NCBI RefSeq assembly: GCF_001911425.1
Contig: NZ_MPPL01000001.1
Coordinates: forward strand, 4,107,243-4,171,242
Length of the DNA: 64,000 nucleotides
Reading direction: 5' to 3'
Origin: Mucilaginibacter polytrichastri
GTDB lineage: Bacteria > Bacteroidota > Bacteroidia > Sphingobacteriales > Sphingobacteriaceae
Part shown: positions 1-64,000 of the stretch, in pieces
Layout of the letters: the number at the start of each line of letters is the position of its first letter
Position numbering within the stretch: the stretch's first letter is position 1
Notes under the pieces: model-generated
Told to the model about the DNA's origin: nothing
Database searches by the model: none
What the model saw: the letters and a program-made list of their open reading frames with translations, nothing else
Translations under genes and position numbers: made by a program

Positions 1-10
1 TCGTAACATT

Positions 11-259
11 TTGTTAGCTTGTTTAATAACCACATTTGCCTTTTTCGGGGCAGTAGGCAGGAAACATACCAAAATGACACCCGCTCAGAAAATTGAAGCA
101 AGGAAGGAAACTTTGACCTGCTTGTCAGTGGCTTTCTTAGCCTGTGGATTATGCGCATGGAGATGTTCTGTACTCAACCGAAGGTTAAACGAGGAACGGG
201 AATACGAGCGCAGGTTTAATGAATATATGCGCAGTTCAGCATTTAACAGACATTATTAA
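11..259 (+). CDS. small membrane protein, possibly 5'-truncated
   Basis: I do not recognise this 82-residue protein. It has two short hydrophobic stretches (residues about 1-14 and 34-48) followed by a strongly charged Arg/Glu-rich tail, so it is probably a small inner-membrane protein with a cytoplasmic tail. The first usable codon is TTG at 11, but the frame is open to the window edge, so the true start may lie outside. A terminator module follows at 310-362. It probably belongs to the same left-hand element as the serine recombinase, by position only. Confidence 0.45.
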   Translation: MLACLITTFAFFGAVGRKHTKMTPAQKIEARKETLTCLSVAFLACGLCAWRCSVLNRRLNEEREYERRFNEYMRSSAFNRHY

Positions 260-290
260 ACTATAATTGTTAATTTACAAAATCTTAAAA

Positions 291-362
291 GCGGGCGATC
301 TGCCCGCAATTGTGATAAGGTTTAGGTTAAAAGTCCCCGGCAGCGAGTGTTTGGGGATTTTT
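291..362 (+). terminator. terminator with conserved lead-in box
   Basis: A small hairpin GCGGGC/GCCCGC (291-306) is followed by the box TTGTGATAAGGTTTAGGTT (310-328) and then the stem AAAAGTCCCC/GGGGATTTTT with a T-rich tail. The box and the loop core GCAGCGAGTG recur, on the other strand, at 38333-38386 and 32103-32152. It would terminate plus-strand transcription from the gene at 11-259. Confidence 0.7.
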
Positions 363-369
363 GTTTTTT

Positions 370-738
370 AAACTTATTCCTTCTCAGCTTGGCAATCCGT
401 TAGTTCATCACTTAATTTATTGATGGTTCCAAACAACAGCAGCACTAATTCTGGAGAACTGAAAATCCATCATTTTTCCGATGTCCCCGTTGAATTCGCA
501 TCATAGGCGTTTTCAATGGGGCTTTCGCTGTTAGGCGAAATTTATTATAGGAAAGTAATTCGGATTGGCGTTAAAAGTCTCTTTATGCGATTTTCTTCTA
601 AAACAATGGGATTTAGATTTGCTAGCAAATTTGGTCCCTAAACTTATAATCTTAGTAATGGGCAGACTCTTAAGCCTCTTCCTACTCAAGTGCAAGACAA
701 TCGTCTCGACACTTCCAAATGATATTAATAAATGACAG
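370..738. other. gene-free stretch
   Basis: No convincing gene, RNA or strong inverted repeat is visible between the terminator and the GTG-started small gene at 739. It is AT-rich and presumably holds the promoter of the recombinase operon, but I could not fix a TAnnTTTG box with confidence. Confidence 0.4.
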
Positions 739-945
739 GTGAATAAATTTCAGGACTTAGATGTTTTACGTAAGACAGATCTTACCGTAGAAGAAGTAAA
801 GCGCCATCCCGCATTCGCCAATCTCCCCGAAAACCAAATACAAGAAATCATAATTACTATAAAAACCATTACAGAAATTGCCTTTAATTTTAATGATATT
901 TCAAACAAACCCTTGGAAAAAAGTCTGAAAGTCGCTAAATTGTAA
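739..945 (+). CDS. small protein upstream of serine recombinase
   Basis: A 68-residue acidic/polar protein with a GTG start, 21 bp ahead of the serine recombinase and on the same strand, so the two are probably co-transcribed. It looks all-helical, with the segment LTVEEVKRHPAFANLPENQ typical of a short regulatory or recombination-accessory protein. I do not recognise a family. A role as accessory factor or excision regulator of the recombinase is only an inference from position. Confidence 0.5.
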   Translation: MNKFQDLDVLRKTDLTVEEVKRHPAFANLPENQIQEIIITIKTITEIAFNFNDISNKPLEKSLKVAKL

Positions 946-966
946 GTCTAACAAAAGCTCTTATTT

Positions 967-2580
967 ATGATCGAAATATCACCATTTGACACGTTTGCCA
1001 AAGGCACAATAACGTCAAGTAAAGTACGTGGTACAAACTGTGTTATTTACACAAGAGTTAGCAGCAGGGAGCAAGCTGATAATTTAAGCCTTGGCACTCA
1101 GCTGAAAGGATGTAATCAATATGCCGAAAGGTTAAAATATAAAGTCTTAGCGCAATTTGGAGGAACTTATGAAAGTGCGGAAAATGATGAACGAAAGGAA
1201 TTCATCGCAATGCTGGCCTTTGTAAAAAAGGCTAAAGAAAAAGTGTCTTACATATTAGTTTACAGCTTGGAGCGCTTTTCCAGGAATGACAATTCCATTT
1301 GGTTAAGCGGTGAGTTGAGAAAGTTAGGAATAGAGATCGTATCAGTCACTCAGCCAATTGATACCTCCAGTGCTTCAGGACAGATGCAACAAAAAATGTT
1401 GTTTTTATTCGGTGAATTTGATAATCAGCTCAGGAAACAAAAATGCACCGCAGGAATAAAGGAAATGCTGATGCGTGGGGACTGGCCAACGGCTGCACCA
1501 CTTGGTTTTGATATTGTACGCAGCAATGGCGTTCGAAAAATTATCGTTAACCAGAAAGGCAAACTCTTAAGGCATGCTTTCGAATGGAAATCACAATACA
1601 ATTTATCCAATGAAGCCATTCGCGAGAAACTTGGTGAAAAGGGCCTGAAATTAAACCATCAAAGAATATCGGAGATTTTTAGAAATCCATTCTATTGCGG
1701 TTTGATGGCTCACAATATGCTGGAAGGACGCGTGGTTGATGGCAATCAGGAAAAATTGGTTTCCAAAGCAACCTTTTTAAAAGTCAATGGTATTTTAGAC
1801 CAAAATGCTCATGGGTACTCATTAAAGGAAGAAAATGACGCTATCCCCTTAAAAAGATTTACTAAATGTGCTGAATGCGGAAAACCCCTCACAGGCTACC
1901 TGATGCGCAAAAAGAATATCCATTATTATAAATGTAAAACGCGGGGCTGTAACACCAACAAGAACGCCAAATCTCTTAACGAAACATTTCATAATTTACT
2001 AAACAGTTTCACGCTAAATTTAGATCAAGATTTTTTACATCTCATCCGACAACAGGCCGTGACAACTTTTAACCAACTGTTTAAAGGAGACGAAGAGGCT
2101 TACGTTTCTTTGGCAAACCAATATAACGAATTGAAGAAAAAGATAGATCGTCTTGAAGAACGTTATGTTGAAGAAGAAATTAATAGTGACTTATATAACA
2201 AGTATTCGGAAAAATACCTATCGGAAAAAGGCGAATTGGAAGACAAGATTATGAAAGCCTCAAAAAAAAGTTCGAACCTTGGAAATTGTATAGATATTTC
2301 TTTGGAAATAGCCTCAGAAATAGGTAAAAAGTGGGTTTTAAGCGATTACGTAGGTAAGCAAAAGATCCAGACATTAGTGTTTCCTGATGGCATTACTTTT
2401 AGCAAGAAAAAAGAAGAAGTTCGAACCCCGCGAATAAATTTTGTGTTTTTGTATCTTGCTTATCTTCAGCAACTTATAGGCAATAAAAAAAGCGGCATAC
2501 CAGAATTAAATCTGGATTTTGCCGCTTTCGCCTGTTTGGTAGCGGGGAGCAGGATCGAACTGCCGACCTTAGGGTTATGA
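967..2580 (+). CDS. large serine recombinase
   Basis: Site-specific recombinase of the large serine family. The resolvase domain (residues about 24-170) contains YTRVSSREQ with the catalytic serine near residue 32. It is followed by a recombinase domain (about 175-290), a zinc ribbon with CAEC and CKTRGC near 300-335, and a coiled coil near 375-435. The last 14 codons or so are the antisense of the tRNA-Met gene at 2537-2613, so the apparent C-terminus is shaped by the attachment site and the final residues may not matter for function. The protein would integrate or excise the element to the left. Family assignment is secure; whether the tRNA is its own target is inferred. Confidence 0.9.
   Translation: MIEISPFDTFAKGTITSSKVRGTNCVIYTRVSSREQADNLSLGTQLKGCNQYAERLKYKVLAQFGGTYESAENDERKEFIAMLAFVKKAKEKVSYILVYSLERFSRNDNSIWLSGELRKLGIEIVSVTQPIDTSSASGQMQQKMLFLFGEFDNQLRKQKCTAGIKEMLMRGDWPTAAPLGFDIVRSNGVRKIIVNQKGKLLRHAFEWKSQYNLSNEAIREKLGEKGLKLNHQRISEIFRNPFYCGLMAHNMLEGRVVDGNQEKLVSKATFLKVNGILDQNAHGYSLKEENDAIPLKRFTKCAECGKPLTGYLMRKKNIHYYKCKTRGCNTNKNAKSLNETFHNLLNSFTLNLDQDFLHLIRQQAVTTFNQLFKGDEEAYVSLANQYNELKKKIDRLEERYVEEEINSDLYNKYSEKYLSEKGELEDKIMKASKKSSNLGNCIDISLEIASEIGKKWVLSDYVGKQKIQTLVFPDGITFSKKKEEVRTPRINFVFLYLAYLQQLIGNKKSGIPELNLDFAAFACLVAGSRIELPTLGL
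2484..2527 (-). terminator. terminator downstream of tRNA-Met
   Basis: Read on the minus strand, stem AGCGGCA/TGCCGCT (2526-2520 with 2497-2491) encloses a second small stem CCAGA/TCTGG and is followed by a T-run (2490-2485). It lies 10 nt after the tRNA 3' end and is embedded in the 3' end of the serine recombinase frame. Confidence 0.7.
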
Positions 2581-2613
2581 ATCCTACGCTCTAACCATCT
2601 GAGCTACCCCGCC
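2537..2613 (-). tRNA. tRNA-Met (anticodon CAT)
   Basis: A complete cloverleaf reads on the minus strand. Acceptor GGCGGGG pairs with CCCCGCT (one G-U), the D stem is GCTC/GAGC, the anticodon loop is TTCATAA, the T loop is TTCGATC and the CCA is encoded. The anticodon stem TAGGA/CCCTA has an A-C mismatch at its base. The 5' half (2575-2613) is duplicated at 40248-40286, so this gene is chimeric: the 5' half came with, or was regenerated by, the integrated element, and the 3' half belongs to the left side. The gene could be elongator Met or Ile2 with lysidine; the GGCGGGG acceptor fits elongator Met. Confidence 0.9.
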
Positions 2614-2614
2614 G
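2575..2614. repeat. attL direct repeat of the mobilizable element
   Basis: Forty bases from TTATGAATCCTACGC to CCCCGCCG are identical to 40248-40287. The next base differs, then GTGTAT matches again. The repeat covers the tRNA 5' half including the anticodon loop. With the integrase beside the other copy, this is the left attachment site. Confidence 0.85.
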
Positions 2615-2729
2615 GGTGTATCTCTTGCTGATTTTTAGGCTTTTACAATCTAAGTCGTAATGGCTATTTTTCAGCTTCCAAACCCGTTAATGGTTTTGTT
2701 AACGGTTGCGCCTTTCGGTGCGTGGAGTG

Positions 2730-2737
2730 CAAAGGTA
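2730..2737 (-). promoter_or_regulatory. -7 box for the reconstituted tRNA-Met
   Basis: The minus strand reads TACCTTTG, matching the Bacteroidota -7 consensus TAnnTTTG, 117 nt before the tRNA 5' end. A TATATTTG box sits at nearly the same distance (121 nt) from the truncated copy at the other end, so each copy of the tRNA 5' half has its own promoter. The -33 element is not clear. Confidence 0.5.
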
Positions 2738-2807
2738 AGATTTACCGCGTTTATTTTATAATCTTTTTCACTTTTGTTCCCATCAAAAAACTTATCACCT
2801 TGCCTGT

Positions 2808-2954
2808 ATGGAAGTTATCTGTTTTGAAGATAGCGCTTTCTTTGCAATGATTGAAGCTTATATCGACAGCAAAAGACCTAAAAAAGTCAAAAGCAGACTA
2901 AAAAGTCCGGGCATAAAAAGTAAGAAAACCCCCACTTTTCTATGCGAACAATAA
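2808..2954 (+). pseudogene. truncated excisionase/HTH-like gene fragment
   Basis: This 48-codon frame begins MEVICFEDSAFFAMIEAY, which resembles the first residues of the helix-turn-helix protein at 9293-9568 (MDLKVICLEEPAFYELLERL). After that the winged-helix body is missing and is replaced by a Lys-rich tail ending just before the IS110-family transposase gene. It looks like the 5' end of an element-borne regulator broken by insertion or deletion. A second short frame (2942-3001) overlaps its end. It could still encode a short peptide. Confidence 0.5.
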
Positions 2955-2997
2955 AAGATAAACGGCAAGAGCCAAATCCTTTTGTAGGTCCTAAACC

Positions 2998-4032
2998 TTA
3001 AACGGAATATGATTCATCTCGCCGTTTATATTCCTTCTCATATTGTCTATTTTGATGCACACACGTAAATACTCGTGTGATTAACTTAAAACGGATGGCG
3101 TTTATAATAAGCATCTTAGGTTTACCTTCGGCTACTTTACGTTCATAATAGGCTTTAATATCCTTATCATAGCGCATAGCTCCCACTGCACAGATATGCA
3201 ATAATGATTTCATTTTCTTATTGGCTATGTGTGATACCCGTGCCTTTTTAATAACTGTGCCCGATTCATCTTTAAATGGTGCTACACCTGCATAACAAGC
3301 GAATTTTTTGGCTGTGGTAATGCCCCGAAATTCATTCGTGCGAATGATCATCTGCACCGCGGTTACAACACCAATACTTGTTATAGAGGTTATTATATCT
3401 AATAAATTTTTAAGATTTTCGTCACTTGCGATTAATTCCAGAATGCGCATTTCAATTCCTTCAATATCTTGCCTAATACTCGTCATACTACGCTTACAGA
3501 CTTCAACATTCTCTTTAGATTCTTTCTTAGATAAAAAATCCTGTTGCTCTTTTAATGGGGCTTTTAAAGCAAGTTGTATTGACATGAGCCGAAAGCGAAT
3601 GGTGGATAAATAGGCAACTTGCTGGACAATCTTGCGCTTAGATTGCCAAAGCCTGAGTTCTTCCCTATGTCGGTAAGCATATTGTGCAATTCGTATCGCA
3701 TCAATTTTATCATGCTTGCCTCGAATATTTCCCAAGGAATTACGTATTTGAAGGGCATTTTCTTGAACTATGTTAGCTTTAAATTTTTTAAGTGCATTGA
3801 TTAATATGTTACAATATATGCCTGTATTTTCCATGCAAAACACAGCTTTGCTCATCATAAATTTAGGCTGCTTTTTTATCTCTTCAATTACATTTTTAAT
3901 AGCAGTGAGTTCGTTTGCAATCTCTTTATGAAATATAAATGTTTGACCGTAATGAATTGCGAAATCAAGTTCGTTTCGAGACACGTCGATGCCGATAAAG
4001 TATGTGAACTTTTTAGGTTTACTAACATTCAT
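2998..4032 (-). CDS. IS110-family transposase (copy 1)
   Basis: A 344-residue DEDD transposase. The RuvC-like N-terminal domain has YFIGIDVSRNELDF (catalytic Asp about 16), MENTGIY and KHDKIDAIR. The C-terminal Transposase_20 domain has SITSIGVVTAVQMI and ends in the ESG motif that carries the IS110 catalytic serine. The length is normal for the family. The non-coding DNA just upstream (4082-4190) forms a 16-bp hairpin with a 77-nt loop, where IS110-type bridge RNA is expected. It is related to, but clearly diverged from, the transposase at 30373-31398. The enzyme would catalyse RNA-guided recombination at its own ends. Confidence 0.9.
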   Translation of the reverse strand: MNVSKPKKFTYFIGIDVSRNELDFAIHYGQTFIFHKEIANELTAIKNVIEEIKKQPKFMMSKAVFCMENTGIYCNILINALKKFKANIVQENALQIRNSLGNIRGKHDKIDAIRIAQYAYRHREELRLWQSKRKIVQQVAYLSTIRFRLMSIQLALKAPLKEQQDFLSKKESKENVEVCKRSMTSIRQDIEGIEMRILELIASDENLKNLLDIITSITSIGVVTAVQMIIRTNEFRGITTAKKFACYAGVAPFKDESGTVIKKARVSHIANKKMKSLLHICAVGAMRYDKDIKAYYERKVAEGKPKMLIINAIRFKLITRVFTCVHQNRQYEKEYKRRDESYSV

Positions 4033-4081
4033 ACAATTTGTAGATTAGGATAAAACCATATAGCTATATCATAGAAGGCTA

Positions 4082-4190
4082 TTAATAATGACTATGCAGT
4101 AAACTCATGAGTACCTATTTCTGGGGATAAGTCCGTTCTTAGAAAGGGGCGCAAGTCAACTAACGAAAATCAAAGCATAGTCATTATTAA
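4082..4190 (-). ncRNA. candidate bridge-RNA hairpin of IS110 copy 1
   Basis: TTAATAATGACTATGC (4082-4097) is perfectly complementary to 4175-4190, enclosing 77 nt. It ends about 50 nt upstream of the transposase start on the same strand. The minus-strand loop contains GGACTTATCCCCAGAAATAG, which matches the GACTTAATCGCC...AGAGGCATAG core of the A-type hairpins upstream of the second IS110 transposase. IS110 elements are known to encode bridge RNAs in a non-coding end; the assignment here is by position and structure only. Confidence 0.55.
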
Positions 4191-4402
4191 AAGCTGGATT
4201 TCAAATTAAACTGATAACACTAAGCCAATTTCTATTAATTATGCCAGATGCAAGTTCAAAGGCATATCACAATTTACGACGATAATTTTCCTTAAACGAA
4301 TTTAATTAAGCATATCGAAATATCAATTCATACATAAGGTTCAAAATAATAAACCTATTCATATGAAAGATCATATTATAATTAACTACAGAAGTCTCAA
4401 TC

Positions 4403-4433
4403 TTGATATTAATTAAATTGCTTTGTATCTTTA
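4403..4433 (+). promoter_or_regulatory. Bacteroidota-type promoter for the 4455-5939 operon
   Basis: TTG at 4403-4405 and TATCTTTA at 4426-4433 are separated by 20 nt, close to the TTG / TAnnTTTG consensus with its usual spacing. The start codon of the first small gene follows about 20 nt later. Confidence 0.6.
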
Positions 4434-4454
4434 GAAGATATTGCTTATAACCTT

Positions 4455-4598
4455 ATGAATCTCCCACAATCAAAATACCAAATCGGGGCTCAAATCGATA
4501 TCACCAGAAGGGAAAATTCCAAGAAAAACCGAGCATTGCTCATTTACCCTTCATCAAAGGAGATTATTGAAGCACTTAAAAAAAAACATAAATTATAG
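4455..4598 (+). CDS. 47-residue small protein heading the HTTM operon
   Basis: A basic 47-residue protein with motif YQIGAQIDITRRENSKKNRA. It starts soon after a good promoter and stops 8 bp before the next gene, so it is probably the first gene of a three-gene operon with the DUF5819-like and HTTM-like membrane proteins. I recognise no domain. It is too short for a transport function and has no signal peptide; a regulatory or chaperone-like role is guesswork. Confidence 0.5.
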   Translation: MNLPQSKYQIGAQIDITRRENSKKNRALLIYPSSKEIIEALKKKHKL

Positions 4599-4606
4599 TT
4601 AGTTCA

Positions 4607-5122
4607 ATGAAAATAGCGGACTATATTTTAATATTGATTTTTTCCTATTGGTTTATTTTGTCGGCATGTGCACAGGCAAAACTGTCATTTGTTGGCAAAT
4701 GGCATCCCAACGATTGGTTTAGACTTATTCCTAATTGGCGTTTCTTTGCGCCTCTGCCTATCAGAAATGACTTTCGTTTAGAATATCGATATCTATTGGC
4801 ATCTGGTATAAAAACACAATGGGCAACATGCCTTACGTTACCTGAACGTAAAATCTGGTGTACAATTTGGTACCCTGAAAAACGTCAGCGAAAGGCATTA
4901 ACAACAGCGCTTAACCGAATTAAAAAGACCTATGAAAGCTCGGGATTAAACAGGGCAGCAAAAACTAATTCATATCTGTGTATTTTGAATTACTTGCAAC
5001 ATCTTGAGACCCCGAGAGACTGTAAATGCATAAAGTTTAGAGCGGTCTTTACTCAAGATTTTAACCCAAATGCTACCAACAAGGTAGTATTTTATTCGCA
5101 CTGGCATAAATGCTGCTGTTAA
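4607..5122 (+). CDS. DUF5819/SdpA-like membrane-anchored protein
   Basis: 171 residues with an N-terminal membrane anchor (about 5-25) and the pattern WRFFAPLP followed by a polar domain. The W-x-FFAP signature is what I associate with the small partners (DUF5819-like, SdpA-like) of HTTM/SdpB-type membrane proteins. The gene is separated from the HTTM-like gene by a single base, so the two are translationally coupled and probably form a complex. In the SdpABC system of Bacillus such a pair processes a toxin precursor. Family membership here is by motif recognition, not search. The C-terminus ends in CCC, which is unusual. Confidence 0.5.
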   Translation: MKIADYILILIFSYWFILSACAQAKLSFVGKWHPNDWFRLIPNWRFFAPLPIRNDFRLEYRYLLASGIKTQWATCLTLPERKIWCTIWYPEKRQRKALTTALNRIKKTYESSGLNRAAKTNSYLCILNYLQHLETPRDCKCIKFRAVFTQDFNPNATNKVVFYSHWHKCCC

Positions 5123-5123
5123 T

Positions 5124-5939
5124 ATGAATCAGTTATATTGTTACAACTTAGTACTGCTGATTTTTTCAATACAAGTCATTATCTCGACATCAGAATATTT
5201 ATTCAGTTATCAGCTATTTAAAGATTCGGGGCTAATATCTTGGGAGGTAAACCGATTTGCACATCCAAAATTTGCTCGATTTATTCATCGGCTGGGCTTT
5301 AACCACCTATTCTCTTACCCAAATTATATCTTCTTACTTGTTTTTAAACTTTGCATAGCTGTAACAATTATATTCCAGCTATGGATAGGAAATTCAGTCA
5401 TTTTATTAATACTGCTATTAGCGCTGGTTTCACTACTTACAATTTATAGAAATTATCGTAGTAACAACGGTGCAGACCAGATGAGTGGAATTGTCATTGC
5501 TGCTCTTGCTTTGGGAAAAGTTGCATCTACAAAGCATAGCTTAGATATTGCGCTTGCTTTTATTACCGCCCAGGCCCTGCTTGCTTATGGTACATCAGGC
5601 TTTTTAAAGTTAACTAAAGCAGGTTGGCTTAATGGAACTTACGTGTTAGAGATATTGAAAACGTCTACTTTCGGAAATAGAAAGATTTTAGATTATTTTA
5701 GTAAGCGTATAATGTTAAGGTTTGCCGCCTCTTTCATTGTTGTATTCGGCGATATTCTATTGTCAATTTCAGTACTATTTCCGCCAAAAATATGCTTGTG
5801 TATTCTTCTCATAGGTTTGTGTTTACATCTCGGAATTGCATTTGTAATGGGACTGAATACGTTTGTCTGGGCATTCTGTGCAACTTACCCCGCAATTTTT
5901 TATTTCTCGTGCAAATTATACCACCAGGTTTATCTGTGA
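5124..5939 (+). CDS. HTTM/SdpB-like polytopic membrane protein
   Basis: 271 residues with about six to seven transmembrane segments and the motif YRNYRSNNGADQM near residue 110, typical of the HTTM (vitamin K carboxylase-like, SdpB) family. It starts one base after the stop of the DUF5819-like gene and ends 6 bp from the convergent gene at 5946. HTTM proteins pair with small membrane partners and in several systems modify or mature a peptide. I infer a role in maturation or export of a nearby product, most plausibly the Asp/Gly-rich protein at 7953-8732. Confidence 0.6.
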   Translation: MNQLYCYNLVLLIFSIQVIISTSEYLFSYQLFKDSGLISWEVNRFAHPKFARFIHRLGFNHLFSYPNYIFLLVFKLCIAVTIIFQLWIGNSVILLILLLALVSLLTIYRNYRSNNGADQMSGIVIAALALGKVASTKHSLDIALAFITAQALLAYGTSGFLKLTKAGWLNGTYVLEILKTSTFGNRKILDYFSKRIMLRFAASFIVVFGDILLSISVLFPPKICLCILLIGLCLHLGIAFVMGLNTFVWAFCATYPAIFYFSCKLYHQVYL

Positions 5940-5945
5940 CAAAAC

Positions 5946-7013
5946 TCAATTTAATTGTTTTTTGATCTGAAGCATACTTGTAATAACCGACAAAACATGC
6001 TGCACGAAGTCTATCCGAATACTAGCATCCCTTCTGTTTTTCTTAATTCCACCGATAAATTGGGTTCCGTTTACTTTTTGGGTAACTTGCAAACTGAGGC
6101 AATAATTCCTAGCCGCATTTAATGAATTAAAGATTTTGACTGCTTCTTCTCTATTGTCTGACAATATACTCCAATGAATCCCCGCGAGTAAGGCTTCGCA
6201 AAGGCTTGCCATGGACGCAGACGTGGATTGATCAAAGATTTCATTAGCGTCAATATTCCTCCGAAAAAACCGATTCATAATATCAAGATCCAACTCAACA
6301 ATGTCATTTATTTTTTTGACGTACGAAACTTTATATTCAACAGATAACAATTGATAAAGTGCTTTGGATAACCAAGTATCAAAGTTGCGATTACGTGAGC
6401 GGTCTAAACCAGTGAGGAGCGGCTTAGATACAATAAAATCCGCCGATTTTCTAGCAGAGTTTAACCACCTTTCATTACGATCTATCTTATAAAAACTAAT
6501 TAGGGCAAGTATAGCCTGGCCTGGATAGTAGGCAGAAACAAATTCAGATGAACTACGCCCATCATAATATATCTTTGAGATAAAGTCGCCATCAGGCAGT
6601 TGGCAAACCTCAAGAAAACCTGCAAGTCTTTTCATTATTGGGATCAATGCCTCAACTTTTTTTAATTCATAAAAAGATGATAAAGCGAGTAGTGCTAATG
6701 CTACTCCGCCAAGTTTAGCTGTGCCTCGTTCCACAATGCATAGATGTTCATCCCATTCAAAAAGATGATTTAGTAGAAACTTTATCGGTTGTTCCAATAA
6801 CTCTAATTGATAGTTATCATGGTTATCTTTTAACCACAAACATAATTCAAAAATAGCTCCTGAATGTCTGAGGATATTATACTTATAGGATCTTACACCG
6901 CTCTCTGCATTTTGCTGATATATGAAAGAACCGTCGCTCTGAATGCAGTTGACTAAATAGTTCACACAATTAGCCCCAGCGTCAAATAGGTCATTTCTGT
7001 CCGTTAATTTCAT
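5946..7013 (-). CDS. predicted alpha/alpha-barrel protein
   Basis: 355 residues, soluble, with repeated helical hairpins of alternating hydrophobic and Gly-rich pattern: YNILRHSGAIFEL near 45, GTAKLGGVALALLAL near 98 and YYPGQAILALISFY near 165. These resemble the repeating units of six-hairpin (alpha/alpha)6 barrels such as glycosidase-, cyclase- or LanC-like proteins. The Cys/His zinc ligands of true LanC are not seen, so lanthionine cyclisation is not supported. It lies convergent to the HTTM gene and 200 bp from the membrane/precursor gene pair, and may belong to the same functional cluster. The specific activity is unknown. Confidence 0.55.
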   Translation of the reverse strand: MKLTDRNDLFDAGANCVNYLVNCIQSDGSFIYQQNAESGVRSYKYNILRHSGAIFELCLWLKDNHDNYQLELLEQPIKFLLNHLFEWDEHLCIVERGTAKLGGVALALLALSSFYELKKVEALIPIMKRLAGFLEVCQLPDGDFISKIYYDGRSSSEFVSAYYPGQAILALISFYKIDRNERWLNSARKSADFIVSKPLLTGLDRSRNRNFDTWLSKALYQLLSVEYKVSYVKKINDIVELDLDIMNRFFRRNIDANEIFDQSTSASMASLCEALLAGIHWSILSDNREEAVKIFNSLNAARNYCLSLQVTQKVNGTQFIGGIKKNRRDASIRIDFVQHVLSVITSMLQIKKQLN

Positions 7014-7212
7014 TGAAGATGATAAAAAGGATGTATCGCATAGTTTTAAATTTCAAATCTAAAGGATTGAGGAACGTGCAGCATCACAACGATAGGAATT
7101 TTTAAAATCGAGCATCAGTATCAGCACATTGACGAGATGATAACTGTGATTAAAATTATATCATCCTAAACAATGGATTTTATATCAAGTAAAAAGCTTG
7201 GGACTACTTGCG

Positions 7213-7932
7213 TTACAAGAGATTAGACAATGTTTGATAAATCTGGCGATCCTTCTTTCTCTGATCCCAAAAACCGACTGCTAATACTACAGTCATAAAT
7301 AGAAAAGGATAATTTCTTTTAAGTGGAATGTGATGTAGAGATCTGTATTCTAAATCAATAATTAGTAATATTACCGGAAGTACCAATAAATACTGCCCCA
7401 AATTAGTTGCAAAAAAATTTGGCAGAAAAAGTATCTCTTTATCTTTAAATATTGGTTGTTCGTTATAAGCTTTTACTTGCTTGAAAAACGTAAAAAGCAA
7501 GCCAGCATTGTCATCAATTGTGGATTCTTCCCAAAGGTTTACACCAATTACTGGGAGACTATACTTCCTTCCATCTCTAAATTTGAGTTTTAAAATAAAG
7601 CCTTTTCCAGAGATGTTTTTAAAAGGCTGTATCCTAAAACTTTCTAGCTCATTCCAATTCAAAGAAATTGTCTGATCATTTTCTAACTCTTCCAACTTAA
7701 ATCCTTGGTCATCAAAAAACAGAAGTGCTTTTTCCATGCACTTCTGTTTGATGAAAGGATAACTCAAGAGTGGTAACGCAAAAAATATAATCGCGCCGAA
7801 AGTGAACGAGCCATGCGCTCCCTTTAAGATAAACGGCATGCAAACTCCTATTACGGCGCTTATACAAAACGCAATAGCCATCATTCCAGCACCTTTGCCA
7901 GATCGAAATATAGTTATCTCAAATTTCTTCAA
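7213..7932 (-). CDS. four-TM protein with PH-like middle domain (candidate immunity protein)
   Basis: 239 residues: two transmembrane helices at about 15-60, a beta-rich domain (about 65-165, including LLFFDDQGFKLEELEND and SLNWNELESFRI, the pattern of bacterial PH-like domains), then two more helices and a basic tail. It begins 20 bp after the stop of the Asp/Gly-rich gene, so they share an operon with the precursor-like gene first. Immunity proteins often occupy this position. That role is inference; no family hit is claimed. Confidence 0.5.
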   Translation of the reverse strand: MKKFEITIFRSGKGAGMMAIAFCISAVIGVCMPFILKGAHGSFTFGAIIFFALPLLSYPFIKQKCMEKALLFFDDQGFKLEELENDQTISLNWNELESFRIQPFKNISGKGFILKLKFRDGRKYSLPVIGVNLWEESTIDDNAGLLFTFFKQVKAYNEQPIFKDKEILFLPNFFATNLGQYLLVLPVILLIIDLEYRSLHHIPLKRNYPFLFMTVVLAVGFWDQRKKDRQIYQTLSNLL

Positions 7933-7952
7933 TTGATTTTAATTATTATAGA

Positions 7953-8732
7953 CTAATTCATCGCCTGTATAACATCATTGATTGTTGCTCCGAGAGCTAA
8001 TACAAATGATACAAATTCGGAAATTCCAAAGTAAAGACCTAACGCTGCAATTACTGCGAAAAAAACATTAACAGCATCTTTAAGGGAAATCTGTTGTCCA
8101 TTATATAAACTTATAATGATATTAACAGCGGACGGAAAGCCTCCGGCGATAATACTGGCAACACCAAAACCGCTACCCAAATTTTCCAGAACTTCAATCC
8201 CCTCAGTAGCTAACTGAACACCACTGAAAGTGGTAGATTGTATGTCTGCACCCAAAGTAAAAGCAGAAAGAAAGACTTCTCCCGTTGATGGCGTTATCGT
8301 AGCTGAAACTGTAACTGTCGGTAATGTTGTATTCTGAACTGTACCATCATCACTGATTGTTACAACTTGACCATCATCTAAAGTGTATGTCCCTCCCTTT
8401 GGCAAAACATACTGGTTTCCATCCTGGTCAATGTAAACGATATCGCCACTGGTAATTCCTGTGCCAGGATTGTCGTCATCATCATCATCGTCGTCGTCAT
8501 CAGCTTGCCCATCATCTCCTTCACCGGCATCTCCATCTCCAGCATCTCCGTCACCATCTCCATCACCACCATCTCCTCCACCGCCGTCATCATCGCCGCC
8601 ATCGTCATCACAGCATCCGCCGTCGTCATCATCGCCATCAATGGCATCCGCTCTTGATGAGCATTGTCCGCAGACCGAATTAACCTTAGAACCTGTAGCC
8701 TCATTTAATTTTTTTAATTGTGGTTTGTTCAT
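7953..8732 (-). CDS. Asp/Gly-rich protein with hydrophobic C-terminus (putative toxin precursor)
   Basis: I chose the ATG at 8732, giving 259 residues; an upstream TTG at 8804 would add 24. The order is a leader-like N-terminus (MNKPQLKKLNEATGSKVN) with a CGQC, a low-complexity Asp/Gly run of about 65 residues containing a CC pair, a short beta-rich segment with repeated GGTYTLDDG-like motifs, and a final 75-residue hydrophobic region with two membrane-spanning stretches. No classical signal peptide is seen. The arrangement recalls peptide-toxin precursors whose hydrophobic C-terminal part is released. The neighbouring membrane gene at 7213 follows in the same operon. Function unproven. Confidence 0.55.
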   Translation of the reverse strand: MNKPQLKKLNEATGSKVNSVCGQCSSRADAIDGDDDDGGCCDDDGGDDDGGGGDGGDGDGDGDAGDGDAGEGDDGQADDDDDDDDDDNPGTGITSGDIVYIDQDGNQYVLPKGGTYTLDDGQVVTISDDGTVQNTTLPTVTVSATITPSTGEVFLSAFTLGADIQSTTFSGVQLATEGIEVLENLGSGFGVASIIAGGFPSAVNIIISLYNGQQISLKDAVNVFFAVIAALGLYFGISEFVSFVLALGATINDVIQAMN

Positions 8733-8887
8733 AATAAAGTTTAGATATAAGTAAATATTAGATTTTAAGCATGACAATAAATACGTGCCCTGTTCGAACC
8801 GCAAATGGCATTAATTGAAAAATTCAAGAAAATAATCAATGTAAACCCAATATGGGTGTCGTGAAGTTTATTGTAATAGGGGTATAT

Positions 8888-8915
8888 CAAATATATAAAA
8901 ATATTTTAAATGCAA
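8888..8915 (-). promoter_or_regulatory. promoter of the Asp/Gly-rich gene
   Basis: The minus strand carries TATATTTG (8895-8888), a perfect TAnnTTTG box, with TTG at 8915-8913, giving a slightly short 17-nt spacing. The transcript would have a leader of about 150 nt before the ATG at 8732. The region 8733-9017 holds no other gene. Confidence 0.45.
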
Positions 8916-9017
8916 TGTGTGCAGAAAATTTTATTAGATTTTGATACTATTATGTTTTGATGCTTGAGCGCACGAATGATTTTACGCGCTAAAGGTCAAA
9001 GGTATTAGAGGTAAACA

Positions 9018-9290
9018 TCACTCTCGGTCAAGTTCCAAATCCGGACTCTCTCTGTCCAAACTAGGATCAATTGGGGGTTCTAACCTATCTCTACTAAGCC
9101 AGCTCAATGTTCTCGACGAATGTAATTCCTTCGAATATTGGTCTATACCAGCTTTAAATGCCTTCCATCGTTCGCCGTCTGGTTTCAAACCATCAAGTAA
9201 CTCTGCAATTTCAGGTGAATCTCTATTTATACCGTACCCTAAATTAAAGTTTCGGATATACTCTTCAGCTGGGTCAATTTCCTGTTCCAT
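9018..9290 (-). CDS. small acidic hypothetical protein
   Basis: 90 residues, acidic and soluble, with DPAEEYIRNFNLGYGINRD at the N-terminus and a C-terminal tail rich in Asp, Glu and Arg. Its start lies 2 bp after the stop of the helix-turn-helix gene at 9293, so they form an operon with that gene first. Small proteins of this kind are frequent beside regulators in Bacteroidota mobile elements. No known domain is recognised. Confidence 0.65.
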   Translation of the reverse strand: MEQEIDPAEEYIRNFNLGYGINRDSPEIAELLDGLKPDGERWKAFKAGIDQYSKELHSSRTLSWLSRDRLEPPIDPSLDRESPDLELDRE

Positions 9291-9292
9291 AA

Positions 9293-9568
9293 TTAAAATG
9301 GTTCGTAAATAAAATCATTAAGATAATCATTAATAGAATCTCCATCATAGAGAATTATTTTCTTCTCAGGCTGACTGTAGCGAATTTTGCCCTCATCCCT
9401 CAACTTTTGCAAAGTTGTTTTGCTTTTAATCCGCAACCGTTGCATCGCCTCTTCCCCAGAAATCCATTTATCCTGCTTTATTTCTTTTTCCTGATTTAGC
9501 CTTTTATACAATCGCTCTAGCAATTCGTAAAATGCTGGTTCTTCGAGACAAATAACTTTTAAATCCAT
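9293..9568 (-). CDS. helix-turn-helix/excisionase-like protein
   Basis: 91 residues. The N-terminus MDLKVICLEEPAFYELLERL is followed by WISGEEAMQRLRIKSKTTLQKLRDEGKIRYSQPEKK, the winged-helix DNA-binding pattern of the excisionase/MerR-like HTH_17 family common in Bacteroidota integrative elements. These proteins usually control excision or transfer genes. It is the first gene of a two-gene unit with 9018-9290. The first residues match the broken gene at 2808-2954. Confidence 0.8.
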   Translation of the reverse strand: MDLKVICLEEPAFYELLERLYKRLNQEKEIKQDKWISGEEAMQRLRIKSKTTLQKLRDEGKIRYSQPEKKIILYDGDSINDYLNDFIYEPF

Positions 9569-9596
9569 ACTACCGACAATTGTTTTTTATGAGCGA

Positions 9597-10172
9597 TTAC
9601 TCTTTATCAGGATCTTCTTTTCCGGGTTCAAAATTTTTGCCTGGCCCAACGTCTTCATTAACCTTTTGAGACGAAAAACTATTGAAAAACCTATCTGCCG
9701 CGCTTTGGTCTGCGATAAGCTGTTTATAGCCCTGATCCGCCCGCTCGTCAGACGCTCTCTTTGCCATATAATCTCCAGAGGTATTAAAATCCCTTTCTGC
9801 GCTGCGTGCATCCTTTAATTGAAACCTATTGAGGTTTTTGAAATCATTATCTCCGATGTGTATTTCTACGGTATCTCTGACTTGTTTAGCTTTTTTGGGG
9901 TCAATCCCTGATAAGGTGTTTTCGACCTTCGCCCTAACAGTATCTTGAATATATACTTTTCTTTCCAATAATTCCTTGCGTCTGCTTTGGTTGATTTGAT
10001 CGTTATTTCTAGTGCCTGGCGGGCTAAAATCAAATCGTAATCCTCTATCGGCAGGTATATTAGATAATAAGTTATCGATCCGATTAATTTCTTCCTGAGC
10101 GTCTTTTACCGGCTGCTGCAATGAGCTAAATTCAGGGGGGAAAAGCGGCTCAAAATCATTTGCCTGTTCCAT
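9597..10172 (-). CDS. coiled, hydrophilic hypothetical protein
   Basis: 191 residues, highly charged, predicted mostly helical, with no membrane segment and a C-terminal tail of alternating Pro, Gly, Glu and Asp. I do not recognise a family. It is upstream of, and in the same direction as, the HTH operon (gap 28 bp), so it may be its first gene. It diverges from the gene at 10228. The composition resembles cytoplasmic accessory proteins of mobile elements. Confidence 0.6.
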   Translation of the reverse strand: MEQANDFEPLFPPEFSSLQQPVKDAQEEINRIDNLLSNIPADRGLRFDFSPPGTRNNDQINQSRRKELLERKVYIQDTVRAKVENTLSGIDPKKAKQVRDTVEIHIGDNDFKNLNRFQLKDARSAERDFNTSGDYMAKRASDERADQGYKQLIADQSAADRFFNSFSSQKVNEDVGPGKNFEPGKEDPDKE

Positions 10173-10227
10173 ATTTTAGTTGATTTATTTGATGTTTTAT
10201 ATTATTCCTAATAACGCGAGGGCGATA

Positions 10228-10863
10228 ATGACAACTACAAATCCCCCATCTAACAAAAACCTCCCTGCTGAACTTCCATTTGATGACTCTATGGAGGGAC
10301 GAAACGATGCAATTAAATGGTCGGATCTTCAAGCATCATCAACAACGCTTCCCGACCTTGAAACCGCTGGGCGGATGCTAATTAAAGAACGGTTGGGCTA
10401 CTTGCCGTCGTTAAATGTAACGCTAGCGATTGAGCCAAACATACGTGCTTTGCTAATGGCATATCAAAAAGGCGAAACGACATTTGATATCATGCTCGAG
10501 CAAGCGGACAGATATATTAAGTTGGCTCGAAACGAAGATATCAGACGAAACACAACCTTGGAATATGATCACTCAACATACGAACTGTATTCCTCATTTT
10601 TATCCTTATTTGCTCATAAAGCGAAAGAACGAATTGCAAAATTTTTAGGTTATGCACCACCTGTTGAATATTCAGCCGAGGCGGAAATGTTTATTCGCAA
10701 AATCTTAGCAGATGATACCATCTATTTAGATGAAAAAATCACTACTTATGATATCAAAGCAGTTACACTTATTACCTATAGGACTGCACTTTACGAACAT
10801 GGTAAGGCAACCGCAGATATTATCCCTCTAATAGGAAGCAATTTAAGCTCACTATCTGTATAA
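10228..10863 (+). CDS. hypothetical protein, divergent from the mobilization block
   Basis: I chose the ATG at 10228 (211 residues) because a GAGGG sequence lies 6 nt before it; earlier starts at 10180 or 10192 would add 12-16 residues. The protein is soluble and helical with no recognised domain. Its last 12 bases overlap the 3' end of the convergent gene at 10852. The function is unknown. Confidence 0.55.
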   Translation: MTTTNPPSNKNLPAELPFDDSMEGRNDAIKWSDLQASSTTLPDLETAGRMLIKERLGYLPSLNVTLAIEPNIRALLMAYQKGETTFDIMLEQADRYIKLARNEDIRRNTTLEYDHSTYELYSSFLSLFAHKAKERIAKFLGYAPPVEYSAEAEMFIRKILADDTIYLDEKITTYDIKAVTLITYRTALYEHGKATADIIPLIGSNLSSLSV

Positions 10864-11934
10864 ATGGCTTCTTATCGGCGTGATACTTGAAATTAGCCAG
10901 GCTCCATCAACGAGAGAAAAAGTTAAGTTATAAAGACGTGGAAGCTCCATTGTCTTTTCTATTGGCATTAAACTTTTTATATACTCGGGATTCTTACCGC
11001 ATTTATACCAAATATATTCACTTGCTGCCGGCTCGAAAAGTTTACAAACTTCGATGTTCTCAAAGCCCTTTAGCTCAGTATCACCTGCCTTCTCTAAAAC
11101 TTTTTTTATTACTCGTACAAGTTCTTCAACGTCGCCAATAGTTATTTTGTCAAGATCGGTTAATATTCGATCAGTGAAGGTCAAAACCTTGTCCATGTAG
11201 AAAACCTTACAATCTGCTGTAATGTCTTGAATATTAATATCCCACACGTGGACATCTTTTATAGCCAGCAAGTTTGTATAGCCGATAGCAAAATCCTCGT
11301 ATTTTCCTTTCCATCCCCGCTGTTGAAAATTTTTAGTTAAAAGTGACCAAGCTTTTTCAATTTGACTGGCCGAAAGCAAGTGATAAAAATCACCCACAAC
11401 CTTTTCTATATCATAATTCATTCCTTCTATTGAAATTTCCTTATTCTTTGTTTTATTTAAATCCTTTTTGTTGCTACCGATAATTTTTTCAGCAGCGTTG
11501 ACATCAAATCTGTCTTGCGCTTCGACCTCAAGACGTTCGTCGTCATCTAAAAGAGTAGCCTTAAACTCTTGGTACAGTACATTCGCTTTTTGATCATCGT
11601 CTCTGATGTCTTTCTTGTTTACATTTTTAGGATAGGTAACACCAATGTATAGGCTGATCGCAATCAATGCTTTATCATCTAATGGTAAGAGGTTCCGCCC
11701 AGTATTAGGGTTAAAGTCCCTGGCTTTCCTCCAATAGTGATTTCTATCTAAGCCAACACCGTTAAAAATAGTGTCAAAAAAATTTGCACCTTTCTTTCCG
11801 GGATCATCCTCAGCCCAAATAGCGTAACTCATTTTTTTCAATTTCTTTTTTTGGGCATCAGTTAATTCGTCATCCCAGATTTTTTGAGTTAATAACTCAT
11901 ACATTCTTTTGAAGGCAATAGTAGATATATCCAT
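10852..11934 (-). CDS. large protein of the duplicated cassette, copy 1 (NTF2-like C-terminal half)
   Basis: 360 residues. The N-terminal part (about 5-110) has FKRMYELLTQKIWDDELTDAQ and ALIAISLYIGVTYPKNVNKKD. The C-terminal part (about 175-355) looks NTF2/SnoaL-like: DFYHLLSASQIEKAWSLL, then GYTNLLAIKDVHVWDINI and a final FSLVDGAWLISSI. Both parts align by eye with the 451-residue protein at 35431-36786 (FIKFYKELANYAWDNCFTPGQ; LMITALSKYIGCKIPKKIREKD; IRIWDIQV). The flanking genes are paired too, so this is one copy of a diverged three-gene cassette. No catalytic motif is visible; function unknown. Confidence 0.75.
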   Translation of the reverse strand: MDISTIAFKRMYELLTQKIWDDELTDAQKKKLKKMSYAIWAEDDPGKKGANFFDTIFNGVGLDRNHYWRKARDFNPNTGRNLLPLDDKALIAISLYIGVTYPKNVNKKDIRDDDQKANVLYQEFKATLLDDDERLEVEAQDRFDVNAAEKIIGSNKKDLNKTKNKEISIEGMNYDIEKVVGDFYHLLSASQIEKAWSLLTKNFQQRGWKGKYEDFAIGYTNLLAIKDVHVWDINIQDITADCKVFYMDKVLTFTDRILTDLDKITIGDVEELVRVIKKVLEKAGDTELKGFENIEVCKLFEPAASEYIWYKCGKNPEYIKSLMPIEKTMELPRLYNLTFSLVDGAWLISSITPIRSHLYR

Positions 11935-11947
11935 GATAAGTTTAGCG

Positions 11948-11965
11948 TTTCTGAAATTTCAGAAA
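11948..11965. promoter_or_regulatory. 18-bp perfect palindrome before the 360-residue gene
   Basis: TTTCTGAAATTTCAGAAA is its own reverse complement and lies 14 bp upstream of the start codon at 11934, in the 113-bp gap to the 107-residue gene. It is a plausible operator for a dimeric regulator. A weaker related inverted repeat (CAGATTT/AAATCTG) sits at the equivalent place of the second cassette. Confidence 0.5.
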
Positions 11966-12047
11966 TTTATGACAGAAAAGAAAATTTGATCAGAAAATAA
12001 TGTTTTTTCCGATTTACATTAAATGAATCAAACTGTGTCCATTTGTA

Positions 12048-12371
12048 TCAATATGTATTTTTCGACGGCTCACCGACTGGTTGAGTCTCCACTAAAATAC
12101 TTAGAGCATTTAAAATGGATTCTTTATGGACAAGAAATTTTTTCAGATTGGTTTTAACAAGATGTGGCGTTTGCGGGCAGCTCAACTGTTCTGGTCTCAA
12201 TATTTGTTGGACTTCACTTACTATATCAGCCAACGCCTCCAAATAGCCAAGCGTTCGGAGTTTTCCACCTTCTTGAACATATCGTTCAAAGTTTTTCGAA
12301 GAAAGCGGTTCTGCTCTTTCTCCAATGAGGTTGCCGTTTTCGGAATAGTCTCTGAAGATAGGCATGTTCAT
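12048..12371 (-). CDS. middle protein of the duplicated cassette, copy 1
   Basis: 107 residues, soluble. The segment FERYVQEGGKLRTLGYLEAL, then ADIVSEVQQIL, corresponds to LAAFIDKYGSETATGYLQAV, then SDITYKIFHIL in the 109-residue protein at 34979-35308, and both continue with a basic LKKFLVHKES/LIKLAVKNQR helix. It starts 149 bp from the divergent 64-residue gene and stops 113 bp before the 360-residue gene. Helical throughout; unknown function, possibly a binding partner or regulator of the large protein. Confidence 0.7.
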   Translation of the reverse strand: MNMPIFRDYSENGNLIGERAEPLSSKNFERYVQEGGKLRTLGYLEALADIVSEVQQILRPEQLSCPQTPHLVKTNLKKFLVHKESILNALSILVETQPVGEPSKNTY

Positions 12372-12520
12372 TCCCCTTAAAAAGTTTATGACTTAACATA
12401 TCTCGATATAACTGTCAACTAAAATATTTGTGAACCAAGGAAGCAAGCCGAGATCCTTAACAGCAGGCAGGAGATGCAGAAAAACTAGTAGAGTAAGGCA
12501 CCATTTAATCTTTAAAAACC

Positions 12521-12715
12521 ATGGGATGGTCAAAAGACGAAGCAAGCTCATTAAAAAAAGCAGGCTATCAAGAGTCAAGCAGCGACCCGAACAAAATGAT
12601 TAACGGTAATCATTGGGTTAAGAAAGATGGCGAGAGCAACATTTTCAATACTTCTCGCCATAACAGTTACGGTAGCATGTCATCTACCGATTTCAACAAC
12701 AGACTTAAGAAGTAA
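12521..12715 (+). CDS. 64-residue protein of the duplicated cassette, copy 1
   Basis: A small hydrophilic protein with the pattern MG...D......GY...S.....KK....IFNT.RH...GS, shared with the equally long protein at 34631-34825. It is divergent from the 107-residue gene and is followed by a strong hairpin terminator at 12729. It has no membrane segment or known domain; it is Gly/Ser/Asn rich and may be largely unstructured. Its conserved IFNT-RH core is the most useful search handle. Confidence 0.7.
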   Translation: MGWSKDEASSLKKAGYQESSSDPNKMINGNHWVKKDGESNIFNTSRHNSYGSMSSTDFNNRLKK

Positions 12716-12728
12716 GTCACACCGTTAA

Positions 12729-12758
12729 GCCGCCCATTGCAATGCAATGGGCGGCAAT
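12729..12758 (+). terminator. terminator after the 64-residue gene
   Basis: GCCGCCCATTGCA (12729-12741) pairs perfectly with 12743-12755, followed by AATTT. It lies 13 bp after the stop of the 64-residue gene and 23 bp before the coupling protein gene, so it separates the two units. Confidence 0.75.
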
Positions 12759-12778
12759 TTAAACTAACCAAATAGCAT

Positions 12779-14287
12779 ATGAAAAAATTTGACTTAGATA
12801 CCCCTATTCTCCAATTCGGCGACTCTCAAGAGGATCAAGCTTGGACAATTAGAAACGCTGTAGAAGGCGTACAAATTTTCGGAGGAATAGGCAGCGGCAA
12901 AACCAGCGGCAGTGGTAAGACACTTGCAGTCAAATATTTGCAACACGGCTTCGGGGGGCTCGTTCTAACAGCAAAAACAGATGAAGCTGATTTATGGCGT
13001 CATTACTGCAAGGAAACCGGACGAGAAAATGATTTGATAATCATCGAACCTGGCGGAAGTTTCGGATTTGATTTCCTGCAATATTTATCGGTTGGTAACA
13101 TTAGTAGCGAAGCGATTACAGCTCAAGCACTTGAAACACTGAAAACTGTAATTCGCGCAGGAAACGAAAAATCCACAGGAAAATCAGACGATCCATTTTG
13201 GGAATCTGCGGTCGATATGTTGTTGTTTCACGTGATGGACTTGTGTATGATTGCGTACCAAAAAATCAGCGTAAAACTATTATATGAAATAGTTCAAACG
13301 CTTCCTAAAGTCAGCTCGACTAATGCCCAGAATGGCCAACCAGCACCCGAAAATGCTTTTAAAAAGGCAATGTTAAAAGCAAAGACCATTGTTCAAAATG
13401 ACATAGATCTTTGGTATAAATCATTATCGAAAGAACAGCGAGCCAGATTTGCAGATCAGGAGGCTTACGAAAATGCTGTTGTGGAACATCTCCCCAATGC
13501 GCGCTTAATGAAACATCTTGATACATTTTTTTACGAAACGTTTAAGGACTTAAGTAGCAAGACAAGAAGTATTGTAGAATTCTCATTTTCGGCATTTTTG
13601 TTTCGCTTGCTCAGAGATCCTGTATATTCTTTGTTCTGCAAAGGCTCATTGAATTTAAAGCCAGAAGACTGCCTCACTGGTAAAATAATTTTGATCAATT
13701 TACCGGTGAAATTATATCATAACGTCGGTCGCGATTGCCAGGTGCTATTTAAATATATCTGGCAGGTTGCAATGGAAAAAAGAGACATCCTTAAAAACGA
13801 CCGGCCCTGCTTTCTTTGGGCAGATGAAAGCCAGTTTTTTCTACATGAACATGATGCTCTTTTTCAGGCCACGGCAAGAAGCTGCCGGATTGCAACCGTA
13901 TACCTGACACAAAACATTCATCAATATAAAGCTTCGATGGGTGGATCAAGTTCAGATGATCGGGTTGATAGCTTTTTAGGTACACTATCGACCAAAATTT
14001 TTCACGCAAATGCGGATCTCGCGAGTAATCGGCTAGGAAGTGATCTTGTAGGAGATACGACGTTTTACGAACCCTCCAGTTCAATTACTACGGCAAAAGA
14101 ATTTTCACGAAGTGATAGTGTAAGCCTCAAAATTGATCGCCGAATTCGCCCTGAAGAATTTGTCGGAATGAAGACAGGAGGCAAACGAAACGGTGGCAAG
14201 GTAGAGGCTATCATTCACGTACAAGGCGACAAATTGTTCAGTGGTGAAAGCTTTAAAAAAGTACGATTTAACCAAAATATATTGTAA
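12779..14287 (+). CDS. VirD4/TraG-like type IV coupling protein
   Basis: 502 residues. The Walker A region GGIGSGKTSGSGKT is near residues 36-49, Walker B is in FLWADESQFFL near 344, and a C-terminal TraM-recognition/TraG-D_C-like region carries ATARSCRIATVYLTQNI. It has no N-terminal transmembrane domain; the following gene encodes a membrane protein that may supply the anchor. The ATPase would hand the relaxase-DNA complex to a secretion channel. It is the first gene of the mobilization block that runs to the MobF relaxase. Confidence 0.85.
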   Translation: MKKFDLDTPILQFGDSQEDQAWTIRNAVEGVQIFGGIGSGKTSGSGKTLAVKYLQHGFGGLVLTAKTDEADLWRHYCKETGRENDLIIIEPGGSFGFDFLQYLSVGNISSEAITAQALETLKTVIRAGNEKSTGKSDDPFWESAVDMLLFHVMDLCMIAYQKISVKLLYEIVQTLPKVSSTNAQNGQPAPENAFKKAMLKAKTIVQNDIDLWYKSLSKEQRARFADQEAYENAVVEHLPNARLMKHLDTFFYETFKDLSSKTRSIVEFSFSAFLFRLLRDPVYSLFCKGSLNLKPEDCLTGKIILINLPVKLYHNVGRDCQVLFKYIWQVAMEKRDILKNDRPCFLWADESQFFLHEHDALFQATARSCRIATVYLTQNIHQYKASMGGSSSDDRVDSFLGTLSTKIFHANADLASNRLGSDLVGDTTFYEPSSSITTAKEFSRSDSVSLKIDRRIRPEEFVGMKTGGKRNGGKVEAIIHVQGDKLFSGESFKKVRFNQNIL

Positions 14288-14306
14288 ACAATTAAACATA
14301 GAAATC

Positions 14307-15077
14307 ATGAAACGCACCAAGAAATTATCTTACAAAACCGAATTTGGGAGAGACAACGTAATCAAGCGATTCCTTTTAAAAATATTTTTAGGCCTTAGTT
14401 CGTTACCACGACTATTGTTGGAGGTGTTCATCCGAAGAAGTTTCGGTGAGCGATATTTCTCTTTTTCAACTTCAGTTATACTTGCAATACTCGTTGGCGG
14501 GGTTCCTTACATGTATGCCACAGTCAATCCCTTTTATGAGCATCCGAGTTTTTTAAGCTATGTCTGGCATCATCTAAGTTGGTATGCTTTTGTGTTACTG
14601 TTCTTATATTTCGCTTGGCGTAGATGGCAGGAAGTTAAACGGGAACCTGGAATCTTCGATTGCGCGAAATACACATTATATACTGGCAATATAAATAGGC
14701 GATTTTGGGAGCTAGAGCTTTTCGATGTCGAGACAACTTCCCGTATTATATCTATATACTATGAACCGGCATTCTTTTTAATCATTGGTTTAGTGCTAGC
14801 CCTCCTTGGTCAAAATATTGGATTCTTGATAATAATTTGCAGCATTATTTACAGCCTAGGATACGCTGGTGCTTATTATTTGGGAGACCAGTACATAATG
14901 GATATGTTAGATCAGTTAATAGCGAATGAGGAGATGGCCGATTCGTTTATAGATGATCGAGGCCCCGAAAATTCTAGAGGCTATGAGCAATTCTTTCACA
15001 AGCCTGCTAATAAAGAATTTCGGCGTAGAGTGGCGCATATGTTTTACGACGATGAGCATATTCCCGATGTAAATTAA
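14307..15077 (+). CDS. membrane protein of the mobilization block
   Basis: I chose the ATG at 14307 (256 residues), 19 bp after the coupling protein stop; an upstream start at 14241 would overlap that gene. There are four hydrophobic helices, in two pairs near residues 50-110 and 150-195, and a polar C-terminus. It may anchor the soluble coupling ATPase to the membrane; this is an inference from position and from the missing membrane part of that protein. I do not recognise the family. Confidence 0.7.
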   Translation: MKRTKKLSYKTEFGRDNVIKRFLLKIFLGLSSLPRLLLEVFIRRSFGERYFSFSTSVILAILVGGVPYMYATVNPFYEHPSFLSYVWHHLSWYAFVLLFLYFAWRRWQEVKREPGIFDCAKYTLYTGNINRRFWELELFDVETTSRIISIYYEPAFFLIIGLVLALLGQNIGFLIIICSIIYSLGYAGAYYLGDQYIMDMLDQLIANEEMADSFIDDRGPENSRGYEQFFHKPANKEFRRRVAHMFYDDEHIPDVN

Positions 15078-15082
15078 CCCCA

Positions 15083-15152
15083 AAGCAGTGCTTAGGGAAG
15101 ACGTCTGATGATATTTTATTAATGGGGTTTAACAGCTTTCCAAGCACTGCTT
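15083..15152. other. inverted repeat, candidate oriT or terminator
   Basis: AAGCAGTGCTT (15083-15093) is repeated inverted at 15142-15152, and complementarity extends imperfectly through AGGGAAG/CTTTCC. The loop is about 48 nt and there is no T-run, so it does not look like a simple terminator. It lies in the 167-bp gap directly upstream of the MobF relaxase, where origins of transfer are often found. The nic site cannot be identified. Confidence 0.35.
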
Positions 15153-15244
15153 ATCACTGTCTGGTTGTTTAACCAAGATTGATAGTCACTAACAAAATCA
15201 CAAACACACGGGCTGCAATACAAACCTGATTTACACTTCGTGCC

Positions 15245-17977
15245 ATGATCAGAATGATACCAAGTACATCTGCCAGTCATGCAAAAGCCTATTTTTCCGA
15301 TGCACTTCTAAAGTCAGATTATTATCTGAATGACCAGGAATTGCAGGGGCAATACCATGGCAAGTTAGCTGAGCGCATCGGCCTACAAGGCGGGGCGAGC
15401 AAAGAGACTTTCTTCGCATTATGTGAGAACATCAACCCGGTAACGGGAAAACCGATGACACCGCGCAAGCGGGATGATCGGACAACCGGTTATGATATAA
15501 ATTTCCACTGCCCGAAATCTGTATCGGTCGTAAATGCATTAAGCAATGACAGCCATATTTTGGAAGCATTCCAAAAGAGCGTGCTTGAAACGATGAAAGA
15601 CATTGAGGCTGATAGCCAGGCACGGGTTAGAAAGGGCGGCAAATCATTTGACCGCCAAACAGGCGAATTACTTTGGGCTGAGTTTACCCATCAGACCGCA
15701 AGGCCGGTTGATGGCTCGGCGCCCGACCCGCACCTGCATAGCCATTGCTTTGTATTCAATGCGACTTGGGACGCTCAGGAAAAAATGATTAAGGCTGGGC
15801 AGTTCAAAGACATCAACCGCGACATGCCTTATTACCAGGCGATGTTTCACAAACGGCTGGCCGACAATCTGGAAGATTTAGGCTACCAGATCCGCCGTAC
15901 AGAAAAATCTTTTGAGATTGAAGGCGTACCACAAAACGTGATCAACCTGTTTAGCAAACGCACGAATGAAATTGGTGAGTTTGCTAAAGAAAAAGGAATA
16001 ACCGATGCGCATGAGTTAAGCAACTTAGGCGCACGAACCCGCGCAAAAAAACAAAAGGGGTTGAGCATGATTGATCTGAAAGCCGAATGGCGGCAACAGA
16101 TCAAGGCTTATTCTGAAGTGGATGCTGCCGAAGCGGAAAGACCGGTGCGCTATGCGAAGCGTCCCACGCCCAGGATCATTGCTGATGATTGTGTAGAGTA
16201 TGCTTTAAAACACTGCTATGAGAGGGCTTCGGTCATGCCAGAACGGCGGTTGTTAGAAAATGTCTATCGGCACAGTGTCGGCCATAGAAACGTTTCCCTG
16301 CCTGCGATGACGGATAAATTCAATTCGGATGGGCGCATTATCCGGGTGAAGGAAAAAGGCCGAACCTTTTGCACCACAAAAGAGGTTTTAAAAGAAGAAC
16401 AGCGCATGGTGATGCTGGCCCGTAAAGGCCAAGGACGGTTTCAGCCATTGTTCTTAGAAACCCCTGCCCTGAAAGCCAAAGGGCAAGCGGCCACAGCTAT
16501 TGAGCATGTGCTTACCACAAAACACCAGGTCTCCATTATTCGCGGTGCTGCCGGGGCTGGTAAAACCACCCTGCTAAAAGAAGCGGTCCAACATATAAAA
16601 AATAGCGGCAAAAAGGTAACGCTGGTGGCACCAACTGCCCAGGCTTCGCGTGGTGTTTTGGCCCAGGAAGGTTTTGCCAATGCCGAAACCGTGGCAAAGC
16701 TGCTGGTCGATAAAGAAATGCAGGAAAGCCTATATGGTCAGGTGTTGATCGTTGACGAGGCTGGCATGCTTGGCACCAGGGATATGAGCTCCCTGCTTTC
16801 GCTCGCGGATAAGCAAAATGCTCGCTTAATCCTCGTTGGAGACACGCGGCAGCATGCCAGTGTCGTTAGGGGCGATGCATTAAGGATTTTAAACACCGTA
16901 GGCGGCATTAAGACCGCGCAGTTGAGCATTGTGCAACGTCAAAAGAATGAGGCGTACAGGTCAGCCGTACAGGATCTTTCAGAGGGTAATATTGAAAAAG
17001 CTTTTAACAAGCTGGATGATATTGGCGCGATAGAAGAAATTGACCCGTCAAAACCAAACGAAAAACTGGTCAATGATTATGTAGCTACGATCAAGCGCGG
17101 AAAATCCGCACTGATCGTTTCTCCTACGCACAAACAGGGAGATAGCGTTACCGATGATGTACGCGAACGATTAAAGGCAACCGGCCTGCTCGGTAAAAAA
17201 GAAGTACAAGCAACCAAACTCAGTAATCTTAATTTAACCGAGGCCGAAAAGTCAGACTGGCGAAAGTTTGAAAAAGGGCAAATTATCCAATTTAACCAGA
17301 ACGTACCGAAAATTAAACGCGGTAGTTCGTGGGTTGTACAGGATGTAGACGAACAAAAGGTAGTCTTGCAAAACACCGAAAATGAGCAACGCACCCTACC
17401 CAGGGATAAGCCAACGGCGTATGACGTATTTAAAGCAAAAGAAATCGGCCTCGCTAAAGGAGATAATGTTAAGATTACTAAAAATAGCTTTGATAAGCAG
17501 GATAAAAGGCTGAATAACGGAACATCACTCGAAGTTGCTTCTGTAAGTAAAAAAGGCGACATCATCCTGCGGAATAAGGCAAGTAAGGCTACGTTCCACC
17601 TATCTAAAGATTTTGGGCACCTGTCGCATGATTACTGCACGACATCACATTCAGCACAGGGTAAAACCGTTGATGAGGTATTTATCTCACAGCCTGCCGG
17701 AACGTTTGGCGCGACAAACGCAAAACAATTTTATGTATCTGTTTCGCGCGGTCAGCATGCAGTCACCATTTATACAGATGACAAAGCAGCGTTACTGCAA
17801 CATGCCTCCGAGATTGGTGACAGGCAATCTGCTTTAGAATTGGTACAGAAACAACCAAGCCATGACGAGTATGTTCAAAAACTGGAACGTGGAAAATATA
17901 TGGTTACGCCATCACAGAATAAATCAATAGAAAGCATTCAACGAAATCAGGAACGGGATTATGAGCCAGGATTTTAA
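15245..17977 (+). CDS. MobF-family relaxase-helicase (TraI/TrwC type)
   Basis: 910 residues. The N-terminal relaxase domain (about 1-300) has the tandem tyrosines YY at 26-27 in SDYYLND and the metal-binding DPHLHSH (HxHxH) near 162-166. The C-terminal SF1B helicase has Walker A GAAGAGKTT near 434, Walker B VLIVDEAGMLG near 500, and a RecD-like end with YCTTSHSAQGKTVDE and FYVSVSRGQ. It would nick oriT, stay bound to the 5' end and unwind the strand for transfer. The upstream inverted repeat at 15083-15152 is a possible oriT. The sequence is richer in GC than the AT-rich cargo around it, suggesting a different history. Confidence 0.93.
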   Translation: MIRMIPSTSASHAKAYFSDALLKSDYYLNDQELQGQYHGKLAERIGLQGGASKETFFALCENINPVTGKPMTPRKRDDRTTGYDINFHCPKSVSVVNALSNDSHILEAFQKSVLETMKDIEADSQARVRKGGKSFDRQTGELLWAEFTHQTARPVDGSAPDPHLHSHCFVFNATWDAQEKMIKAGQFKDINRDMPYYQAMFHKRLADNLEDLGYQIRRTEKSFEIEGVPQNVINLFSKRTNEIGEFAKEKGITDAHELSNLGARTRAKKQKGLSMIDLKAEWRQQIKAYSEVDAAEAERPVRYAKRPTPRIIADDCVEYALKHCYERASVMPERRLLENVYRHSVGHRNVSLPAMTDKFNSDGRIIRVKEKGRTFCTTKEVLKEEQRMVMLARKGQGRFQPLFLETPALKAKGQAATAIEHVLTTKHQVSIIRGAAGAGKTTLLKEAVQHIKNSGKKVTLVAPTAQASRGVLAQEGFANAETVAKLLVDKEMQESLYGQVLIVDEAGMLGTRDMSSLLSLADKQNARLILVGDTRQHASVVRGDALRILNTVGGIKTAQLSIVQRQKNEAYRSAVQDLSEGNIEKAFNKLDDIGAIEEIDPSKPNEKLVNDYVATIKRGKSALIVSPTHKQGDSVTDDVRERLKATGLLGKKEVQATKLSNLNLTEAEKSDWRKFEKGQIIQFNQNVPKIKRGSSWVVQDVDEQKVVLQNTENEQRTLPRDKPTAYDVFKAKEIGLAKGDNVKITKNSFDKQDKRLNNGTSLEVASVSKKGDIILRNKASKATFHLSKDFGHLSHDYCTTSHSAQGKTVDEVFISQPAGTFGATNAKQFYVSVSRGQHAVTIYTDDKAALLQHASEIGDRQSALELVQKQPSHDEYVQKLERGKYMVTPSQNKSIESIQRNQERDYEPGF

Positions 17978-18335
17978 ATTTAATTTTAAGGGTGGCGATG
18001 AAAAAGGCCAGTCTACTGAAAATGACAACAATATTTACAGTCAGCCAGGTAATGTTCGAAACTTATGCTTTGAGTGGCCGGATGGTCGGAAGAAATTTTT
18101 GAATTACGCTTATTTAGTATCTGCTGATTTTGAGCCAGAACGTAATGTTTTAAAACTCATTTTTACTAGCGAGGTAATAACAATTAAGGGGATAAGATTA
18201 GAACTATTATTCAATCAACTTTTTCTACATCTCGCTAATACAGTTATTTGCTCCAATAATCGGTACGAAATCATAGAAATGAAGGATTTTATTGTAAATG
18301 AAATTATTATCGACAATTTTTCACGCAACCCATAA
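17961..18335 (+). CDS. hypothetical protein overlapping the relaxase end
   Basis: 124 residues. The ATG at 17961 overlaps the last codons of the relaxase by 17 bp, so it is probably translationally coupled and may assist transfer. The N-terminal 30 residues are polar and disordered-looking, followed by a small alpha/beta domain (FEWPDGRKKFLNYAYLVSAD and onward). No family is recognised. Transcription ends at the strong terminator at 18368. Confidence 0.65.
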   Translation: MSQDFKFNFKGGDEKGQSTENDNNIYSQPGNVRNLCFEWPDGRKKFLNYAYLVSADFEPERNVLKLIFTSEVITIKGIRLELLFNQLFLHLANTVICSNNRYEIIEMKDFIVNEIIIDNFSRNP

Positions 18336-18367
18336 TTATTTGTAGACTTATTAAGGGATCGAATGTC

Positions 18368-18412
18368 AAAAAAAGAATGGCCTTTTGTAATACAAAAGGC
18401 CATTCTTTTTTT
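18368..18412. terminator. bidirectional terminator
   Basis: AAAAAAAGAATGGCCTTTTGTA (its ends given; 18368-18389) is perfectly complementary to 18391-18412, giving a 22-bp stem flanked by A and T tracts on both strands. It separates the relaxase operon from the convergent genes starting at 18437. Confidence 0.9.
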
Positions 18413-18436
18413 ATCTCCTACGTTGAGGAGCATATT

Positions 18437-18649
18437 TTATGGCGTATAATGGCTATGTGCAACGGAAACAGACGAAACAGCAGTATTATGATGTTTTTGA
18501 GCTTCAGCTATCCTTTTAACTTCGTTCATTGAACTTGCAAAGTTTTTAGCAGCTTGAATTAAATTCATATTAGCATCATCACTTTCGTCATAATCATTTA
18601 TGAAAAATCCGTTTTTGCTTCTATCTTCTTCTTTTTTACTTAGAGACAT
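18437..18649 (-). CDS. small protein with strong Shine-Dalgarno
   Basis: 70 residues, acidic N-terminus then an amphipathic helix (NLIQAAKNFASSMNEVKRIAEA) and a His/Ser-rich tail. It is preceded by AAGGAGG about 6 nt before the ATG, unusual in this phylum and a sign of efficient translation or foreign origin. It is the gene after the 2-TM GAF-like gene on the same strand. Function unknown. Confidence 0.6.
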   Translation of the reverse strand: MSLSKKEEDRSKNGFFINDYDESDDANMNLIQAAKNFASSMNEVKRIAEAQKHHNTAVSSVSVAHSHYTP

Positions 18650-18702
18650 ATCTTTCCTCCTTAAGTTATATAGACTATTACGTAGTCTAAATTGTTTTGT
18701 TG

Positions 18703-19458
18703 TTATATCAAGTTCCTTATTAATTTTTCTAGGTCATCTATGCTTTTAAAAAAGGTATTACGTTTACCCCTGTCTAAAATCCATTCTTCCGACCCTAGTG
18801 TTTTACTTTCGACATTTAGCACAGCGATTACTTTTTTCGATAACCCATCTTGTGTTTGTTCAAATATTTTTATTGGACAAGAGGCCAAAATTACTAAATC
18901 TTTTGTCAAACTTTCCTGGTCTTCTGTAAAGTTAAATTTATATTTACCTAATTCTGAAGAAATTAATGCCGCACCTTCCGTCCTTTTGCCTGCTTTATAG
19001 ACCTCCCCACATAGCCCTTGGTTTATTGTGAGCTTAAATCTTTGATCAATAGAGCTTTTCTCGTCTTGCCAAATAATTTTAAAAACTTCTACTCTTCTAG
19101 AAAATTTCTTCTTTTTCTTATTATTAATAACAGGTTCAATACGTTTAAAATATTTTCTTTCAGGTATCATGATATTAACATTCAATTCCATAATACCGGA
19201 ATAGCCTAAGATAAATCCTTCAATCGTCTGCTGTAATGCTGTCCATCTTGACTTAGCAATACGCTCATACGTAACAAAAGGTATATAAATGTTAAAATAA
19301 TAGATATATAACGAAAGTAGTAGCAAAATAGATCCGATAATATCGCCTGAGTTTGTGCCGAAATAACTTTTCAGAACTGATTGAACGAAATCAAACCTAA
19401 TAAGTATGGCGACTGAAGTAACTAAAGGGGTAAGGAATACAATTAAAAATCTCTTCAT
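18703..19458 (-). CDS. two-TM protein with GAF-like domain
   Basis: 251 residues: two membrane helices (about 1-20 and 40-62) and a cytosolic part (about 125-250). The pattern LTINQGLCGEVYKAGKRTEG, DLVILASCPIKIF and KKVIAVLNVESKT is that of a GAF ligand-binding domain. Membrane plus GAF proteins act as sensors or as effectors in some defence systems. There is no kinase or cyclase domain attached. It may form an operon with the 70-residue gene that follows. The assignment is by pattern only. Confidence 0.6.
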   Translation of the reverse strand: MKRFLIVFLTPLVTSVAILIRFDFVQSVLKSYFGTNSGDIIGSILLLLSLYIYYFNIYIPFVTYERIAKSRWTALQQTIEGFILGYSGIMELNVNIMIPERKYFKRIEPVINNKKKKKFSRRVEVFKIIWQDEKSSIDQRFKLTINQGLCGEVYKAGKRTEGAALISSELGKYKFNFTEDQESLTKDLVILASCPIKIFEQTQDGLSKKVIAVLNVESKTLGSEEWILDRGKRNTFFKSIDDLEKLIRNLI

Positions 19459-19543
19459 TTAAGTAATAGGCTTTGGCTTCTTAAATGACAAGTTATCAAT
19501 TATTTATATTACAGCAAATTTTTATTCCTTTTAGCAATATTAA

Positions 19544-19924
19544 TTAAAAAGTTTTTACATGGACACCACTGTAATGACCATGATCTTGTTTAACACACGA
19601 TCTTTGGCAGACCACCAACGTTTCAGAATTTTTTAATGCCCAACTTGTTTCAAGAATAGATCCATCAATCAGATCTAAGTCAGACTTCTTCATTGGTTGA
19701 ATTATTTGTTGACGCGTTTCCTCATCAGTAGTTTCTATCAATATTTCGTCATTGAATAATTCAAAATGCTTATGTAGTAAAGTAATGCCAAATCGATCTA
19801 ATTTGTCATACTTCGTTAGAATACATCTAATTTCTTCTAAGCATTCTTTTTCGTTTTCAGCCAACGGCTCTATCACATCAGCATGTGAAAATCTGTTATA
19901 CACCATAGCGGTTATATTTTCCAT
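19544..19924 (-). CDS. conserved-looking hypothetical protein
   Basis: 126 residues, soluble, with ILTKYDKLDRFGITLLHKHF and DEILIETTDEETRQQ, then a C-terminal segment with two Cys and several His (CQRSCVKQDHGHYSGVH) that could bind metal. I have the impression of a widespread uncharacterised family but cannot name it. It is divergent from the gene at 20031 across about 105 bp and is likely regulated there. Confidence 0.6.
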   Translation of the reverse strand: MENITAMVYNRFSHADVIEPLAENEKECLEEIRCILTKYDKLDRFGITLLHKHFELFNDEILIETTDEETRQQIIQPMKKSDLDLIDGSILETSWALKNSETLVVCQRSCVKQDHGHYSGVHVKTF

Positions 19925-20030
19925 AATTATCTGTTTTAATACAAGTTAGCTCTTTTAAAATCATTAAACAAATTAGTTTTGACAGATATGTCCAAACATG
20001 GTATAATCGAATTATTGAATAGGAGCTAAG

Positions 20031-20546
20031 ATGCTTTCTTACGAACTACAACTAAAAAAACTAAATAAAATATTCACTTCAACAAGCCCTCAATTTCCGC
20101 AAATTTTAGGCGTTGGTAATTCAGAATTAGAAACGACTAAGGATTTTTTCTCAAAATTAAGCCAAGAAATAAATCGGATTATTTTATCTGGTGAAAAATT
20201 TCCAGAAAATATTTCAATTGACAATAGATTAAATTATCCAAGAGGTCGTGGCACATTTAATTTGCCATTGAGTATCGAACTAAAAATGTTACTTCATAAA
20301 GAGATGATCGAACGAAATATTACAAAAACTCAATTGGCAAATTTATTGGCTCTAACAGAGCATGACGTTAAGGCAGATGAATGGCAATTAAGTAAAACGA
20401 TACACCTAAAGCCATCATTGCCGCCCAGATATAAAAAAGTACAAAGATTATTAGACGTGAAACATAATTCGAAAATTCAAGAGTTAGCCGAAGCATTCAG
20501 AGTAATTGATAAAGTGATAAAAATAGATCTTTTACCAAAAGATTAG
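20031..20546 (+). CDS. HicB/XRE-like putative DNA-binding protein
   Basis: 171 residues. The central region (about 85-125) has LKMLLHKEMIERNITKTQLANLL, the pattern of a C-terminal helix-turn-helix as in HicB-type antitoxins, followed by a basic HLKPSLPPRYKK segment. No HicA-sized toxin gene is adjacent, so a toxin-antitoxin role is not supported. It probably acts as a regulator. Its transcript ends at the 14-bp hairpin at 20557-20590. Confidence 0.55.
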   Translation: MLSYELQLKKLNKIFTSTSPQFPQILGVGNSELETTKDFFSKLSQEINRIILSGEKFPENISIDNRLNYPRGRGTFNLPLSIELKMLLHKEMIERNITKTQLANLLALTEHDVKADEWQLSKTIHLKPSLPPRYKKVQRLLDVKHNSKIQELAEAFRVIDKVIKIDLLPKD

Positions 20547-20556
20547 CAACTGCTAT

Positions 20557-20590
20557 GGTCAAAGTAGGTTTATTGTAACCTACTTTGACC
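20557..20590. terminator. bidirectional hairpin between convergent genes
   Basis: GGTCAAAGTAGGTT (20557-20570) and its exact complement at 20577-20590 enclose TATTGT. It lies between the stops of the convergent genes at 20546 and 20597. The T-tract is weak. Confidence 0.65.
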
Positions 20591-20596
20591 CATTTA

Positions 20597-21520
20597 TTAC
20601 ATAGATACTTTATTTAAATAGTCTACAGCTTTTGAAGCCTCACTGGCGGCTGTAAATAAAAACTGCTTATTTTCTTTAAGCGCTTTCAACCATCCGCCAA
20701 TATAGCTAGCATGATCGCCCTTCTCTACCGTGGCGATACCAAATCCAGCACAAAGGAATGCTGCACCAAACTCAGCTACCAATTCCTCGACAGCATAAGT
20801 TTGATTACCAAATCGGCCAGGTTGCAATCGGTTTAAACGCTTTTCATGGCCCGTCCAGTGGGTCAATTCATGAAAAGCAGTTGAGTAATACCCTTCAGTT
20901 GCTGTACACGTTGCAGTAGCTTTAAAGCTTTCAGGATGTGGCAGAACGATTTTATCTTCGCCTGGCAGGTAAAAACCACCGTTTTTTTCGTGTGCAATGA
21001 TCGCTTTTGTATTACTTATGAACTGCTCTACCGCATCAATCTTTTCGACTAAGCTAAAAGTATCGATTGGCACATCAACGTTCGCAAGTGGTTCATAACT
21101 GGCTAACTGGCAGCGATTGAAAACGTAGGATGATTTAAGAAACGGTATTTTCTGAATTTCGCCATCTTTTTCTTTTTCAAACGTATCGTAATAAACGACC
21201 AGATTACCTTTCTCGCCCTTGCGGATTGTCTCATTTTTGGATTGCCATTGTTTGAAGCTACCCCATTCGCTGGACTGGTAATTGTTTTTGATAGCTGAAC
21301 ACCAAAGCAAAACGATGTTGATGCCCCGGTATTTGTTTCCGGTGATGTAGTTTTCCGGTAAGCCTAATAATTTATGGTTTGGCCCTCTCCAGGGTTGTCG
21401 CCACGGGATTGTGCCTTCTTCAAGTTGTTCGATAATCGTTGCTGTTACAAGATCGTGAACGTCAAGACGTGGGACTGTGAATTTCTCGCCGCGCTCTGAG
21501 GGGGATAATTGTTTTTGCAT
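20597..21520 (-). CDS. ardC: ArdC-like antirestriction protein
   Basis: 307 residues. The N-terminal ssDNA-binding ArdC-N domain (about 20-150) has TIPWRQPWRG, YRGINIVLLW, QWQSKNETIRKGEKG and a VFNRCQ end. The C-terminal zincin-like metallopeptidase domain has FHELTHWTGH (HExxH) near residue 217 and a downstream EELVAEFGAAFLC. Such proteins protect incoming single-stranded DNA during conjugation, which fits its place in the mobilizable element beside the relaxase block. The 235 bp upstream (21521-21755) hold no gene but are G-rich and partly self-complementary. Confidence 0.9.
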   Translation of the reverse strand: MQKQLSPSERGEKFTVPRLDVHDLVTATIIEQLEEGTIPWRQPWRGPNHKLLGLPENYITGNKYRGINIVLLWCSAIKNNYQSSEWGSFKQWQSKNETIRKGEKGNLVVYYDTFEKEKDGEIQKIPFLKSSYVFNRCQLASYEPLANVDVPIDTFSLVEKIDAVEQFISNTKAIIAHEKNGGFYLPGEDKIVLPHPESFKATATCTATEGYYSTAFHELTHWTGHEKRLNRLQPGRFGNQTYAVEELVAEFGAAFLCAGFGIATVEKGDHASYIGGWLKALKENKQFLFTAASEASKAVDYLNKVSM

Positions 21521-21755
21521 GGCTTGTGCCTTTCCTGTTTGGAGTTAATGGTTGCAGGAGATGAACAGCGAGGTCTAAGTGAATGAACCGGCTGTTATTT
21601 TGGATGGGCGGGTGAATGACGCGTAGCGGCAGAGGAAAATAATAGTTGGTGGAGTGAACGGCTTCGCTAATCTCAAGCAAAACCATTCACTTCATTCCAC
21701 ACAGGTAAGGCACGGGACGTGCAAAAACCTATTATCCGTGCGCCGGATGTTTTAT

Positions 21756-22571
21756 TTACGCCGTTTTACTTTGATGCTTCCACCAGCTAATCACATCAAC
21801 ATGACCGTGATATACCTCGTTGCAAATCATGTGTTTCATGCCCTGCTGCTTTTTGATAGACGCATTTAGTTGCTTAATTTGCTTGATACCGCGCTTATTA
21901 TTTGGCATCCAGCTATATACTTTTTTATACGTATCGCTTGTTAAATAAGCAAAGGACTGGGTAATCAGATTTGGAGAATTCAGGCAAATCACATCATAGT
22001 TCTTAGGCAATTTTGGAAAAGCGGTAAAAGCTGCAAGCATATCCATAAAATTTTCAAAGACGTGAATTACCTTACGAGATTTTTTATTGCAACGGATGAT
22101 AGTGATTCCAGGCTTACCAATTTGTTCATCGATAAAAGGGTTAAACGCAACATAATCGCCCTCCTCATTTTTAAACCCGAGTGCATACATCGACTCGCGT
22201 TTTTTCCGATTTCGAATATAGATTTCTTTGAGGTATTGCCTTGCTATATCAAGACCAATACCTTTCCTTTCCAGACAACGAACTAAAGCCAGATCTTCAA
22301 GCTCTATTTCCTGTAATATCCGCCAATCACTACTGCGTTTCTCCTTCTTTACTTTTGCCGCTTTTTTAGAGCATACGTAGTTCCCGCTCTCGCCAAACAT
22401 ATTGTTAAGCCATCGTAAGGCATCAACCCGAGTGTAATCTTCGCCTATTGCTTTGAGGTAGGCCTCTAAAAATTCCACGGTATTAGCATTTTTCGGCACT
22501 GTAAATTTGATACGTCTGATCTTTTCCCGAACGGCGCTGATCGGGATGCATTTAGCTTCTTCGTAATTCAA
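21756..22571 (-). CDS. Toprim primase-like protein lacking the zinc finger
   Basis: 271 residues. The C-terminal two thirds match the primase-like proteins of Bacteroidota mobile elements: ERKGIGLDIARQYLKEIYIRN, YALGFKNEEGDYVAFNPF, then a Toprim-like VIHVFENFMDMLAAF with the acidic residues E and D. The expected CHC2 zinc-binding N-terminus is absent and is replaced by about 90 unrelated residues. It may be a degenerate or specialised primase helping complementary strand synthesis after transfer. Confidence 0.65.
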   Translation of the reverse strand: MNYEEAKCIPISAVREKIRRIKFTVPKNANTVEFLEAYLKAIGEDYTRVDALRWLNNMFGESGNYVCSKKAAKVKKEKRSSDWRILQEIELEDLALVRCLERKGIGLDIARQYLKEIYIRNRKKRESMYALGFKNEEGDYVAFNPFIDEQIGKPGITIIRCNKKSRKVIHVFENFMDMLAAFTAFPKLPKNYDVICLNSPNLITQSFAYLTSDTYKKVYSWMPNNKRGIKQIKQLNASIKKQQGMKHMICNEVYHGHVDVISWWKHQSKTA

Positions 22572-22580
22572 AATAGGCTC

Positions 22581-22775
22581 CTATCGTTTCAAACGGGATT
22601 CGAGGAATTTGTCCAGGCTGGACTGGCGGTAGCGCACGGCACCGCCAACTTTTATGGGCGATAGGTCATACCGCCGGGTGCAATCCCAGACGGCTAAGGT
22701 GTTGTGGTTTTTAAGACCGAGATATTTTGCCGCCGTTTTTCGGTCGAGCAACGTATCCGTAGGGACGTCTCTCAT
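22581..22775 (-). CDS. excisionase-like HTH protein
   Basis: I chose the ATG at 22775 (64 residues) since the upstream 53 codons are aromatic-rich nonsense. MRDVPTDTLLDRKTAAKYLGLKNHNTLAVWDCTRRYDLSP begins here (only part shown as key positions) and continues to a basic RYRQSSLDKFLESR end: the HTH_17 excisionase/DNA-binding family. It starts the operon with the Toprim protein 9 bp downstream. A 20-bp palindrome lies 33 bp upstream of its start. Confidence 0.8.
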   Translation of the reverse strand: MRDVPTDTLLDRKTAAKYLGLKNHNTLAVWDCTRRYDLSPIKVGGAVRYRQSSLDKFLESRLKR

Positions 22776-22808
22776 TAAAATGCCTTTGTGATATATATGG
22801 AAGAATCT

Positions 22809-22828
22809 GTATGCATGAACATGCATAC
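22809..22828. promoter_or_regulatory. palindromic operator candidate
   Basis: GTATGCATGAACATGCATAC is an inverted repeat with 9-bp arms and AA in the middle, 33 bp upstream of the excisionase-like gene. It is a likely binding site for that protein or another dimeric regulator. Confidence 0.5.
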
Positions 22829-22950
22829 GGTGAAACAAGCTTATATATGATAATACACGCCTAAAGAGTATTTTATGCCAATTGTTAAATACAATTAAAA
22901 GCGTTAGCCATATTGCTATGCGATTTACATGCAATCGTATGGATGTAAAA

Positions 22951-22975
22951 AATGCCCCTGCAATGCAGGGGCATT
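22951..22975 (-). terminator. terminator after the 170-residue gene
   Basis: AATGCCCCTGCA pairs with TGCAGGGGCATT around a single-base centre, with a TTTTTT tract on the minus strand. The stop of the gene at 22983 lies just before. A second hairpin CCCAACG/CGTTGGG overlaps the 3' end of that gene. Confidence 0.85.
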
Positions 22976-22982
22976 CCCAACG

Positions 22983-23495
22983 TTACGCGTTGGGGAAATT
23001 GATGCTGTCTTCAATCTCAACCAGTTTTTCGTTACATGATCCGTAGATAAATTGAGACACCAATCGGATCAGTCCCGGTGTGGTTGTAATGAATTGACGT
23101 TTTTTGTCATCCTCGATGATTAGTCTGCATCCCTGGTACGGGTTGTCTTCCAGTTCGTCATTCTCTTGCGCTAAGTTTACTTCAAAGGCTTCGAGCTGTT
23201 TGATGCGTGAGATCAGGTTTAATCGTTGCACGCTTTTGCGGTGCAGTTCGTCAACCTTTCTCAATTTGGTTTCCAGTGTCAGGACTGGCTTTGAAATTTC
23301 GGTTGTAACAACGGGCGGTTCTTGAGCTGCTTTGGGTTCGTCCTTAGCAGGTTCCTGTGGTTTCGCAGGTTGGGGCTTTGCAACCTCCGGTTTTGCATTA
23401 GCGGTTGCTTTCGCTGTTGCGTTTTGTGAAACATTGTTGTTTTCTTTTGTAGCGGCGTTCTTAACGTCAGCGCCATTCGCGTGTTGTAAATCCAT
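22983..23495 (-). CDS. Ala/Pro/Lys-rich protein of the mobile element
   Basis: 170 residues. The first 70 are low-complexity Ala, Lys, Pro, Glu and Asn; the C-terminal 100 form a folded helical-beta region with LRKVDELHRKSVQRLNLISR and a final IYGSCNEKLVEIEDSI. Proteins of this layout are common in Bacteroidota integrative elements, with unknown role. It lies upstream of the excisionase operon, on the same strand. The 5' flank (23496-23784) is gene-free but strongly structured. Confidence 0.7.
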   Translation of the reverse strand: MDLQHANGADVKNAATKENNNVSQNATAKATANAKPEVAKPQPAKPQEPAKDEPKAAQEPPVVTTEISKPVLTLETKLRKVDELHRKSVQRLNLISRIKQLEAFEVNLAQENDELEDNPYQGCRLIIEDDKKRQFITTTPGLIRLVSQFIYGSCNEKLVEIEDSINFPNA

Positions 23496-23528
23496 TTTTA
23501 ATGGGTTTTAAGTGTAAATAATCTATTG

Positions 23529-23730
23529 CTACCAAAGGCCTTTCGGCGTGAGCCTCACGTGGCCTTTGATAGAGGCATAGATATTTGCGGGGTGGGCTGG
23601 CAGGCAAGGCTGACGGAAAAAAATACTACCCGAAGCGCAGCGCAGGTGTGGAGATTTTTTTAGCGGCACTGTGGCATGGCCTTGACTGCCGAAGAGGTAT
23701 AAATTCGCCTCAATCAAAGGTCATGTGAAG
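23529..23730. ncRNA. structured GC-rich non-coding segment
   Basis: The segment is clearly richer in GC than its surroundings. It has CAAAGGCC (23533-23540) paired with GGCCTTTG (23561-23568), enclosing CGTGAG/CTCACG, and a second region where CATGGCCTTGA pairs with TCAAAGGTCATG. A 62-codon minus-strand frame covers it, but its composition looks accidental. It could be a leader RNA of the gene at 22983, a small RNA, or a replication/transfer site. Only the folding potential is seen. Confidence 0.4.
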
Positions 23731-23784
23731 GCGATGCAGGAGGGCAATTAAAAAGCAGAAGATTTGCAATTAAAACACCTGAAT

Positions 23785-23895
23785 ATGATTTACAAATGGC
23801 TGTGGTCGTTGAGTGGTGCTAAAGCAAACATCGTTGGATCAAATACCTACGAAAAAATTAAATTACCGGGGAATTTACTTAATTTGAAAGTTTAA
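23785..23895 (+). CDS. 36-residue small protein
   Basis: A short frame MIYKWLWSLSGAKANIVGSN and so on, ending 2 bp before the ATG of the next gene. The tight spacing suggests translational coupling, which is the main reason to list it. No domain can be assigned; it may be a leader peptide. Confidence 0.35.
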   Translation: MIYKWLWSLSGAKANIVGSNTYEKIKLPGNLLNLKV

Positions 23896-23897
23896 GT

Positions 23898-24164
23898 ATG
23901 AAAAAGATATTGATGACCCCGACAGAGGTAGAGGCCAAAATGTTGGTATATGCTATACAGAACGACATGCACCCCGGTGACAGTTATGGCTTAGGATTTC
24001 TCATTGACCTCAAAGAAATGATAGACCTTTCATTGAGAGACAACTTTGATAAAGGGATAGTATCGCTCGTTGATAAAGGATTTTTAACGATTTATAGACC
24101 TACGACAGAAATTAAACTAACTCTAATAGGACACGAATACTTAAAGCATATTCCTATTAAATAA
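23898..24164 (+). CDS. small winged-helix-like protein
   Basis: 88 residues: MLVYAIQNDMHPGDSYGLGF, then FDKGIVSLVDKGFLTIYRPTT and a C-terminal helix. The last part has the helix-strand-strand layout of a winged helix (SLVDKGFLTIYRPT). It is probably a DNA-binding or regulatory protein of the element, but the family is not certain. Confidence 0.55.
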   Translation: MKKILMTPTEVEAKMLVYAIQNDMHPGDSYGLGFLIDLKEMIDLSLRDNFDKGIVSLVDKGFLTIYRPTTEIKLTLIGHEYLKHIPIK

Positions 24165-24257
24165 AATTAAGTTGCAGCCAACTGAATGTTGTTAAATGAC
24201 CCAGTAATAGTTTAGAAAGTAAAGTATAATGCCATACTTTACTACTGCTGATGGTAA

Positions 24258-25064
24258 TCACCAAACAAAACGAAGGTATAAATCTTGGCCTTCTTTTAAA
24301 GTTACATCCATATTAAGGGATGGTTTTCTCCTTCTTTGGTGATTTGAAAATACATCAACTGGAATTGGATTGTCAAAATCATCATTTTCGATTATTTCAC
24401 CCTTATACCATGTCGGAAAAGAACTGGCAGGAAAAAGAATTTTTAATTTATATGGCCCATCAATTCTATAAAATTGGCTTAGGCACCAATATTCGTCGGC
24501 TGTTGGAAAAACGTCGAGCATGTCACATGACAGTTCAAATAAAGCTTTAGATTTAACTTTTAAAGGTTTATTAAATTCAATAAGCACATCGACTGCATCA
24601 TCTTTATTGGGGTCAATGATACGTTTCCCAACATTATGCTGAATGTTTGTGTATTTATATGCTGGATAAAAACGATATTGATAATAGAGAACATTTGCAA
24701 CTAAACATTGCACAAATCTTTTCTGTGTTAATTTAGCTTTTCTACGATTAGATGCAATATCGATTACAACTTCATTGTAAATTGTGGAAAATTGTTCAGG
24801 ACGAACTAATTTCTTTGACTTTCTTAATACAGTCAAAGCCCTACGTATTCTGTCTTTGAAAACAAAAGTAATGCCTCCTACCACAGTAATGCAAATAGCA
24901 CTTAAAACAACTGTGTTAGTAAGATTGGCATGATAGCTTATATAAGCAAATAATAGCCCGCCCCAAGTTAAAACATGGGGATACACTTGCTTAAGTAGCT
25001 CAGGTAAACCTTTTAAAATTGATAATACATTAGCTACATCCGATAAAATTGTTTTTTTGTTCAT
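24258..25064 (-). CDS. two-TM membrane protein, unknown function
   Basis: 268 residues from the ATG at 25064 (an earlier start at 25094 adds 10). A helical N-terminus precedes two membrane helices near 34-75; the remainder is a cytosolic domain with many aromatic residues, ending in LNMDVTLKEGQDLYLRFVW. The composition is AT-rich like other cargo. The shape (two TM plus a soluble domain) is common among membrane effectors of defence systems, but nothing specific supports that. Confidence 0.6.
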   Translation of the reverse strand: MNKKTILSDVANVLSILKGLPELLKQVYPHVLTWGGLLFAYISYHANLTNTVVLSAICITVVGGITFVFKDRIRRALTVLRKSKKLVRPEQFSTIYNEVVIDIASNRRKAKLTQKRFVQCLVANVLYYQYRFYPAYKYTNIQHNVGKRIIDPNKDDAVDVLIEFNKPLKVKSKALFELSCDMLDVFPTADEYWCLSQFYRIDGPYKLKILFPASSFPTWYKGEIIENDDFDNPIPVDVFSNHQRRRKPSLNMDVTLKEGQDLYLRFVW

Positions 25065-25284
25065 GATAATTCTCCATAAACGGAATAACCGCAAACGGCA
25101 TTATTTGCTGGTGCCCACCTCCGGAGGAAGATTTTTCTTTTCGCTGTGCGAATCCGTCGTCATTACTCTGTGTTACAGGAAACTTTGTTGAGAATTCCAT
25201 TCGCCTTTGACCACCGCCGAGGTGGTACTTTACCTGGCTGGAACTGTTCAGGTTTTGATGCGACATTGCTTGTTTGTAGGACAT
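25030..25284 (-). CDS. doubtful Ser/Gly/Gln-rich frame
   Basis: 84 codons starting at an ATG and overlapping the first bases of the membrane protein gene. The product is rich in Ser, Gly, Gln and His. The DNA contains CCACC/GGTGG and CCTCCGGAGG repeats and is richer in GC than its neighbours, so it may be a structured leader rather than a gene. Confidence 0.25.
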   Translation of the reverse strand: MSYKQAMSHQNLNSSSQVKYHLGGGQRRMEFSTKFPVTQSNDDGFAQRKEKSSSGGGHQQIMPFAVIPFMENYHEQKNNFIGCS

Positions 25285-25393
25285 AATGTTTAATTTAAGT
25301 AGTTAATGAATAATAACTCTTACTTGTATACAATTTACAAAACTTCTTATATGATATACAAGGATTTGTAAAAATATTTATTGAGGATTTGAA

Positions 25394-25654
25394 ATGAAAA
25401 AATGGGAAACTTTGTTAGTCGGATTTTCATGCGGTGTGGTATTTGAAATAGCAAGCGAAATGCTTTTCAAAAAGCATTCGGATGATAACCAATATCCTTT
25501 AAAAAATAAGACGGAAAAAACAGTTTCTCACGCTGTACAGGGTTTTAGAAATAACACTGAACATCTAACAAACAATTTAATCGACTTTTCGAAAACGGGG
25601 TTACCGATTAAATCGGCCAACTTAGGTCATCATCTAACTTTCAATCTTAAGTAG
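25394..25654 (+). CDS. small membrane-anchored protein
   Basis: 86 residues with one hydrophobic segment (about 6-24) and a polar, Asn/Lys-rich tail. No known domain. It is followed 22 bp later by a 58-residue HTH-like gene in the same direction, perhaps the same transcript. Confidence 0.5.
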   Translation: MKKWETLLVGFSCGVVFEIASEMLFKKHSDDNQYPLKNKTEKTVSHAVQGFRNNTEHLTNNLIDFSKTGLPIKSANLGHHLTFNLK

Positions 25655-25676
25655 CCTGTTATATATAACCGTATCT

Positions 25677-25853
25677 ATGACCGAAGAATTCATGAATTAC
25701 GACGCCGTTCTCAAGCATTTTAAAACTACCAAATATACTTTGGACAATTTAATTGCAAAAGAAGGTATGCCGTTTGAAATCAAAAACGGAGAGTATGTTT
25801 TTTGTAAAAGTAAATTGGAAGACTGGTTAGGAGATAGAATAATCAGACCTTAA
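25677..25853 (+). CDS. 58-residue excisionase-like protein
   Basis: The protein has MNYDAVLKHFKTTKYTLDNL, then LIAKEGMPFEIKNGEYVFCK and KLEDWL, the compact helix-turn-helix/wing pattern of small excisionase-like DNA-binding proteins. It ends about 220 bp before the hipBA operon. It may regulate excision of the element or of the nested piece that carries the P4-type integrase. Confidence 0.6.
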   Translation: MTEEFMNYDAVLKHFKTTKYTLDNLIAKEGMPFEIKNGEYVFCKSKLEDWLGDRIIRP

Positions 25854-26028
25854 TTTTAAATTACGAGTAATTACGTTGGTGTAATTTTTATATTATCCAA
25901 GCCAAACGCTACTTTAAAGATATTAGAACACTCATTATCAAATTCGGAGATTAACGTCTTTATCCGATATCCTATGCAAATACCTTTTTAATATGCTTAA
26001 ATTTTAATTGAATTTTATTAAATTTGTG

Positions 26029-26040
26029 ATACTATAGTAT
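26029..26040. promoter_or_regulatory. palindromic operator ahead of hipB
   Basis: ATACTATAGTAT is a perfect 12-bp palindrome 34 bp before the hipB start and next to AT-rich promoter-like sequence (TAAATTTG at 26019-26026). HipB proteins repress their own operon by binding palindromes, which fits. Confidence 0.5.
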
Positions 26041-26074
26041 TAGTATTAACCCTATTGGTGCAATTACTACCATT

Positions 26075-26383
26075 ATGATATCACTTATTTCTCCATCAAA
26101 AGCGCAAGCGAAAATTGCTGAAAATATTCGAGCAAGACGGTTATTCTTGGCATTAACCCAAGAAGGCTTGGCTGAACGGTCGGGCGTTCCCCTTGCGACC
26201 CTACGGAAATTTGAACAGAAAGGTTCAATTTCGCTGGAGTCCTTTTTGAAACTACTGATGGTCGTTGGTGGTATGGAAGAAACAATCGATGTACTGAAAC
26301 CGTCAAAGCCAATTTTCAAATCGATAGATGACGTGTTGAAAGACACAAATAACATTGCTCGAAAAAGAGGGAGTATTAAATGA
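26075..26383 (+). CDS. hipB: HipB-like XRE antitoxin
   Basis: 102 residues. The XRE helix-turn-helix (about 14-70) reads IRARRLFLALTQEGLAERSG, then VPLATLRKFEQKGSISLESF. The gene overlaps hipA by 4 bp, so the proteins are made in a coupled fashion. It would bind the operon palindrome and neutralise HipA. The chance of an ordinary repressor is low given the HipA partner. Confidence 0.85.
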   Translation: MISLISPSKAQAKIAENIRARRLFLALTQEGLAERSGVPLATLRKFEQKGSISLESFLKLLMVVGGMEETIDVLKPSKPIFKSIDDVLKDTNNIARKRGSIK

Positions 26384-27612
26384 GCCAGCCCATAACAGAA
26401 GTAAAAGTTGGCGTAAATTTCGGTTCAGAAACTCAGCCTGTAGGGCGGTTGGCCATGCGCGACCGCATCATTTATTTTGAATATAACGATGCCTTCATCC
26501 AGAAGGACATTGAAATTTCTCCCATCCGATTGCCATTGCAACAAAATGTTATCGAATTACCTCAACGTCCATTTGACGGGCTGGCCGGTGTTTTCAGCGA
26601 TAGTTTGCCTGATGGCTGGGGTCGATTGCTTTTTGATCGCCTAATAAGATCACAAGGCATTTTACCTGCCAGCATAACGCCTTTGGATCGTTTGGCCCAT
26701 GTTGGCTTATCGGGCATGGGCGCACTGGTGTATGAACCGGATAACAGTCCATTAGATAACCAGGAATTTATTGGCCTGGATCACCTGGCCTCGCAGACGG
26801 AAGAAGTTTTACAGGGCAGTTCTGAAGAAGTTTTAAAAGAATTATTGGCCTTGAATGGATCATCTGCCGGTGCCCGCCCCAAAGCCCTTATTGTTTTGAG
26901 CGATGACCGTAAGGAGATTGCTTATGGCACAAAAAAACTTGATGAAGGGTTTGAACCCTGGCTGGTCAAGTTTTCCAATTCCCAAGACGGTCAGGATGCC
27001 GGTGCAATTGAATACGTTTATGCTTTGATGGCAAAAGAAGCAGGTTTGGTGATGCCGGACGTACACCTGTTTTCATCGCAAAAAAGCGCTGGCTATTTTG
27101 CGGTTAAACGTTTTGACAGAGACGGTAAAAAACGACTACACACGCATACAGCAAGTGGATTGTTGCATAGCGATTTCAGAACCCCTTCCCAGGATTACGA
27201 AGACTTGCTCACTTTGACTGGCGCTCTTACAAAAGATACTCGCGAAATAGAGAAAATGTATCGCCTCGCGGTTTTCAATGTATTGGCGCATAACCGGGAT
27301 GATCACGCTAAAAATTTCAGTTTTCTAATGGATGAAAACGGAACATGGAAATTAGCCCCTGCATACGATCTTACTTTTTCCAGCGGCCCCAATGGTGAAC
27401 AAAGCACAATGGTCATGGGTGAAGGCAGAAATCCGAAGATCAGCCATTTGATAAAACTTGGCCAGGAAGCAAAGCTATCTAAAAACCTGATAGATGAAAT
27501 TATTGATCAAACAATGAGTTCTTTGGGTGATTGGAAAGATTTAGCCAAAAACCATCATGTAACGGAAGCAAACATTGACCTTATTGCTAAGGCCATTAAT
27601 AATTTTAAATAG
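26380..27612 (+). CDS. hipA: HipA-like Ser/Thr kinase toxin
   Basis: 410 residues, a full-length HipA. The N-terminal domain has the DGLAGVFSDSLPDGWGRLL motif near 65-85. The kinase part has GSSAGARPKA (regulatory serine loop) near 158-168, the catalytic HNRDDHAKNF near 303 and the metal-binding PAYDLT near 328. Such kinases phosphorylate a translation factor or glutamyl-tRNA synthetase and arrest growth; the target here is unknown. The GC content is higher than the adjacent cargo, suggesting separate acquisition with the P4-type integrase. Confidence 0.93.
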   Translation: MSQPITEVKVGVNFGSETQPVGRLAMRDRIIYFEYNDAFIQKDIEISPIRLPLQQNVIELPQRPFDGLAGVFSDSLPDGWGRLLFDRLIRSQGILPASITPLDRLAHVGLSGMGALVYEPDNSPLDNQEFIGLDHLASQTEEVLQGSSEEVLKELLALNGSSAGARPKALIVLSDDRKEIAYGTKKLDEGFEPWLVKFSNSQDGQDAGAIEYVYALMAKEAGLVMPDVHLFSSQKSAGYFAVKRFDRDGKKRLHTHTASGLLHSDFRTPSQDYEDLLTLTGALTKDTREIEKMYRLAVFNVLAHNRDDHAKNFSFLMDENGTWKLAPAYDLTFSSGPNGEQSTMVMGEGRNPKISHLIKLGQEAKLSKNLIDEIIDQTMSSLGDWKDLAKNHHVTEANIDLIAKAINNFK

Positions 27613-27751
27613 GATAATCTCTTATTCGAGGCCAGCCGAAGAATGTTTAAAAACTAAATTCGAAATAAAATAAATGACTGCGAAAATGCTTGGAATGAAA
27701 AATGGCTTATGGTATAATTTGAAAGCTGCCAACGAGGAAAGCAAATTACAA

Positions 27752-28065
27752 TGGGGGCAAATTTGGGGTGCCTAAATACAAACCCTGATACAGCAACACA
27801 ATGAAAATAAATATATAGGTGATCAAATGGTAATCCTGCCCAGGGAGCCAACTAACCAAATAAAAGCCCAAAATTCGGCACATGCTAACCTTAGCATTCA
27901 TTCACAGACATTAATTATCGTTAATAACCCATTGAAAACAGGGCTTTCAAAAGTTTCCTGGCGTATAATTCATTTTAATTTCAATCATGGTTACTCACCC
28001 ACATTAACAAAAAATGGGGGCAAGTTGGGGGCAAGTCAGCCCATTTGCATATTGACTTGCCCCCA
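27752..28065. repeat. integrase arm-type repeats and inverted repeat
   Basis: TGGGGGCAAATTTGGGG at 27752-27768 recurs as TGGGGGCAAGTTGGGGG at 28015-28031, and TGGGGGCAAGTCA (28026-28038) is inverted perfectly at 28053-28065. They lie just upstream of the P4-type integrase in a 500-bp gene-free region (27613-28109), where integrase binding sites and attP are expected. No direct repeat that would mark the other end was found. Confidence 0.5.
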
Positions 28066-28109
28066 AAAGTTAAAAAATCATTTTTTTTCAAGCAGAAAGG
28101 CCTCATCCC

Positions 28110-29336
28110 ATGTCGCTTAATGATATGCTATGCCGTACAGCCAAGTCCAAAGCCAAACCTTATAAAATCTTTGACCGCAACGGGTTGTATTTAGAGGTTT
28201 ATCCGACTGGCTCCAAGCTTTGGCGCCTTAAATACAGATACCACCGAAAAGAAAAAAGAATTTCATTAGGCAACTATCCACTTGTTACGCTTTTGGAGGC
28301 AAGGCAAGAAAAGGATAAAATTAAAGCCCAACTGAAATCTGGGCATGACCCAATATTGGTTAAACTTGAACAACAGCAGACAGCTGTGTTTGCACACGCA
28401 CAAACTTTTGAACTCATCGGAAAAGAATGGCATTCACAGAATGCACCTGCTTGGAATCCTCGATACGCGAAAACAATATTGCATCGTTTGGAAAAATACC
28501 TTTTCCCGGATATTGGATCATATCCAATCACTTTGCTAACACCTGTTATCATTCTATCCTGCCTTCGTAAAATTGACGAAAACGCGCCCGATATGGCGCG
28601 GCGCATTAAACAGCTTTGCAGTAATGTATTTGTCTACGCTAAAAACACAAATCGCGTGCAAAGCGATATAACCACCGGACTTGAAAAAGGTCTTCGTAAA
28701 TACGAAAAAGGCCATTTTGCATCTATTGACGTTGATGAACTCGCAAATTTTTTAATAGCCCTGCACGACTTCAGGCAAACCAAAATTCATCGCCAAACTT
28801 ATTTAGCTATCCAGTTTATGTTACTGACTTTTGTTCGAACTACTGAACTTAATAAAGCCACATGGAGCGAAATTAATTTTGAAACAGCTATATGGCGCAT
28901 TCCTGGAAAGCGAATGAAAAAAAAGAAAGACCATCTTACCCCCCTATCAAGGCAGGCAATCGCCATTTTAAAAGAGCTGAAAGAAATGAACGGTAAAAGA
29001 GAATATATTTTCCCAAGCATCCCACGGCCACTTAAACCCATGAGCAATGGAACCATACTTCAAGCTTTAAAAAGGATGAAGTTTGAAACACACATGACTG
29101 GCCATGGTTTTAGATCTTTAGCTTTGGGAATTTTAAAAGAAAAGTTAGGTTATACTCATGAAATTGCTGATCGACAGCTTGCACATGTACGCAAAAACAA
29201 TAACGACAAAGCTTATGATCGGGCCGAGTTCTTAGATCAACGTACAGAAATGATGCAGCGTTACGCGGATTATATAGATAAAGTTTTCATTGAGGAACTT
29301 ACTAAAAGATATAATTACGTTCAGCCATCGTATTAA
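28110..29336 (+). CDS. P4-type tyrosine integrase
   Basis: 408 residues. The N-terminal DUF4102 arm-binding domain (about 1-90) includes RNGLYLEVYPTGSKLWRLKY and RISLGNYPLVTLLEARQEKD. The catalytic domain has FVRTTELNKATWSEI, GHGFRSLA, RQLAHVRKN and the tyrosine in KAYDRAEFL. The family is typical of genomic islands that use tRNA targets; here it is nested far from either end of the big element. It forms a block with hipBA upstream and the Mrr-like nuclease downstream, which suggests a separate insertion. Confidence 0.92.
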   Translation: MSLNDMLCRTAKSKAKPYKIFDRNGLYLEVYPTGSKLWRLKYRYHRKEKRISLGNYPLVTLLEARQEKDKIKAQLKSGHDPILVKLEQQQTAVFAHAQTFELIGKEWHSQNAPAWNPRYAKTILHRLEKYLFPDIGSYPITLLTPVIILSCLRKIDENAPDMARRIKQLCSNVFVYAKNTNRVQSDITTGLEKGLRKYEKGHFASIDVDELANFLIALHDFRQTKIHRQTYLAIQFMLLTFVRTTELNKATWSEINFETAIWRIPGKRMKKKKDHLTPLSRQAIAILKELKEMNGKREYIFPSIPRPLKPMSNGTILQALKRMKFETHMTGHGFRSLALGILKEKLGYTHEIADRQLAHVRKNNNDKAYDRAEFLDQRTEMMQRYADYIDKVFIEELTKRYNYVQPSY

Positions 29337-29355
29337 GCATATGCAATCGTAAAAC

Positions 29356-29393
29356 AACAAAGCCATCTCGCACTCGATGCTTGGGGCTTCGTT
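29356..29393 (-). terminator. terminator of the Mrr-like gene
   Basis: On the minus strand AACGAAGCC (29393-29385) pairs with GGCTTTGTT (29364-29356), with one G-U pair, and encloses CATCGAGTGCGA, which resembles the loop core GCAGCGAGTG of the other terminators in the window. The stop codon of the minus-strand gene is at its edge. Confidence 0.55.
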
Positions 29394-30327
29394 AATGCTT
29401 CTCTGAATAATTATTAACCCAACCAATAATATCGTTACAGTCTCGTAAATCCAAAAGGTTCGGCATGTTTTGCATTTGTTCTCGCAGAGCGTCAGGTGAA
29501 AAGTATGATGTGGTGAATATAATACCCTTATTAGCTCTATTAGTATTTATTACATGACTAAACTCCCTTATTATTCCTACACCTACTTTTCTTTCAGGAG
29601 AGTATTTTTTGCATTCCACTAAAAACTTTAAGGGGAAGCCAGAAATATTTTGGAGTGCAATAATATCAAGACCGCCATCTCGTGTTTGCTGGGTTAATTG
29701 CACTTCAAAATTATGATGCCTCAATAATTCGGCGATCATTTTTTCAAATGCTCTTGGCTGAAGCTTATAAAGCTGCGTGTGATCTCTATAAATATCAGAT
29801 ATAATCCTTCTTATATTCGTTACCTCATCCAGAAGAATTATTTTTTGCTGCATCGTATTTGTCTCTGGATCAGCCATGATCTCATAAGACGTTAGTTGAA
29901 GTTCGTCGTCTTCCTCGAAATGAATATCATATTTAGAAAAGTCTATATTTCTTATAAACTCAATCGTTGGCGAAAGAAGAGTGTGAGAGTCAAGGATGCC
30001 ACTTAAATAATCGACCTGTTTAGCCATCCTTAAATTAAAGTAGTTAACCTGATTAATTAATGTCAGTTGCTGGCCAATCCCAGGGATTTTTTTTAGAATG
30101 GATTGATATTCTAAAATATTTTGAACGGAAGGACTTTGTAAATCGTCAATTCTCTTCCTTGCTTCGCGAATGGCTTTTAGTCCAGGCGAATCCAGTTGAC
30201 GAAGTATCTTATGAACGGAAAATTGTAGCTTATGCGATGAAATGAAATTTCTAAAAGTATCTTCCACGTTTGAGTTTATTACGCTTAATCCAAAAGTATG
30301 ATTAGAAAATATTCCCATTGGGAACAT
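29392..30327 (-). CDS. Mrr-like restriction endonuclease
   Basis: 311 residues. The C-terminal 130 residues form a PD-(D/E)XK Mrr-type domain: FEKMIAELLRHHNFEVQLTQ, RDGGLDIIA, then FLVECKKYSPERKVGVGIIR, with the catalytic D...E-x-K in order. The first 170 residues are a helical region that may bind DNA or a partner and contain no recognised domain. It lies directly after the P4-type integrase (convergent) and next to the second IS110 copy. It likely acts as a restriction or abortive-infection nuclease. Confidence 0.85.
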   Translation of the reverse strand: MFPMGIFSNHTFGLSVINSNVEDTFRNFISSHKLQFSVHKILRQLDSPGLKAIREARKRIDDLQSPSVQNILEYQSILKKIPGIGQQLTLINQVNYFNLRMAKQVDYLSGILDSHTLLSPTIEFIRNIDFSKYDIHFEEDDELQLTSYEIMADPETNTMQQKIILLDEVTNIRRIISDIYRDHTQLYKLQPRAFEKMIAELLRHHNFEVQLTQQTRDGGLDIIALQNISGFPLKFLVECKKYSPERKVGVGIIREFSHVINTNRANKGIIFTTSYFSPDALREQMQNMPNLLDLRDCNDIIGWVNNYSEKH

Positions 30328-30355
30328 ATAAGCCCTAAGTTAAACAAAAGAACAC

Positions 30356-30370
30356 GTTTAGCGGCTAAAC
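30356..30370. repeat. 15-bp palindrome after IS110 transposase copy 2
   Basis: GTTTAGCGGCTAAAC is a perfect palindrome around a central base, 3 bp after the transposase stop on its 3' side. On the minus strand it is followed by a T-rich stretch, so it may be the transposase terminator or part of the IS end. Confidence 0.5.
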
Positions 30371-30372
30371 TT

Positions 30373-31398
30373 CTACATTGCTTGTCTTTGATAATTTCGT
30401 TCAAAGCATCTATCCTGATTAAGGCAAGCAAATATTCTTAAAACTATTTTATTGCGCACCGCATTTAGAACGGCCATTTTGGGCTTGCCGTCGGTCTTGG
30501 TTTTTCTTTCGTAGTACGCTTTTAGCTCCGGGTCATGCCTAACAGCACTTAACGCACACGTATGCAATAAGGCCTTTACCCGCTTATTAGCCATGTTTGA
30601 GATTTTGGCCTTACCTTCAATTAAGCCGGAATCCCGTTTAAACGGAGCAACGCCTGCATAACAGGCGAACTTTTTAGGATTGCGAATATCCTGGAACTCG
30701 TTTGTTGTTATAATTATCTGTAATGCGGTTACAGGGCCTACGCTTGGCACTGAAGTAATAATTCCGAACATGCGTTTTAAATTCGTATCAGAGTTGATAA
30801 GTTCAAATATAAATGCATCTATGGCGGCAAAATCCGCCAATAAAGCATCGGAACTGTTTTTGATTAATTTTTTACTTTGAGCAACGATTTTCTTTTGGAC
30901 AAAATTAGTATCTTCTTTCAAGGGGGTAACCAAGGCTTTTTCCAATGTCATTATTCTGTTTCTCAAAGTGGAAAGATGCGCCAACTGTTGCACGATTGGT
31001 CGCTTTGGTTTCCAGATATTTAGCTCATCCCGATTTTTATACAAATATTGAGCGATGCGTATGGCATCAATCTTATCGTATTTTCCACGGATATTGCCGA
31101 GGGAGTTTCTAATATGCAGCGCATTCTCATTAACAATATTTGTTTTTACCCTTTTCAGGCAGTTCAGAAGATGGTTCCCGTAAATGCCGGTATTTTCCAA
31201 TCCAAACACCGCCCTGCTCATGACAAACTTCGGTAGTTTTTTTAAACTATCGATTATGGCGTTTATTTCGGAGCTTTCATTTTTTATTTCGCGATGAAAT
31301 AAGAATTTATTTCCTTGCATGACTGCAAAATCAAGTTCGTTGCGAGAAATGTCTATTCCAATAAAGTAAGTGTATTTTTTAGCTTTTGAAACTTCCAT
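30373..31398 (-). CDS. IS110-family transposase (copy 2)
   Basis: 341 residues, DEDD type. YFIGIDISRNELDF, LENTGIYG and KYDKIDAIR form the RuvC-like part; SVPSVGPVTALQIIITTNEF and a downstream DSG motif form the Transposase_20 domain with its serine. It resembles copy 1 over its length but differs at many positions, so the two are separate acquisitions rather than a recent duplication. Upstream on the same strand lies a tandem array of eight hairpins (31418-32079), where IS110 elements normally have one bridge RNA. Confidence 0.9.
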   Translation of the reverse strand: MEVSKAKKYTYFIGIDISRNELDFAVMQGNKFLFHREIKNESSEINAIIDSLKKLPKFVMSRAVFGLENTGIYGNHLLNCLKRVKTNIVNENALHIRNSLGNIRGKYDKIDAIRIAQYLYKNRDELNIWKPKRPIVQQLAHLSTLRNRIMTLEKALVTPLKEDTNFVQKKIVAQSKKLIKNSSDALLADFAAIDAFIFELINSDTNLKRMFGIITSVPSVGPVTALQIIITTNEFQDIRNPKKFACYAGVAPFKRDSGLIEGKAKISNMANKRVKALLHTCALSAVRHDPELKAYYERKTKTDGKPKMAVLNAVRNKIVLRIFACLNQDRCFERNYQRQAM

Positions 31399-31417
31399 AG
31401 ATATTAATTTAACTTTT

Positions 31418-32079
31418 AAGCGGCAGGGCTTGTATCATTCGTTAGGTATTTTTCCTTCGACGTAGATTAAGTCTCCTTGCCACTTATAAGCCGTTTTAAT
31501 ATTTAAACAGCAAGGATTTCTTCTAACTATGGTTCTTAATCCAGAGGGACAATAATGCGTCTTGCTGTTATGTCTTCGTATTATTAAGTTTTTAAAATGA
31601 CAAGGCTTATATCATAAGATAAGCAATAGGCTTTTGAAGGCAAATAAGTCCCCTTGTCATTTGTATCTAAAAAAACAGCAAGGATTTTTTCCAACTATGG
31701 TTCTTAATCCAGAAGGACAGTAATACGCCTTGCTGTTATATTTTTAGGTATCCGGCAACTTTGTAAATGACAAGGCTTGAATCATACGATAGGCACTATG
31801 CCTCTGACGGCGATTAAGTCCCCTTGTCATTTATAAAGTGTTTAATTACAGCAAGGATTGTTTCAAGCTATGGCTCCTAATCCAGAGGGACAATAATGCG
31901 CCTTACTGTATATTTTCTTTCAAACTACATTGTAATGACAAGGCTTAAATCATAAGATAAGCACTATGCCTCTGACGGCGATTAAGTCTCCTTGTCATTA
32001 TAAAGTATATAAGTAACAGCAAGGATTGTTTCTAACTATGGTTCCTATAGTCCCGAAGGACAATAATGCGCCTTGCTGT
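31418..32079 (-). ncRNA. tandem array of eight alternating hairpins upstream of IS110 copy 2
   Basis: Two hairpin types alternate with a period of about 170 nt. A-type (stem AATGACAAGG/CCTTGTCATT): 31418-31485 (diverged), 31596-31661, 31765-31832, 31933-32000. B-type (stem ACAGCAAGG/CCTTGCTGT): 31506-31569, 31674-31737, 31847-31910, 32016-32079. Several details favour transcription from the transposase strand: in the third B the stem mismatch is a G-U pair only on that strand, and in the fourth B GTCCTTCGGGAC forms a stable UUCG tetraloop only on that strand. The A core matches the single hairpin of IS110 copy 1. IS110 bridge RNAs carry two binding loops, so each B-A pair may be one such RNA. 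This is inference. Confidence 0.65.
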
Positions 32080-32102
32080 ATGTTGTTATTTGTTTGTGAA
32101 AC

Positions 32103-32152
32103 AAAGCCCCTTCGCAATCGCTGCTTGGGGGCTTAACCTAAACCTATCACAA
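32103..32152 (-). terminator. terminator with conserved lead-in box
   Basis: On the minus strand TTGTGATAGGTTTAGGTT (one base shorter than the other copies) precedes stem AAGCCCC/GGGGCTT with loop core GCAGCGATTGC. It ends the gene at 32178. Confidence 0.75.
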
Positions 32153-32177
32153 TATTCTATCATGCAATAACATGCGA

Positions 32178-33041
32178 TTACTTGGGAATGAAAGTAAACT
32201 TGGTGTCGCTTATATCGGTTAGACCGAACCGCTGCCCTATTTCAAGATATCCAGATTTCGCATAGGACGGAACGATAAACCACATTTCCGTTGGCGTAAC
32301 CTTAATTGGCTTTTCCTGCTTATCTAAGAGATTGTTAAAACTTGCCCACATTTCATCTTGGTTAGTGAACTGTACACCCGTGATTTTTACTGTGTCGCCT
32401 GTTTTTATAGTCTTAGGTGAAAAATCCCGCATGGACATTGCAAGAGTTAAAATCTTATCACTGATTACTGATTTACCGTTAAGGGTCAAAGTAACTTTAC
32501 CGCCTTGTGCATATCTTGGCACCATAGCGCCCACTACGGAAGAAGATGGGCCAATATAATTTGCTTTAACCGGAGTAGTGCCGCCGAAGGACATACTAAT
32601 CTTATTAGTGTCTGTTCCAAAACCATCCGCATACATATTGAACTGATGACCAAGCTGGACTTGGTCATCGAAACCCACAATTCTCAAATCTTCCAATAAA
32701 GCGGTAAAATCAGTTGTGCTAACGGCTGCATTACCATTAACCGTCACCCTTATTTTGCCGCTCGGCGTGCCTAAATTAGTTTGAATAACAATTGTGGTAG
32801 GCGACACTGAAACTAATGTAAAGTAAGGCGTACTATTAACGGCCACAGCCACGGCTGATGCATCGCTGCCAAAACCTGTGCCTGTAATCGTAATTTTTGC
32901 ACCGGGCTGCGCAGATTTCGGGGTAAAATCAGTTATCGTTACCGCATCCTTTGGTGATACGTATACGGCCTGCCCACCATTATCTTTTTTACAGGCCGAG
33001 AAAAGAAAAATAACCAATGATAATATATATATCTGTTTCAT
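32178..33041 (-). CDS. IPT/TIG-domain lipoprotein
   Basis: 287 residues. A lipobox LFSAC lies at the end of the signal peptide (Cys about 17), then three immunoglobulin-like IPT/TIG repeats beginning ITDFTPKSAQPGAKITITGT, LRIVGFDDQVQLGHQFNMYA and MRDFSPKTIKTGDTVKITGV. It would be anchored in the outer or inner membrane and face outward, binding carbohydrate or protein. It heads downstream in a minus-strand block of secreted proteins (32178-34282) that is cargo of the element. Confidence 0.8.
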   Translation of the reverse strand: MKQIYILSLVIFLFSACKKDNGGQAVYVSPKDAVTITDFTPKSAQPGAKITITGTGFGSDASAVAVAVNSTPYFTLVSVSPTTIVIQTNLGTPSGKIRVTVNGNAAVSTTDFTALLEDLRIVGFDDQVQLGHQFNMYADGFGTDTNKISMSFGGTTPVKANYIGPSSSVVGAMVPRYAQGGKVTLTLNGKSVISDKILTLAMSMRDFSPKTIKTGDTVKITGVQFTNQDEMWASFNNLLDKQEKPIKVTPTEMWFIVPSYAKSGYLEIGQRFGLTDISDTKFTFIPK

Positions 33042-33057
33042 AAAGGTGATTTATTGA

Positions 33058-33423
33058 TTAATAAAAATTCGGCCCGCCTGCTTTACGAAGGGCAACGCAT
33101 ATTCTTTGGTTTAACTGATCTGCTCTTGCCTTGCCGCCGATGATCGGGATAAAATGCACAGGGTGCCTTAAATCATCGACCTCAATTTGAACGTGGTTAC
33201 GTTCCCTTCGCCCGTTAAATTTGGTATTAGAACTGATTCCTGTGACCTGGCTAACATCATAAGCCTGTTTGCCTATTTTGATCTTCTGCGTTTTATATTC
33301 AACGGTAACTTTACCTTGCTTGAAATATTCCGGCGTTTCTTCCATTCTGCCTTCTGTGAATACACGATACAGGTAAAACCCGATTAGTCCTATAATGATT
33401 AGGACAAAAATTACTTCTCCCAT
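33058..33423 (-). CDS. single-pass membrane protein
   Basis: 121 residues with one N-terminal membrane helix (about 3-22) and a soluble domain of beta strands (KVTVEYKTQKIKIGKQAYDV and onward) facing the cytoplasm or periplasm. No known family. It lies 16 bp from the lipoprotein gene and 31 bp from the gene upstream, so all three are probably one operon. Confidence 0.65.
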   Translation of the reverse strand: MGEVIFVLIIIGLIGFYLYRVFTEGRMEETPEYFKQGKVTVEYKTQKIKIGKQAYDVSQVTGISSNTKFNGRRERNHVQIEVDDLRHPVHFIPIIGGKARADQLNQRICVALRKAGGPNFY

Positions 33424-33454
33424 TGCTGTAAGTTTTATATGATTTTAAGTTTGA

Positions 33455-34282
33455 TTATTCGACACCGAAAGCAAATACATCGGCTTTCATTTCTTTATAG
33501 TTAGTGTAAGACATGCGGTTTACAAAGCAGTATTCCCCTTTATCAAGCGGTGCATTGGGGATGATCTCATAAACGCCATCTTTCAGCTTCTTATAGTTAA
33601 AGCTTACCATATCTTTATCTTGCCCGGTATTGATGCCGCTTACTTTCTGCCAGATAGTTTCCCGATAGCCCTTTTTGATGGTGCTATAGCGATACAGGCC
33701 GAAGACAACTTCAGGCGTCATCGTATTGCCGCAATTGACAATAAAGGTTGAATTAGCCTGTAATTGGACTGGTGATTTTTCACCATCGACGCGCAGCATA
33801 ACCGGAAATGATGACGTTGGAATAAACGCTTTAAGCGGGTTGATTTTGATCTTGGCTTTCGCTGTTGTACTTTCTAAACCCGTTGCCTTGCCTGCTGCTT
33901 TGTCAAGATAATAGGGATTGTTTATCATATCCACATCTGGGGCAGCAGCGGTTACAATGTCTCTTTTAATATTAGGGATGGTACTACCCTTTGCGCTCTT
34001 GCCACTCCCTTTATCAATTAGCGCCTTTATAATGGCGTTGCTAACGCCTGCATTTTTTAAGTCAATCAGACGGTCAGTTGATACATCAAAATTGGTTGGT
34101 GACGTTTCAATCTTGGAGATAATGACTTCATCGTCCAGTCCGGCTTTGTGCAGGCTGATAAGCGAGGCATTGGTCAGTACTTCTGCACTTGCCGAAGTTG
34201 CTTTTTTTGATTTGGTTTGTGCATAGGAAAAACTGCTGATAATCGTAATCAGCAAAAAACAAGAAAATAAAAAATGTTTCAT
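33455..34282 (-). CDS. secreted protein with helical N-terminal repeat
   Basis: 275 residues with a signal peptide (about 1-21, ending SYAQ). Residues 38-90 form a helical repeat (LISLHKAGLDDEVIISKIET, then LIDLKNAGVSNAIIKALIDK), a pattern frequent in Bacteroidota envelope proteins; the rest is beta-rich with no known domain. It is the first gene of the operon with 33058 and 32178. Its 5' side is the structured region at 34331-34571, which may control it. Confidence 0.7.
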   Translation of the reverse strand: MKHFLFSCFLLITIISSFSYAQTKSKKATSASAEVLTNASLISLHKAGLDDEVIISKIETSPTNFDVSTDRLIDLKNAGVSNAIIKALIDKGSGKSAKGSTIPNIKRDIVTAAAPDVDMINNPYYLDKAAGKATGLESTTAKAKIKINPLKAFIPTSSFPVMLRVDGEKSPVQLQANSTFIVNCGNTMTPEVVFGLYRYSTIKKGYRETIWQKVSGINTGQDKDMVSFNYKKLKDGVYEIIPNAPLDKGEYCFVNRMSYTNYKEMKADVFAFGVE

Positions 34283-34330
34283 AAAGGAGCTAATGTGCCT
34301 TAGCCCCTAATAAGACGGGTTATTAAAAAA

Positions 34331-34571
34331 CAGCGTGGGGCCTCACCAGCTTCCACGCCCGTCGAAAAGCGTACACACGAATGATTAACCCCACGCATAA
34401 CATGGCAGTAACTCATACTCGTGTGTTTTTGCTTTAGAAGTTTCGACGGTTCGGAAGCTTAAACGAGTTCGCTATTACAAGAAATAATATGCTCTAAATT
34501 AGAAAGTATAATTCAGGATTCAAATATTATTTGTAAACAGCCTGAATTACTGTCGCCATGTTATACGTGGG
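34331..34571. ncRNA. structured non-coding region with interlocking inverted repeats
   Basis: AGCTTCC...CCGTCGAAA...CACACGA (34349-34380) is repeated inverted as TCGTGTG...TTTCGACGG...GGAAGCT (34419-34458). The loop between them contains CCCACGCATAACATGGCAG (34390-34408), whose complement lies outside at 34547-34571. A third pair TAATTCAGG/CCTGAATTA falls inside the latter. The crossing order makes a pseudoknot or two alternative folds possible. It sits between the 64-residue gene and the secreted-protein operon; orientation is unknown. Confidence 0.5.
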
Positions 34572-34588
34572 TTTAATGTTCTTTTTAA

Positions 34589-34620
34589 AACCATTCATGG
34601 TTGGCCGACCATGAATGGTT
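34589..34620 (-). terminator. terminator after the 64-residue gene, copy 2
   Basis: AACCATTCATGGT (34589-34601) pairs with ACCATGAATGGTT (34608-34620) around a 6-nt loop, followed on the minus strand by TTTTAAAAAG. The stop of the gene at 34631 lies 10 bp before. The first cassette has a terminator in the same place. Confidence 0.8.
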
Positions 34621-34630
34621 AATAGCAACG

Positions 34631-34825
34631 CTATTTCGCTTTCTTTGAAAAAAGGCTATCTGAGATACCACTACCATTAGTAGTGTGACGATCTGTGTTA
34701 AAGATAGTCGTCTCATTCCTACGGGTGATAGTATGATTATCTTTTTTCCAAACATCGGAATCCGAAGTTTGGCGATAACCACCGTCACGCATAGTGCTTT
34801 TTTCCTTATCTGAATAGTTTCCCAT
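34631..34825 (-). CDS. 64-residue protein of the duplicated cassette, copy 2
   Basis: Same length as the protein at 12521-12715, with the shared elements MG, GY, KK, then IFNT-RH and a final GS...F...K. Hydrophilic, with no membrane segment. It is divergent from the 109-residue gene across 153 bp (149 bp in copy 1). Identity outside the core is low, so the copies have been separate for long. Confidence 0.7.
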   Translation of the reverse strand: MGNYSDKEKSTMRDGGYRQTSDSDVWKKDNHTITRRNETTIFNTDRHTTNGSGISDSLFSKKAK

Positions 34826-34978
34826 TACTTTAAGGATTTAATTTACATGCTACTCTTTTAGCCGTTTTCGCGATCCGGTGCCTCTTTTTTAAGTGTTTAG
34901 GCGCTCTCACTATACTTTTATCTCATTTCAGTTGACATTCGTCAAACCTTTGTTTATACATATCATTGAAGGTGTATA

Positions 34979-35308
34979 ATGTGCGTATTTGATGATTTTC
35001 TTGATGGTAAAGATTTTCTTGATCTAAACGATCAAAAAACGATTGAAAAAGATCTCGCCGCATTTATAGATAAATACGGCAGTGAAACCGCTACCGGATA
35101 TCTTCAAGCAGTTTCTGATATCACATACAAAATATTTCATATATTGTATACATATGACGCTACAGATACCATAAACTTAATAAGTAATTCCGATGGTAAA
35201 ACACGCAAGGAATTAATTAAGCTGGCTGTTAAAAACCAACGTCTCTTAGAAGTTTGCAAAACTTCTATCTCTCCCAAAAAATCAAAGAACAACAATCAGC
35301 CCGATTGA
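34979..35308 (+). CDS. middle protein of the duplicated cassette, copy 2
   Basis: 109 residues. LAAFIDKYGSETATGYLQAV and the following SDITYKIFHIL align with the 107-residue protein at 12048-12371. Mainly helical, no known domain. The gene ends 122 bp before the large cassette protein, against 113 bp in copy 1, so both gene order and spacing are preserved. Confidence 0.7.
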   Translation: MCVFDDFLDGKDFLDLNDQKTIEKDLAAFIDKYGSETATGYLQAVSDITYKIFHILYTYDATDTINLISNSDGKTRKELIKLAVKNQRLLEVCKTSISPKKSKNNNQPD

Positions 35309-35430
35309 TAATTCAAAAGTCGTGGTTGCATTTCAGATTTTTATGTTACAGGAAATCTGCCTTTCCTTTGATTTTTTACGGGAGAAAATTATAGTTTTAC
35401 AGGAACTGCAGGAATTTATTCTATTTCAAA

Positions 35431-36786
35431 ATGTATGTACCAGTTAATGTATTCATAAAATTTTATAAAGAGTTGGCTAACTACGCTTGGGATAACTGCT
35501 TTACGCCTGGTCAACGGGAGGCATTGGTTAGGCCCAAAGGAAAAATGTGGAAGCAGAACACATCAGGTACAACCATCGCTGTTTTTGAACATCTTTTTGG
35601 TACTGGTACAGGGCATGACTTGTTATATTTTTCCAAAACTGAAAGCGATGCAAGGAAATCAATGTCCAAATATTGGCCCGTTAATACATCGCTGATGATA
35701 ACGGCCTTATCTAAATATATCGGCTGTAAAATCCCTAAAAAGATCAGAGAAAAAGACTTTGATAATCCAGATCAACAGGGTTACGTATTGTTGCAAGTTT
35801 ATATGAAACGGTATTCTGACTTATTTAAGATCGAAGAGGGCTTCTTAATTCATAAAACAGGTGAAAGTTCGCTGATTGATATAACTGGGAAATTAGAAGA
35901 AATTAAAATTGCTCTTGCTGACGCTAAAGAAAGAAAAAGGAAAAATGCTCAAAAAAATATCGCTTCAATAGAAGGCTCTCAATTGGCTTTTGAAACACAG
36001 ATTAATGAAACTGCTGTTATTAATGCTGAACAAAAAGAAATTACGCAAGTTGATGTTTCTTTCACAATCCAACCACAAGCAGTAGTATCAGCCATTAAAG
36101 AATTAAGCGAAGAAGATTATGATAAAATAGAAATTGAAGATTTGATAAAGCAATACATCTCGGCGATACATGCGCACAAGTTCAATATGGCCTTTGATTA
36201 CTGGCATCCGCTCAGCAGAGAAGAAAAATGGGACGACAATGAACTAATATTTAGTAGCGATTTTTTCAATCTCATTTATATTTTCCCGAATTCTATTCGG
36301 ATTTGGGATATTCAAGTCTACAAAGAAGGTATGTCCCATGATAAATTTGCATCCTGCAAAATATATTTCGAAGCAAGCTACGAAATTCAAATAGCACCGG
36401 AACAAAAAAAATTAATTGAATACACAATCGAAGATTTCGATAAGTTTATTGCTGATTTTGCAGAACTGGTTAATAAGATCAAGTACAGCGGTGTAAACCA
36501 GGCGCAGGTTCAAACGATCAAAAGTTTATTAGATACCGATTTTACTAATAAACTGATGAGGGCATCGATTAAAAATCTTAAAGGCATAAAACAAGTTTTT
36601 ACAGAGCAACAAAAAAGGGTTAAGACGCAACAGTTACAAGTGTACTTTAGGCAACGGGAAGTAGACAGCCAATTAGGGTTAATTAATATTTGGGCGATTG
36701 CCGATATAAAAGAAATAAGTAACTTTCAGGAGCTCGGCCATTTAATTATTGGAGATCATAATCCAATAATATGGAGTAATTATTGA
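35431..36786 (+). CDS. large protein of the duplicated cassette, copy 2 (NTF2-like C-terminal half)
   Basis: 451 residues. The N-terminal domain (about 5-135) and a C-terminal NTF2-like region (about 235-440, with IKQYISAIHAHKFNMAFDYW, IRIWDIQV and a final DSQLGLINIWAIADI) correspond to the two parts of the 360-residue protein at 10852-11934. Copy 2 has an extra linker of about 80 residues rich in Lys, Glu and Gln (about 150-230). No catalytic motif or signal peptide; cytosolic. The conserved partner genes suggest they work together. Confidence 0.75.
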   Translation: MYVPVNVFIKFYKELANYAWDNCFTPGQREALVRPKGKMWKQNTSGTTIAVFEHLFGTGTGHDLLYFSKTESDARKSMSKYWPVNTSLMITALSKYIGCKIPKKIREKDFDNPDQQGYVLLQVYMKRYSDLFKIEEGFLIHKTGESSLIDITGKLEEIKIALADAKERKRKNAQKNIASIEGSQLAFETQINETAVINAEQKEITQVDVSFTIQPQAVVSAIKELSEEDYDKIEIEDLIKQYISAIHAHKFNMAFDYWHPLSREEKWDDNELIFSSDFFNLIYIFPNSIRIWDIQVYKEGMSHDKFASCKIYFEASYEIQIAPEQKKLIEYTIEDFDKFIADFAELVNKIKYSGVNQAQVQTIKSLLDTDFTNKLMRASIKNLKGIKQVFTEQQKRVKTQQLQVYFRQREVDSQLGLINIWAIADIKEISNFQELGHLIIGDHNPIIWSNY

Positions 36787-36894
36787 AGGGCTTTTTACGA
36801 TAAAGAAAAATTTATAGTTCGTGCTACCCCTTTTCGTATAAATTAGACAGGTGACAGTTGCCGTCAACATGTTAGGGTTGCCGTCAGAATCGAC

Positions 36895-37494
36895 TTACGG
36901 ATATTCAAAGCCGAAGTAATATTGGGTTAGTTTACCGCTGGTATCAAACTTACATTCAATCGAATATCCAACAGCTTTATATTCCTTTAGAAAAGCACTA
37001 TTAGGGTCATTGGTGTACCATTTCAGTTTTGCAAAGCCCTTGTCTTTAGTGGATTTATAGCTGTTCCCAATTCGTTTAATAACTTCTGCCTTAGTCATGC
37101 CTAATTTGATATTCAGGGCAGAGATAAAGGCCGGGGTGTTGATCTTGGCAGTTTTTGCAGAACGCTTGTAATTTGCTGGCAGATACTGAATTTGAAACGC
37201 TTGTACGTTGTTTTCAAAATCCCCTTCAAAGAATCCTAAGCGCAGCAACTGCGTTTTATCGGCATTGGTAACCTCAATCCTTGGCATACCAAAGCCGTCT
37301 TCTTTCTCAAATTCCCGGCCCCACGAGTTTTTTCCCAAAGTGGCCATCGTGCTGTTTGCACTTTGCAATTTTATGCCGGACACGCCGGTATCATGTTTGA
37401 ACGTAGCGGAACAGGTCTTTTGTTGCGCGAAGCAATTGCCAGCAATCAGCCAAATAATCGAACAAAGGACTAACCCTTTTAAAAGCTTATTCAT
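36895..37494 (-). CDS. secreted protein with SmpA-like motif
   Basis: 199 residues, signal peptide about 1-23 ending CFAQQ. The C-terminal half has ALNIKLGMTKAEVIKRIGNSY, the motif of SmpA/OmlA-like periplasmic domains, followed by YSIECKFDTSGKLTQYYFGF. It overlaps the L,D-transpeptidase-like gene by 8 bp, so both are translated from one message. A role in envelope biology is likely; its partner is probably that gene. In the 108 bp before it TTGCCGTCA occurs twice. Confidence 0.65.
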   Translation of the reverse strand: MNKLLKGLVLCSIIWLIAGNCFAQQKTCSATFKHDTGVSGIKLQSANSTMATLGKNSWGREFEKEDGFGMPRIEVTNADKTQLLRLGFFEGDFENNVQAFQIQYLPANYKRSAKTAKINTPAFISALNIKLGMTKAEVIKRIGNSYKSTKDKGFAKLKWYTNDPNSAFLKEYKAVGYSIECKFDTSGKLTQYYFGFEYP

Positions 37495-38254
37495 GGCTTT
37501 TTACTCCTTTATGTCTGTTATACATGATATTCGGATTATTGGGGTCTTCAACTTTCAGACGCACCGCGCCTTTCTTAGCCATATACTCTTTCATAGCATC
37601 ATAGAAAGCCGTTAATACAGGGCGATCAACACCGAGGGCGATGCAACCCGCGCTCCCTGGGCTATTGCCGTCCGGGTGTATACGGAGCAAGCTTCTTTCC
37701 ATCTTTTTGCCGTTTAATGAGGCAAAGAGCGGCGTTATATCAAAGGTGAAACCTACACCATCTCTATAAAACCCGCCACGTTGTTCGTCTTTCCCGCGAT
37801 GGTGCCCATTATTAACGGTATAATCGCCGTTGGGCAGCGGGTCTAATAGATAAATCCCGTTACGCTTAATCCCTGACAGTGCCGGGATACTCATTTTAGA
37901 AATCATTGAACCTGTTATACCAACCTGATTAACGTATAAGGTATTGCCATTAAAGTTAAGAGAAATTTCCCCGGCATTGGGAACGGCAAAGCCGAAATAA
38001 ATCGTATTTGAAACCGGATAATACGTTAAGACCTTGCGGTTATTGATGCTGAAAATATCATTATATAAATAATACTGTACAGACGTGTCCCCTTTGGGAC
38101 TGAGCTGTCGAATATTAAAATTTGCCTTGATATAGGTGATGACTTTAGCCGCATAGTTCGACTGATAAGAGCGGCCTGCGTTATTTAATCCGTTTAGGAT
38201 ATTGTTACTGTAAGATATTCCGCCGGATAATTTAGGTGTTATCTCGTACTCCAT
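37487..38254 (-). CDS. L,D-transpeptidase-like (YkuD) protein
   Basis: 255 residues without a clear signal peptide. The C-terminal part holds SLLRIHPDGNSPGSAGCIAL near residues 190-208, the His...Ser-x-Gly-Cys active site of YkuD-type enzymes, with Cys about 206. Such enzymes crosslink or cleave peptidoglycan. The missing signal suggests use in the cytoplasm or export by another route, or that the start is annotated too short. It forms an operon with the SmpA-like gene. Confidence 0.7.
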   Translation of the reverse strand: MEYEITPKLSGGISYSNNILNGLNNAGRSYQSNYAAKVITYIKANFNIRQLSPKGDTSVQYYLYNDIFSINNRKVLTYYPVSNTIYFGFAVPNAGEISLNFNGNTLYVNQVGITGSMISKMSIPALSGIKRNGIYLLDPLPNGDYTVNNGHHRGKDEQRGGFYRDGVGFTFDITPLFASLNGKKMERSLLRIHPDGNSPGSAGCIALGVDRPVLTAFYDAMKEYMAKKGAVRLKVEDPNNPNIMYNRHKGVKSHE

Positions 38255-38332
38255 AAGGTTGGTGGTTTTATTAGATAACTAACTGCGAAGAAAAATGTTT
38301 CGTTAAAATTAAAAGAAGAAATTACCAATAAA

Positions 38333-38386
38333 AAGAAAGTCCCCTGCACTCGCTGCCGGGGACTTTCAACCTAAACCTTATCACAA
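38333..38386 (-). terminator. terminator with conserved lead-in box
   Basis: On the minus strand TTGTGATAAGGTTTAGGTT (38386-38368) precedes stem AAAGTCCCC/GGGGACTTT with loop core GGCAGCGAGTGC. It is almost identical to 310-362 and lies 102 bp after the stop of the gene at 38488. Confidence 0.8.
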
Positions 38387-38487
38387 TAGCTAAGCGAGAT
38401 GCTTAACTGCTACAAAGTTATTCAAATTTTTAATGCACAATCATTCTCGTCTTTGCAGGATTAAATTTATGCTCTGAAATCATGGTA

Positions 38488-38733
38488 CTAATCTGCAAGT
38501 ACCGTTTCAATTAGTTTAAAATCTTCGTCCCTTTCAGAAACTGTTTCATATGTAATAACCCAAGTACCTTCTACGCCGTTTTCCAAGTCTTCATTTGATG
38601 GTATGAATGGCGTAAAACCAATCATAGAGTCATCCATTTCGTCTATTTTTGTTATCCCTTTATATCCTATTAGATTTATAAGTTCGTCACCATATTTTAT
38701 GAAGCCAGAGCCTGCTCTTGTTAATTTTGCCAT
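38488..38733 (-). CDS. small acidic hypothetical protein
   Basis: 81 residues, beta-strand-rich, acidic, with FIKYGDELINLIGYKGITKI and ending EDFKLIETVLAD. No signal peptide or known domain. It lies 54 bp downstream of the element integrase on the same strand and may be an accessory factor or a neutral passenger. Confidence 0.6.
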   Translation of the reverse strand: MAKLTRAGSGFIKYGDELINLIGYKGITKIDEMDDSMIGFTPFIPSNEDLENGVEGTWVITYETVSERDEDFKLIETVLAD

Positions 38734-38787
38734 GTTTTATTATTTTATATAAAGTTAGCATTTTTCTAAATGCAGTTGTGTAACGAA

Positions 38788-40065
38788 TTAAAAATCAATC
38801 ACCGCCTCTAAAGCTTCGTCGGCCTTTTTGTTTGAGAAATTAGATTGATAGCCCATTGTTGTCAGCATACTTTCATGGCGATAAAGCTTTTGTAATACTT
38901 TCGGGTGTATTTCTTTTTCCTCGGCGAGTTGTGCAAATGCATGACGGGCCTTGTGCGGTGATGCGTTTTTATTAATGGCAAGCAATCCCATGACAATGCC
39001 CATATGTTCACCGAGCATTTTCGTTACAAAACTAATCCGCTTTCGCAGTTCAAAACGGTCTTCGAGATTATTAACTTCGTTAAGGTATGGGAATACAAGA
39101 TCATGGACATGGTTGTTATTTTTATATTCTTCAAGAATGGCCGCAATTACCGCAGGGGTTGCTAAAGAACCCGGTTCACCATTCTTTGACATCACATAGT
39201 AGAAACGCCCGTTTTGAAAATCCGACCACTTCAATAATAGCGCATCCGTGATACGCATCCCGGCAAAATAAAAACAGGTTAGCCATATATTACGACTATG
39301 GTGCAGATGCGTTTGGTATTTATCAAATTTATATTCTTTTAATTGGGTGATTTCTTCGGCCACCAGCCCGATTTTTTCCGTCTTGCCGAATTTGATAACT
39401 ATCTTTTCTTTGCCGCCAAACGGATAGGTATCATTCCCAATCAGCCCGGCGGTTTTAGCGCGGTTGTACATAGTGCGAATTACCAGTAAATGATTTGTAA
39501 CCGTGCGGTCACTTAATGGCTTATGCTCTTTATGATTTCTGTTGCGATCCATTCGCAGATATAATGTAAAGCGGCGTAGGAGTTCAACGGTAATATTAGC
39601 AAACGTAACTTGCTCCCCGGCAAATTCATAAAAGCGTTTCAGGCGGCTTTTATCGGTGTTATAAACATCGTAATTGCCCAGGCCTTTTTGTTCCGCAAGA
39701 TATTGATCGGCGACGTCTTTAAATAAAGGCAATTTTAGAGCTGGCGGCATAGGCACATCTACCACTGGCTTAGGCTTGATAGCATTAATAACGTCTTCTG
39801 CCGTATACGTTCTTTGGTCGGTTTCAAATTCGAGAATTTTTCCATTGATTTCAGAAAGCCGTTTTGACAAGAAGTTTGTCAGCCGTAGCGCATGTGGGTG
39901 CGCTTTTTTGACTTGCTGTTTTGTTGCATCCCATAATTCACGGGAAGCAAGGACGTTGCCTTCAAATAAATAAGCAGGAATGCCTTTTTGAGATACTTTA
40001 ATTCCGATGGGAAATTGACCGTTTTTGTCTAAACGGCTCCAAGTGATGATTTTTGCAGTGGCCAT
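38788..40065 (-). CDS. tyrosine integrase of the mobilizable element
   Basis: 425 residues, Bacteroidota type. The N-terminal arm-binding domain (about 1-90) has RLDKNGQFPIGIKVSQKG, followed by a SAM-like core-binding domain (about 110-200) and the catalytic domain with AGMRITDALLLKW (Arg), HKARHAFAQLA (His-x-x-Arg), LYRHESML (His) and GYQS (Tyr). The start codon lies 182 bp from the right repeat, the normal arrangement for the integrase that made the 40-bp att duplication. It reads into the element. Confidence 0.93.
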   Translation of the reverse strand: MATAKIITWSRLDKNGQFPIGIKVSQKGIPAYLFEGNVLASRELWDATKQQVKKAHPHALRLTNFLSKRLSEINGKILEFETDQRTYTAEDVINAIKPKPVVDVPMPPALKLPLFKDVADQYLAEQKGLGNYDVYNTDKSRLKRFYEFAGEQVTFANITVELLRRFTLYLRMDRNRNHKEHKPLSDRTVTNHLLVIRTMYNRAKTAGLIGNDTYPFGGKEKIVIKFGKTEKIGLVAEEITQLKEYKFDKYQTHLHHSRNIWLTCFYFAGMRITDALLLKWSDFQNGRFYYVMSKNGEPGSLATPAVIAAILEEYKNNNHVHDLVFPYLNEVNNLEDRFELRKRISFVTKMLGEHMGIVMGLLAINKNASPHKARHAFAQLAEEKEIHPKVLQKLYRHESMLTTMGYQSNFSNKKADEALEAVIDF

Positions 40066-40247
40066 GTGGAAACATTTTTAAGTAAAAATTTGTTTCCACG
40101 CCCCGTTCAAAGGTCGCGTTTTGTTAACGGAATTGTTAACGGTTTGGCTGGCTCAACCTGCGGTGTGATGGTGTCTTATGGGATATTATAACCGAAGCAA
40201 CATCTATTTTAGCCCATATCAGATCATATTGTGTCAAACTCGTAGGA

Positions 40248-40287
40248 TTATGAATCCTACGCTCTAACCATCTGAGCTACCCCGCCG
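40248..40287. repeat. attR direct repeat (tRNA-Met 5' half)
   Basis: Identical over 40 bases to 2575-2614. It contains only the 5' half of the tRNA on the minus strand. The bases that follow in the element (TCCTACGAG) continue the anticodon stem pairing but not the rest of the tRNA, so this copy cannot give a mature tRNA. Confidence 0.85.
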
Positions 40288-40406
40288 AGTGTATTGCAAG
40301 GTTTGCTATAATTACTGGCGTAACCTTGTTTATGGTTATTTAAGAGTTCGGGCCATTATGTTGATAACTAATCGCTCAACCAAGCCCCCTTTCTTAAAAA
40401 GGTTTG

Positions 40407-40414
40407 CAAATATA
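40407..40414 (-). promoter_or_regulatory. -7 box of the displaced tRNA-Met 5' half
   Basis: The minus strand reads TATATTTG, a perfect TAnnTTTG, 121 nt upstream of the truncated tRNA 5' end at 40286. It is probably the original promoter of the tRNA, now separated from the 3' half by the element, and would fire into it. Confidence 0.5.
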
Positions 40415-40485
40415 GCAGAAAATACTTTTCTTTAGAAAAAATGTTCAAATTTTACCCCTTAGCACTTTAAACTATTGCTCCCCTT

Positions 40486-40866
40486 ATGTCTGAGAAGAAG
40501 AAATTTCATATAGAATATGAGATAAGATCGTCACCCCGAATACTTTATAGTTTTATTAGTGAGGCCAACGGGCTAATGCAATGGTTTGCAGATAGTGTAA
40601 GCGTACGCGACCAGGTTTATACTTTTATCTGGGATGATGAGGAGCAACAAGCCAAATTGCTGCTTACCAAAGAGAATAAACTGGTACGTTTTAAATGGAT
40701 TGACGACGAGCCGCAGTGCTATTTCGAGATGGAAGTTGTGCAGGACGAATTGACCAACGATGTGGCTTTGGCAATTACAGATTTTGCTGCCGAAGAAACC
40801 ATAGCCGAGCGCAAGCTGATATGGGACAACCAGATCGACTATCTTATTAGCGTTTTGGGTGCCTAG
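40486..40866 (+). CDS. START-like (AHSA1) domain protein
   Basis: 126 residues spanning one START/AHSA1-like fold: YEIRSSPRILYSFISEANGL, MQWFADSV and a final helix DNQIDYLISVLGA. Proteins of this family bind hydrophobic ligands or act as co-chaperones. It is the first chromosomal gene right of the element and lies 30 bp before the LptF/G-like permease, an arrangement that suggests co-transcription. The function in detail is unknown. Confidence 0.85.
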   Translation: MSEKKKFHIEYEIRSSPRILYSFISEANGLMQWFADSVSVRDQVYTFIWDDEEQQAKLLLTKENKLVRFKWIDDEPQCYFEMEVVQDELTNDVALAITDFAAEETIAERKLIWDNQIDYLISVLGA

Positions 40867-40896
40867 AGGCAACCAAAAATTCGCTAAATTTGTATT

Positions 40897-42315
40897 GTGA
40901 AGAAGATACACCTCTTAATACTTAAGTCCTTTATACGGCCTTTTATCGTTACCTTTTTCATTGTAATGTTTGTGTTGCTGATGCTGTTTTTATTTAAATA
41001 CATCGACGACCTGATAGGCAAAGGATTTGAGTGGTATATAATTTTAGAGCTGATGATGTATGCATCGGCTACCAATGTGGCCATGGCGCTGCCGCTTTCT
41101 GTGCTGCTTTCGTCAATCATGACGTATGGCAGCCTGGGCGAAAACTACGAGTTGGTGGCTATAAAATCTGCCGGTATTTCTCTTAGCCGGGCTATGTACC
41201 CCATGGTTATCGTGGTAACTTTATTAGCCATGTCGGCCTTCATTTTTTCCGATTATATGCTGCCCGTTGCCAACCTCAAATATTATTCGTTGTTGTGGGA
41301 TGCGCGCCAGCAAAAATCCGGTTTTTTAATTAAGGAGGGCGTTTTTAATAATAGTTTCCCCGGCTACTCTATCCGGGTAAACAATAAGGACGAAGATGGC
41401 CAAACGCTGCATGGCGTAATGATTTACACGCGTAATGCAGCGCAGAACAACAACAGCGTGCTTTTTGCCAAGCAGGGCGTAATGTATCGCACGCCTAATG
41501 ATAAGTTTCTGGTATTGCGCCTCAAGGATGGTATCCGTTACGAAGAGTCGCCGGGCGAAACCGGGAATGCCAGGCAGCGTTTTAGCAGGTTAAGGTTCAA
41601 GGAAACAGAGCAAAAATTTGATCTTTCGGGTTTTAAACTTAAGCGTACCAATGAGGGTGAATTTTCGCGCGCCTATCAAATGATGAACCTTAAGCAATTA
41701 AGATTTTTCAGAGATTCTACCCAACACCAGGTTGATAGCGGGCTACATGCCAACTTTAGGCTCATGTCGGCTTATTACAAATATTTCAATTTCTCGCACA
41801 GGCCTGTAAAAGGGAAGCCTTATGCGCCTCTGAAACCCGATTATTTAAAAAAGGTTGACATTTATGCGCAAATATCAACCGTTAATAATGCAGCTAATGA
41901 GGCGCGATCAATCAAAGACCTGGTAAAAGGCCGCAACGAAAGATATAAAGAAGTATCAAAAGATATCCGGAAATCAATTATCGAATACCAGAAAAAATTC
42001 ACACTCTCAGCAGCCTGTTTGGCGCTGTTCCTGATCGGGGCACCGCTTGGGGCAATTATCCGTAAAGGTGGGCTTGGCTTACCGGTTGTGGTGGCCGTGG
42101 TATTTTTCCTCATCTATTATATTATTTCAACCATTGGCGAAAAGTCGGTTAAAGAGGGGAGCTTGTCGCCGGTTATCGGTATGTGGATCGCCATCGGTAT
42201 CCTTACGCCAATCGGTTTTTTCTTGTCCTATAAAGCAGCTACAGATTCGGTATTATTTGATATGGATTCTTACAAGAAATTTTTTAACCGCCTGTTTAAA
42301 CGAAAGGCAGCTTAG
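40897..42315 (+). CDS. LptF/LptG family permease
   Basis: 472 residues from a GTG start. There are three N-terminal membrane helices (about 14-40, 55-85, 100-125) with LGENYELVAIKSAGISLSRA, a periplasmic beta-rich domain (about 130-345), then three C-terminal helices (about 370-455) with LFLIGAPLGAIIRKGGLGLP. This is the YjgP/YjgQ architecture. It is the membrane part of the ABC transporter that extracts lipopolysaccharide for transport to the outer membrane. One gene cannot be distinguished as F or G by sight. Confidence 0.92.
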   Translation: MKKIHLLILKSFIRPFIVTFFIVMFVLLMLFLFKYIDDLIGKGFEWYIILELMMYASATNVAMALPLSVLLSSIMTYGSLGENYELVAIKSAGISLSRAMYPMVIVVTLLAMSAFIFSDYMLPVANLKYYSLLWDARQQKSGFLIKEGVFNNSFPGYSIRVNNKDEDGQTLHGVMIYTRNAAQNNNSVLFAKQGVMYRTPNDKFLVLRLKDGIRYEESPGETGNARQRFSRLRFKETEQKFDLSGFKLKRTNEGEFSRAYQMMNLKQLRFFRDSTQHQVDSGLHANFRLMSAYYKYFNFSHRPVKGKPYAPLKPDYLKKVDIYAQISTVNNAANEARSIKDLVKGRNERYKEVSKDIRKSIIEYQKKFTLSAACLALFLIGAPLGAIIRKGGLGLPVVVAVVFFLIYYIISTIGEKSVKEGSLSPVIGMWIAIGILTPIGFFLSYKAATDSVLFDMDSYKKFFNRLFKRKAA

Positions 42316-42364
42316 CTACGTATTCATTTTACACAGTGCCGACGCTGTGTAATACAATTTGATG

Positions 42365-42372
42365 TAACTTTG
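42365..42372 (+). promoter_or_regulatory. -7 box upstream of ribBA
   Basis: TAACTTTG matches TAnnTTTG exactly and lies 45 bp before the ribBA ATG at 42417. A -33 TTG at the expected distance is not seen. No FMN riboswitch fold was recognised in the short leader. Confidence 0.4.
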
Positions 42373-42416
42373 TTTAACAACAGGTGTTTTATACCGCCTG
42401 CAAACCATTATTAAGT

Positions 42417-43622
42417 ATGCTTAATACTATCCCTGAAGCTATAGACGCCATTAAAGCTGGCAAAACCATTATAGTAGTAGATGATGAAGATCGCGAGAAT
42501 GAAGGTGATTTTTTAACTGCTGCACGCAATGCAACCCCCGAAACCATTAACTTTATGGTTACCCACGGCCGTGGTTTAGTTTGCGCACCCATTACCGTTG
42601 AACGGGCAAAAGAGCTGGAGTTAAACCCCATGGTAGGTAGAAATACCACATCGCACGAAACCAACTTTACCGTATCTATTGATTTGCTGGGTTATGGATG
42701 TACCACTGGTATCTCTGCCACAGACCGTTCAAAAACTACGCTGGCATTAATTAATCCGGCTATTAAGCCCGAAGACCTGGGCCGCCCGGGGCACATATTT
42801 CCGCTTATTGCAAAAGAAGGTGGTGTATTGCGCCGCTCGGGCCATACAGAGGCAGCTGTAGATCTGGCCGTGCTTGCCGGTTTTGAACCTGCAGGTGTAA
42901 TTTGCGAAATTATGGACGAGGCTGGTGAAATGGCCCGCCTGCCCGAACTGCTGGAAATTGCCAAGAAGTTTGACATGAAGATTATCTCGATCAAAGATCT
43001 GATCGAATACCGCTTAGATGCCGAATCGCTGATCCGCAAGGAAGTATCTGTAAAGATGCCTACCCAATGGGGCGATTTTGATATGATAGCCTATACCCAG
43101 CTTACTACCAACGAAAACCACCTTGCCCTTGTAAAAGGTACCTGGGAGCCGGGCGAACCGATACTGGTACGCGTGCACAGTTCATGTGTAACGGGCGATA
43201 TTTTCGGTTCGTGCCGATGCGATTGCGGCCCGCAATTACACAAAGCCATGGAAATTATCCAGAAAGAAGGTAAGGGTGTAATTGTATACATGAACCAGGA
43301 AGGCCGCGGTATAGGTTTAATTAATAAATTAAAGGCTTACCAACTGCAAGAGAATGGTTTTGATACTGTAGATGCTAACTTGCAATTGGGTTTCCCGATG
43401 GATCAGCGCGATTATGGCATTGGTGCACAAATATTACGCGACCTGGGCATTTCTAAAATGAGGCTATTAAGTAACAATCCTAAAAAACGTGCGGGCCTGG
43501 TTGGTTACGGTTTAGAGGTTACCGAAACCCTGCCTATTGAAATTGCACCCAACCCACACAATGAATTATACCTGAAAACCAAACGCGACAGAATGGATCA
43601 TTCTATTTTGCTGAATCACTAA
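42417..43622 (+). CDS. ribBA: bifunctional DHBP synthase / GTP cyclohydrolase II
   Basis: 401 residues from the ATG at 42417 (a GTG 33 bp upstream would add 11 non-conserved residues). The N-terminal RibB domain (about 1-200) has [21 protein letters not shown] and [12 protein letters not shown]. The C-terminal RibA domain (about 205-400) has the zinc ligands in [17 protein letters not shown] and the [10 protein letters not shown] motif. It makes 3,4-dihydroxy-2-butanone 4-phosphate from ribulose 5-phosphate and the pyrimidine precursor from GTP, the first steps of riboflavin synthesis. It overlaps the convergent TamB-like gene by 4 bp. Confidence 0.96.
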
Positions 43623-46600
43623 TCGCGTTTATCGTCTTCGGGTTTATCAAAATCGTTATCGTTACCAGCAGGAGTTGCCGTATTGTTAGAATTGCTGCTG
43701 GTACGTTTACGCCTGGTAAATATACTCCTCAAAAACTCGCCAAAGGTATCAAAGTCGCGCTGGTATATTAAACCAATTCCGTTTACATACTGCACATCAA
43801 GGTTGTTAATACTGTTTAACGTGGTACTGTTTAGCACCCTGTAAGAGTAACGCGCACGTAACCTGCCATCCGGCCTGATGAGGTAATCGGCCTCAAAATC
43901 TTTCGTAAAGTTATTAAGATTAGAGTTGAAGAGGCTTTGCGTATTGCTACCAAATAAATTATTGTTTTGGTTGGTATTGTAAAGGCTTCCGTTTAATAGC
44001 AAACGGTCTTTAAACAAGTGTAAAGACGCACTGGCATCACTTGCCGAGCGAAAGTTAATGTCGAGGTTCTTGATGTTTGATTGCGAGATCAGGTTATTCA
44101 ACTTATTAAACGCAAATTCACTTACCGCATCCTGGGCTGTTTGCTTAACCTGGTCTGTAATATTATTACCATAGCCCGATGCAAACTGCCTGCGTACAAT
44201 TAAGCTTAGCGCCTGCTGGCTCCGGTTATTATAATCGGTAAGGTAAGTGCCCAGATCATCCTTAACAGAAGGGTCGGTAGGGAAGGTAAAGTCAAAGTCG
44301 ATATTTGGCGCTAAAAGCGTTTTGGTTAATACCAGCTGTGCCTGTACCAGCTCTTGCAGGTTACCCTTTGGCGATTGCAGGCCTGCTGCCCGGTAAAGGT
44401 TAGATATGTCTGTACGCACCTCGTATATGGCCTGCATATTGATGCTCGCGTTCGATGGGTCGCCCGTCCAGCGGATGGTACCACCTTCATTTACCTGGAA
44501 CACTTTACTGATGAAGTTTTTGGCCGTAAACTCAAACTTACCAGATGAGATCAGGAAGTCTCCAAACATCTGGAAATCGCCCAGGCTGTTAATATTCAGC
44601 TGTAAATTACTGGTGTTACCGCGGCCTTCCAATTGTCCGTAATCCGTACCAATAATTACCAGGGTTTTTTCGTCAACGGTAAGGTCAAAATTTAGGGTAA
44701 CGCCATTAAAGGCATTAACCGTAGGGGTAACCTTTGCAGAATCTTTGTGGCTTACAAAGTGGATGAATTCATAATCACCTGCAACTAATGAAGTATTAAG
44801 GGGGATATTAAAAACCGTACTGTCCTCAGTTCGGGCCTTAATGTCAATTTTCATGTTATCAACAGGGCCACTAAAATTAAAGCGACCGGTGGCAATTGCC
44901 TTCCCAAAGTAGAGCTTATTATCCTTAAAACTGGTGTTTAGGGCCAGCAGTTTTTTGGCAGTAAGCGCAACTTCAATATCCGGGTTAGAGAGGTTGGTAA
45001 GGTCAACTTTGCCATTGGCTGTGCCCGAACCACCCCGCCCATCGGTTAGCTTCATGTCGGTGATGTTGATCACACTGTTGGCTACTGTAAGCTTATCATT
45101 GATAATATAAGAGGTTTTTAAGTAGTCAACCGTTACCCCGGTGTTGGCTAAAGTAATATCGCCATTAAGCATGGGCTTACTTGGTGTGCCAGTTAGTTTT
45201 AAATTGGTTGATAGCGTCCCTTTTAAGTTTGATACCAGGCCCTTTACAAACGGGTCGAAGATAACGGCCTCGGTTTGGTTCATGTTCACATCAAAATCCA
45301 GGTTGTCTGCATCGCGCCCCAAGTGGTAAACGCCGGCAATTTTCATAGTTTCTAAACCACGGTTGAGGATATTAAGGTTGATGTTTGCGTCTTTGCGGCT
45401 ATTATCCAAGGTTGATACAATTTTTACATTGCCCACTTGCGTGCCGTTCATGTTTAACGAATCGATACCAAGATGTGCATCCACACCAGGGTTTTTAAGA
45501 ATGGAGGTAAACTGCACATCGCCGTTCATTGAGCCTTTAAGCAGTACTCCCCCGGCTTTGGTAAGCTGATTTAAAGTAGACATGCTAAAATGATCGAACT
45601 CCAGCTTGAGTTTGTCTTCAGGATTGTCTGATATAAACCCGTTGATGTTTACCTTCTGGCTGCCATTGGCCAATGAAAAGCCGGATACCTGTGTTTTGCC
45701 ATTCAAAAAGCGGATACGTACCTTATCACTTAGTCGCCAGGTTTGGTGCTCCAGTATCACGTCTGATGGTAGCAGCATCAGTTTGGCTGTTGTGTCTCGC
45801 CCAAACTGCACCAAACCGTAAAGGTCTAACTGGTTTGTTGCATCCTTGTCAGATAGTTTTATATTGAAGTTAAGGCTGTCTTTCTTTAAAAAGTTGGTGA
45901 TGTTAATGTTCTTAATAAACAAGCTGTCGGTTAAGTCAACTCGGCTTAACGATACGTTGAGTCCCAGAAATTGGTCATTGGTGTTTTCATCAATAATAAA
46001 ATCGTGGAAAACGGTAGTGCCATATTTAAAAGTTTTAACATAGCCGTTAAGCGTGGCCGTATGCGTTTCTGAGTTAAACTTACCATTAAACGTTCCTTGT
46101 TCCGGCACCTTTAAATCGGGTGCAAACATGGCCGTTATCGGGTCGAGGTTTTTGAGTTGCAAATTAAATTCAAAATCCTGCGGGCCTGGTTTTACAATAT
46201 CAGTTTTTAACGATGGTATGTATTGCTTAACAATTGTTTTAAAATACGATGGCAGCGTAGCCAGGTCGGCGTTACCTTTCAGGGTGCCGTCAAGCAGGTC
46301 AGACCGCAGGCTGATCTCTCTTTCTTTACCAAACCCTTTTGAGGTAAGGCTCACAGAATCTATGAGGTAATTATGCCTTGGATCAACCACGCGAACAGGC
46401 GACAGTATAACAGAGCCTTGCAAATTCTTAAGATCATTACCAGTAAAACTGGTTTTGAGTTGCGTACTTAGCGTAATGGTATCGCCCAATAATTTAAGTG
46501 CATACAGTTTGGCATCGCCAATTGTGGCATTAAACTGGTAAGCGGGCAACTTTGGTTTTAAATTTACACTGCCTTGTAAGTTAAGCTTCAGGTTGCGGTC

Positions 46601-48052
46601 GTTAACGGTAATTTTACCATTAGCAAGATCATTAATAAATGAGCCTTTTACAGTAAGGTTGCTGTAATGGTATTTGTTAAAATCGAGGTAAGCAATTTTA
46701 GCGTCTGTTTTAATTTTTAAATTTTTTAGCTCATCACCGCTACCATCTACATTGGCAGTAAGTGATGTACGGCCCAGCGAAGTATTATCCAGCATGGTGC
46801 CCAAATCAAAATCATACAGTGTAACCTTACCAATATAAGCCGGTATCTTATTAAAGACAAGCCTTACATCAGGGGCAAAACGGCCTAGTTTTGTTTTGAA
46901 TGTACCTTTAGTTACAAAGTTATCAGACAAGCCATTAAGCTCGCCGGTGAAATTGATGTTGCCAAACTTGGTCAGAAAATCGGGCAGGCTCATTTTAGGG
47001 TCGCCTGCAAAGCGTCTTAGTAAGTAATCGAGATCTTTTTTATTACTGGCCAGTTGGTCAAACTTTAAGTTCAAATGTGTTTTTTCCCAGTCGGGTAATC
47101 CTTTCAGGCTAAAATCTCCTTTTATATAAGTGGCTTGTCCACCGGTAATGGTAAGGTGTTTGGCAGAAAGGTAATTTACCTTGCCTTTAATGCGGCCATC
47201 AACGCCAAGGTCAAACTGTGTCTTATCGAGCGTATTTGTAAAGTAAGCTACATCTTTTGATGAGATGAATGATTGTTTAAAGTCGCCATCCATGTACACC
47301 TTGTTTTCGAAGTTGCCAAAATCACTAAATGATTTAAATTTCATCCTGAAATAATCTTTGAGCCTCGAGTTCGGCGTAACGATGTAGAAGTTTTGCACCA
47401 GGATCTGGTTGGTATCAACAGTTGCCGTACCGCTTAAACTTTTTACATAAAAGCCGCTTTTTTCTCTTAAAGTTAAGTGCGAAAGCCGGGCCTTAAACAG
47501 GTGTTCTTTCAGATCCATATTGCGGATCACAGCGCTAAACTTGCTTACGTCAATATCTTCAAAGTTTACCTCGTGTTTCAGTACGCTGGTATCCAGTTGG
47601 TTTTTGTACCTGAAATGCAGGTTATTCACCATAATCTGCCCGAAGTTAAGCGTCCAAGGCCTGCTTACTTTTTTGGTAGTATCCGGTGGCCCCGAATTAA
47701 AATAGTTGATTATAAAGCTCAGGTTTGTTGAACTGTCTTTTAATTTTTTGAGGTATACAGAACCGTTATCCAGCCTGATGGAATCGAAATTAATGGTACG
47801 GGCGGGGATACTTTTAAACAGCGAAAACTTGCTGAGGTCAATTGTAAGCTTTGGGGTACGCAACAGTGTATCATGTTGCTTATCCAGCACGTATAGATCT
47901 TCGAGCACGATAGAAGAAAAGGGCTTAATGTATAAGCTTTTAATATCTACGGTGGTATTTAATTCTTTAGACAGGTAAGCCGTAGCCTTGCGCGCGGCCC
48001 AGGTTTGTACGGGTTTGTATTGAATGATGAGCAAAAGTATACTTAACATCAA
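43619..48052 (-). CDS. TamB-like translocation and assembly module protein
   Basis: 1477 residues as drawn. An N-terminal membrane anchor is followed by a very long beta-rich region of AsmA/DUF748-type repeats and a C-terminal DUF490/TamB domain (about 1150-1420, with [20 protein letters not shown] and [13 protein letters not shown]). It spans the periplasm and takes part in outer-membrane protein or lipid transport. The listed start is a TTG; in-frame hydrophobic/basic sequence continues upstream to about 48100 with only an ATT available, so the real start is uncertain. It is divergent from tsaD. Confidence 0.9.
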
Positions 48053-48124
48053 GAAGATGATCAGTACAATACTTAGCGCTATTTTGAGTACTTTTTTAAT
48101 AACTTTGCTTTTTAAAACACTGCT

Positions 48125-49126
48125 GTGCCTGTAATACTAGGAATCGAATCTTCTTGCGATGAAACCTCTGCCGCTATTTGTGCAGACGGTATCATGCTAA
48201 GCAATATTATTGCCAACCAAACCATACACGAAGCTTACGGGGGCGTAGTGCCAGAGCTTGCTTCGCGGGTTCATCAACAAAATATTATTCCTGCTGTACA
48301 ACAAGCTATAATAAACGCAAAAGTAAGCAAAAATGACATTGATGCAGTAGCTTTTACGCGCGGACCAGGTCTTTTAGGTTCATTGTTGGTAGGGGTATCT
48401 TTTGCAAAGGCATTTGCCCTTGCTCAAAACGTTCCACTTATCGACATTAACCACATGCAGGCCCATATCCTTGCCCATTTCATTGGTATAGATAAACCCC
48501 AATTCCCCTTCTTATGTTTGACTGTTTCTGGCGGACACACACAAATAGTTTTGGTGAAGGATTATTTCGACATGGAAATTGTTGGCCAAACCCAGGATGA
48601 TGCTGCCGGCGAAGCGCTTGATAAGACCAGTAAAGTGCTCGGCCTGCCTTACCCCGGTGGCCCGCTCATTGATAAATATGCCCGTTTAGGTAACCCCGAC
48701 GCCTTTAAGTTTCCGGAACCCAATATCCCGGATTTTGATTTTAGTTTTAGCGGGTTAAAAACTTCGATCATGTATTTTATCCGCGATAATCAGGCCAAGA
48801 ACCCCGATTTTGTAGCGCAGAATATGGCAGATATTTGTGCTTCGGTAGAAAAACGGGTGGTTACCATACTATTAAACAAGCTGGAAAAAGCGGCCAAAGC
48901 CTACGATGTTAAAACCATTGCGCTGGCAGGCGGCGTATCTGCCAATACGGGTTTACGTTTAGGGATACAGCAACTGGCCGATAAGCATAACTGGAAAAGC
49001 TTTATCCCGGCGTTTGAGTACTGCACAGATAATGCCGCCATGATTGCCATTGCAGGCCATTATAAATTTTTAAAAGGTGAATTTATTGGTCAGCAGGTAG
49101 CGCCGCTAGCGAGGATGCCTTTTTAG
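48125..49126 (+). CDS. tsaD: tRNA N6-adenosine threonylcarbamoyltransferase
   Basis: 333 residues from a GTG. GIESSCDETSAA opens the ASKHA fold, the metal-binding HMQAHILAHF (HxxxH) is near 110, SGGHTQ near 138, DDAAGEALDK near 160 and AGGVSANTGLR near 265. It transfers threonylcarbamoyl to A37 of ANN-decoding tRNAs with TsaB/E. Full length. It diverges from the TamB-like gene with about 70 bp between listed starts, a promoter region shared by the two. Confidence 0.97.
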   Translation: MPVILGIESSCDETSAAICADGIMLSNIIANQTIHEAYGGVVPELASRVHQQNIIPAVQQAIINAKVSKNDIDAVAFTRGPGLLGSLLVGVSFAKAFALAQNVPLIDINHMQAHILAHFIGIDKPQFPFLCLTVSGGHTQIVLVKDYFDMEIVGQTQDDAAGEALDKTSKVLGLPYPGGPLIDKYARLGNPDAFKFPEPNIPDFDFSFSGLKTSIMYFIRDNQAKNPDFVAQNMADICASVEKRVVTILLNKLEKAAKAYDVKTIALAGGVSANTGLRLGIQQLADKHNWKSFIPAFEYCTDNAAMIAIAGHYKFLKGEFIGQQVAPLARMPF

Positions 49127-49231
49127 TACAGTTTTTAATGAGTGCGTTTTGAGTTAGTGAATAATTTACTCAGTTGGTAATTATCATTACTTTTGACATC
49201 GATTAGTGAATCAATCATTCAAAACTAAAAA

Positions 49232-49402
49232 ATGAACGGACCCTCTTTAATATTCTGGCTGGTTTTTGCAGTGCCTCTTTTTGCTTTTTTAATTTGGCTA
49301 ATGCGCCAGGATAAAAAGAAAGGCGTAACTGGCCTGGTGGTGGTGATTATAACCATTGTTGTAGCCGTAGTATATATGTACGTTAAAACCGGCGGAAAAT
49401 AA
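49232..49402 (+). CDS. 56-residue two-TM protein
   Basis: MNGPSLIFWLVFAVPLFAF begins the first membrane helix; a RQDKKKG cytoplasmic turn and a second helix (VVVIITIVVAVVYMY) follow. It lies about 105 bp after tsaD on the same strand. Small hairpin membrane proteins like this are common; function unknown. Confidence 0.6.
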   Translation: MNGPSLIFWLVFAVPLFAFLIWLMRQDKKKGVTGLVVVIITIVVAVVYMYVKTGGK

Positions 49403-49487
49403 ATGTATGAATAAGTTACATCTTTTATTTTACGACAACAATACCAGCTTTTAAATCGTCATCCCTTATTACCACATCAAAACCGTG

Positions 49488-49519
49488 AATTAAAAAGGAC
49501 CGGCAAACCCTTTTTAATT
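49488..49519. terminator. bidirectional hairpin before the AraC gene end
   Basis: AATTAAAAAGG (49488-49498) pairs perfectly with CCTTTTTAATT (49509-49519), with T-rich tails on either strand. It lies between the 56-residue gene and the stop of the convergent AraC gene. Confidence 0.65.
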
Positions 49520-49520
49520 T

Positions 49521-50465
49521 TTAAGACCGGCTATATTGTTTGGGCTTCATCCCGGTATGTGCCGCAAAAACTTTCGAAAAATGGCTTAAGTTAGTAAAGC
49601 CCAGCCTGTAACCTACATCAGAAACAGATAGCTTTTCGTCTTTCAACAATAGGGCGGCTTCTTTCATCCTGAACTCCTGGTAGTAATTGAAAATACTGTT
49701 GCCAAAAATTTGCCTGAACAAACGTTTCAGTTTGGATGGGCTCATACCGGCATCAATGGCTAATTCTTTAATAACCGGCGGCTTTGCCAGATGCCCCAGC
49801 ATTTGCTCTTTTACCTTGTAAATGGTTTGTATATCCCGGATGTTTAAGGCGTACAGTTGTTTCTCATCCCGCTTTTCCAATTCCATTAATAGCCTGCAAA
49901 TCAATTCTTCTGCCTTTACCCGCAGAAAAAACAACTTGAAATTTTCATCAACCAAATCAGACATAATTTCATCCAAAATTTTCTGTAAAGCAGGATACAT
50001 CATTTGTTCAAACAGTAAGGGCCGCGTATTCTGCAACAGGCTTTGTAAAACCGGCGATTTGTCTGCCGAGGTAAATAAGCCGTTTAAATAATCGGCATCC
50101 ACTTCTATATTAATAGTAGCCGTATTGGTATGGATGATAACCACGTCGGCATTTATGCTACTGGTAGCAATTAAAACTGATGGAGTTATTTTTAATGGCT
50201 TTCCTGCTGGTAATAGATCTGTTTGCGGGATAATATTTTGAAACTTAAAAAGAATTGTCCTCGCAGCAACACCGGCGTCCGGGTTTTCAATAACTATGTT
50301 CTCTCTCAGTTCATAATTAAAGATCATCATCCGGATGTGCTCATTAAAAACATAACCAGTGCAATACCCCTTGCCAAACTTTTCGGGGATTTCCAGTCTC
50401 CGGTTCTTTACATCTGTCCATAATAAATGCGCAAGCTTTTTTAGGATATTCGGTTCTGTTTGCAA
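49521..50465 (-). CDS. AraC-family transcriptional regulator
   Basis: 314 residues. The C-terminal 100 residues form two helix-turn-helix units: IDAGMSPSKLKRLFRQIFG and VSDVGYRLGFTNLSHFSKVF, then GMKPKQYSRS. The N-terminal part is an unassigned effector-binding domain. It is divergent from the Tet(X)-like monooxygenase gene with 110 bp between the starts, so it probably controls that gene. Confidence 0.9.
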   Translation of the reverse strand: MQTEPNILKKLAHLLWTDVKNRRLEIPEKFGKGYCTGYVFNEHIRMMIFNYELRENIVIENPDAGVAARTILFKFQNIIPQTDLLPAGKPLKITPSVLIATSSINADVVIIHTNTATINIEVDADYLNGLFTSADKSPVLQSLLQNTRPLLFEQMMYPALQKILDEIMSDLVDENFKLFFLRVKAEELICRLLMELEKRDEKQLYALNIRDIQTIYKVKEQMLGHLAKPPVIKELAIDAGMSPSKLKRLFRQIFGNSIFNYYQEFRMKEAALLLKDEKLSVSDVGYRLGFTNLSHFSKVFAAHTGMKPKQYSRS

Positions 50466-50557
50466 TTTTTCTCTTTTTATTAAAAGTCTTTTATAGCTAT
50501 TTTTGTACCTAAGGCGGTTATTTTATCTCCAATATACTCAACATTTTTGCATTGTAA

Positions 50558-51697
<1,140 letters not shown>

Positions 51698-51717
51698 GCT
51701 ACGCAGTGCTAGCTATC

Positions 51718-53493
51718 CTATAAATGAACAGGTTTTAAAATCTGATTCAACTTTTCGCAGAGTTGATCTGGCTGGAAAGGCTTATGGATATAATCCTGCA
51801 TGCCTGCTGTGGTAATTTTAGCATATAGTTGATGCGAAACAGATGCCGTAATTGCAATGATCGGGATGTTAGCTTTAGCAGGGTCGCTTAACAGGCGGAT
51901 GGCCCTGGTAGCATTGTAGCCATCCATCACCGGCATATGGATATCCATTAAAATACCGTCAAAGTTTTCTGTTAACAATTTATCTACCGCCTCCTGCCCG
52001 TTCCAGGCAACGCCAGTAGCCACTTCCCATTTAGAAAGTAATTTCTCCAGCAGCAATACATTGATCCGGTTATCCTCAACAATCAGCAGTTTAAGCCCTT
52101 TCAAAGCAACGGGTGTAGCTTGAAGTATTTCCCGGGTTTGCATTTCTTCACTGCATAACTTAAAATTGATCAGAAAAGAAAAGGTAGCCCCCACTTCCGA
52201 TCCGCTATCCAGATGAATAGTACTGTTAAAAAGTTTAAGCAGTCGCTTTACAATAGCCAGGCCCAAACCCGTACCCCCAAATTTGCGGGTAGTATCAGTT
52301 GAGGCCTGCGTAAAAGGGTCAAAAATGGCATCCTGCCGTTCTGGCGCAATGCCGATACCGGTATCACTGACAGAAAAATGAATATCAATTTTATCATTCT
52401 CAATGCTTTTAGCCTGCAGGCTTATCTTTACCGTTCCTTCCTCTGTAAACTTAATTGCATTACCGGCCAGGTTATAAATTACCTGCGTAAGCCTGGTTGG
52501 GTCTGTAAGTACCACCATATTCTTTAGCCGGTCATCCAGGTATAATACCAAATCTAGCCCCTTCTCAGCCGCTTTATGGCTAAGGCCCGAATGTATTTTG
52601 CCCATTAAAGCGGTAAGATTAACAGGTAATAACTCTAATTCTATCTTATCCAGTTCGCTTTTATTATAATCCAGCACGTCATTAATAACCGACAATAGGT
52701 TGTTGGCCGAAAACTCTAAAATATTTAAGGTATCTTTTTGTTCTTCCACTGCTGCATCCTTAAGCAAATGCGCCATACCAATTACACCATTTAATGGGGT
52801 GCGTAACTCATGCGACATGGTAGATAAAAATACAGACCGGGATTCTGCAAGTGCTTTTACTTCTGCAATGTTTTTTTGCAGCTGCATGTTTAAGGCCTCT
52901 TTTTCTTGCAAATTTTGCTTAAACGCCCGGTAATATAGATAGTGTGTAATTATAAAGGTGAGGAAATTGAGCAGAATTATAGGGTCTGTACCAGATGAAA
53001 CCAGTTCTTGTGATACAATACCGGGTGGTGCAATCCCTTCTTTACTAAATAAGAAACAATACAGTACCGGCATCATAACCAGTACGGTATAGCAGGCAGC
53101 CCGCAACCCGCCAATAAGGTAATAGCTAACCAGGGTACTCAGAAAAATCATCTGGATGGTGACGATATTGATATGGTGTACAAACACCAGCAAATTTGAC
53201 CAGATTACAAGCAACCCAATTAATAGTATAATATGCGAAATTACAGGCATACTGGCCGGCCGCGACAAAAGAATTTTAATGAAAACAACAGCTATGCTAA
53301 TTACAATACCCGCACGTAATACTTGCAGGTTTTGCCCATACTTGTATGCCACAAAAACAATAACCAGCGCCTTTATAATTGTGAACACAAGCGCCGTAAG
53401 GATAATCTGGATCTTGGCCCTTTTTAAAGAATTGGGCTCCAGGGCCAGTACCTTCTTCAAAGAAAAATTAAAAAAAGGCAATTGCTCTTTCAT
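51718..53493 (-). CDS. hybrid sensor histidine kinase
   Basis: 591 residues: about six membrane helices (about 25-200), a short coiled coil, HisKA with STMSHELRTPLNG (His about 231), HATPase_c with NLAGNAIKFTEEG and GTGLGLAIVKRLL, and a C-terminal receiver with MDIHMPVMDGYNA (phospho-Asp about 511). There is no extracellular sensor domain, so the membrane part probably senses the signal. No response regulator gene is adjacent; the receiver may relay to an unlinked partner. Confidence 0.93.
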   Translation of the reverse strand: MKEQLPFFNFSLKKVLALEPNSLKRAKIQIILTALVFTIIKALVIVFVAYKYGQNLQVLRAGIVISIAVVFIKILLSRPASMPVISHIILLIGLLVIWSNLLVFVHHINIVTIQMIFLSTLVSYYLIGGLRAACYTVLVMMPVLYCFLFSKEGIAPPGIVSQELVSSGTDPIILLNFLTFIITHYLYYRAFKQNLQEKEALNMQLQKNIAEVKALAESRSVFLSTMSHELRTPLNGVIGMAHLLKDAAVEEQKDTLNILEFSANNLLSVINDVLDYNKSELDKIELELLPVNLTALMGKIHSGLSHKAAEKGLDLVLYLDDRLKNMVVLTDPTRLTQVIYNLAGNAIKFTEEGTVKISLQAKSIENDKIDIHFSVSDTGIGIAPERQDAIFDPFTQASTDTTRKFGGTGLGLAIVKRLLKLFNSTIHLDSGSEVGATFSFLINFKLCSEEMQTREILQATPVALKGLKLLIVEDNRINVLLLEKLLSKWEVATGVAWNGQEAVDKLLTENFDGILMDIHMPVMDGYNATRAIRLLSDPAKANIPIIAITASVSHQLYAKITTAGMQDYIHKPFQPDQLCEKLNQILKPVHL

Positions 53494-53692
53494 TCAGGAT
53501 AAGCTCAAATTTATACGTAGCTACAATTGGTTGGCCAAATATGAATAAAAAAACAAACTAAAGGCTTAAATCAAACATTTTAACACACGGTTCTGATATT
53601 TAATGGATTTGAAGTTAAAAAAACCCACCCTGATTAAACTATAAGTAAAAAAATCAATCAAAATAACACATTACGTTATTGTTGAATCAGGG

Positions 53693-54478
53693 ATGAAAGA
53701 TTTCTACTATATTTTGGGCACGGATAGCAGATGTACTGCAGGCGAGATCAATGAGGCCTACCGTAAATTGGCCCAAAAGCTCGGGCCCGCGTCCCATGAG
53801 AATGACCATTTCCTACAAAGTCATTTCAGGGAAATCACCGAAGCTTACGAAATATTAAGCGACCCTAACCGGCGACGTACCTATGATGCTGCTTTCAAAA
53901 AAACACATCAAAGGCATCTGGCCAATTTTAAAACCAGGCCCATTAATATCGCTCTTACCGGTGCATTAATATTATTTACAACACTTTTTGGTTTCTACGT
54001 GGTGAGGTTACTTAACACCTCCAAACCAGCCGAAGTTGTAAGAGCCGCTGTGCCTGTAGTAGCAATACCCCAAATTAAACCGCACAAGGCCAGGCATTAC
54101 AAAAAAAGACTATATACCAGGGTTGCCCCACCTGTTGTTACCAAACCAACTGTAAAAGATACAGCGCAGGTTAAAATTGCTAAATCTATATCTGTAAAGT
54201 CTAACCCCGCTGTTATTTCTTCACCGCCTATTATTGCCCCTGTTGTTAAACAGGCTGCTATTGTTACCCCTATCGATTCTTCTTACACGGCTTACCTTAA
54301 ACCCAACTTGGCTGGCTCTGTATACCTGCATCAACTGGCAGATTATATGTCGGCAGTGGTAACCTTATTGCCCAGCAACGCCAAGGTGCGGGTATTAGCA
54401 CAGAAACAAAGCTTTTATAAAATAGCTTTTAATAACCAGGTAGGCTATGTGCCTAAATGGACCATCGCCAAGCCGTAA
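53693..54478 (+). CDS. degenerate J-domain membrane protein with SH3-like end
   Basis: 261 residues. The N-terminal 65 residues follow a J-domain (FYYILGTDSRCTAGEINEAY, then FREITEAYEILSDPNRRRTYD), but the HPD motif that stimulates DnaK is replaced: after KLAQKL comes GPAS. A single membrane helix lies near 90-110, then a Pro/Val/Lys-rich linker and a C-terminal SH3b-like domain ending VGYVPKWTIAKP. It is probably a membrane scaffold rather than a working Hsp40 co-chaperone. Confidence 0.8.
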   Translation: MKDFYYILGTDSRCTAGEINEAYRKLAQKLGPASHENDHFLQSHFREITEAYEILSDPNRRRTYDAAFKKTHQRHLANFKTRPINIALTGALILFTTLFGFYVVRLLNTSKPAEVVRAAVPVVAIPQIKPHKARHYKKRLYTRVAPPVVTKPTVKDTAQVKIAKSISVKSNPAVISSPPIIAPVVKQAAIVTPIDSSYTAYLKPNLAGSVYLHQLADYMSAVVTLLPSNAKVRVLAQKQSFYKIAFNNQVGYVPKWTIAKP

Positions 54479-54662
54479 AAGCTATACTTATTTGCAGATT
54501 ATTTATTGCACGCCAACAAGGTAAAATATGGGCAGATAGCAATAGATAGCGATTGGGTAAAGATTAACTTTTTACTTTAGGTTGCCAAGCCAGGCTAGTG
54601 CTTAGCCTAATCAAACAATCAATACCTTTTAGTAGTTAATCCAGTTCAATCCATTATTAGTT

Positions 54663-55211
54663 ATGAAAATAAATAAATGGTATTTAGCACTGGCATTAGG
54701 CGCAGGCGCTACAGCAATAGCGGCAAGCTATACATCATGCGTTACCATACCAAAGGGTGCTAAGGCAGTACGCCCTTTTGACAAAGACAAATACCTTGGC
54801 CAGTGGTACGAAATTGCACGCCTGGATTTCAAATTCGAAAAAAATCTGGATAATGTAACCGCCAATTATTCGCTTAATGATAACGGTAGTATTAAGGTTG
54901 ATAATAAAGGTTATGATTACACTAAAAACAAATGGAAAGAAAGCGTAGGTAAAGCAAAATTTGTGGGCGATAGTGATAATGCACGGTTAAAGGTGTCATT
55001 CTTCGGCCCGTTTTATGCAGGCTACAATGTAATAGCCGTCGACAAAAAATACCAATATGCTTTAGTTGTAGGCAATAATTTAAATTATCTGTGGATTTTA
55101 TCCCGTGAAAAAACCATCCCCGACACGATAAAAACACAATACCTGCAAAAAGCCAGAAATTTAGGCTATGATACCGATAACCTCGTTTGGACCAAGCACG
55201 ATAAACAGTAA
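54663..55211 (+). CDS. blc: bacterial lipocalin (Blc-like) lipoprotein
   Basis: 182 residues. The signal peptide ends in a lipobox-like SYTSC (Cys about 26). The lipocalin fold has GQWYEIARLDFKFEKNLDNV near 44, the second motif GYNVIAVDKKYQYALVVGN near 121 and LWILSREK near 145. It would be an outer-membrane lipoprotein that binds fatty acids or lysophospholipids. It stands alone, with its terminator at 55232. Confidence 0.92.
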   Translation: MKINKWYLALALGAGATAIAASYTSCVTIPKGAKAVRPFDKDKYLGQWYEIARLDFKFEKNLDNVTANYSLNDNGSIKVDNKGYDYTKNKWKESVGKAKFVGDSDNARLKVSFFGPFYAGYNVIAVDKKYQYALVVGNNLNYLWILSREKTIPDTIKTQYLQKARNLGYDTDNLVWTKHDKQ

Positions 55212-55231
55212 AATATATTTATTTTTTAATA

Positions 55232-55270
55232 CAAAAAGAGCCATGCGTTATTAACAGATGGCTCTTTTTG
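55232..55270. terminator. bidirectional terminator
   Basis: CAAAAAGAGCCAT (55232-55244) pairs with ATGGCTCTTTTTG (55258-55270), with A/T tracts on both sides, between the convergent lipocalin and 125-residue genes. Confidence 0.88.
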
Positions 55271-55284
55271 TATAGCAATAGCAA

Positions 55285-55662
55285 TTAATTGCTTGTAGAA
55301 CTCCAGCCGTCGCCCCAGCCATTCCCATCTTCACCTTTTTTACTTTTTAGTAATTCGTTGTACTCGGCAGACTGTTTGGGTGTTAGTACTGCTTTAATTT
55401 TAGTGATAGTAGTAGTACGCAGTGGTTTAATAGCTGTCAGCATTTTATTGGTATCGCCATGCTCATCGGCTTTAATTTTAGCATATTTCTTAGCCGACTC
55501 TTCATATATCGCGGCTACCTTTTTAGTTTGACCGTCATTCAATTTTAATTGCTTTTGCAATTGCTTAGCCTTTACATCAGGGTCTGAAGTGTTTTTAGCC
55601 TGGCTAAAGCCTGCTGTGCTTAGCCCAACTAAGAGACAGCATAGTAAGAGGATTTTTCTCAT
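55285..55662 (-). CDS. small periplasmic protein, Spy-like pattern
   Basis: 125 residues, signal peptide about 1-20 (ending GFSQA), then a helical Lys-rich region with LQKQLKLNDGQTKKVAAIYE and KAVLTPKQSAEYNELLKSKK; LNDGQ and LTPKQ resemble the LTxxQ motif of Spy/CpxP-like periplasmic chaperones. The Gly/Trp/Ser-rich tail GNGWGDGWSS is unusual. A role in envelope stress is possible. Confidence 0.7.
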   Translation of the reverse strand: MRKILLLCCLLVGLSTAGFSQAKNTSDPDVKAKQLQKQLKLNDGQTKKVAAIYEESAKKYAKIKADEHGDTNKMLTAIKPLRTTTITKIKAVLTPKQSAEYNELLKSKKGEDGNGWGDGWSSTSN

Positions 55663-55728
55663 GTTTTTTTAATTGATTTTATTGACCCTAATTTAGAATA
55701 CATTTTATAAACTACAATACATTAAATA

Positions 55729-57963
55729 TCAATTATTTAAACTGGCCACCATCGGTATACAAACCGAGGGGTTGTGTTTAGTTTTAAACACCAGTTTGGC
55801 CAAATGATTTACCTTAACCCGGCTATCGCCTTCTGTAATCTTTAAAAACTGGTTAGGTAATACATTTGTAAAATGCTGCACCGCACGGCTGCCCGCCCAT
55901 TTAATTTCAATTTCGTCAATTACTTTGGCCTGGCCAATCCCAATTTCCTGCTGCAATGGCGACGAGCCAAAGCTGCCGCCCGAGTTTACATCTTTATAAA
56001 CGCTGCGTTTAACGCCATTTTCTGTAAAGGTTACCTTAATGTGGCTGCCAATAGCCGATGCATTTGCTTTTACACCTCTAAGTTTTAAGCTTATCCAATT
56101 ATTATTGCTTTGGCCGGGGTTCATGTATAACGAGCTTGTGTAGGCATCGCCAATGTAGGCACCACCCATTTCAGCAAATATGTCCTGCACTCCTGTATTC
56201 CTGAAATCGGCAAAAGCCACACCATGCCCCTTTTGCAGGTTGCCTGTGCGCGATGACGTGGTTACATCATCAAAGCGTTTGCCGCCAACATTTCTAAACA
56301 TTTTATTAGGCACCAGCGATTTAAAATCGGGCGAACCTGTCCCGAAGTACATATCGGGGTAGCCATCGTTATCAATATCGCCAAAATTGCCGCCCATACT
56401 ATAAACAACTTTATCCAGCCCGGTTTCCTTACTCATCTCGGTAAAGGTACCATCGTGGTTATTTCTGTACAAATAAACGTGCCCGGCTTCCGGTATGGGT
56501 ATTCCCATAGCTTCTGCGCCTGCGTAAAAGGCTAAACTTTTGTTGAAATGATAATTACTTACCAGTATATCCGGCCAGCCATCGTTGTTGTAATCATAAA
56601 AAAACGTGGTAAATGTTTTCTCCCTATTTTGGTCGATGCCAGATTTCGATGTTACATTTTCAAAATCGGCCGTCATACCCGGCTTGCATTTGTTTTTCAA
56701 AAGGTATTTTCTACCATCCATGGTCGAGATAAAAATATCCGGCCAGCCGTCGTTATTATAATCGGCAGAGGTAACACCTTTTACAAACGAGGTAATTTCG
56801 CAATGGGCTTGTGCGGTAATATTAGTAAAGGTACCATTGTGGTTGTTAAGATATAACATGCAGGCATGGGTACCTCCCGCGTCCATTGTATTATTATTTT
56901 CTGTGCCTATAAATACATCCAGCCAGCCATCGTTATTAAAATCGGCCCAGGTAGCAGTTTGGGTCGGGTGAAAAAATAACAGGCCGCTCGGCATGGTCAC
57001 ATCGGTAAATGTACCATCGCCATTGTTACGCAGTAATGAGCTTGGCTGGTTGCCAAAACCGCCCATATTCCAGGCACCGCGTAAAACAAAAATGTCAATA
57101 TTGCCGTCGTTATTATAATCCGTTTGCTGAATATTCAGGCCGCCGGTTATCCCGGTGAGGCCGCTTTGCTTGGTCATGTCGGTAAATGAACCGTCTTTAT
57201 TATTCTGAAAATAGTGCATGGGGTCATCCAGATCCCAGCCCGAGGTCACAATATCCATGTAGCCGTCATTGTTAAAATCGTCAACAATAACACCCCCAGC
57301 TCTACTGTTAATACCTACGCCCAGGTCGGGCGCTACATCCGTAAACGGTTTTACCGGGTGTTCATCTGCTTTATTTAAGCCCGGAATCAAAAATTCGGGA
57401 GGTACGCTTTGCGGATATTCGCCCAATGTCATGTAGGCAATATTTAATAACCATTTCGATTCTACATCGTGCGAGCTTACCCGCAAAATGGCCTGGTAAG
57501 TCGCAATTGCCTTTTGCGAACCTGTTTGCAGCCGGTGTATTCCTTCGTTTTTAATCGGAAACACGCACGACGAACCTGTGTGGTTAAGCATGCAATTACT
57601 CCGTTCGCCGAGGCGCATGTAGGCGATGCCAACATCGGGCATCATATCTTCTATCGACATAAAATCGACTTTTTTAACCAGCGAATCGTACATATTAACT
57701 GATTGCTGCTCCTGCCCGGTTTGCAAGCCCAGTGATGCTTTAGATGCCAGCAACCTGATATTGGCATTACCGTGATTGGCATTGATTAAAGAATCATAGT
57801 ACGCTATTTTTACTTCGGGGTGAAAAGGATTTAATACCGAATGATTGCGCTTACTTAGTTGCTGCAACAGGGTTATCATTTGCTGATGCGGAGATTGCTG
57901 ACAAGCTATAAACAGGGTTGATAACAGTATTACTACCGCTGTAGATTTAATTTTAATAATCAT
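55729..57963 (-). CDS. FG-GAP/ASPIC-UnbV (CRTAC1-type) lipoprotein
   Basis: 744 residues. A signal peptide with lipobox LFIACQQ (Cys about 21), then a helical TPR-like part (about 25-205), then about seven FG-GAP/VCBS-type repeats with DFNNDGYMDIV, DYNNDGNIDIF and similar, forming a calcium-binding beta-propeller, and a C-terminal ASPIC/UnbV domain (about 640-715) with GSHIKVTFTENGVKRSVY. It is surface or periplasm facing. Many relatives lie in glycan utilisation loci, but no SusC/D pair is near, so the substrate is open. Confidence 0.92.
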   Translation of the reverse strand: MIIKIKSTAVVILLSTLFIACQQSPHQQMITLLQQLSKRNHSVLNPFHPEVKIAYYDSLINANHGNANIRLLASKASLGLQTGQEQQSVNMYDSLVKKVDFMSIEDMMPDVGIAYMRLGERSNCMLNHTGSSCVFPIKNEGIHRLQTGSQKAIATYQAILRVSSHDVESKWLLNIAYMTLGEYPQSVPPEFLIPGLNKADEHPVKPFTDVAPDLGVGINSRAGGVIVDDFNNDGYMDIVTSGWDLDDPMHYFQNNKDGSFTDMTKQSGLTGITGGLNIQQTDYNNDGNIDIFVLRGAWNMGGFGNQPSSLLRNNGDGTFTDVTMPSGLLFFHPTQTATWADFNNDGWLDVFIGTENNNTMDAGGTHACMLYLNNHNGTFTNITAQAHCEITSFVKGVTSADYNNDGWPDIFISTMDGRKYLLKNKCKPGMTADFENVTSKSGIDQNREKTFTTFFYDYNNDGWPDILVSNYHFNKSLAFYAGAEAMGIPIPEAGHVYLYRNNHDGTFTEMSKETGLDKVVYSMGGNFGDIDNDGYPDMYFGTGSPDFKSLVPNKMFRNVGGKRFDDVTTSSRTGNLQKGHGVAFADFRNTGVQDIFAEMGGAYIGDAYTSSLYMNPGQSNNNWISLKLRGVKANASAIGSHIKVTFTENGVKRSVYKDVNSGGSFGSSPLQQEIGIGQAKVIDEIEIKWAGSRAVQHFTNVLPNQFLKITEGDSRVKVNHLAKLVFKTKHNPSVCIPMVASLNN

Positions 57964-58173
57964 GATTGATTAATTTCTGCATCTGTACATATAATTGCAG
58001 CAGATGCGCTAAGCCATTAAAGTTTAGTTTGCTAAATCATTACCCGTTATCACGATACTTTGGCTACTGAATGTATACGATAATACAGCATCAGTTTGCC
58101 AATAACACCGTTATTGAGGCAATAGATTAAGTAAAAAATGTTTGTTGAATTGATGCCGAATAGGAAATTCCGG

Positions 58174-58734
58174 CTAGGAAAAAATGGCCCGGCTATCCGG
58201 CGGTTGCCCCGGGCCGGCAATCATGCAGTTGATTATATCGGGCGAATCGCCGTGTATTGATCTTTTAAATACGATAGTAGTTAGCGCAACGCTGTATTGA
58301 TGCACGTGATGGTTGCAGGCAGCAATTAAAAGCATCTTCCCCGAAGGCACATGCTCTTTTTTAGAAACCGGCGGCACCTGTTTGGTTTGCCTGGCGTCAA
58401 TGATATTATCGCCCGACAAGTGGGTTGTTGCATAGTTAGGCACACATATTAAATACATGGCATGCCTGGTCATCCGCATTTTTACATAATTGTAGCTTAC
58501 ATTATTAAACTGAATTTGGCCAGCTATACTTTCATATTGTACCCAATCTGTTATGTGGGGTAAGTTTACAGGGATGCTAATTTCGGTTACATCTTTAATA
58601 TTGTAGCGATTTTTGTTAACCTGCTCATTGTAAAAAATATTACTCTTAAAAAGCAAATATTGATATATAGCCAATTGCCCGCCAATATTTAGCAGATGCA
58701 CACTAAGCAGTGTAATTGCAATTAACTTTTTCAA
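58174..58734 (-). CDS. exported hypothetical protein
   Basis: 186 residues with an N-terminal hydrophobic segment (about 3-28) that is a signal or anchor. The body has YNIKDVTEISIPVNLPHITD and two Cys/His-rich spots (LICVPNYATTHL, AACNHHVHQYS). No known domain. The final residues are Gly/Pro-rich. Not in an operon with neighbours, as gaps on both sides exceed 150 bp. Confidence 0.65.
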   Translation of the reverse strand: MKKLIAITLLSVHLLNIGGQLAIYQYLLFKSNIFYNEQVNKNRYNIKDVTEISIPVNLPHITDWVQYESIAGQIQFNNVSYNYVKMRMTRHAMYLICVPNYATTHLSGDNIIDARQTKQVPPVSKKEHVPSGKMLLIAACNHHVHQYSVALTTIVFKRSIHGDSPDIINCMIAGPGQPPDSRAIFS

Positions 58735-58906
58735 TATTAAGTTTTATAACTGGTGCTAATGCTTAGCTATCAAGTTGATAGCAGCCTTATTATATATGTA
58801 AACATAGTTTAAATTATATAATATTAAAAATATTTTTCTTCCCTTATTTATCCTGACAAAATAATAATCATATAAAACATTTTTGCCCCAAATGCTTTAT
58901 ATCATC

Positions 58907-59248
58907 ATGAGTGTATCTGATCAGGATTTTCGCGAAGAATTTAAGCCATTGCACATCCCTGCACATTATATGCCGGATGACAGCGACGAGGATAAAATTA
59001 TTTATGCCTTGGCGCAACTGGAAGAAGGCACGCCGGACGAAGTCGCGATGGAAATTTCCAAACATGATTCATCCATAAATGCAGAGCACTTTAAAACCAA
59101 AGCGGCATCGGTATTACACATCCTGTATGAGAAAGGCCTTATTAAAGGAATTAATAAGAATGGGGCAACATACTACAACCTCAGTAAGATAACCAAGGCT
59201 AACGATGGCGCCATAGACCCCGAATTACTGGCACCGGGGTTAGATTAA
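58907..59248 (+). CDS. small winged-helix-like protein
   Basis: 113 residues from the ATG at 58907; earlier starts at 58883 or 58892 are possible. Contains KIIYALAQLEEGTPDEVAME and FKTKAASVLHILYEKGLIKG followed by a NGATYYNL wing, like a winged-helix DNA-binding fold. It overlaps the convergent bestrophin gene end by 4 bp. Target unknown. Confidence 0.65.
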   Translation: MSVSDQDFREEFKPLHIPAHYMPDDSDEDKIIYALAQLEEGTPDEVAMEISKHDSSINAEHFKTKAASVLHILYEKGLIKGINKNGATYYNLSKITKANDGAIDPELLAPGLD

Positions 59249-60171
59249 TCAAGCACATAGCCCTTTACAGAATCTTCATTGGCAATGGGTTTGCCGGCCA
59301 TCTCCAGTAAGGTATTTTCTATCATTTTGCACATTGCGTTTAGTGCCATGTCATTAGGCTCGGTACCAAATGGTTCTTCAATCTCGTCGGCAATAGCCTC
59401 CAGGGCTACAAAGGTATAAGCGATAAAGGTTACTACAACAGGCATCATCCAGCCTAAGCTGTCAACAAAACCAAAGGGTAGTAAAAAGCAATAAATATAA
59501 ACGGTACGGTGTAGTAATACATGGTATGAATATGGTATTGGCGTAGATGCAATACGTTCGCAACCACCCACTATGTCTGATAGTTTATTGAGATTATTAT
59601 CAAAAGCGGCCTGTAATATGGTATCTATCTTACCTGTCTCTTTCGCTTGCTGTACCCAAAGGCCCATTTCCGTTATCAGCATTACGGGCTTATATTTCAC
59701 AAGCTGCAATTGCCCCGCCAATGATGGCTCCAATCTTTGTTCCAGGTCTGCCATTGCGTCTGTATGCCTTAACTGGTGTTTAAGCGCATATGTAAAAGCA
59801 ATGAGGTAATTGATAAATATTGCAGTCTCTTTACTATCCCGCGGGTACCCGCTTATGGTTAATGCCTGCCGTGCTAACGAGCGCGAATCATTAAGCAAAG
59901 CGCCCCATATTTTGCGGGCTTCCCAAAAGCGGTCGTAACTGGCGGTATTCCTGAACCCCAGAAAAAGGGCAAGCGCAATACCAAACAGCGTAAACGGCGC
60001 CGGATTTAAAGGTATTTTAAAATCAAACAGCTTACCTTTAAAATAAACAATGCTAATAGAAAAAACAAGCAACAGGATAAGCCTGGGCAATACTTTGTGC
60101 AGTACAGACCCTTCCCACACAAAAAGCATCCTGAACCAATTCTCGTTTTTCCGCTGTATCATACGGTACAA
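59245..60171 (-). CDS. bestrophin-family chloride channel-like protein
   Basis: 308 residues with the bestrophin/UPF0187 pattern: four membrane regions (about 28-50, 58-75, 225-245, 248-265) and FGIALALFLGFRNTASYDRF, WEARKIWGALLNDSR near 85-100 and EIEEPFGTEPNDMAL near 275. It forms pentameric anion channels in relatives. Full length. It is not clearly in an operon with the peptidase gene 27 bp upstream, though the gap would permit it. Confidence 0.92.
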   Translation of the reverse strand: MYRMIQRKNENWFRMLFVWEGSVLHKVLPRLILLLVFSISIVYFKGKLFDFKIPLNPAPFTLFGIALALFLGFRNTASYDRFWEARKIWGALLNDSRSLARQALTISGYPRDSKETAIFINYLIAFTYALKHQLRHTDAMADLEQRLEPSLAGQLQLVKYKPVMLITEMGLWVQQAKETGKIDTILQAAFDNNLNKLSDIVGGCERIASTPIPYSYHVLLHRTVYIYCFLLPFGFVDSLGWMMPVVVTFIAYTFVALEAIADEIEEPFGTEPNDMALNAMCKMIENTLLEMAGKPIANEDSVKGYVLD

Positions 60172-60198
60172 AAATCACCATTATTTATTTAATCAGGC

Positions 60199-61725
60199 TT
60201 ACTTCATTTGCATTAAGGCAGCTATAGTTTCTATCCCTTCCCACAGGTAGCTTATCTTAACATTCTCGTTTTCGGCATGCTGATTACTATCATAATTTAC
60301 CATAGGTATGGTAATTACTTTGGCACCCAATGCTTTTTCAAACACAAACAAAGGCAAGCTACCGCCAGAACTTGGCGTAAGTATTAGCGGATATGCTACC
60401 GTTGACTGGATAGCCGTAATTACAGATTGTGCAATGGGCAGATCCATCGGTGTGCGCTGGGCATTGTAACCTGCATCATGGCTAATCTTTATAATTTTAC
60501 CATATTTTGTACGCTCTTCATCAGTAGGGTCTTTATCTGTTATGTAGTAGCCCTTTGCTTTAATATAATCGGTTACTTTTTTTACCTGCCGTTCTACATC
60601 ATTACCTAAAACCAAGCGCAGATCCAACATAGCCTCGGCTTTGGTTGGTATTACATTGGCTGCAAGTGCACCTACATTACCGCTGGCCATGCCGTTAATA
60701 TTTAAGGTTGGCAGCATAATCGCTTCTATCAGCGGGCGTACACCACCTTCTGGTTCGGCTACGCCCAAATCTTTTTTGAGGGCAGGTTCAACAGCCGGTA
60801 TTTTGCTAATGGCTTCCTTTTCGCGTGCGCTTAGCGGGGTTACATCATCATAAAAGCCTTTAATAGTTACATGGCCGTTATCATCTTTCATACCGGCCAG
60901 CAGCTGCGCCATCATTAAGCCCGGGTTGGGTGCCCAATTACCATAGTTGCCACTATGCAGCGGGCGTTTAGGCCCATAAATGGTTAACGCCATATTAATG
61001 TCGCCCCTTACACCAAATGATACCATCTTTTTCCCGGATACATGCCGTGGTCCATCGCATATAATCCACAGGTCTGATGCCAGCTTGCTTTTGTATTTCG
61101 CTAAAAAATCTGCCAAGTGGGTAGATCCTCTTTCCTCCTCACCCTCAAAAAAGAACTTAATATTATAGGTTGGTTTCAGCTTGCTTTTTACCAGGGCATC
61201 ATAAGCGTTTACGATGCACATTACACCGGCTTTATCATCGGCACTGGCACGGCCGCTTAAACGCCAGGCCGGGTCTATGGCATCGCTAGGTTTATAGTCA
61301 ATGATGTGGCCGCCCTGCTCAATAGGTGCGGTAATAAAAACAGGCTCGAAGGGCTTTAACCCCGGCGACCATTGTTTGGGGTTAACCGGCTGCCCATCGT
61401 AGTGGGCATAAAAAATTATTGTTTTGGTGGCACCGGGCACTTTAACATCGCCATACACAACCGGGTTAGCACTGGGTGAAGTCAGCAGTTCTGCATTACT
61501 TATACCCCGTTTAACCAGCATTTCTTTAATATAGCCTGCATTAAGTAAAACATTAGCCGAGTCATTAGTTTCATCGGGTATGGCTACCAGTTTGAGGTAT
61601 TCTTTAATAATATCCTGCTCATTGGCTTTACGAAATGCGGTAATTTTTTGAATATTGCTTTGTGCCGATAGCACATTAGCACCAAATAATAAAGCCACAG
61701 ATAATAAGTAAGCATTGAATTTCAT
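60199..61725 (-). CDS. secreted M20-family metallopeptidase
   Basis: 508 residues with a signal peptide (about 1-21, ending LSAQS). The di-zinc site has IIFYAHYDGQP near 103, SADDKAGVMCI near 160 and the FEGEEERGS catalytic Glu near 197; HSGNYGNWAPNPGLMM marks the dimerisation/lid region. Such enzymes are di- or aminopeptidases; here it would act in the periplasm or outside. The gene is 27 bp upstream of the bestrophin gene on the same strand. Confidence 0.92.
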   Translation of the reverse strand: MKFNAYLLSVALLFGANVLSAQSNIQKITAFRKANEQDIIKEYLKLVAIPDETNDSANVLLNAGYIKEMLVKRGISNAELLTSPSANPVVYGDVKVPGATKTIIFYAHYDGQPVNPKQWSPGLKPFEPVFITAPIEQGGHIIDYKPSDAIDPAWRLSGRASADDKAGVMCIVNAYDALVKSKLKPTYNIKFFFEGEEERGSTHLADFLAKYKSKLASDLWIICDGPRHVSGKKMVSFGVRGDINMALTIYGPKRPLHSGNYGNWAPNPGLMMAQLLAGMKDDNGHVTIKGFYDDVTPLSAREKEAISKIPAVEPALKKDLGVAEPEGGVRPLIEAIMLPTLNINGMASGNVGALAANVIPTKAEAMLDLRLVLGNDVERQVKKVTDYIKAKGYYITDKDPTDEERTKYGKIIKISHDAGYNAQRTPMDLPIAQSVITAIQSTVAYPLILTPSSGGSLPLFVFEKALGAKVITIPMVNYDSNQHAENENVKISYLWEGIETIAALMQMK

Positions 61726-61933
61726 TGCATCGTTTTTTAGGGTTCTGTAATATAATCAAATCCTTTAATATTGACGAGAGGCACATTACCGCTCCAATTG
61801 TCATCACAGTTTACCGATAAAGTCATCCTAATGCTATAACCGTATTAAGCGCCCAAAAAAGATACGTATTGTTTGAATTTCGTAAGCATAAATAGTCAAC
61901 TGAGTTTACCTTTGTTTAAGAAAATAGAAAAAA

Positions 61934-62749
61934 ATGAAAATTTGTACCCAAACCTATAAAAACATGAATACGCTGGCTCGCTTTGCCCATTCTATTCCTG
62001 GTAAAAGGTCGCCTATTAATAATAATGCTCCATGCATCCGCATGCCCGATAATAGCATCCGTTGTAAAGATACGCTGACCAATGAAACACTTCCACTCAC
62101 AGCATCATTAGGTGATGAAAAAGAACTGGCTTTATTGTTTCTGGATATCCGCAACTTTACTGCCTTTATGGAAGCCCGCTCGGCTTATGACGTAATTTAC
62201 GTGATCCGTAAATTATTTGTTTTATTCAGCGACTCTATTAAAGAAGCAGGCGGCCGTATTGTTGAAACAGCCGGCGATAGCATTTATGCTGTTTTTGGTT
62301 TAGATACCGACATCAGTAATGCAGTTAAAGCATCAACAAATGCATCTTCAGCTATATTTCATGATCTGGAAGTTTTTAATGCTACCTACGCGCAGCCTTA
62401 CTTTAACCTCAATTTCGAAATTGGCGTTGGCCTGCACAAAGGCAATGTGATTGTTGGCCAGTACGACCTGGAATACAATGAGCATATGACGGTGATGGGC
62501 CTGCCGGTAAACATAGCCTCACGCCTGCAGTCTGAAACCAAAGAACTGAACAATAATTTTGTAATGTCTGAAGAAGCTTACCGCTTACTGGACAAGCCGG
62601 ATTGCCAGCACGAGCAAAAGATGGTTCATCTTAAAGGTGTTTCGGGACCTATGGCAGTACGTTTACTGGGATCTCCTTATGGACAAGAGGTGATCAACAA
62701 GCCTAATTTACCCGATGACTTTGATTACTATATCGCAATGGCCGGATAA
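61934..62749 (+). CDS. class III adenylate/guanylate cyclase
   Basis: 271 residues, soluble. The cyclase domain (about 65-240) has the metal-binding Asp residues in LLFLDIRNFTAFM and TAGDSIYAVFG, and VNIASRLQSET near 205. There is no attached sensor or membrane part, so regulation is unclear. The alternative start at 61964 would remove 10 residues. It makes cAMP or cGMP; the residues that set specificity cannot be told by sight. Confidence 0.88.
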   Translation: MKICTQTYKNMNTLARFAHSIPGKRSPINNNAPCIRMPDNSIRCKDTLTNETLPLTASLGDEKELALLFLDIRNFTAFMEARSAYDVIYVIRKLFVLFSDSIKEAGGRIVETAGDSIYAVFGLDTDISNAVKASTNASSAIFHDLEVFNATYAQPYFNLNFEIGVGLHKGNVIVGQYDLEYNEHMTVMGLPVNIASRLQSETKELNNNFVMSEEAYRLLDKPDCQHEQKMVHLKGVSGPMAVRLLGSPYGQEVINKPNLPDDFDYYIAMAG

Positions 62750-62827
62750 TGTTATCCTTACCTCAACCAAACATGCCCCGGCTTTGTATATTTGTATATC
62801 CGCCTATTGTACATACAGCCACCCACA

Positions 62828-63649
62828 TTGAAAAAAACAAAAGAAATACCTGTACACCGCCTGGCCGACAAAGATTTTTATGCCTCCTATACTGAGGGTA
62901 TTAACCTGGGCGATTTCAGTGTAAGTCATCGTATTGATTTTTTTGCAATCGTATGGTTTGGTTCCGATGAGGGCTTGCATTATATTGATTTTAACCCTTA
63001 TCCTGTAAAAAAGAACCTGGTATACCTGCTGGCCCGCAACCAGGTTCATGCCCTGCCGGGCAAGCGGCCAAAGTCGCGGGTTATTATGCTTTCCAAGGCT
63101 TTCTTTGATAGTATTGAAGATGACGATCTGCGCTTTATCTTCGCACCCTTCAGTAACGAAGGCATTGCCATTCCGGATGAGATGGTGGAACCCCTCTCTA
63201 ATTTATTCAATCTTATCCTGCTGGAAAACAACACCAGCAACGATGCCCGCTTACTGCATATTTATACCAATGCACTGCTGTTACATTTATACAGGCTAAG
63301 CCATAATTCTGCAGGCCGCTCTGCCTATCATGACGAGCGTTTACGTAAACTATTTGAATTGATCAGCACACATTATAAAACTCAAAAATTGGTAGAATTT
63401 TATGCCGATAAAATAGGCCTTACTGCAAAACGCATCAACCAAATAGTGAAAGAAAAACTGGCCCTGTCTGTAAGCCAGCTTATTTACAATTATACACTGA
63501 TAGAAGCTAAGCGCGAGATTAGCCACAGTACCAAGTCCCTTAAAGAAATAGCCATAGAGCTTGGCTTTAAAGGGCAATCTTATTTCAGCCGATTTTTTAA
63601 AAAGCAAACCGGCTACACGCCCGAACGTTTCCGCCAGGAAAATCTCTAA
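62828..63649 (+). CDS. AraC-family transcriptional regulator
   Basis: 273 residues from the TTG at 62828, chosen because LKKTKEIPVHRLADKDFY begins the usual N-terminal beta domain; a TTG at 62792 would add 12. The C-terminal HTH pair has YADKIGLTAKRINQIVKEKL and LKEIAIELGFKGQSYFSRFF, then KKQTGYTPERFRQ. It reads towards the SDR gene 118 bp downstream, which it may control. Confidence 0.88.
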   Translation: MKKTKEIPVHRLADKDFYASYTEGINLGDFSVSHRIDFFAIVWFGSDEGLHYIDFNPYPVKKNLVYLLARNQVHALPGKRPKSRVIMLSKAFFDSIEDDDLRFIFAPFSNEGIAIPDEMVEPLSNLFNLILLENNTSNDARLLHIYTNALLLHLYRLSHNSAGRSAYHDERLRKLFELISTHYKTQKLVEFYADKIGLTAKRINQIVKEKLALSVSQLIYNYTLIEAKREISHSTKSLKEIAIELGFKGQSYFSRFFKKQTGYTPERFRQENL

Positions 63650-63767
63650 CCCCTACCTGCCTTCCATTTCCAAATAGTGCTAATACAGGCGACAATTGTG
63701 AGATCGATTATTTAACTCATTTTCTGTTTCCGGGCGTTATTATAGCATAACACAATTAATAAAAGCC

Positions 63768-64000
63768 ATGAGAGGATTAACTAAAAAAACAGCATTGATT
63801 ACAGGCGGTGCATCCGGATTAGGTAAAGCAATTGCAGAAAGGCTTACCGAAGAAGGCGCAACAGTTGTAATAGCTGATTTAAATGAAGATGCAGGAAAAG
63901 AATTAGCCGAAAAACTTAAAGGTTACTTTATTAAAACCAATGTTACCGATGCCGCATCGGTAGAGGCTGCCGTGGCATATACGGTAGAAAAGGCCGGCAA
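63768..64000 (+). CDS. short-chain dehydrogenase/reductase, 3' truncated by window
   Basis: The first 77 codons are visible. ALITGGASGLGKAIAERL is the TGxxxGxG cofactor-binding motif of an SDR and VVIADLNEDAGKELAEKL follows; the Asp in IADLN suggests NAD preference. The catalytic Ser-Tyr-Lys lies beyond the window edge. Substrate unknown. Confidence 0.88.
   Translation, partial: MRGLTKKTALITGGASGLGKAIAERLTEEGATVVIADLNEDAGKELAEKLKGYFIKTNVTDAASVEAAVAYTVEKAG

What the first reader, a model, noticed from the sequence alone, without database searches (positions are those of the whole stretch)
31418..32079. Tandem array of eight alternating hairpins upstream of an IS110-family transposase
Seen: four A-type and four B-type hairpins strictly alternate (A1 31418, B1 31506, A2 31596, B2 31674, A3 31765, B3 31847, A4 31933, B4 32016), with period about 170 nt. 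Stems are 9-11 bp. B copies have conserved interior motifs (ATGG-TTC, TAATCC, GGGACAATAATGCG) and A copies share GATTAAGTC. The whole lies directly 5' of the transposase start on its strand. Known: IS110 recombinases use a bridge RNA from a non-coding end with two binding loops. Inferred: each B-A pair could be one bridge-like RNA, giving up to four alternative guides for one recombinase, or a reservoir of recombination sites. I know of no IS110 element with such an array.
Basis: partly seen in the sequence, partly recalled or inferred. Interest (0 to 1): 0.88.

Follow-up and report, generated by a model that had tools for sequence, protein, structure and literature searches.

The report
Tandem guide-hairpin array beside IS110 recombinase
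A DNA-rearranging enzyme of the IS110 family, whose known relatives are steered by one two-hairpin guide RNA, here sits beside a row of eight guide-like hairpins, and some related bacteria carry similar rows with different guides, so one enzyme may be served by many guides.

Summary
Eight hairpins alternate B4-A4-B3-A3-B2-A2-B1-A1 on the minus strand, period 168-177 nt, ending 14 nt before the start codon of an IS110-family recombinase with its catalytic residues. Resampled sequence gives 0.4 such hairpins per 802 nt. All eight share one layout: stem, NATTA-like box, 7-nt left guide, TC, small stem-loop, right guide, GA, 6 nt, stem. In single-unit relatives that layout is a bridge-RNA target loop: its guides match left and right insertion flanks and change with them (2 of 720 permutations as good). 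Rows of such hairpins recur beside related recombinases (12 in L069, 5 in L054, at least 4 in L127), 5' or 3' of the gene. In L127 and L069 guide bases differ between units while box and core are kept. In the window itself guides do not vary significantly more than the rest (p 0.13, 0.20). I read it as four tandem bridge-RNA units, a multi-guide variant of IS110. Not shown: transcription, DNA targets (strict searches of own and 149 genus genomes gave no excess) and the element's ends. One paper says IS110 bridge RNAs are a single two-stem unit; my literature searches listed no array.

The parts
30373..31398 (-). IS110-family DEDD recombinase, 341 aa; D16, E68, D108, D111 and S257 align with the catalytic residues of IS621
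32016..32079 (-). hairpin B4; left guide TTGTCCT, core TC, right side reads TC-TAACTAT
31933..32000 (-). hairpin A4; left guide ATCGCCG, core TC, right side reads TC-ATAAGAT
31847..31910 (-). hairpin B3; TTGTCCC, TC, TC-AAGCTAT
31758..31839 (-). hairpin A3; ATCGCCG, TC, TC-ATACGAT (18-bp stem)
31674..31737 (-). hairpin B2; CTGTCCT, TC, TC-CAACTAT
31595..31662 (-). hairpin A2; TTTGCCT, TC, TC-ATAAGAT
31506..31569 (-). hairpin B1; TTGTCCC, TC, TC-TAACTAT (guide parts read by eye; the parser gave no parse for B1)
31413..31490 (-). hairpin A1, the most diverged; ATCTACG, TC, TC-ATTCGTT; ends 14 nt before the recombinase start codon
30206..30221 (-). only local lead for a right junction: TTTCCGT-TC-ATAAGAT, all 7 right-side bases of A4/A2, inside the downstream Mrr-type ORF
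   Evidence: about 0.03 expected by chance in that 1-kb stretch (my arithmetic), so weak

Best explanation
The array is four tandem copies of a two-hairpin bridge-RNA unit (B then A) belonging to the IS110 recombinase directly downstream on the same strand. Each hairpin is one DNA-reading loop: the 5' side of the internal loop (7 nt plus TC) would pair with one strand of a DNA site, the 3' side (right guide plus GA) with the other strand, both reading the same TC core. One hairpin type would bind the target, the other the donor, and the recombinase would join the two at the core. Tandem copies give one enzyme several guide pairs; in some relatives the guides of the copies have become different, so the array works as a multi-guide cassette. 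Shown: array, layout, recombinase with its catalytic residues, the pairing rule in single-unit relatives, recurrence of arrays, and guide-centred variation in L127 and L069. Inferred: transcription and processing, which hairpin type is target or donor, and that several guides are used.
For: One layout in all eight hairpins and in hairpins of relatives. Window hairpins are 62-64 nt counted with a 9-bp stem, against 65 (TBL) and 68 (DBL) nt in IS621 (PMC11208158, passages). In single-unit relatives guides match flanks: 59 right-side matches against 45.0 permuted, 117 left-side against 93.6 (12 rows, related to each other); with one row per guide set 2 of 720 permutations as good. Stem-only hairpins beside the related recombinases held at that time, picked without a motif: of 105 distinct loops (the window's own included), GA lies exactly 8 nt from the loop end in 41 (other offsets 2-13), TC at offsets 14-15 in 35, [AC]TTA at offset 3 in 36. 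Hairpins with all three motifs: 42 sense, 4 antisense, 1 in one shuffle, in 130 kb. Arrays recur: 5' in L069 (12), L065 (5), L014 (4, two of them by eye), L127, L129; 3' in L054 (5), L062, L063, L064. L127: 10 of 10 left-guide columns variable against 11 of 53 elsewhere in the X hairpin, p 2.8e-6. L069, five of six D units: guide difference 0.60 and 0.65, box 0.16, core 0; column tests p 0.004 (left), 0.015 (right; 0.003 and 0.009 under two other treatments of unit D3). DEDD and Ser residues kept.
Against: No DNA match for the window's predicted sites beyond control: own genome A 1 hit (controls 2), B 0 (controls 3); 149 genus genomes A 5 hits (controls 5), B 0 (control 1); L069 C sites in G028 8 (controls 6). 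These searches were strict (15-16 of 16 bases; A1 not covered) while real flanks in relatives match as poorly as 6 of 11 and 2 of 7, so they are a weak negative. No junctions were found at the array's flanks. In the window the guides do not vary significantly more than the rest (p 0.13 for A, 0.20 for B); the small stem-loop varies as much (0.33-0.34), and in L069 D the stem-loop (0.48) and 5' stem (0.38) also vary. In the parser's best register left and right core agree in 25 of 39 parsed hairpins, although it rewards agreement on TC. Three of four L127 X units do not have TC in the left guide. The B1-A1 unit folds no better than shuffles. No transcript data.
Confidence: 0.7

Rival explanations
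1. Neutral tandem duplication: one bridge-RNA unit was amplified by slippage or unequal recombination; only one unit (or none) works and the others are drifting.
For: Window units are similar and their guides not significantly more variable than the rest; B1-A1 folds weakly and A1 is diverged; no targets found.
Against: TC and GA are kept in all 8 window hairpins; A1 keeps its stem through two double changes against A2-A4, while breaking one pair (sequence); arrays recur beside other recombinases, in two of them with kept box and core and changed guides.
Confidence: 0.2
2. The hairpins act as DNA or as a leader of the recombinase mRNA: recombination sites, attenuators or folded single strands.
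For: The array is directly 5' of the gene and folds on both strands.
Against: Arrays also lie 3' of the gene; three-motif hairpins are on the sense strand in 42 against 4; a hairpin of the same layout in relatives matches insertion flanks.
Confidence: 0.07
3. A guide array used against foreign DNA, in the manner of TIGR or CRISPR arrays, rather than for moving the element.
For: Guides of L069 and L127 differ between units; no excess of sites in own genome; the window array lies in a 37.7-kb tRNA island with an Mrr-type nuclease and a HipA-like protein.
Against: Foreign elements were not searched for targets (16-nt sites are too short for large collections); absence in own genome is also what chance gives; the protein keeps the catalytic residues of a recombinase and matches no PADLOC model.
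Confidence: 0.08

Closest known systems
IS621 and its bridge RNA (IS110 family; PMC11208160 sections 6 and 12 and passages; PMC11208158 passages)
   Same: DEDD/Tnp recombinase with aligned catalytic Ser; stem-loops of similar length with an internal loop, left guide on the 5' side and right guide on the 3' side sharing a core dinucleotide; located 5' of the gene
   Different: IS621 has one target loop and one donor loop; here four of each type alternate. Core is TC, not CT. Ends and target unknown.
seekRNA of IS1111/IS110 (PMC11187229, search listing only)
   Same: RNA-guided DEDD transposase with a non-coding guide region
   Different: I saw only the listing; that it has a single guide region is recalled
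TIGR-Tas (PMC12045711, passages)
   Same: Arrayed two-spacer guide RNAs serving a Nop-domain protein related in structure to IS110's RNA-binding part; the paper proposes kinship
   Different: That paper states that bridge RNAs in IS110 are a single two-stem unit; here the effector is a full IS110 recombinase and the repeat is a pair of 62-64-nt hairpins
Single-unit relatives in the same bacterial family (L007, L008, L028, L060, L070/71, L079-L084)
   Same: About 52-55% identical recombinases; same hairpin layout as target loop
   Different: One variable hairpin plus one conserved GTTTAAAC hairpin (seen in L008, L028, L070/71, L079-L084); two to four copies in three genomes (G027, G031, G053), whereas the window array is single-copy

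Membership tests
IS110-family bridge-RNA recombinase | RuvC-like DEDD domain plus Tnp domain with catalytic Ser | tested here: met
   Pfam both domains; D16/E68/D108/D111/S257 aligned to IS621 8wt6 (the numbering offset of 2 in the PDB chain is my inference)
IS110-family bridge-RNA recombinase | Non-coding end with a target loop and a donor loop | tested here: inconclusive
   Two hairpin types with the loop layout are there; that one is target and the other donor is not shown
IS110-family bridge-RNA recombinase | Loop guides match the insertion flanks or element ends | tested here: inconclusive
   Met in single-unit relatives; not found for the window; around L069 only intact predicted sites were sought, none beyond the shuffled level
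IS110-family bridge-RNA recombinase | One two-stem unit per element (as stated in PMC12045711) | tested here: not met
   Four units
IS110-family bridge-RNA recombinase | RNA is transcribed and bound by the recombinase | not testable with these tools
   no transcript or binding data
TIGR-Tas | Effector is a Nop-domain Tas protein (alone, or fused to HNH or RuvC nuclease) | tested here: not met
   Effector is an IS110 recombinase, NCBIfam NF033542 above cut-off
TIGR-Tas | Array processed into 36-nt RNAs | not testable with these tools
   no RNA data
Integron cassette array (recalled) | Gene cassettes between hairpin sites | tested here: not met
   No ORF of 80 aa or more is listed between the hairpins

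The most novel reading that the evidence does not exclude
A clade of IS110 recombinases in Sphingobacteriaceae is programmed by tandem arrays of interchangeable two-loop guides with a constant scaffold and renewed guide sequences: an array-programmed recombinase, halfway between a one-guide IS110 element and a TIGR/CRISPR-type guide array, able to join several pairs of DNA sites.
Probability: 0.4. Interest if true: 0.93.

Novelty: new variant of a known kind. Interest (0 to 1): 0.82.

Why it matters
Bridge recombinases are known from elements with one guide RNA. Natural arrays would show how guides are multiplied and changed, offer multi-site programmable recombination from one enzyme, and supply the form one would expect between IS110 guides and TIGR-type arrays. 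Two array loci lie beside genes that look (by eye) like a LanB-type RiPP enzyme (L065) and SusC/D operons (L069), so a role in rearranging host genes is a testable idea.

Tried and rejected
Rfam on 30300-32300: no family near its threshold (two matches, best E 0.12, 21.8 bits against a gathering score of 80). RNA covariance model: not built, because the two MAFFT alignments mis-registered the stems; a hand-written parser and a motif counter with antisense and shuffled controls were used instead. The parser rewards TC and GA, so its counts are not evidence for the core; the motif-free count is. The stem covariation count (97% paired; 38-46% when slid) is on hairpins picked for their stems and is not used as proof.

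Targets: best matches in the window are no better than shuffled guides (14 of 16 for A2; 14 also in 3 of 96 shuffles); hybrid junctions around the array not found; own genome and genus no excess; around L069 and in whole G028 for C sites no excess. The five genus hits of the A pattern lie in or beside ORFs that show no link to IS110 (read by eye). Empty site through the Mrr-type gene: relatives align only over its C-terminal part, so no boundary. Handshake pairing between A and B was worked out by eye and is inconclusive. Viral contigs: no relative by a search that reaches close relatives only. Plasmids: 4 relatives at E 1e-50 or better, 37-39% identity, with one to three stem hairpins each and no array.

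Limits of the survey: each genome search returned at most 30 loci of the best matches, so array frequencies are for the closest relatives, not a census. One search has 63 recombinase sequences, among them cut copies of the same loci (L101 of L048, L103 of L046) and near-identical copies (L082-L084); it undercounts arrays whose hairpins lack the motifs (L054, L012, L025). L014 is not among its rows and was counted. In the tree the '3-prime array' label of L065 is in fact the array of its downstream neighbour, and one of the four hairpins counted for L016 is probably chance; L127 and L129 are not in the tree.

Rows left out: one search used 12 of the 16 rows (four repeat the same elements); its six-row test took one row per guide set, L071 and not L070 (L071 fits better on the right, worse on the left). 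One search used 5 of the 6 D-type units (D0 left out). Of 44 hairpins given to the parser 5 gave no parse. L127 Y and L129 N hairpins were read by eye; the L127 block test included a last unit without Y, so only the X test is used.

Full report
WHAT IS THERE. On the minus strand, B4-A4-B3-A3-B2-A2-B1-A1 is followed, 14 nt after A1, by the start codon of a 341-aa IS110-family recombinase. A stem-only finder returns exactly eight hairpins in 802 nt; resampled sequence gives 0.4 (at most 2 in 30 runs). Spacing is 168-177 nt. The recombinase matches both IS110 Pfam domains and NCBIfam's RNA-guided IS110 model above its cut-off. The only solved relatives found are IS621 (E 5e-11) and ISCro4 (8.5e-11); the DEDD residues and the serine align with IS621.

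LAYOUT. Every window hairpin reads: 9-bp stem, 2-nt linker, NATTA or NCTTA box, 7-nt left guide, TC, small stem-loop, 7-nt right guide, GA, 6 nt, stem (B1 by eye). IS621's loops are 65 and 68 nt with the same order of parts (PMC11208158, passages). The two sides of each loop read the same core: TC with TC in all eight window hairpins, AC with AC in L014 K4, TT with TT in L066 H1; over all hairpins the cores agree in 25 of 39 parsed. Because the parser favours TC and GA, the fairer evidence is: among 105 stem-only hairpins beside related recombinases (the window's included) GA stands exactly 8 nt from the loop end in 41, against 2-13 at other offsets, and TC at offsets 14-15 in 35.

THE RULE IN RELATIVES. 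Ends of single-unit relatives were read from copies in one genome and from conserved ends. Their first hairpin's left guide matches the left flank (TTGTCATTTCC and variants), and the reverse complement of the right guide matches the right flank after TC (for example GAGGAAT against GAGGAAC in L060, GAAGTAT against GAAGTTT in L028). The fit is imperfect: left 6-11 of 11, right 2-7 of 7. Guides and flanks change together: 59 right-side matches against 45.0 and 117 left-side matches against 93.6 under permutation (p about 1e-4 and 5e-5; rows are related), and 2 of 720 permutations as good with one row per guide set. So a hairpin of this layout is a target-reading loop in this clade.

ARRAYS RECUR. 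Among 63 recombinase sequences (some of them cut or near-identical copies), hairpins with at least two motifs number 0 in 17, 1 in 23, 2 in 13, 3 in 5, 4 in 3, 8 in one (the window) and 11 in one (L048, the same locus as L069); sense 95, antisense 39, shuffled 16; with all three motifs 42, 4 and 1. Arrays lie 5' (L069 with 12 alternating C/D hairpins, one of them seen only; L065 with 5; L014 with 4, two by eye) or 3' (L054 alternating P-Q-P-Q-P; L062, L063, L064). On the recombinase tree the labelled 5' arrays need at least two changes and so do the 3' arrays, and neither label is clustered beyond shuffles (two labels are imperfect, see Tried and rejected). L127 and L129, found last, add arrays in another genus of the family: four X hairpins with Y-like hairpins between them in L127, four M hairpins with N-like ones between them in L129 (Y and N by eye). 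Taxa: named relatives are Mucilaginibacter and Pedobacter; that the window's genome is Mucilaginibacter is inference.

GUIDES AGAINST SCAFFOLD. In L127 the four X hairpins differ in 10 of 10 left-guide columns and in 11 of 53 others (p 2.8e-6). In L069 five D units differ by 0.60 and 0.65 in the guides, 0.16 in the box and 0 in the core, but also by 0.48 in the small stem-loop and 0.38 in the 5' stem; column tests p 0.004 and 0.015 (right side 0.003 and 0.009 under two other treatments of one unit). L069 C units keep the right guide and change the left (0.34, as much as their stem-loop). In the window the trend is similar for A (left guide 0.36, 5' stem 0.11, stem-loop 0.34) but not significant (p 0.13; B p 0.20). 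The window array therefore looks like a younger or less diversified array.

WHAT WAS NOT FOUND. No DNA partner: own-genome, genus and local searches give no excess over controls. They were stricter than the real fit in relatives and did not cover A1, so this is a weak negative. The only lead is a 7/7 right-side match of A4/A2 at 30206-30221 within the downstream Mrr-type ORF, about 0.03 expected by chance. The array-bearing element's ends are undefined; it is single-copy, unlike single-unit relatives in three genomes. Transcription was not testable; sigma-70-like sites are at the shuffled level (9 against 6.9, sd 2.7). Some hairpins in relatives seem to lie on the opposite strand (L076 third; L065 B'), which I cannot explain.

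VERDICT. Four tandem bridge-RNA-like units beside one recombinase that keeps its catalytic residues is the best reading (0.7). That several units are used as alternative guides is inferred, strongest for L127 and L069. In print: searches on IS110, bridge RNA, array, tandem, seekRNA, bridge recombinase, invertase and multiple bridge RNAs (open-licence PMC library only, judged by titles and abstract starts) listed no paper on IS110 guide arrays, and PMC12045711 states that bridge RNAs are a single two-stem unit (passage). PMC13174815 was checked by passages and does not bear on arrays.

Noticed in passing
window 2570-2621 and 40243-40294: 52-nt direct repeat (96%) that covers the 5' half of a tRNA-Met (2537-2613, minus); with the integrase at 38788-40065 it frames a 37.7-kb stretch, probably an integrative island, that holds both IS110 genes.
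   Followed up: partly
window 3019-4032 (-), 4078-4194: Second IS110 recombinase, 57% identical, without an array; a 20-bp inverted repeat enclosing 77 nt lies upstream and one guide-like hairpin at its 3' end.
   Followed up: partly
L065/L095 (G031), L097/L098 (G028), L099 (G039): IS110 genes of this clade directly follow genes that look like RiPP enzymes (a LanB-like gene; a small precursor-like ORF plus a SPASM-like radical SAM gene; names recalled from sequence, not searched).
   Followed up: no
L100/L101 (G028 3865000-3898000): The 12-hairpin array lies between two similar operons that look like SusC/SusD (by eye); a 1239-nt direct repeat (98%) starts about 33 nt after the recombinase gene and returns 10 kb on.
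   Followed up: partly
L065: Two IS110 genes in tandem, 65% and 68% identical to the window's, with an array between them; its B'-type hairpins carry TTGTCCTTC as in window B4, but on the opposite strand.
   Followed up: no
G057:C1:1886103-1891538 and G182:C1:1037727-1047626: Pairs of related IS110 genes in opposite orientation 3.4 and 7.9 kb apart, possibly framing an invertible segment.
   Followed up: no
window 29392-30327 (-) and 26380-27612 (+): Mrr-type nuclease with weak PADLOC matches and a HipA-like protein beside the recombinase.
   Followed up: no
window 8509-8636: Short tandem repeats of CATCTCCATCACCACC type, periods 15-39.
   Followed up: no
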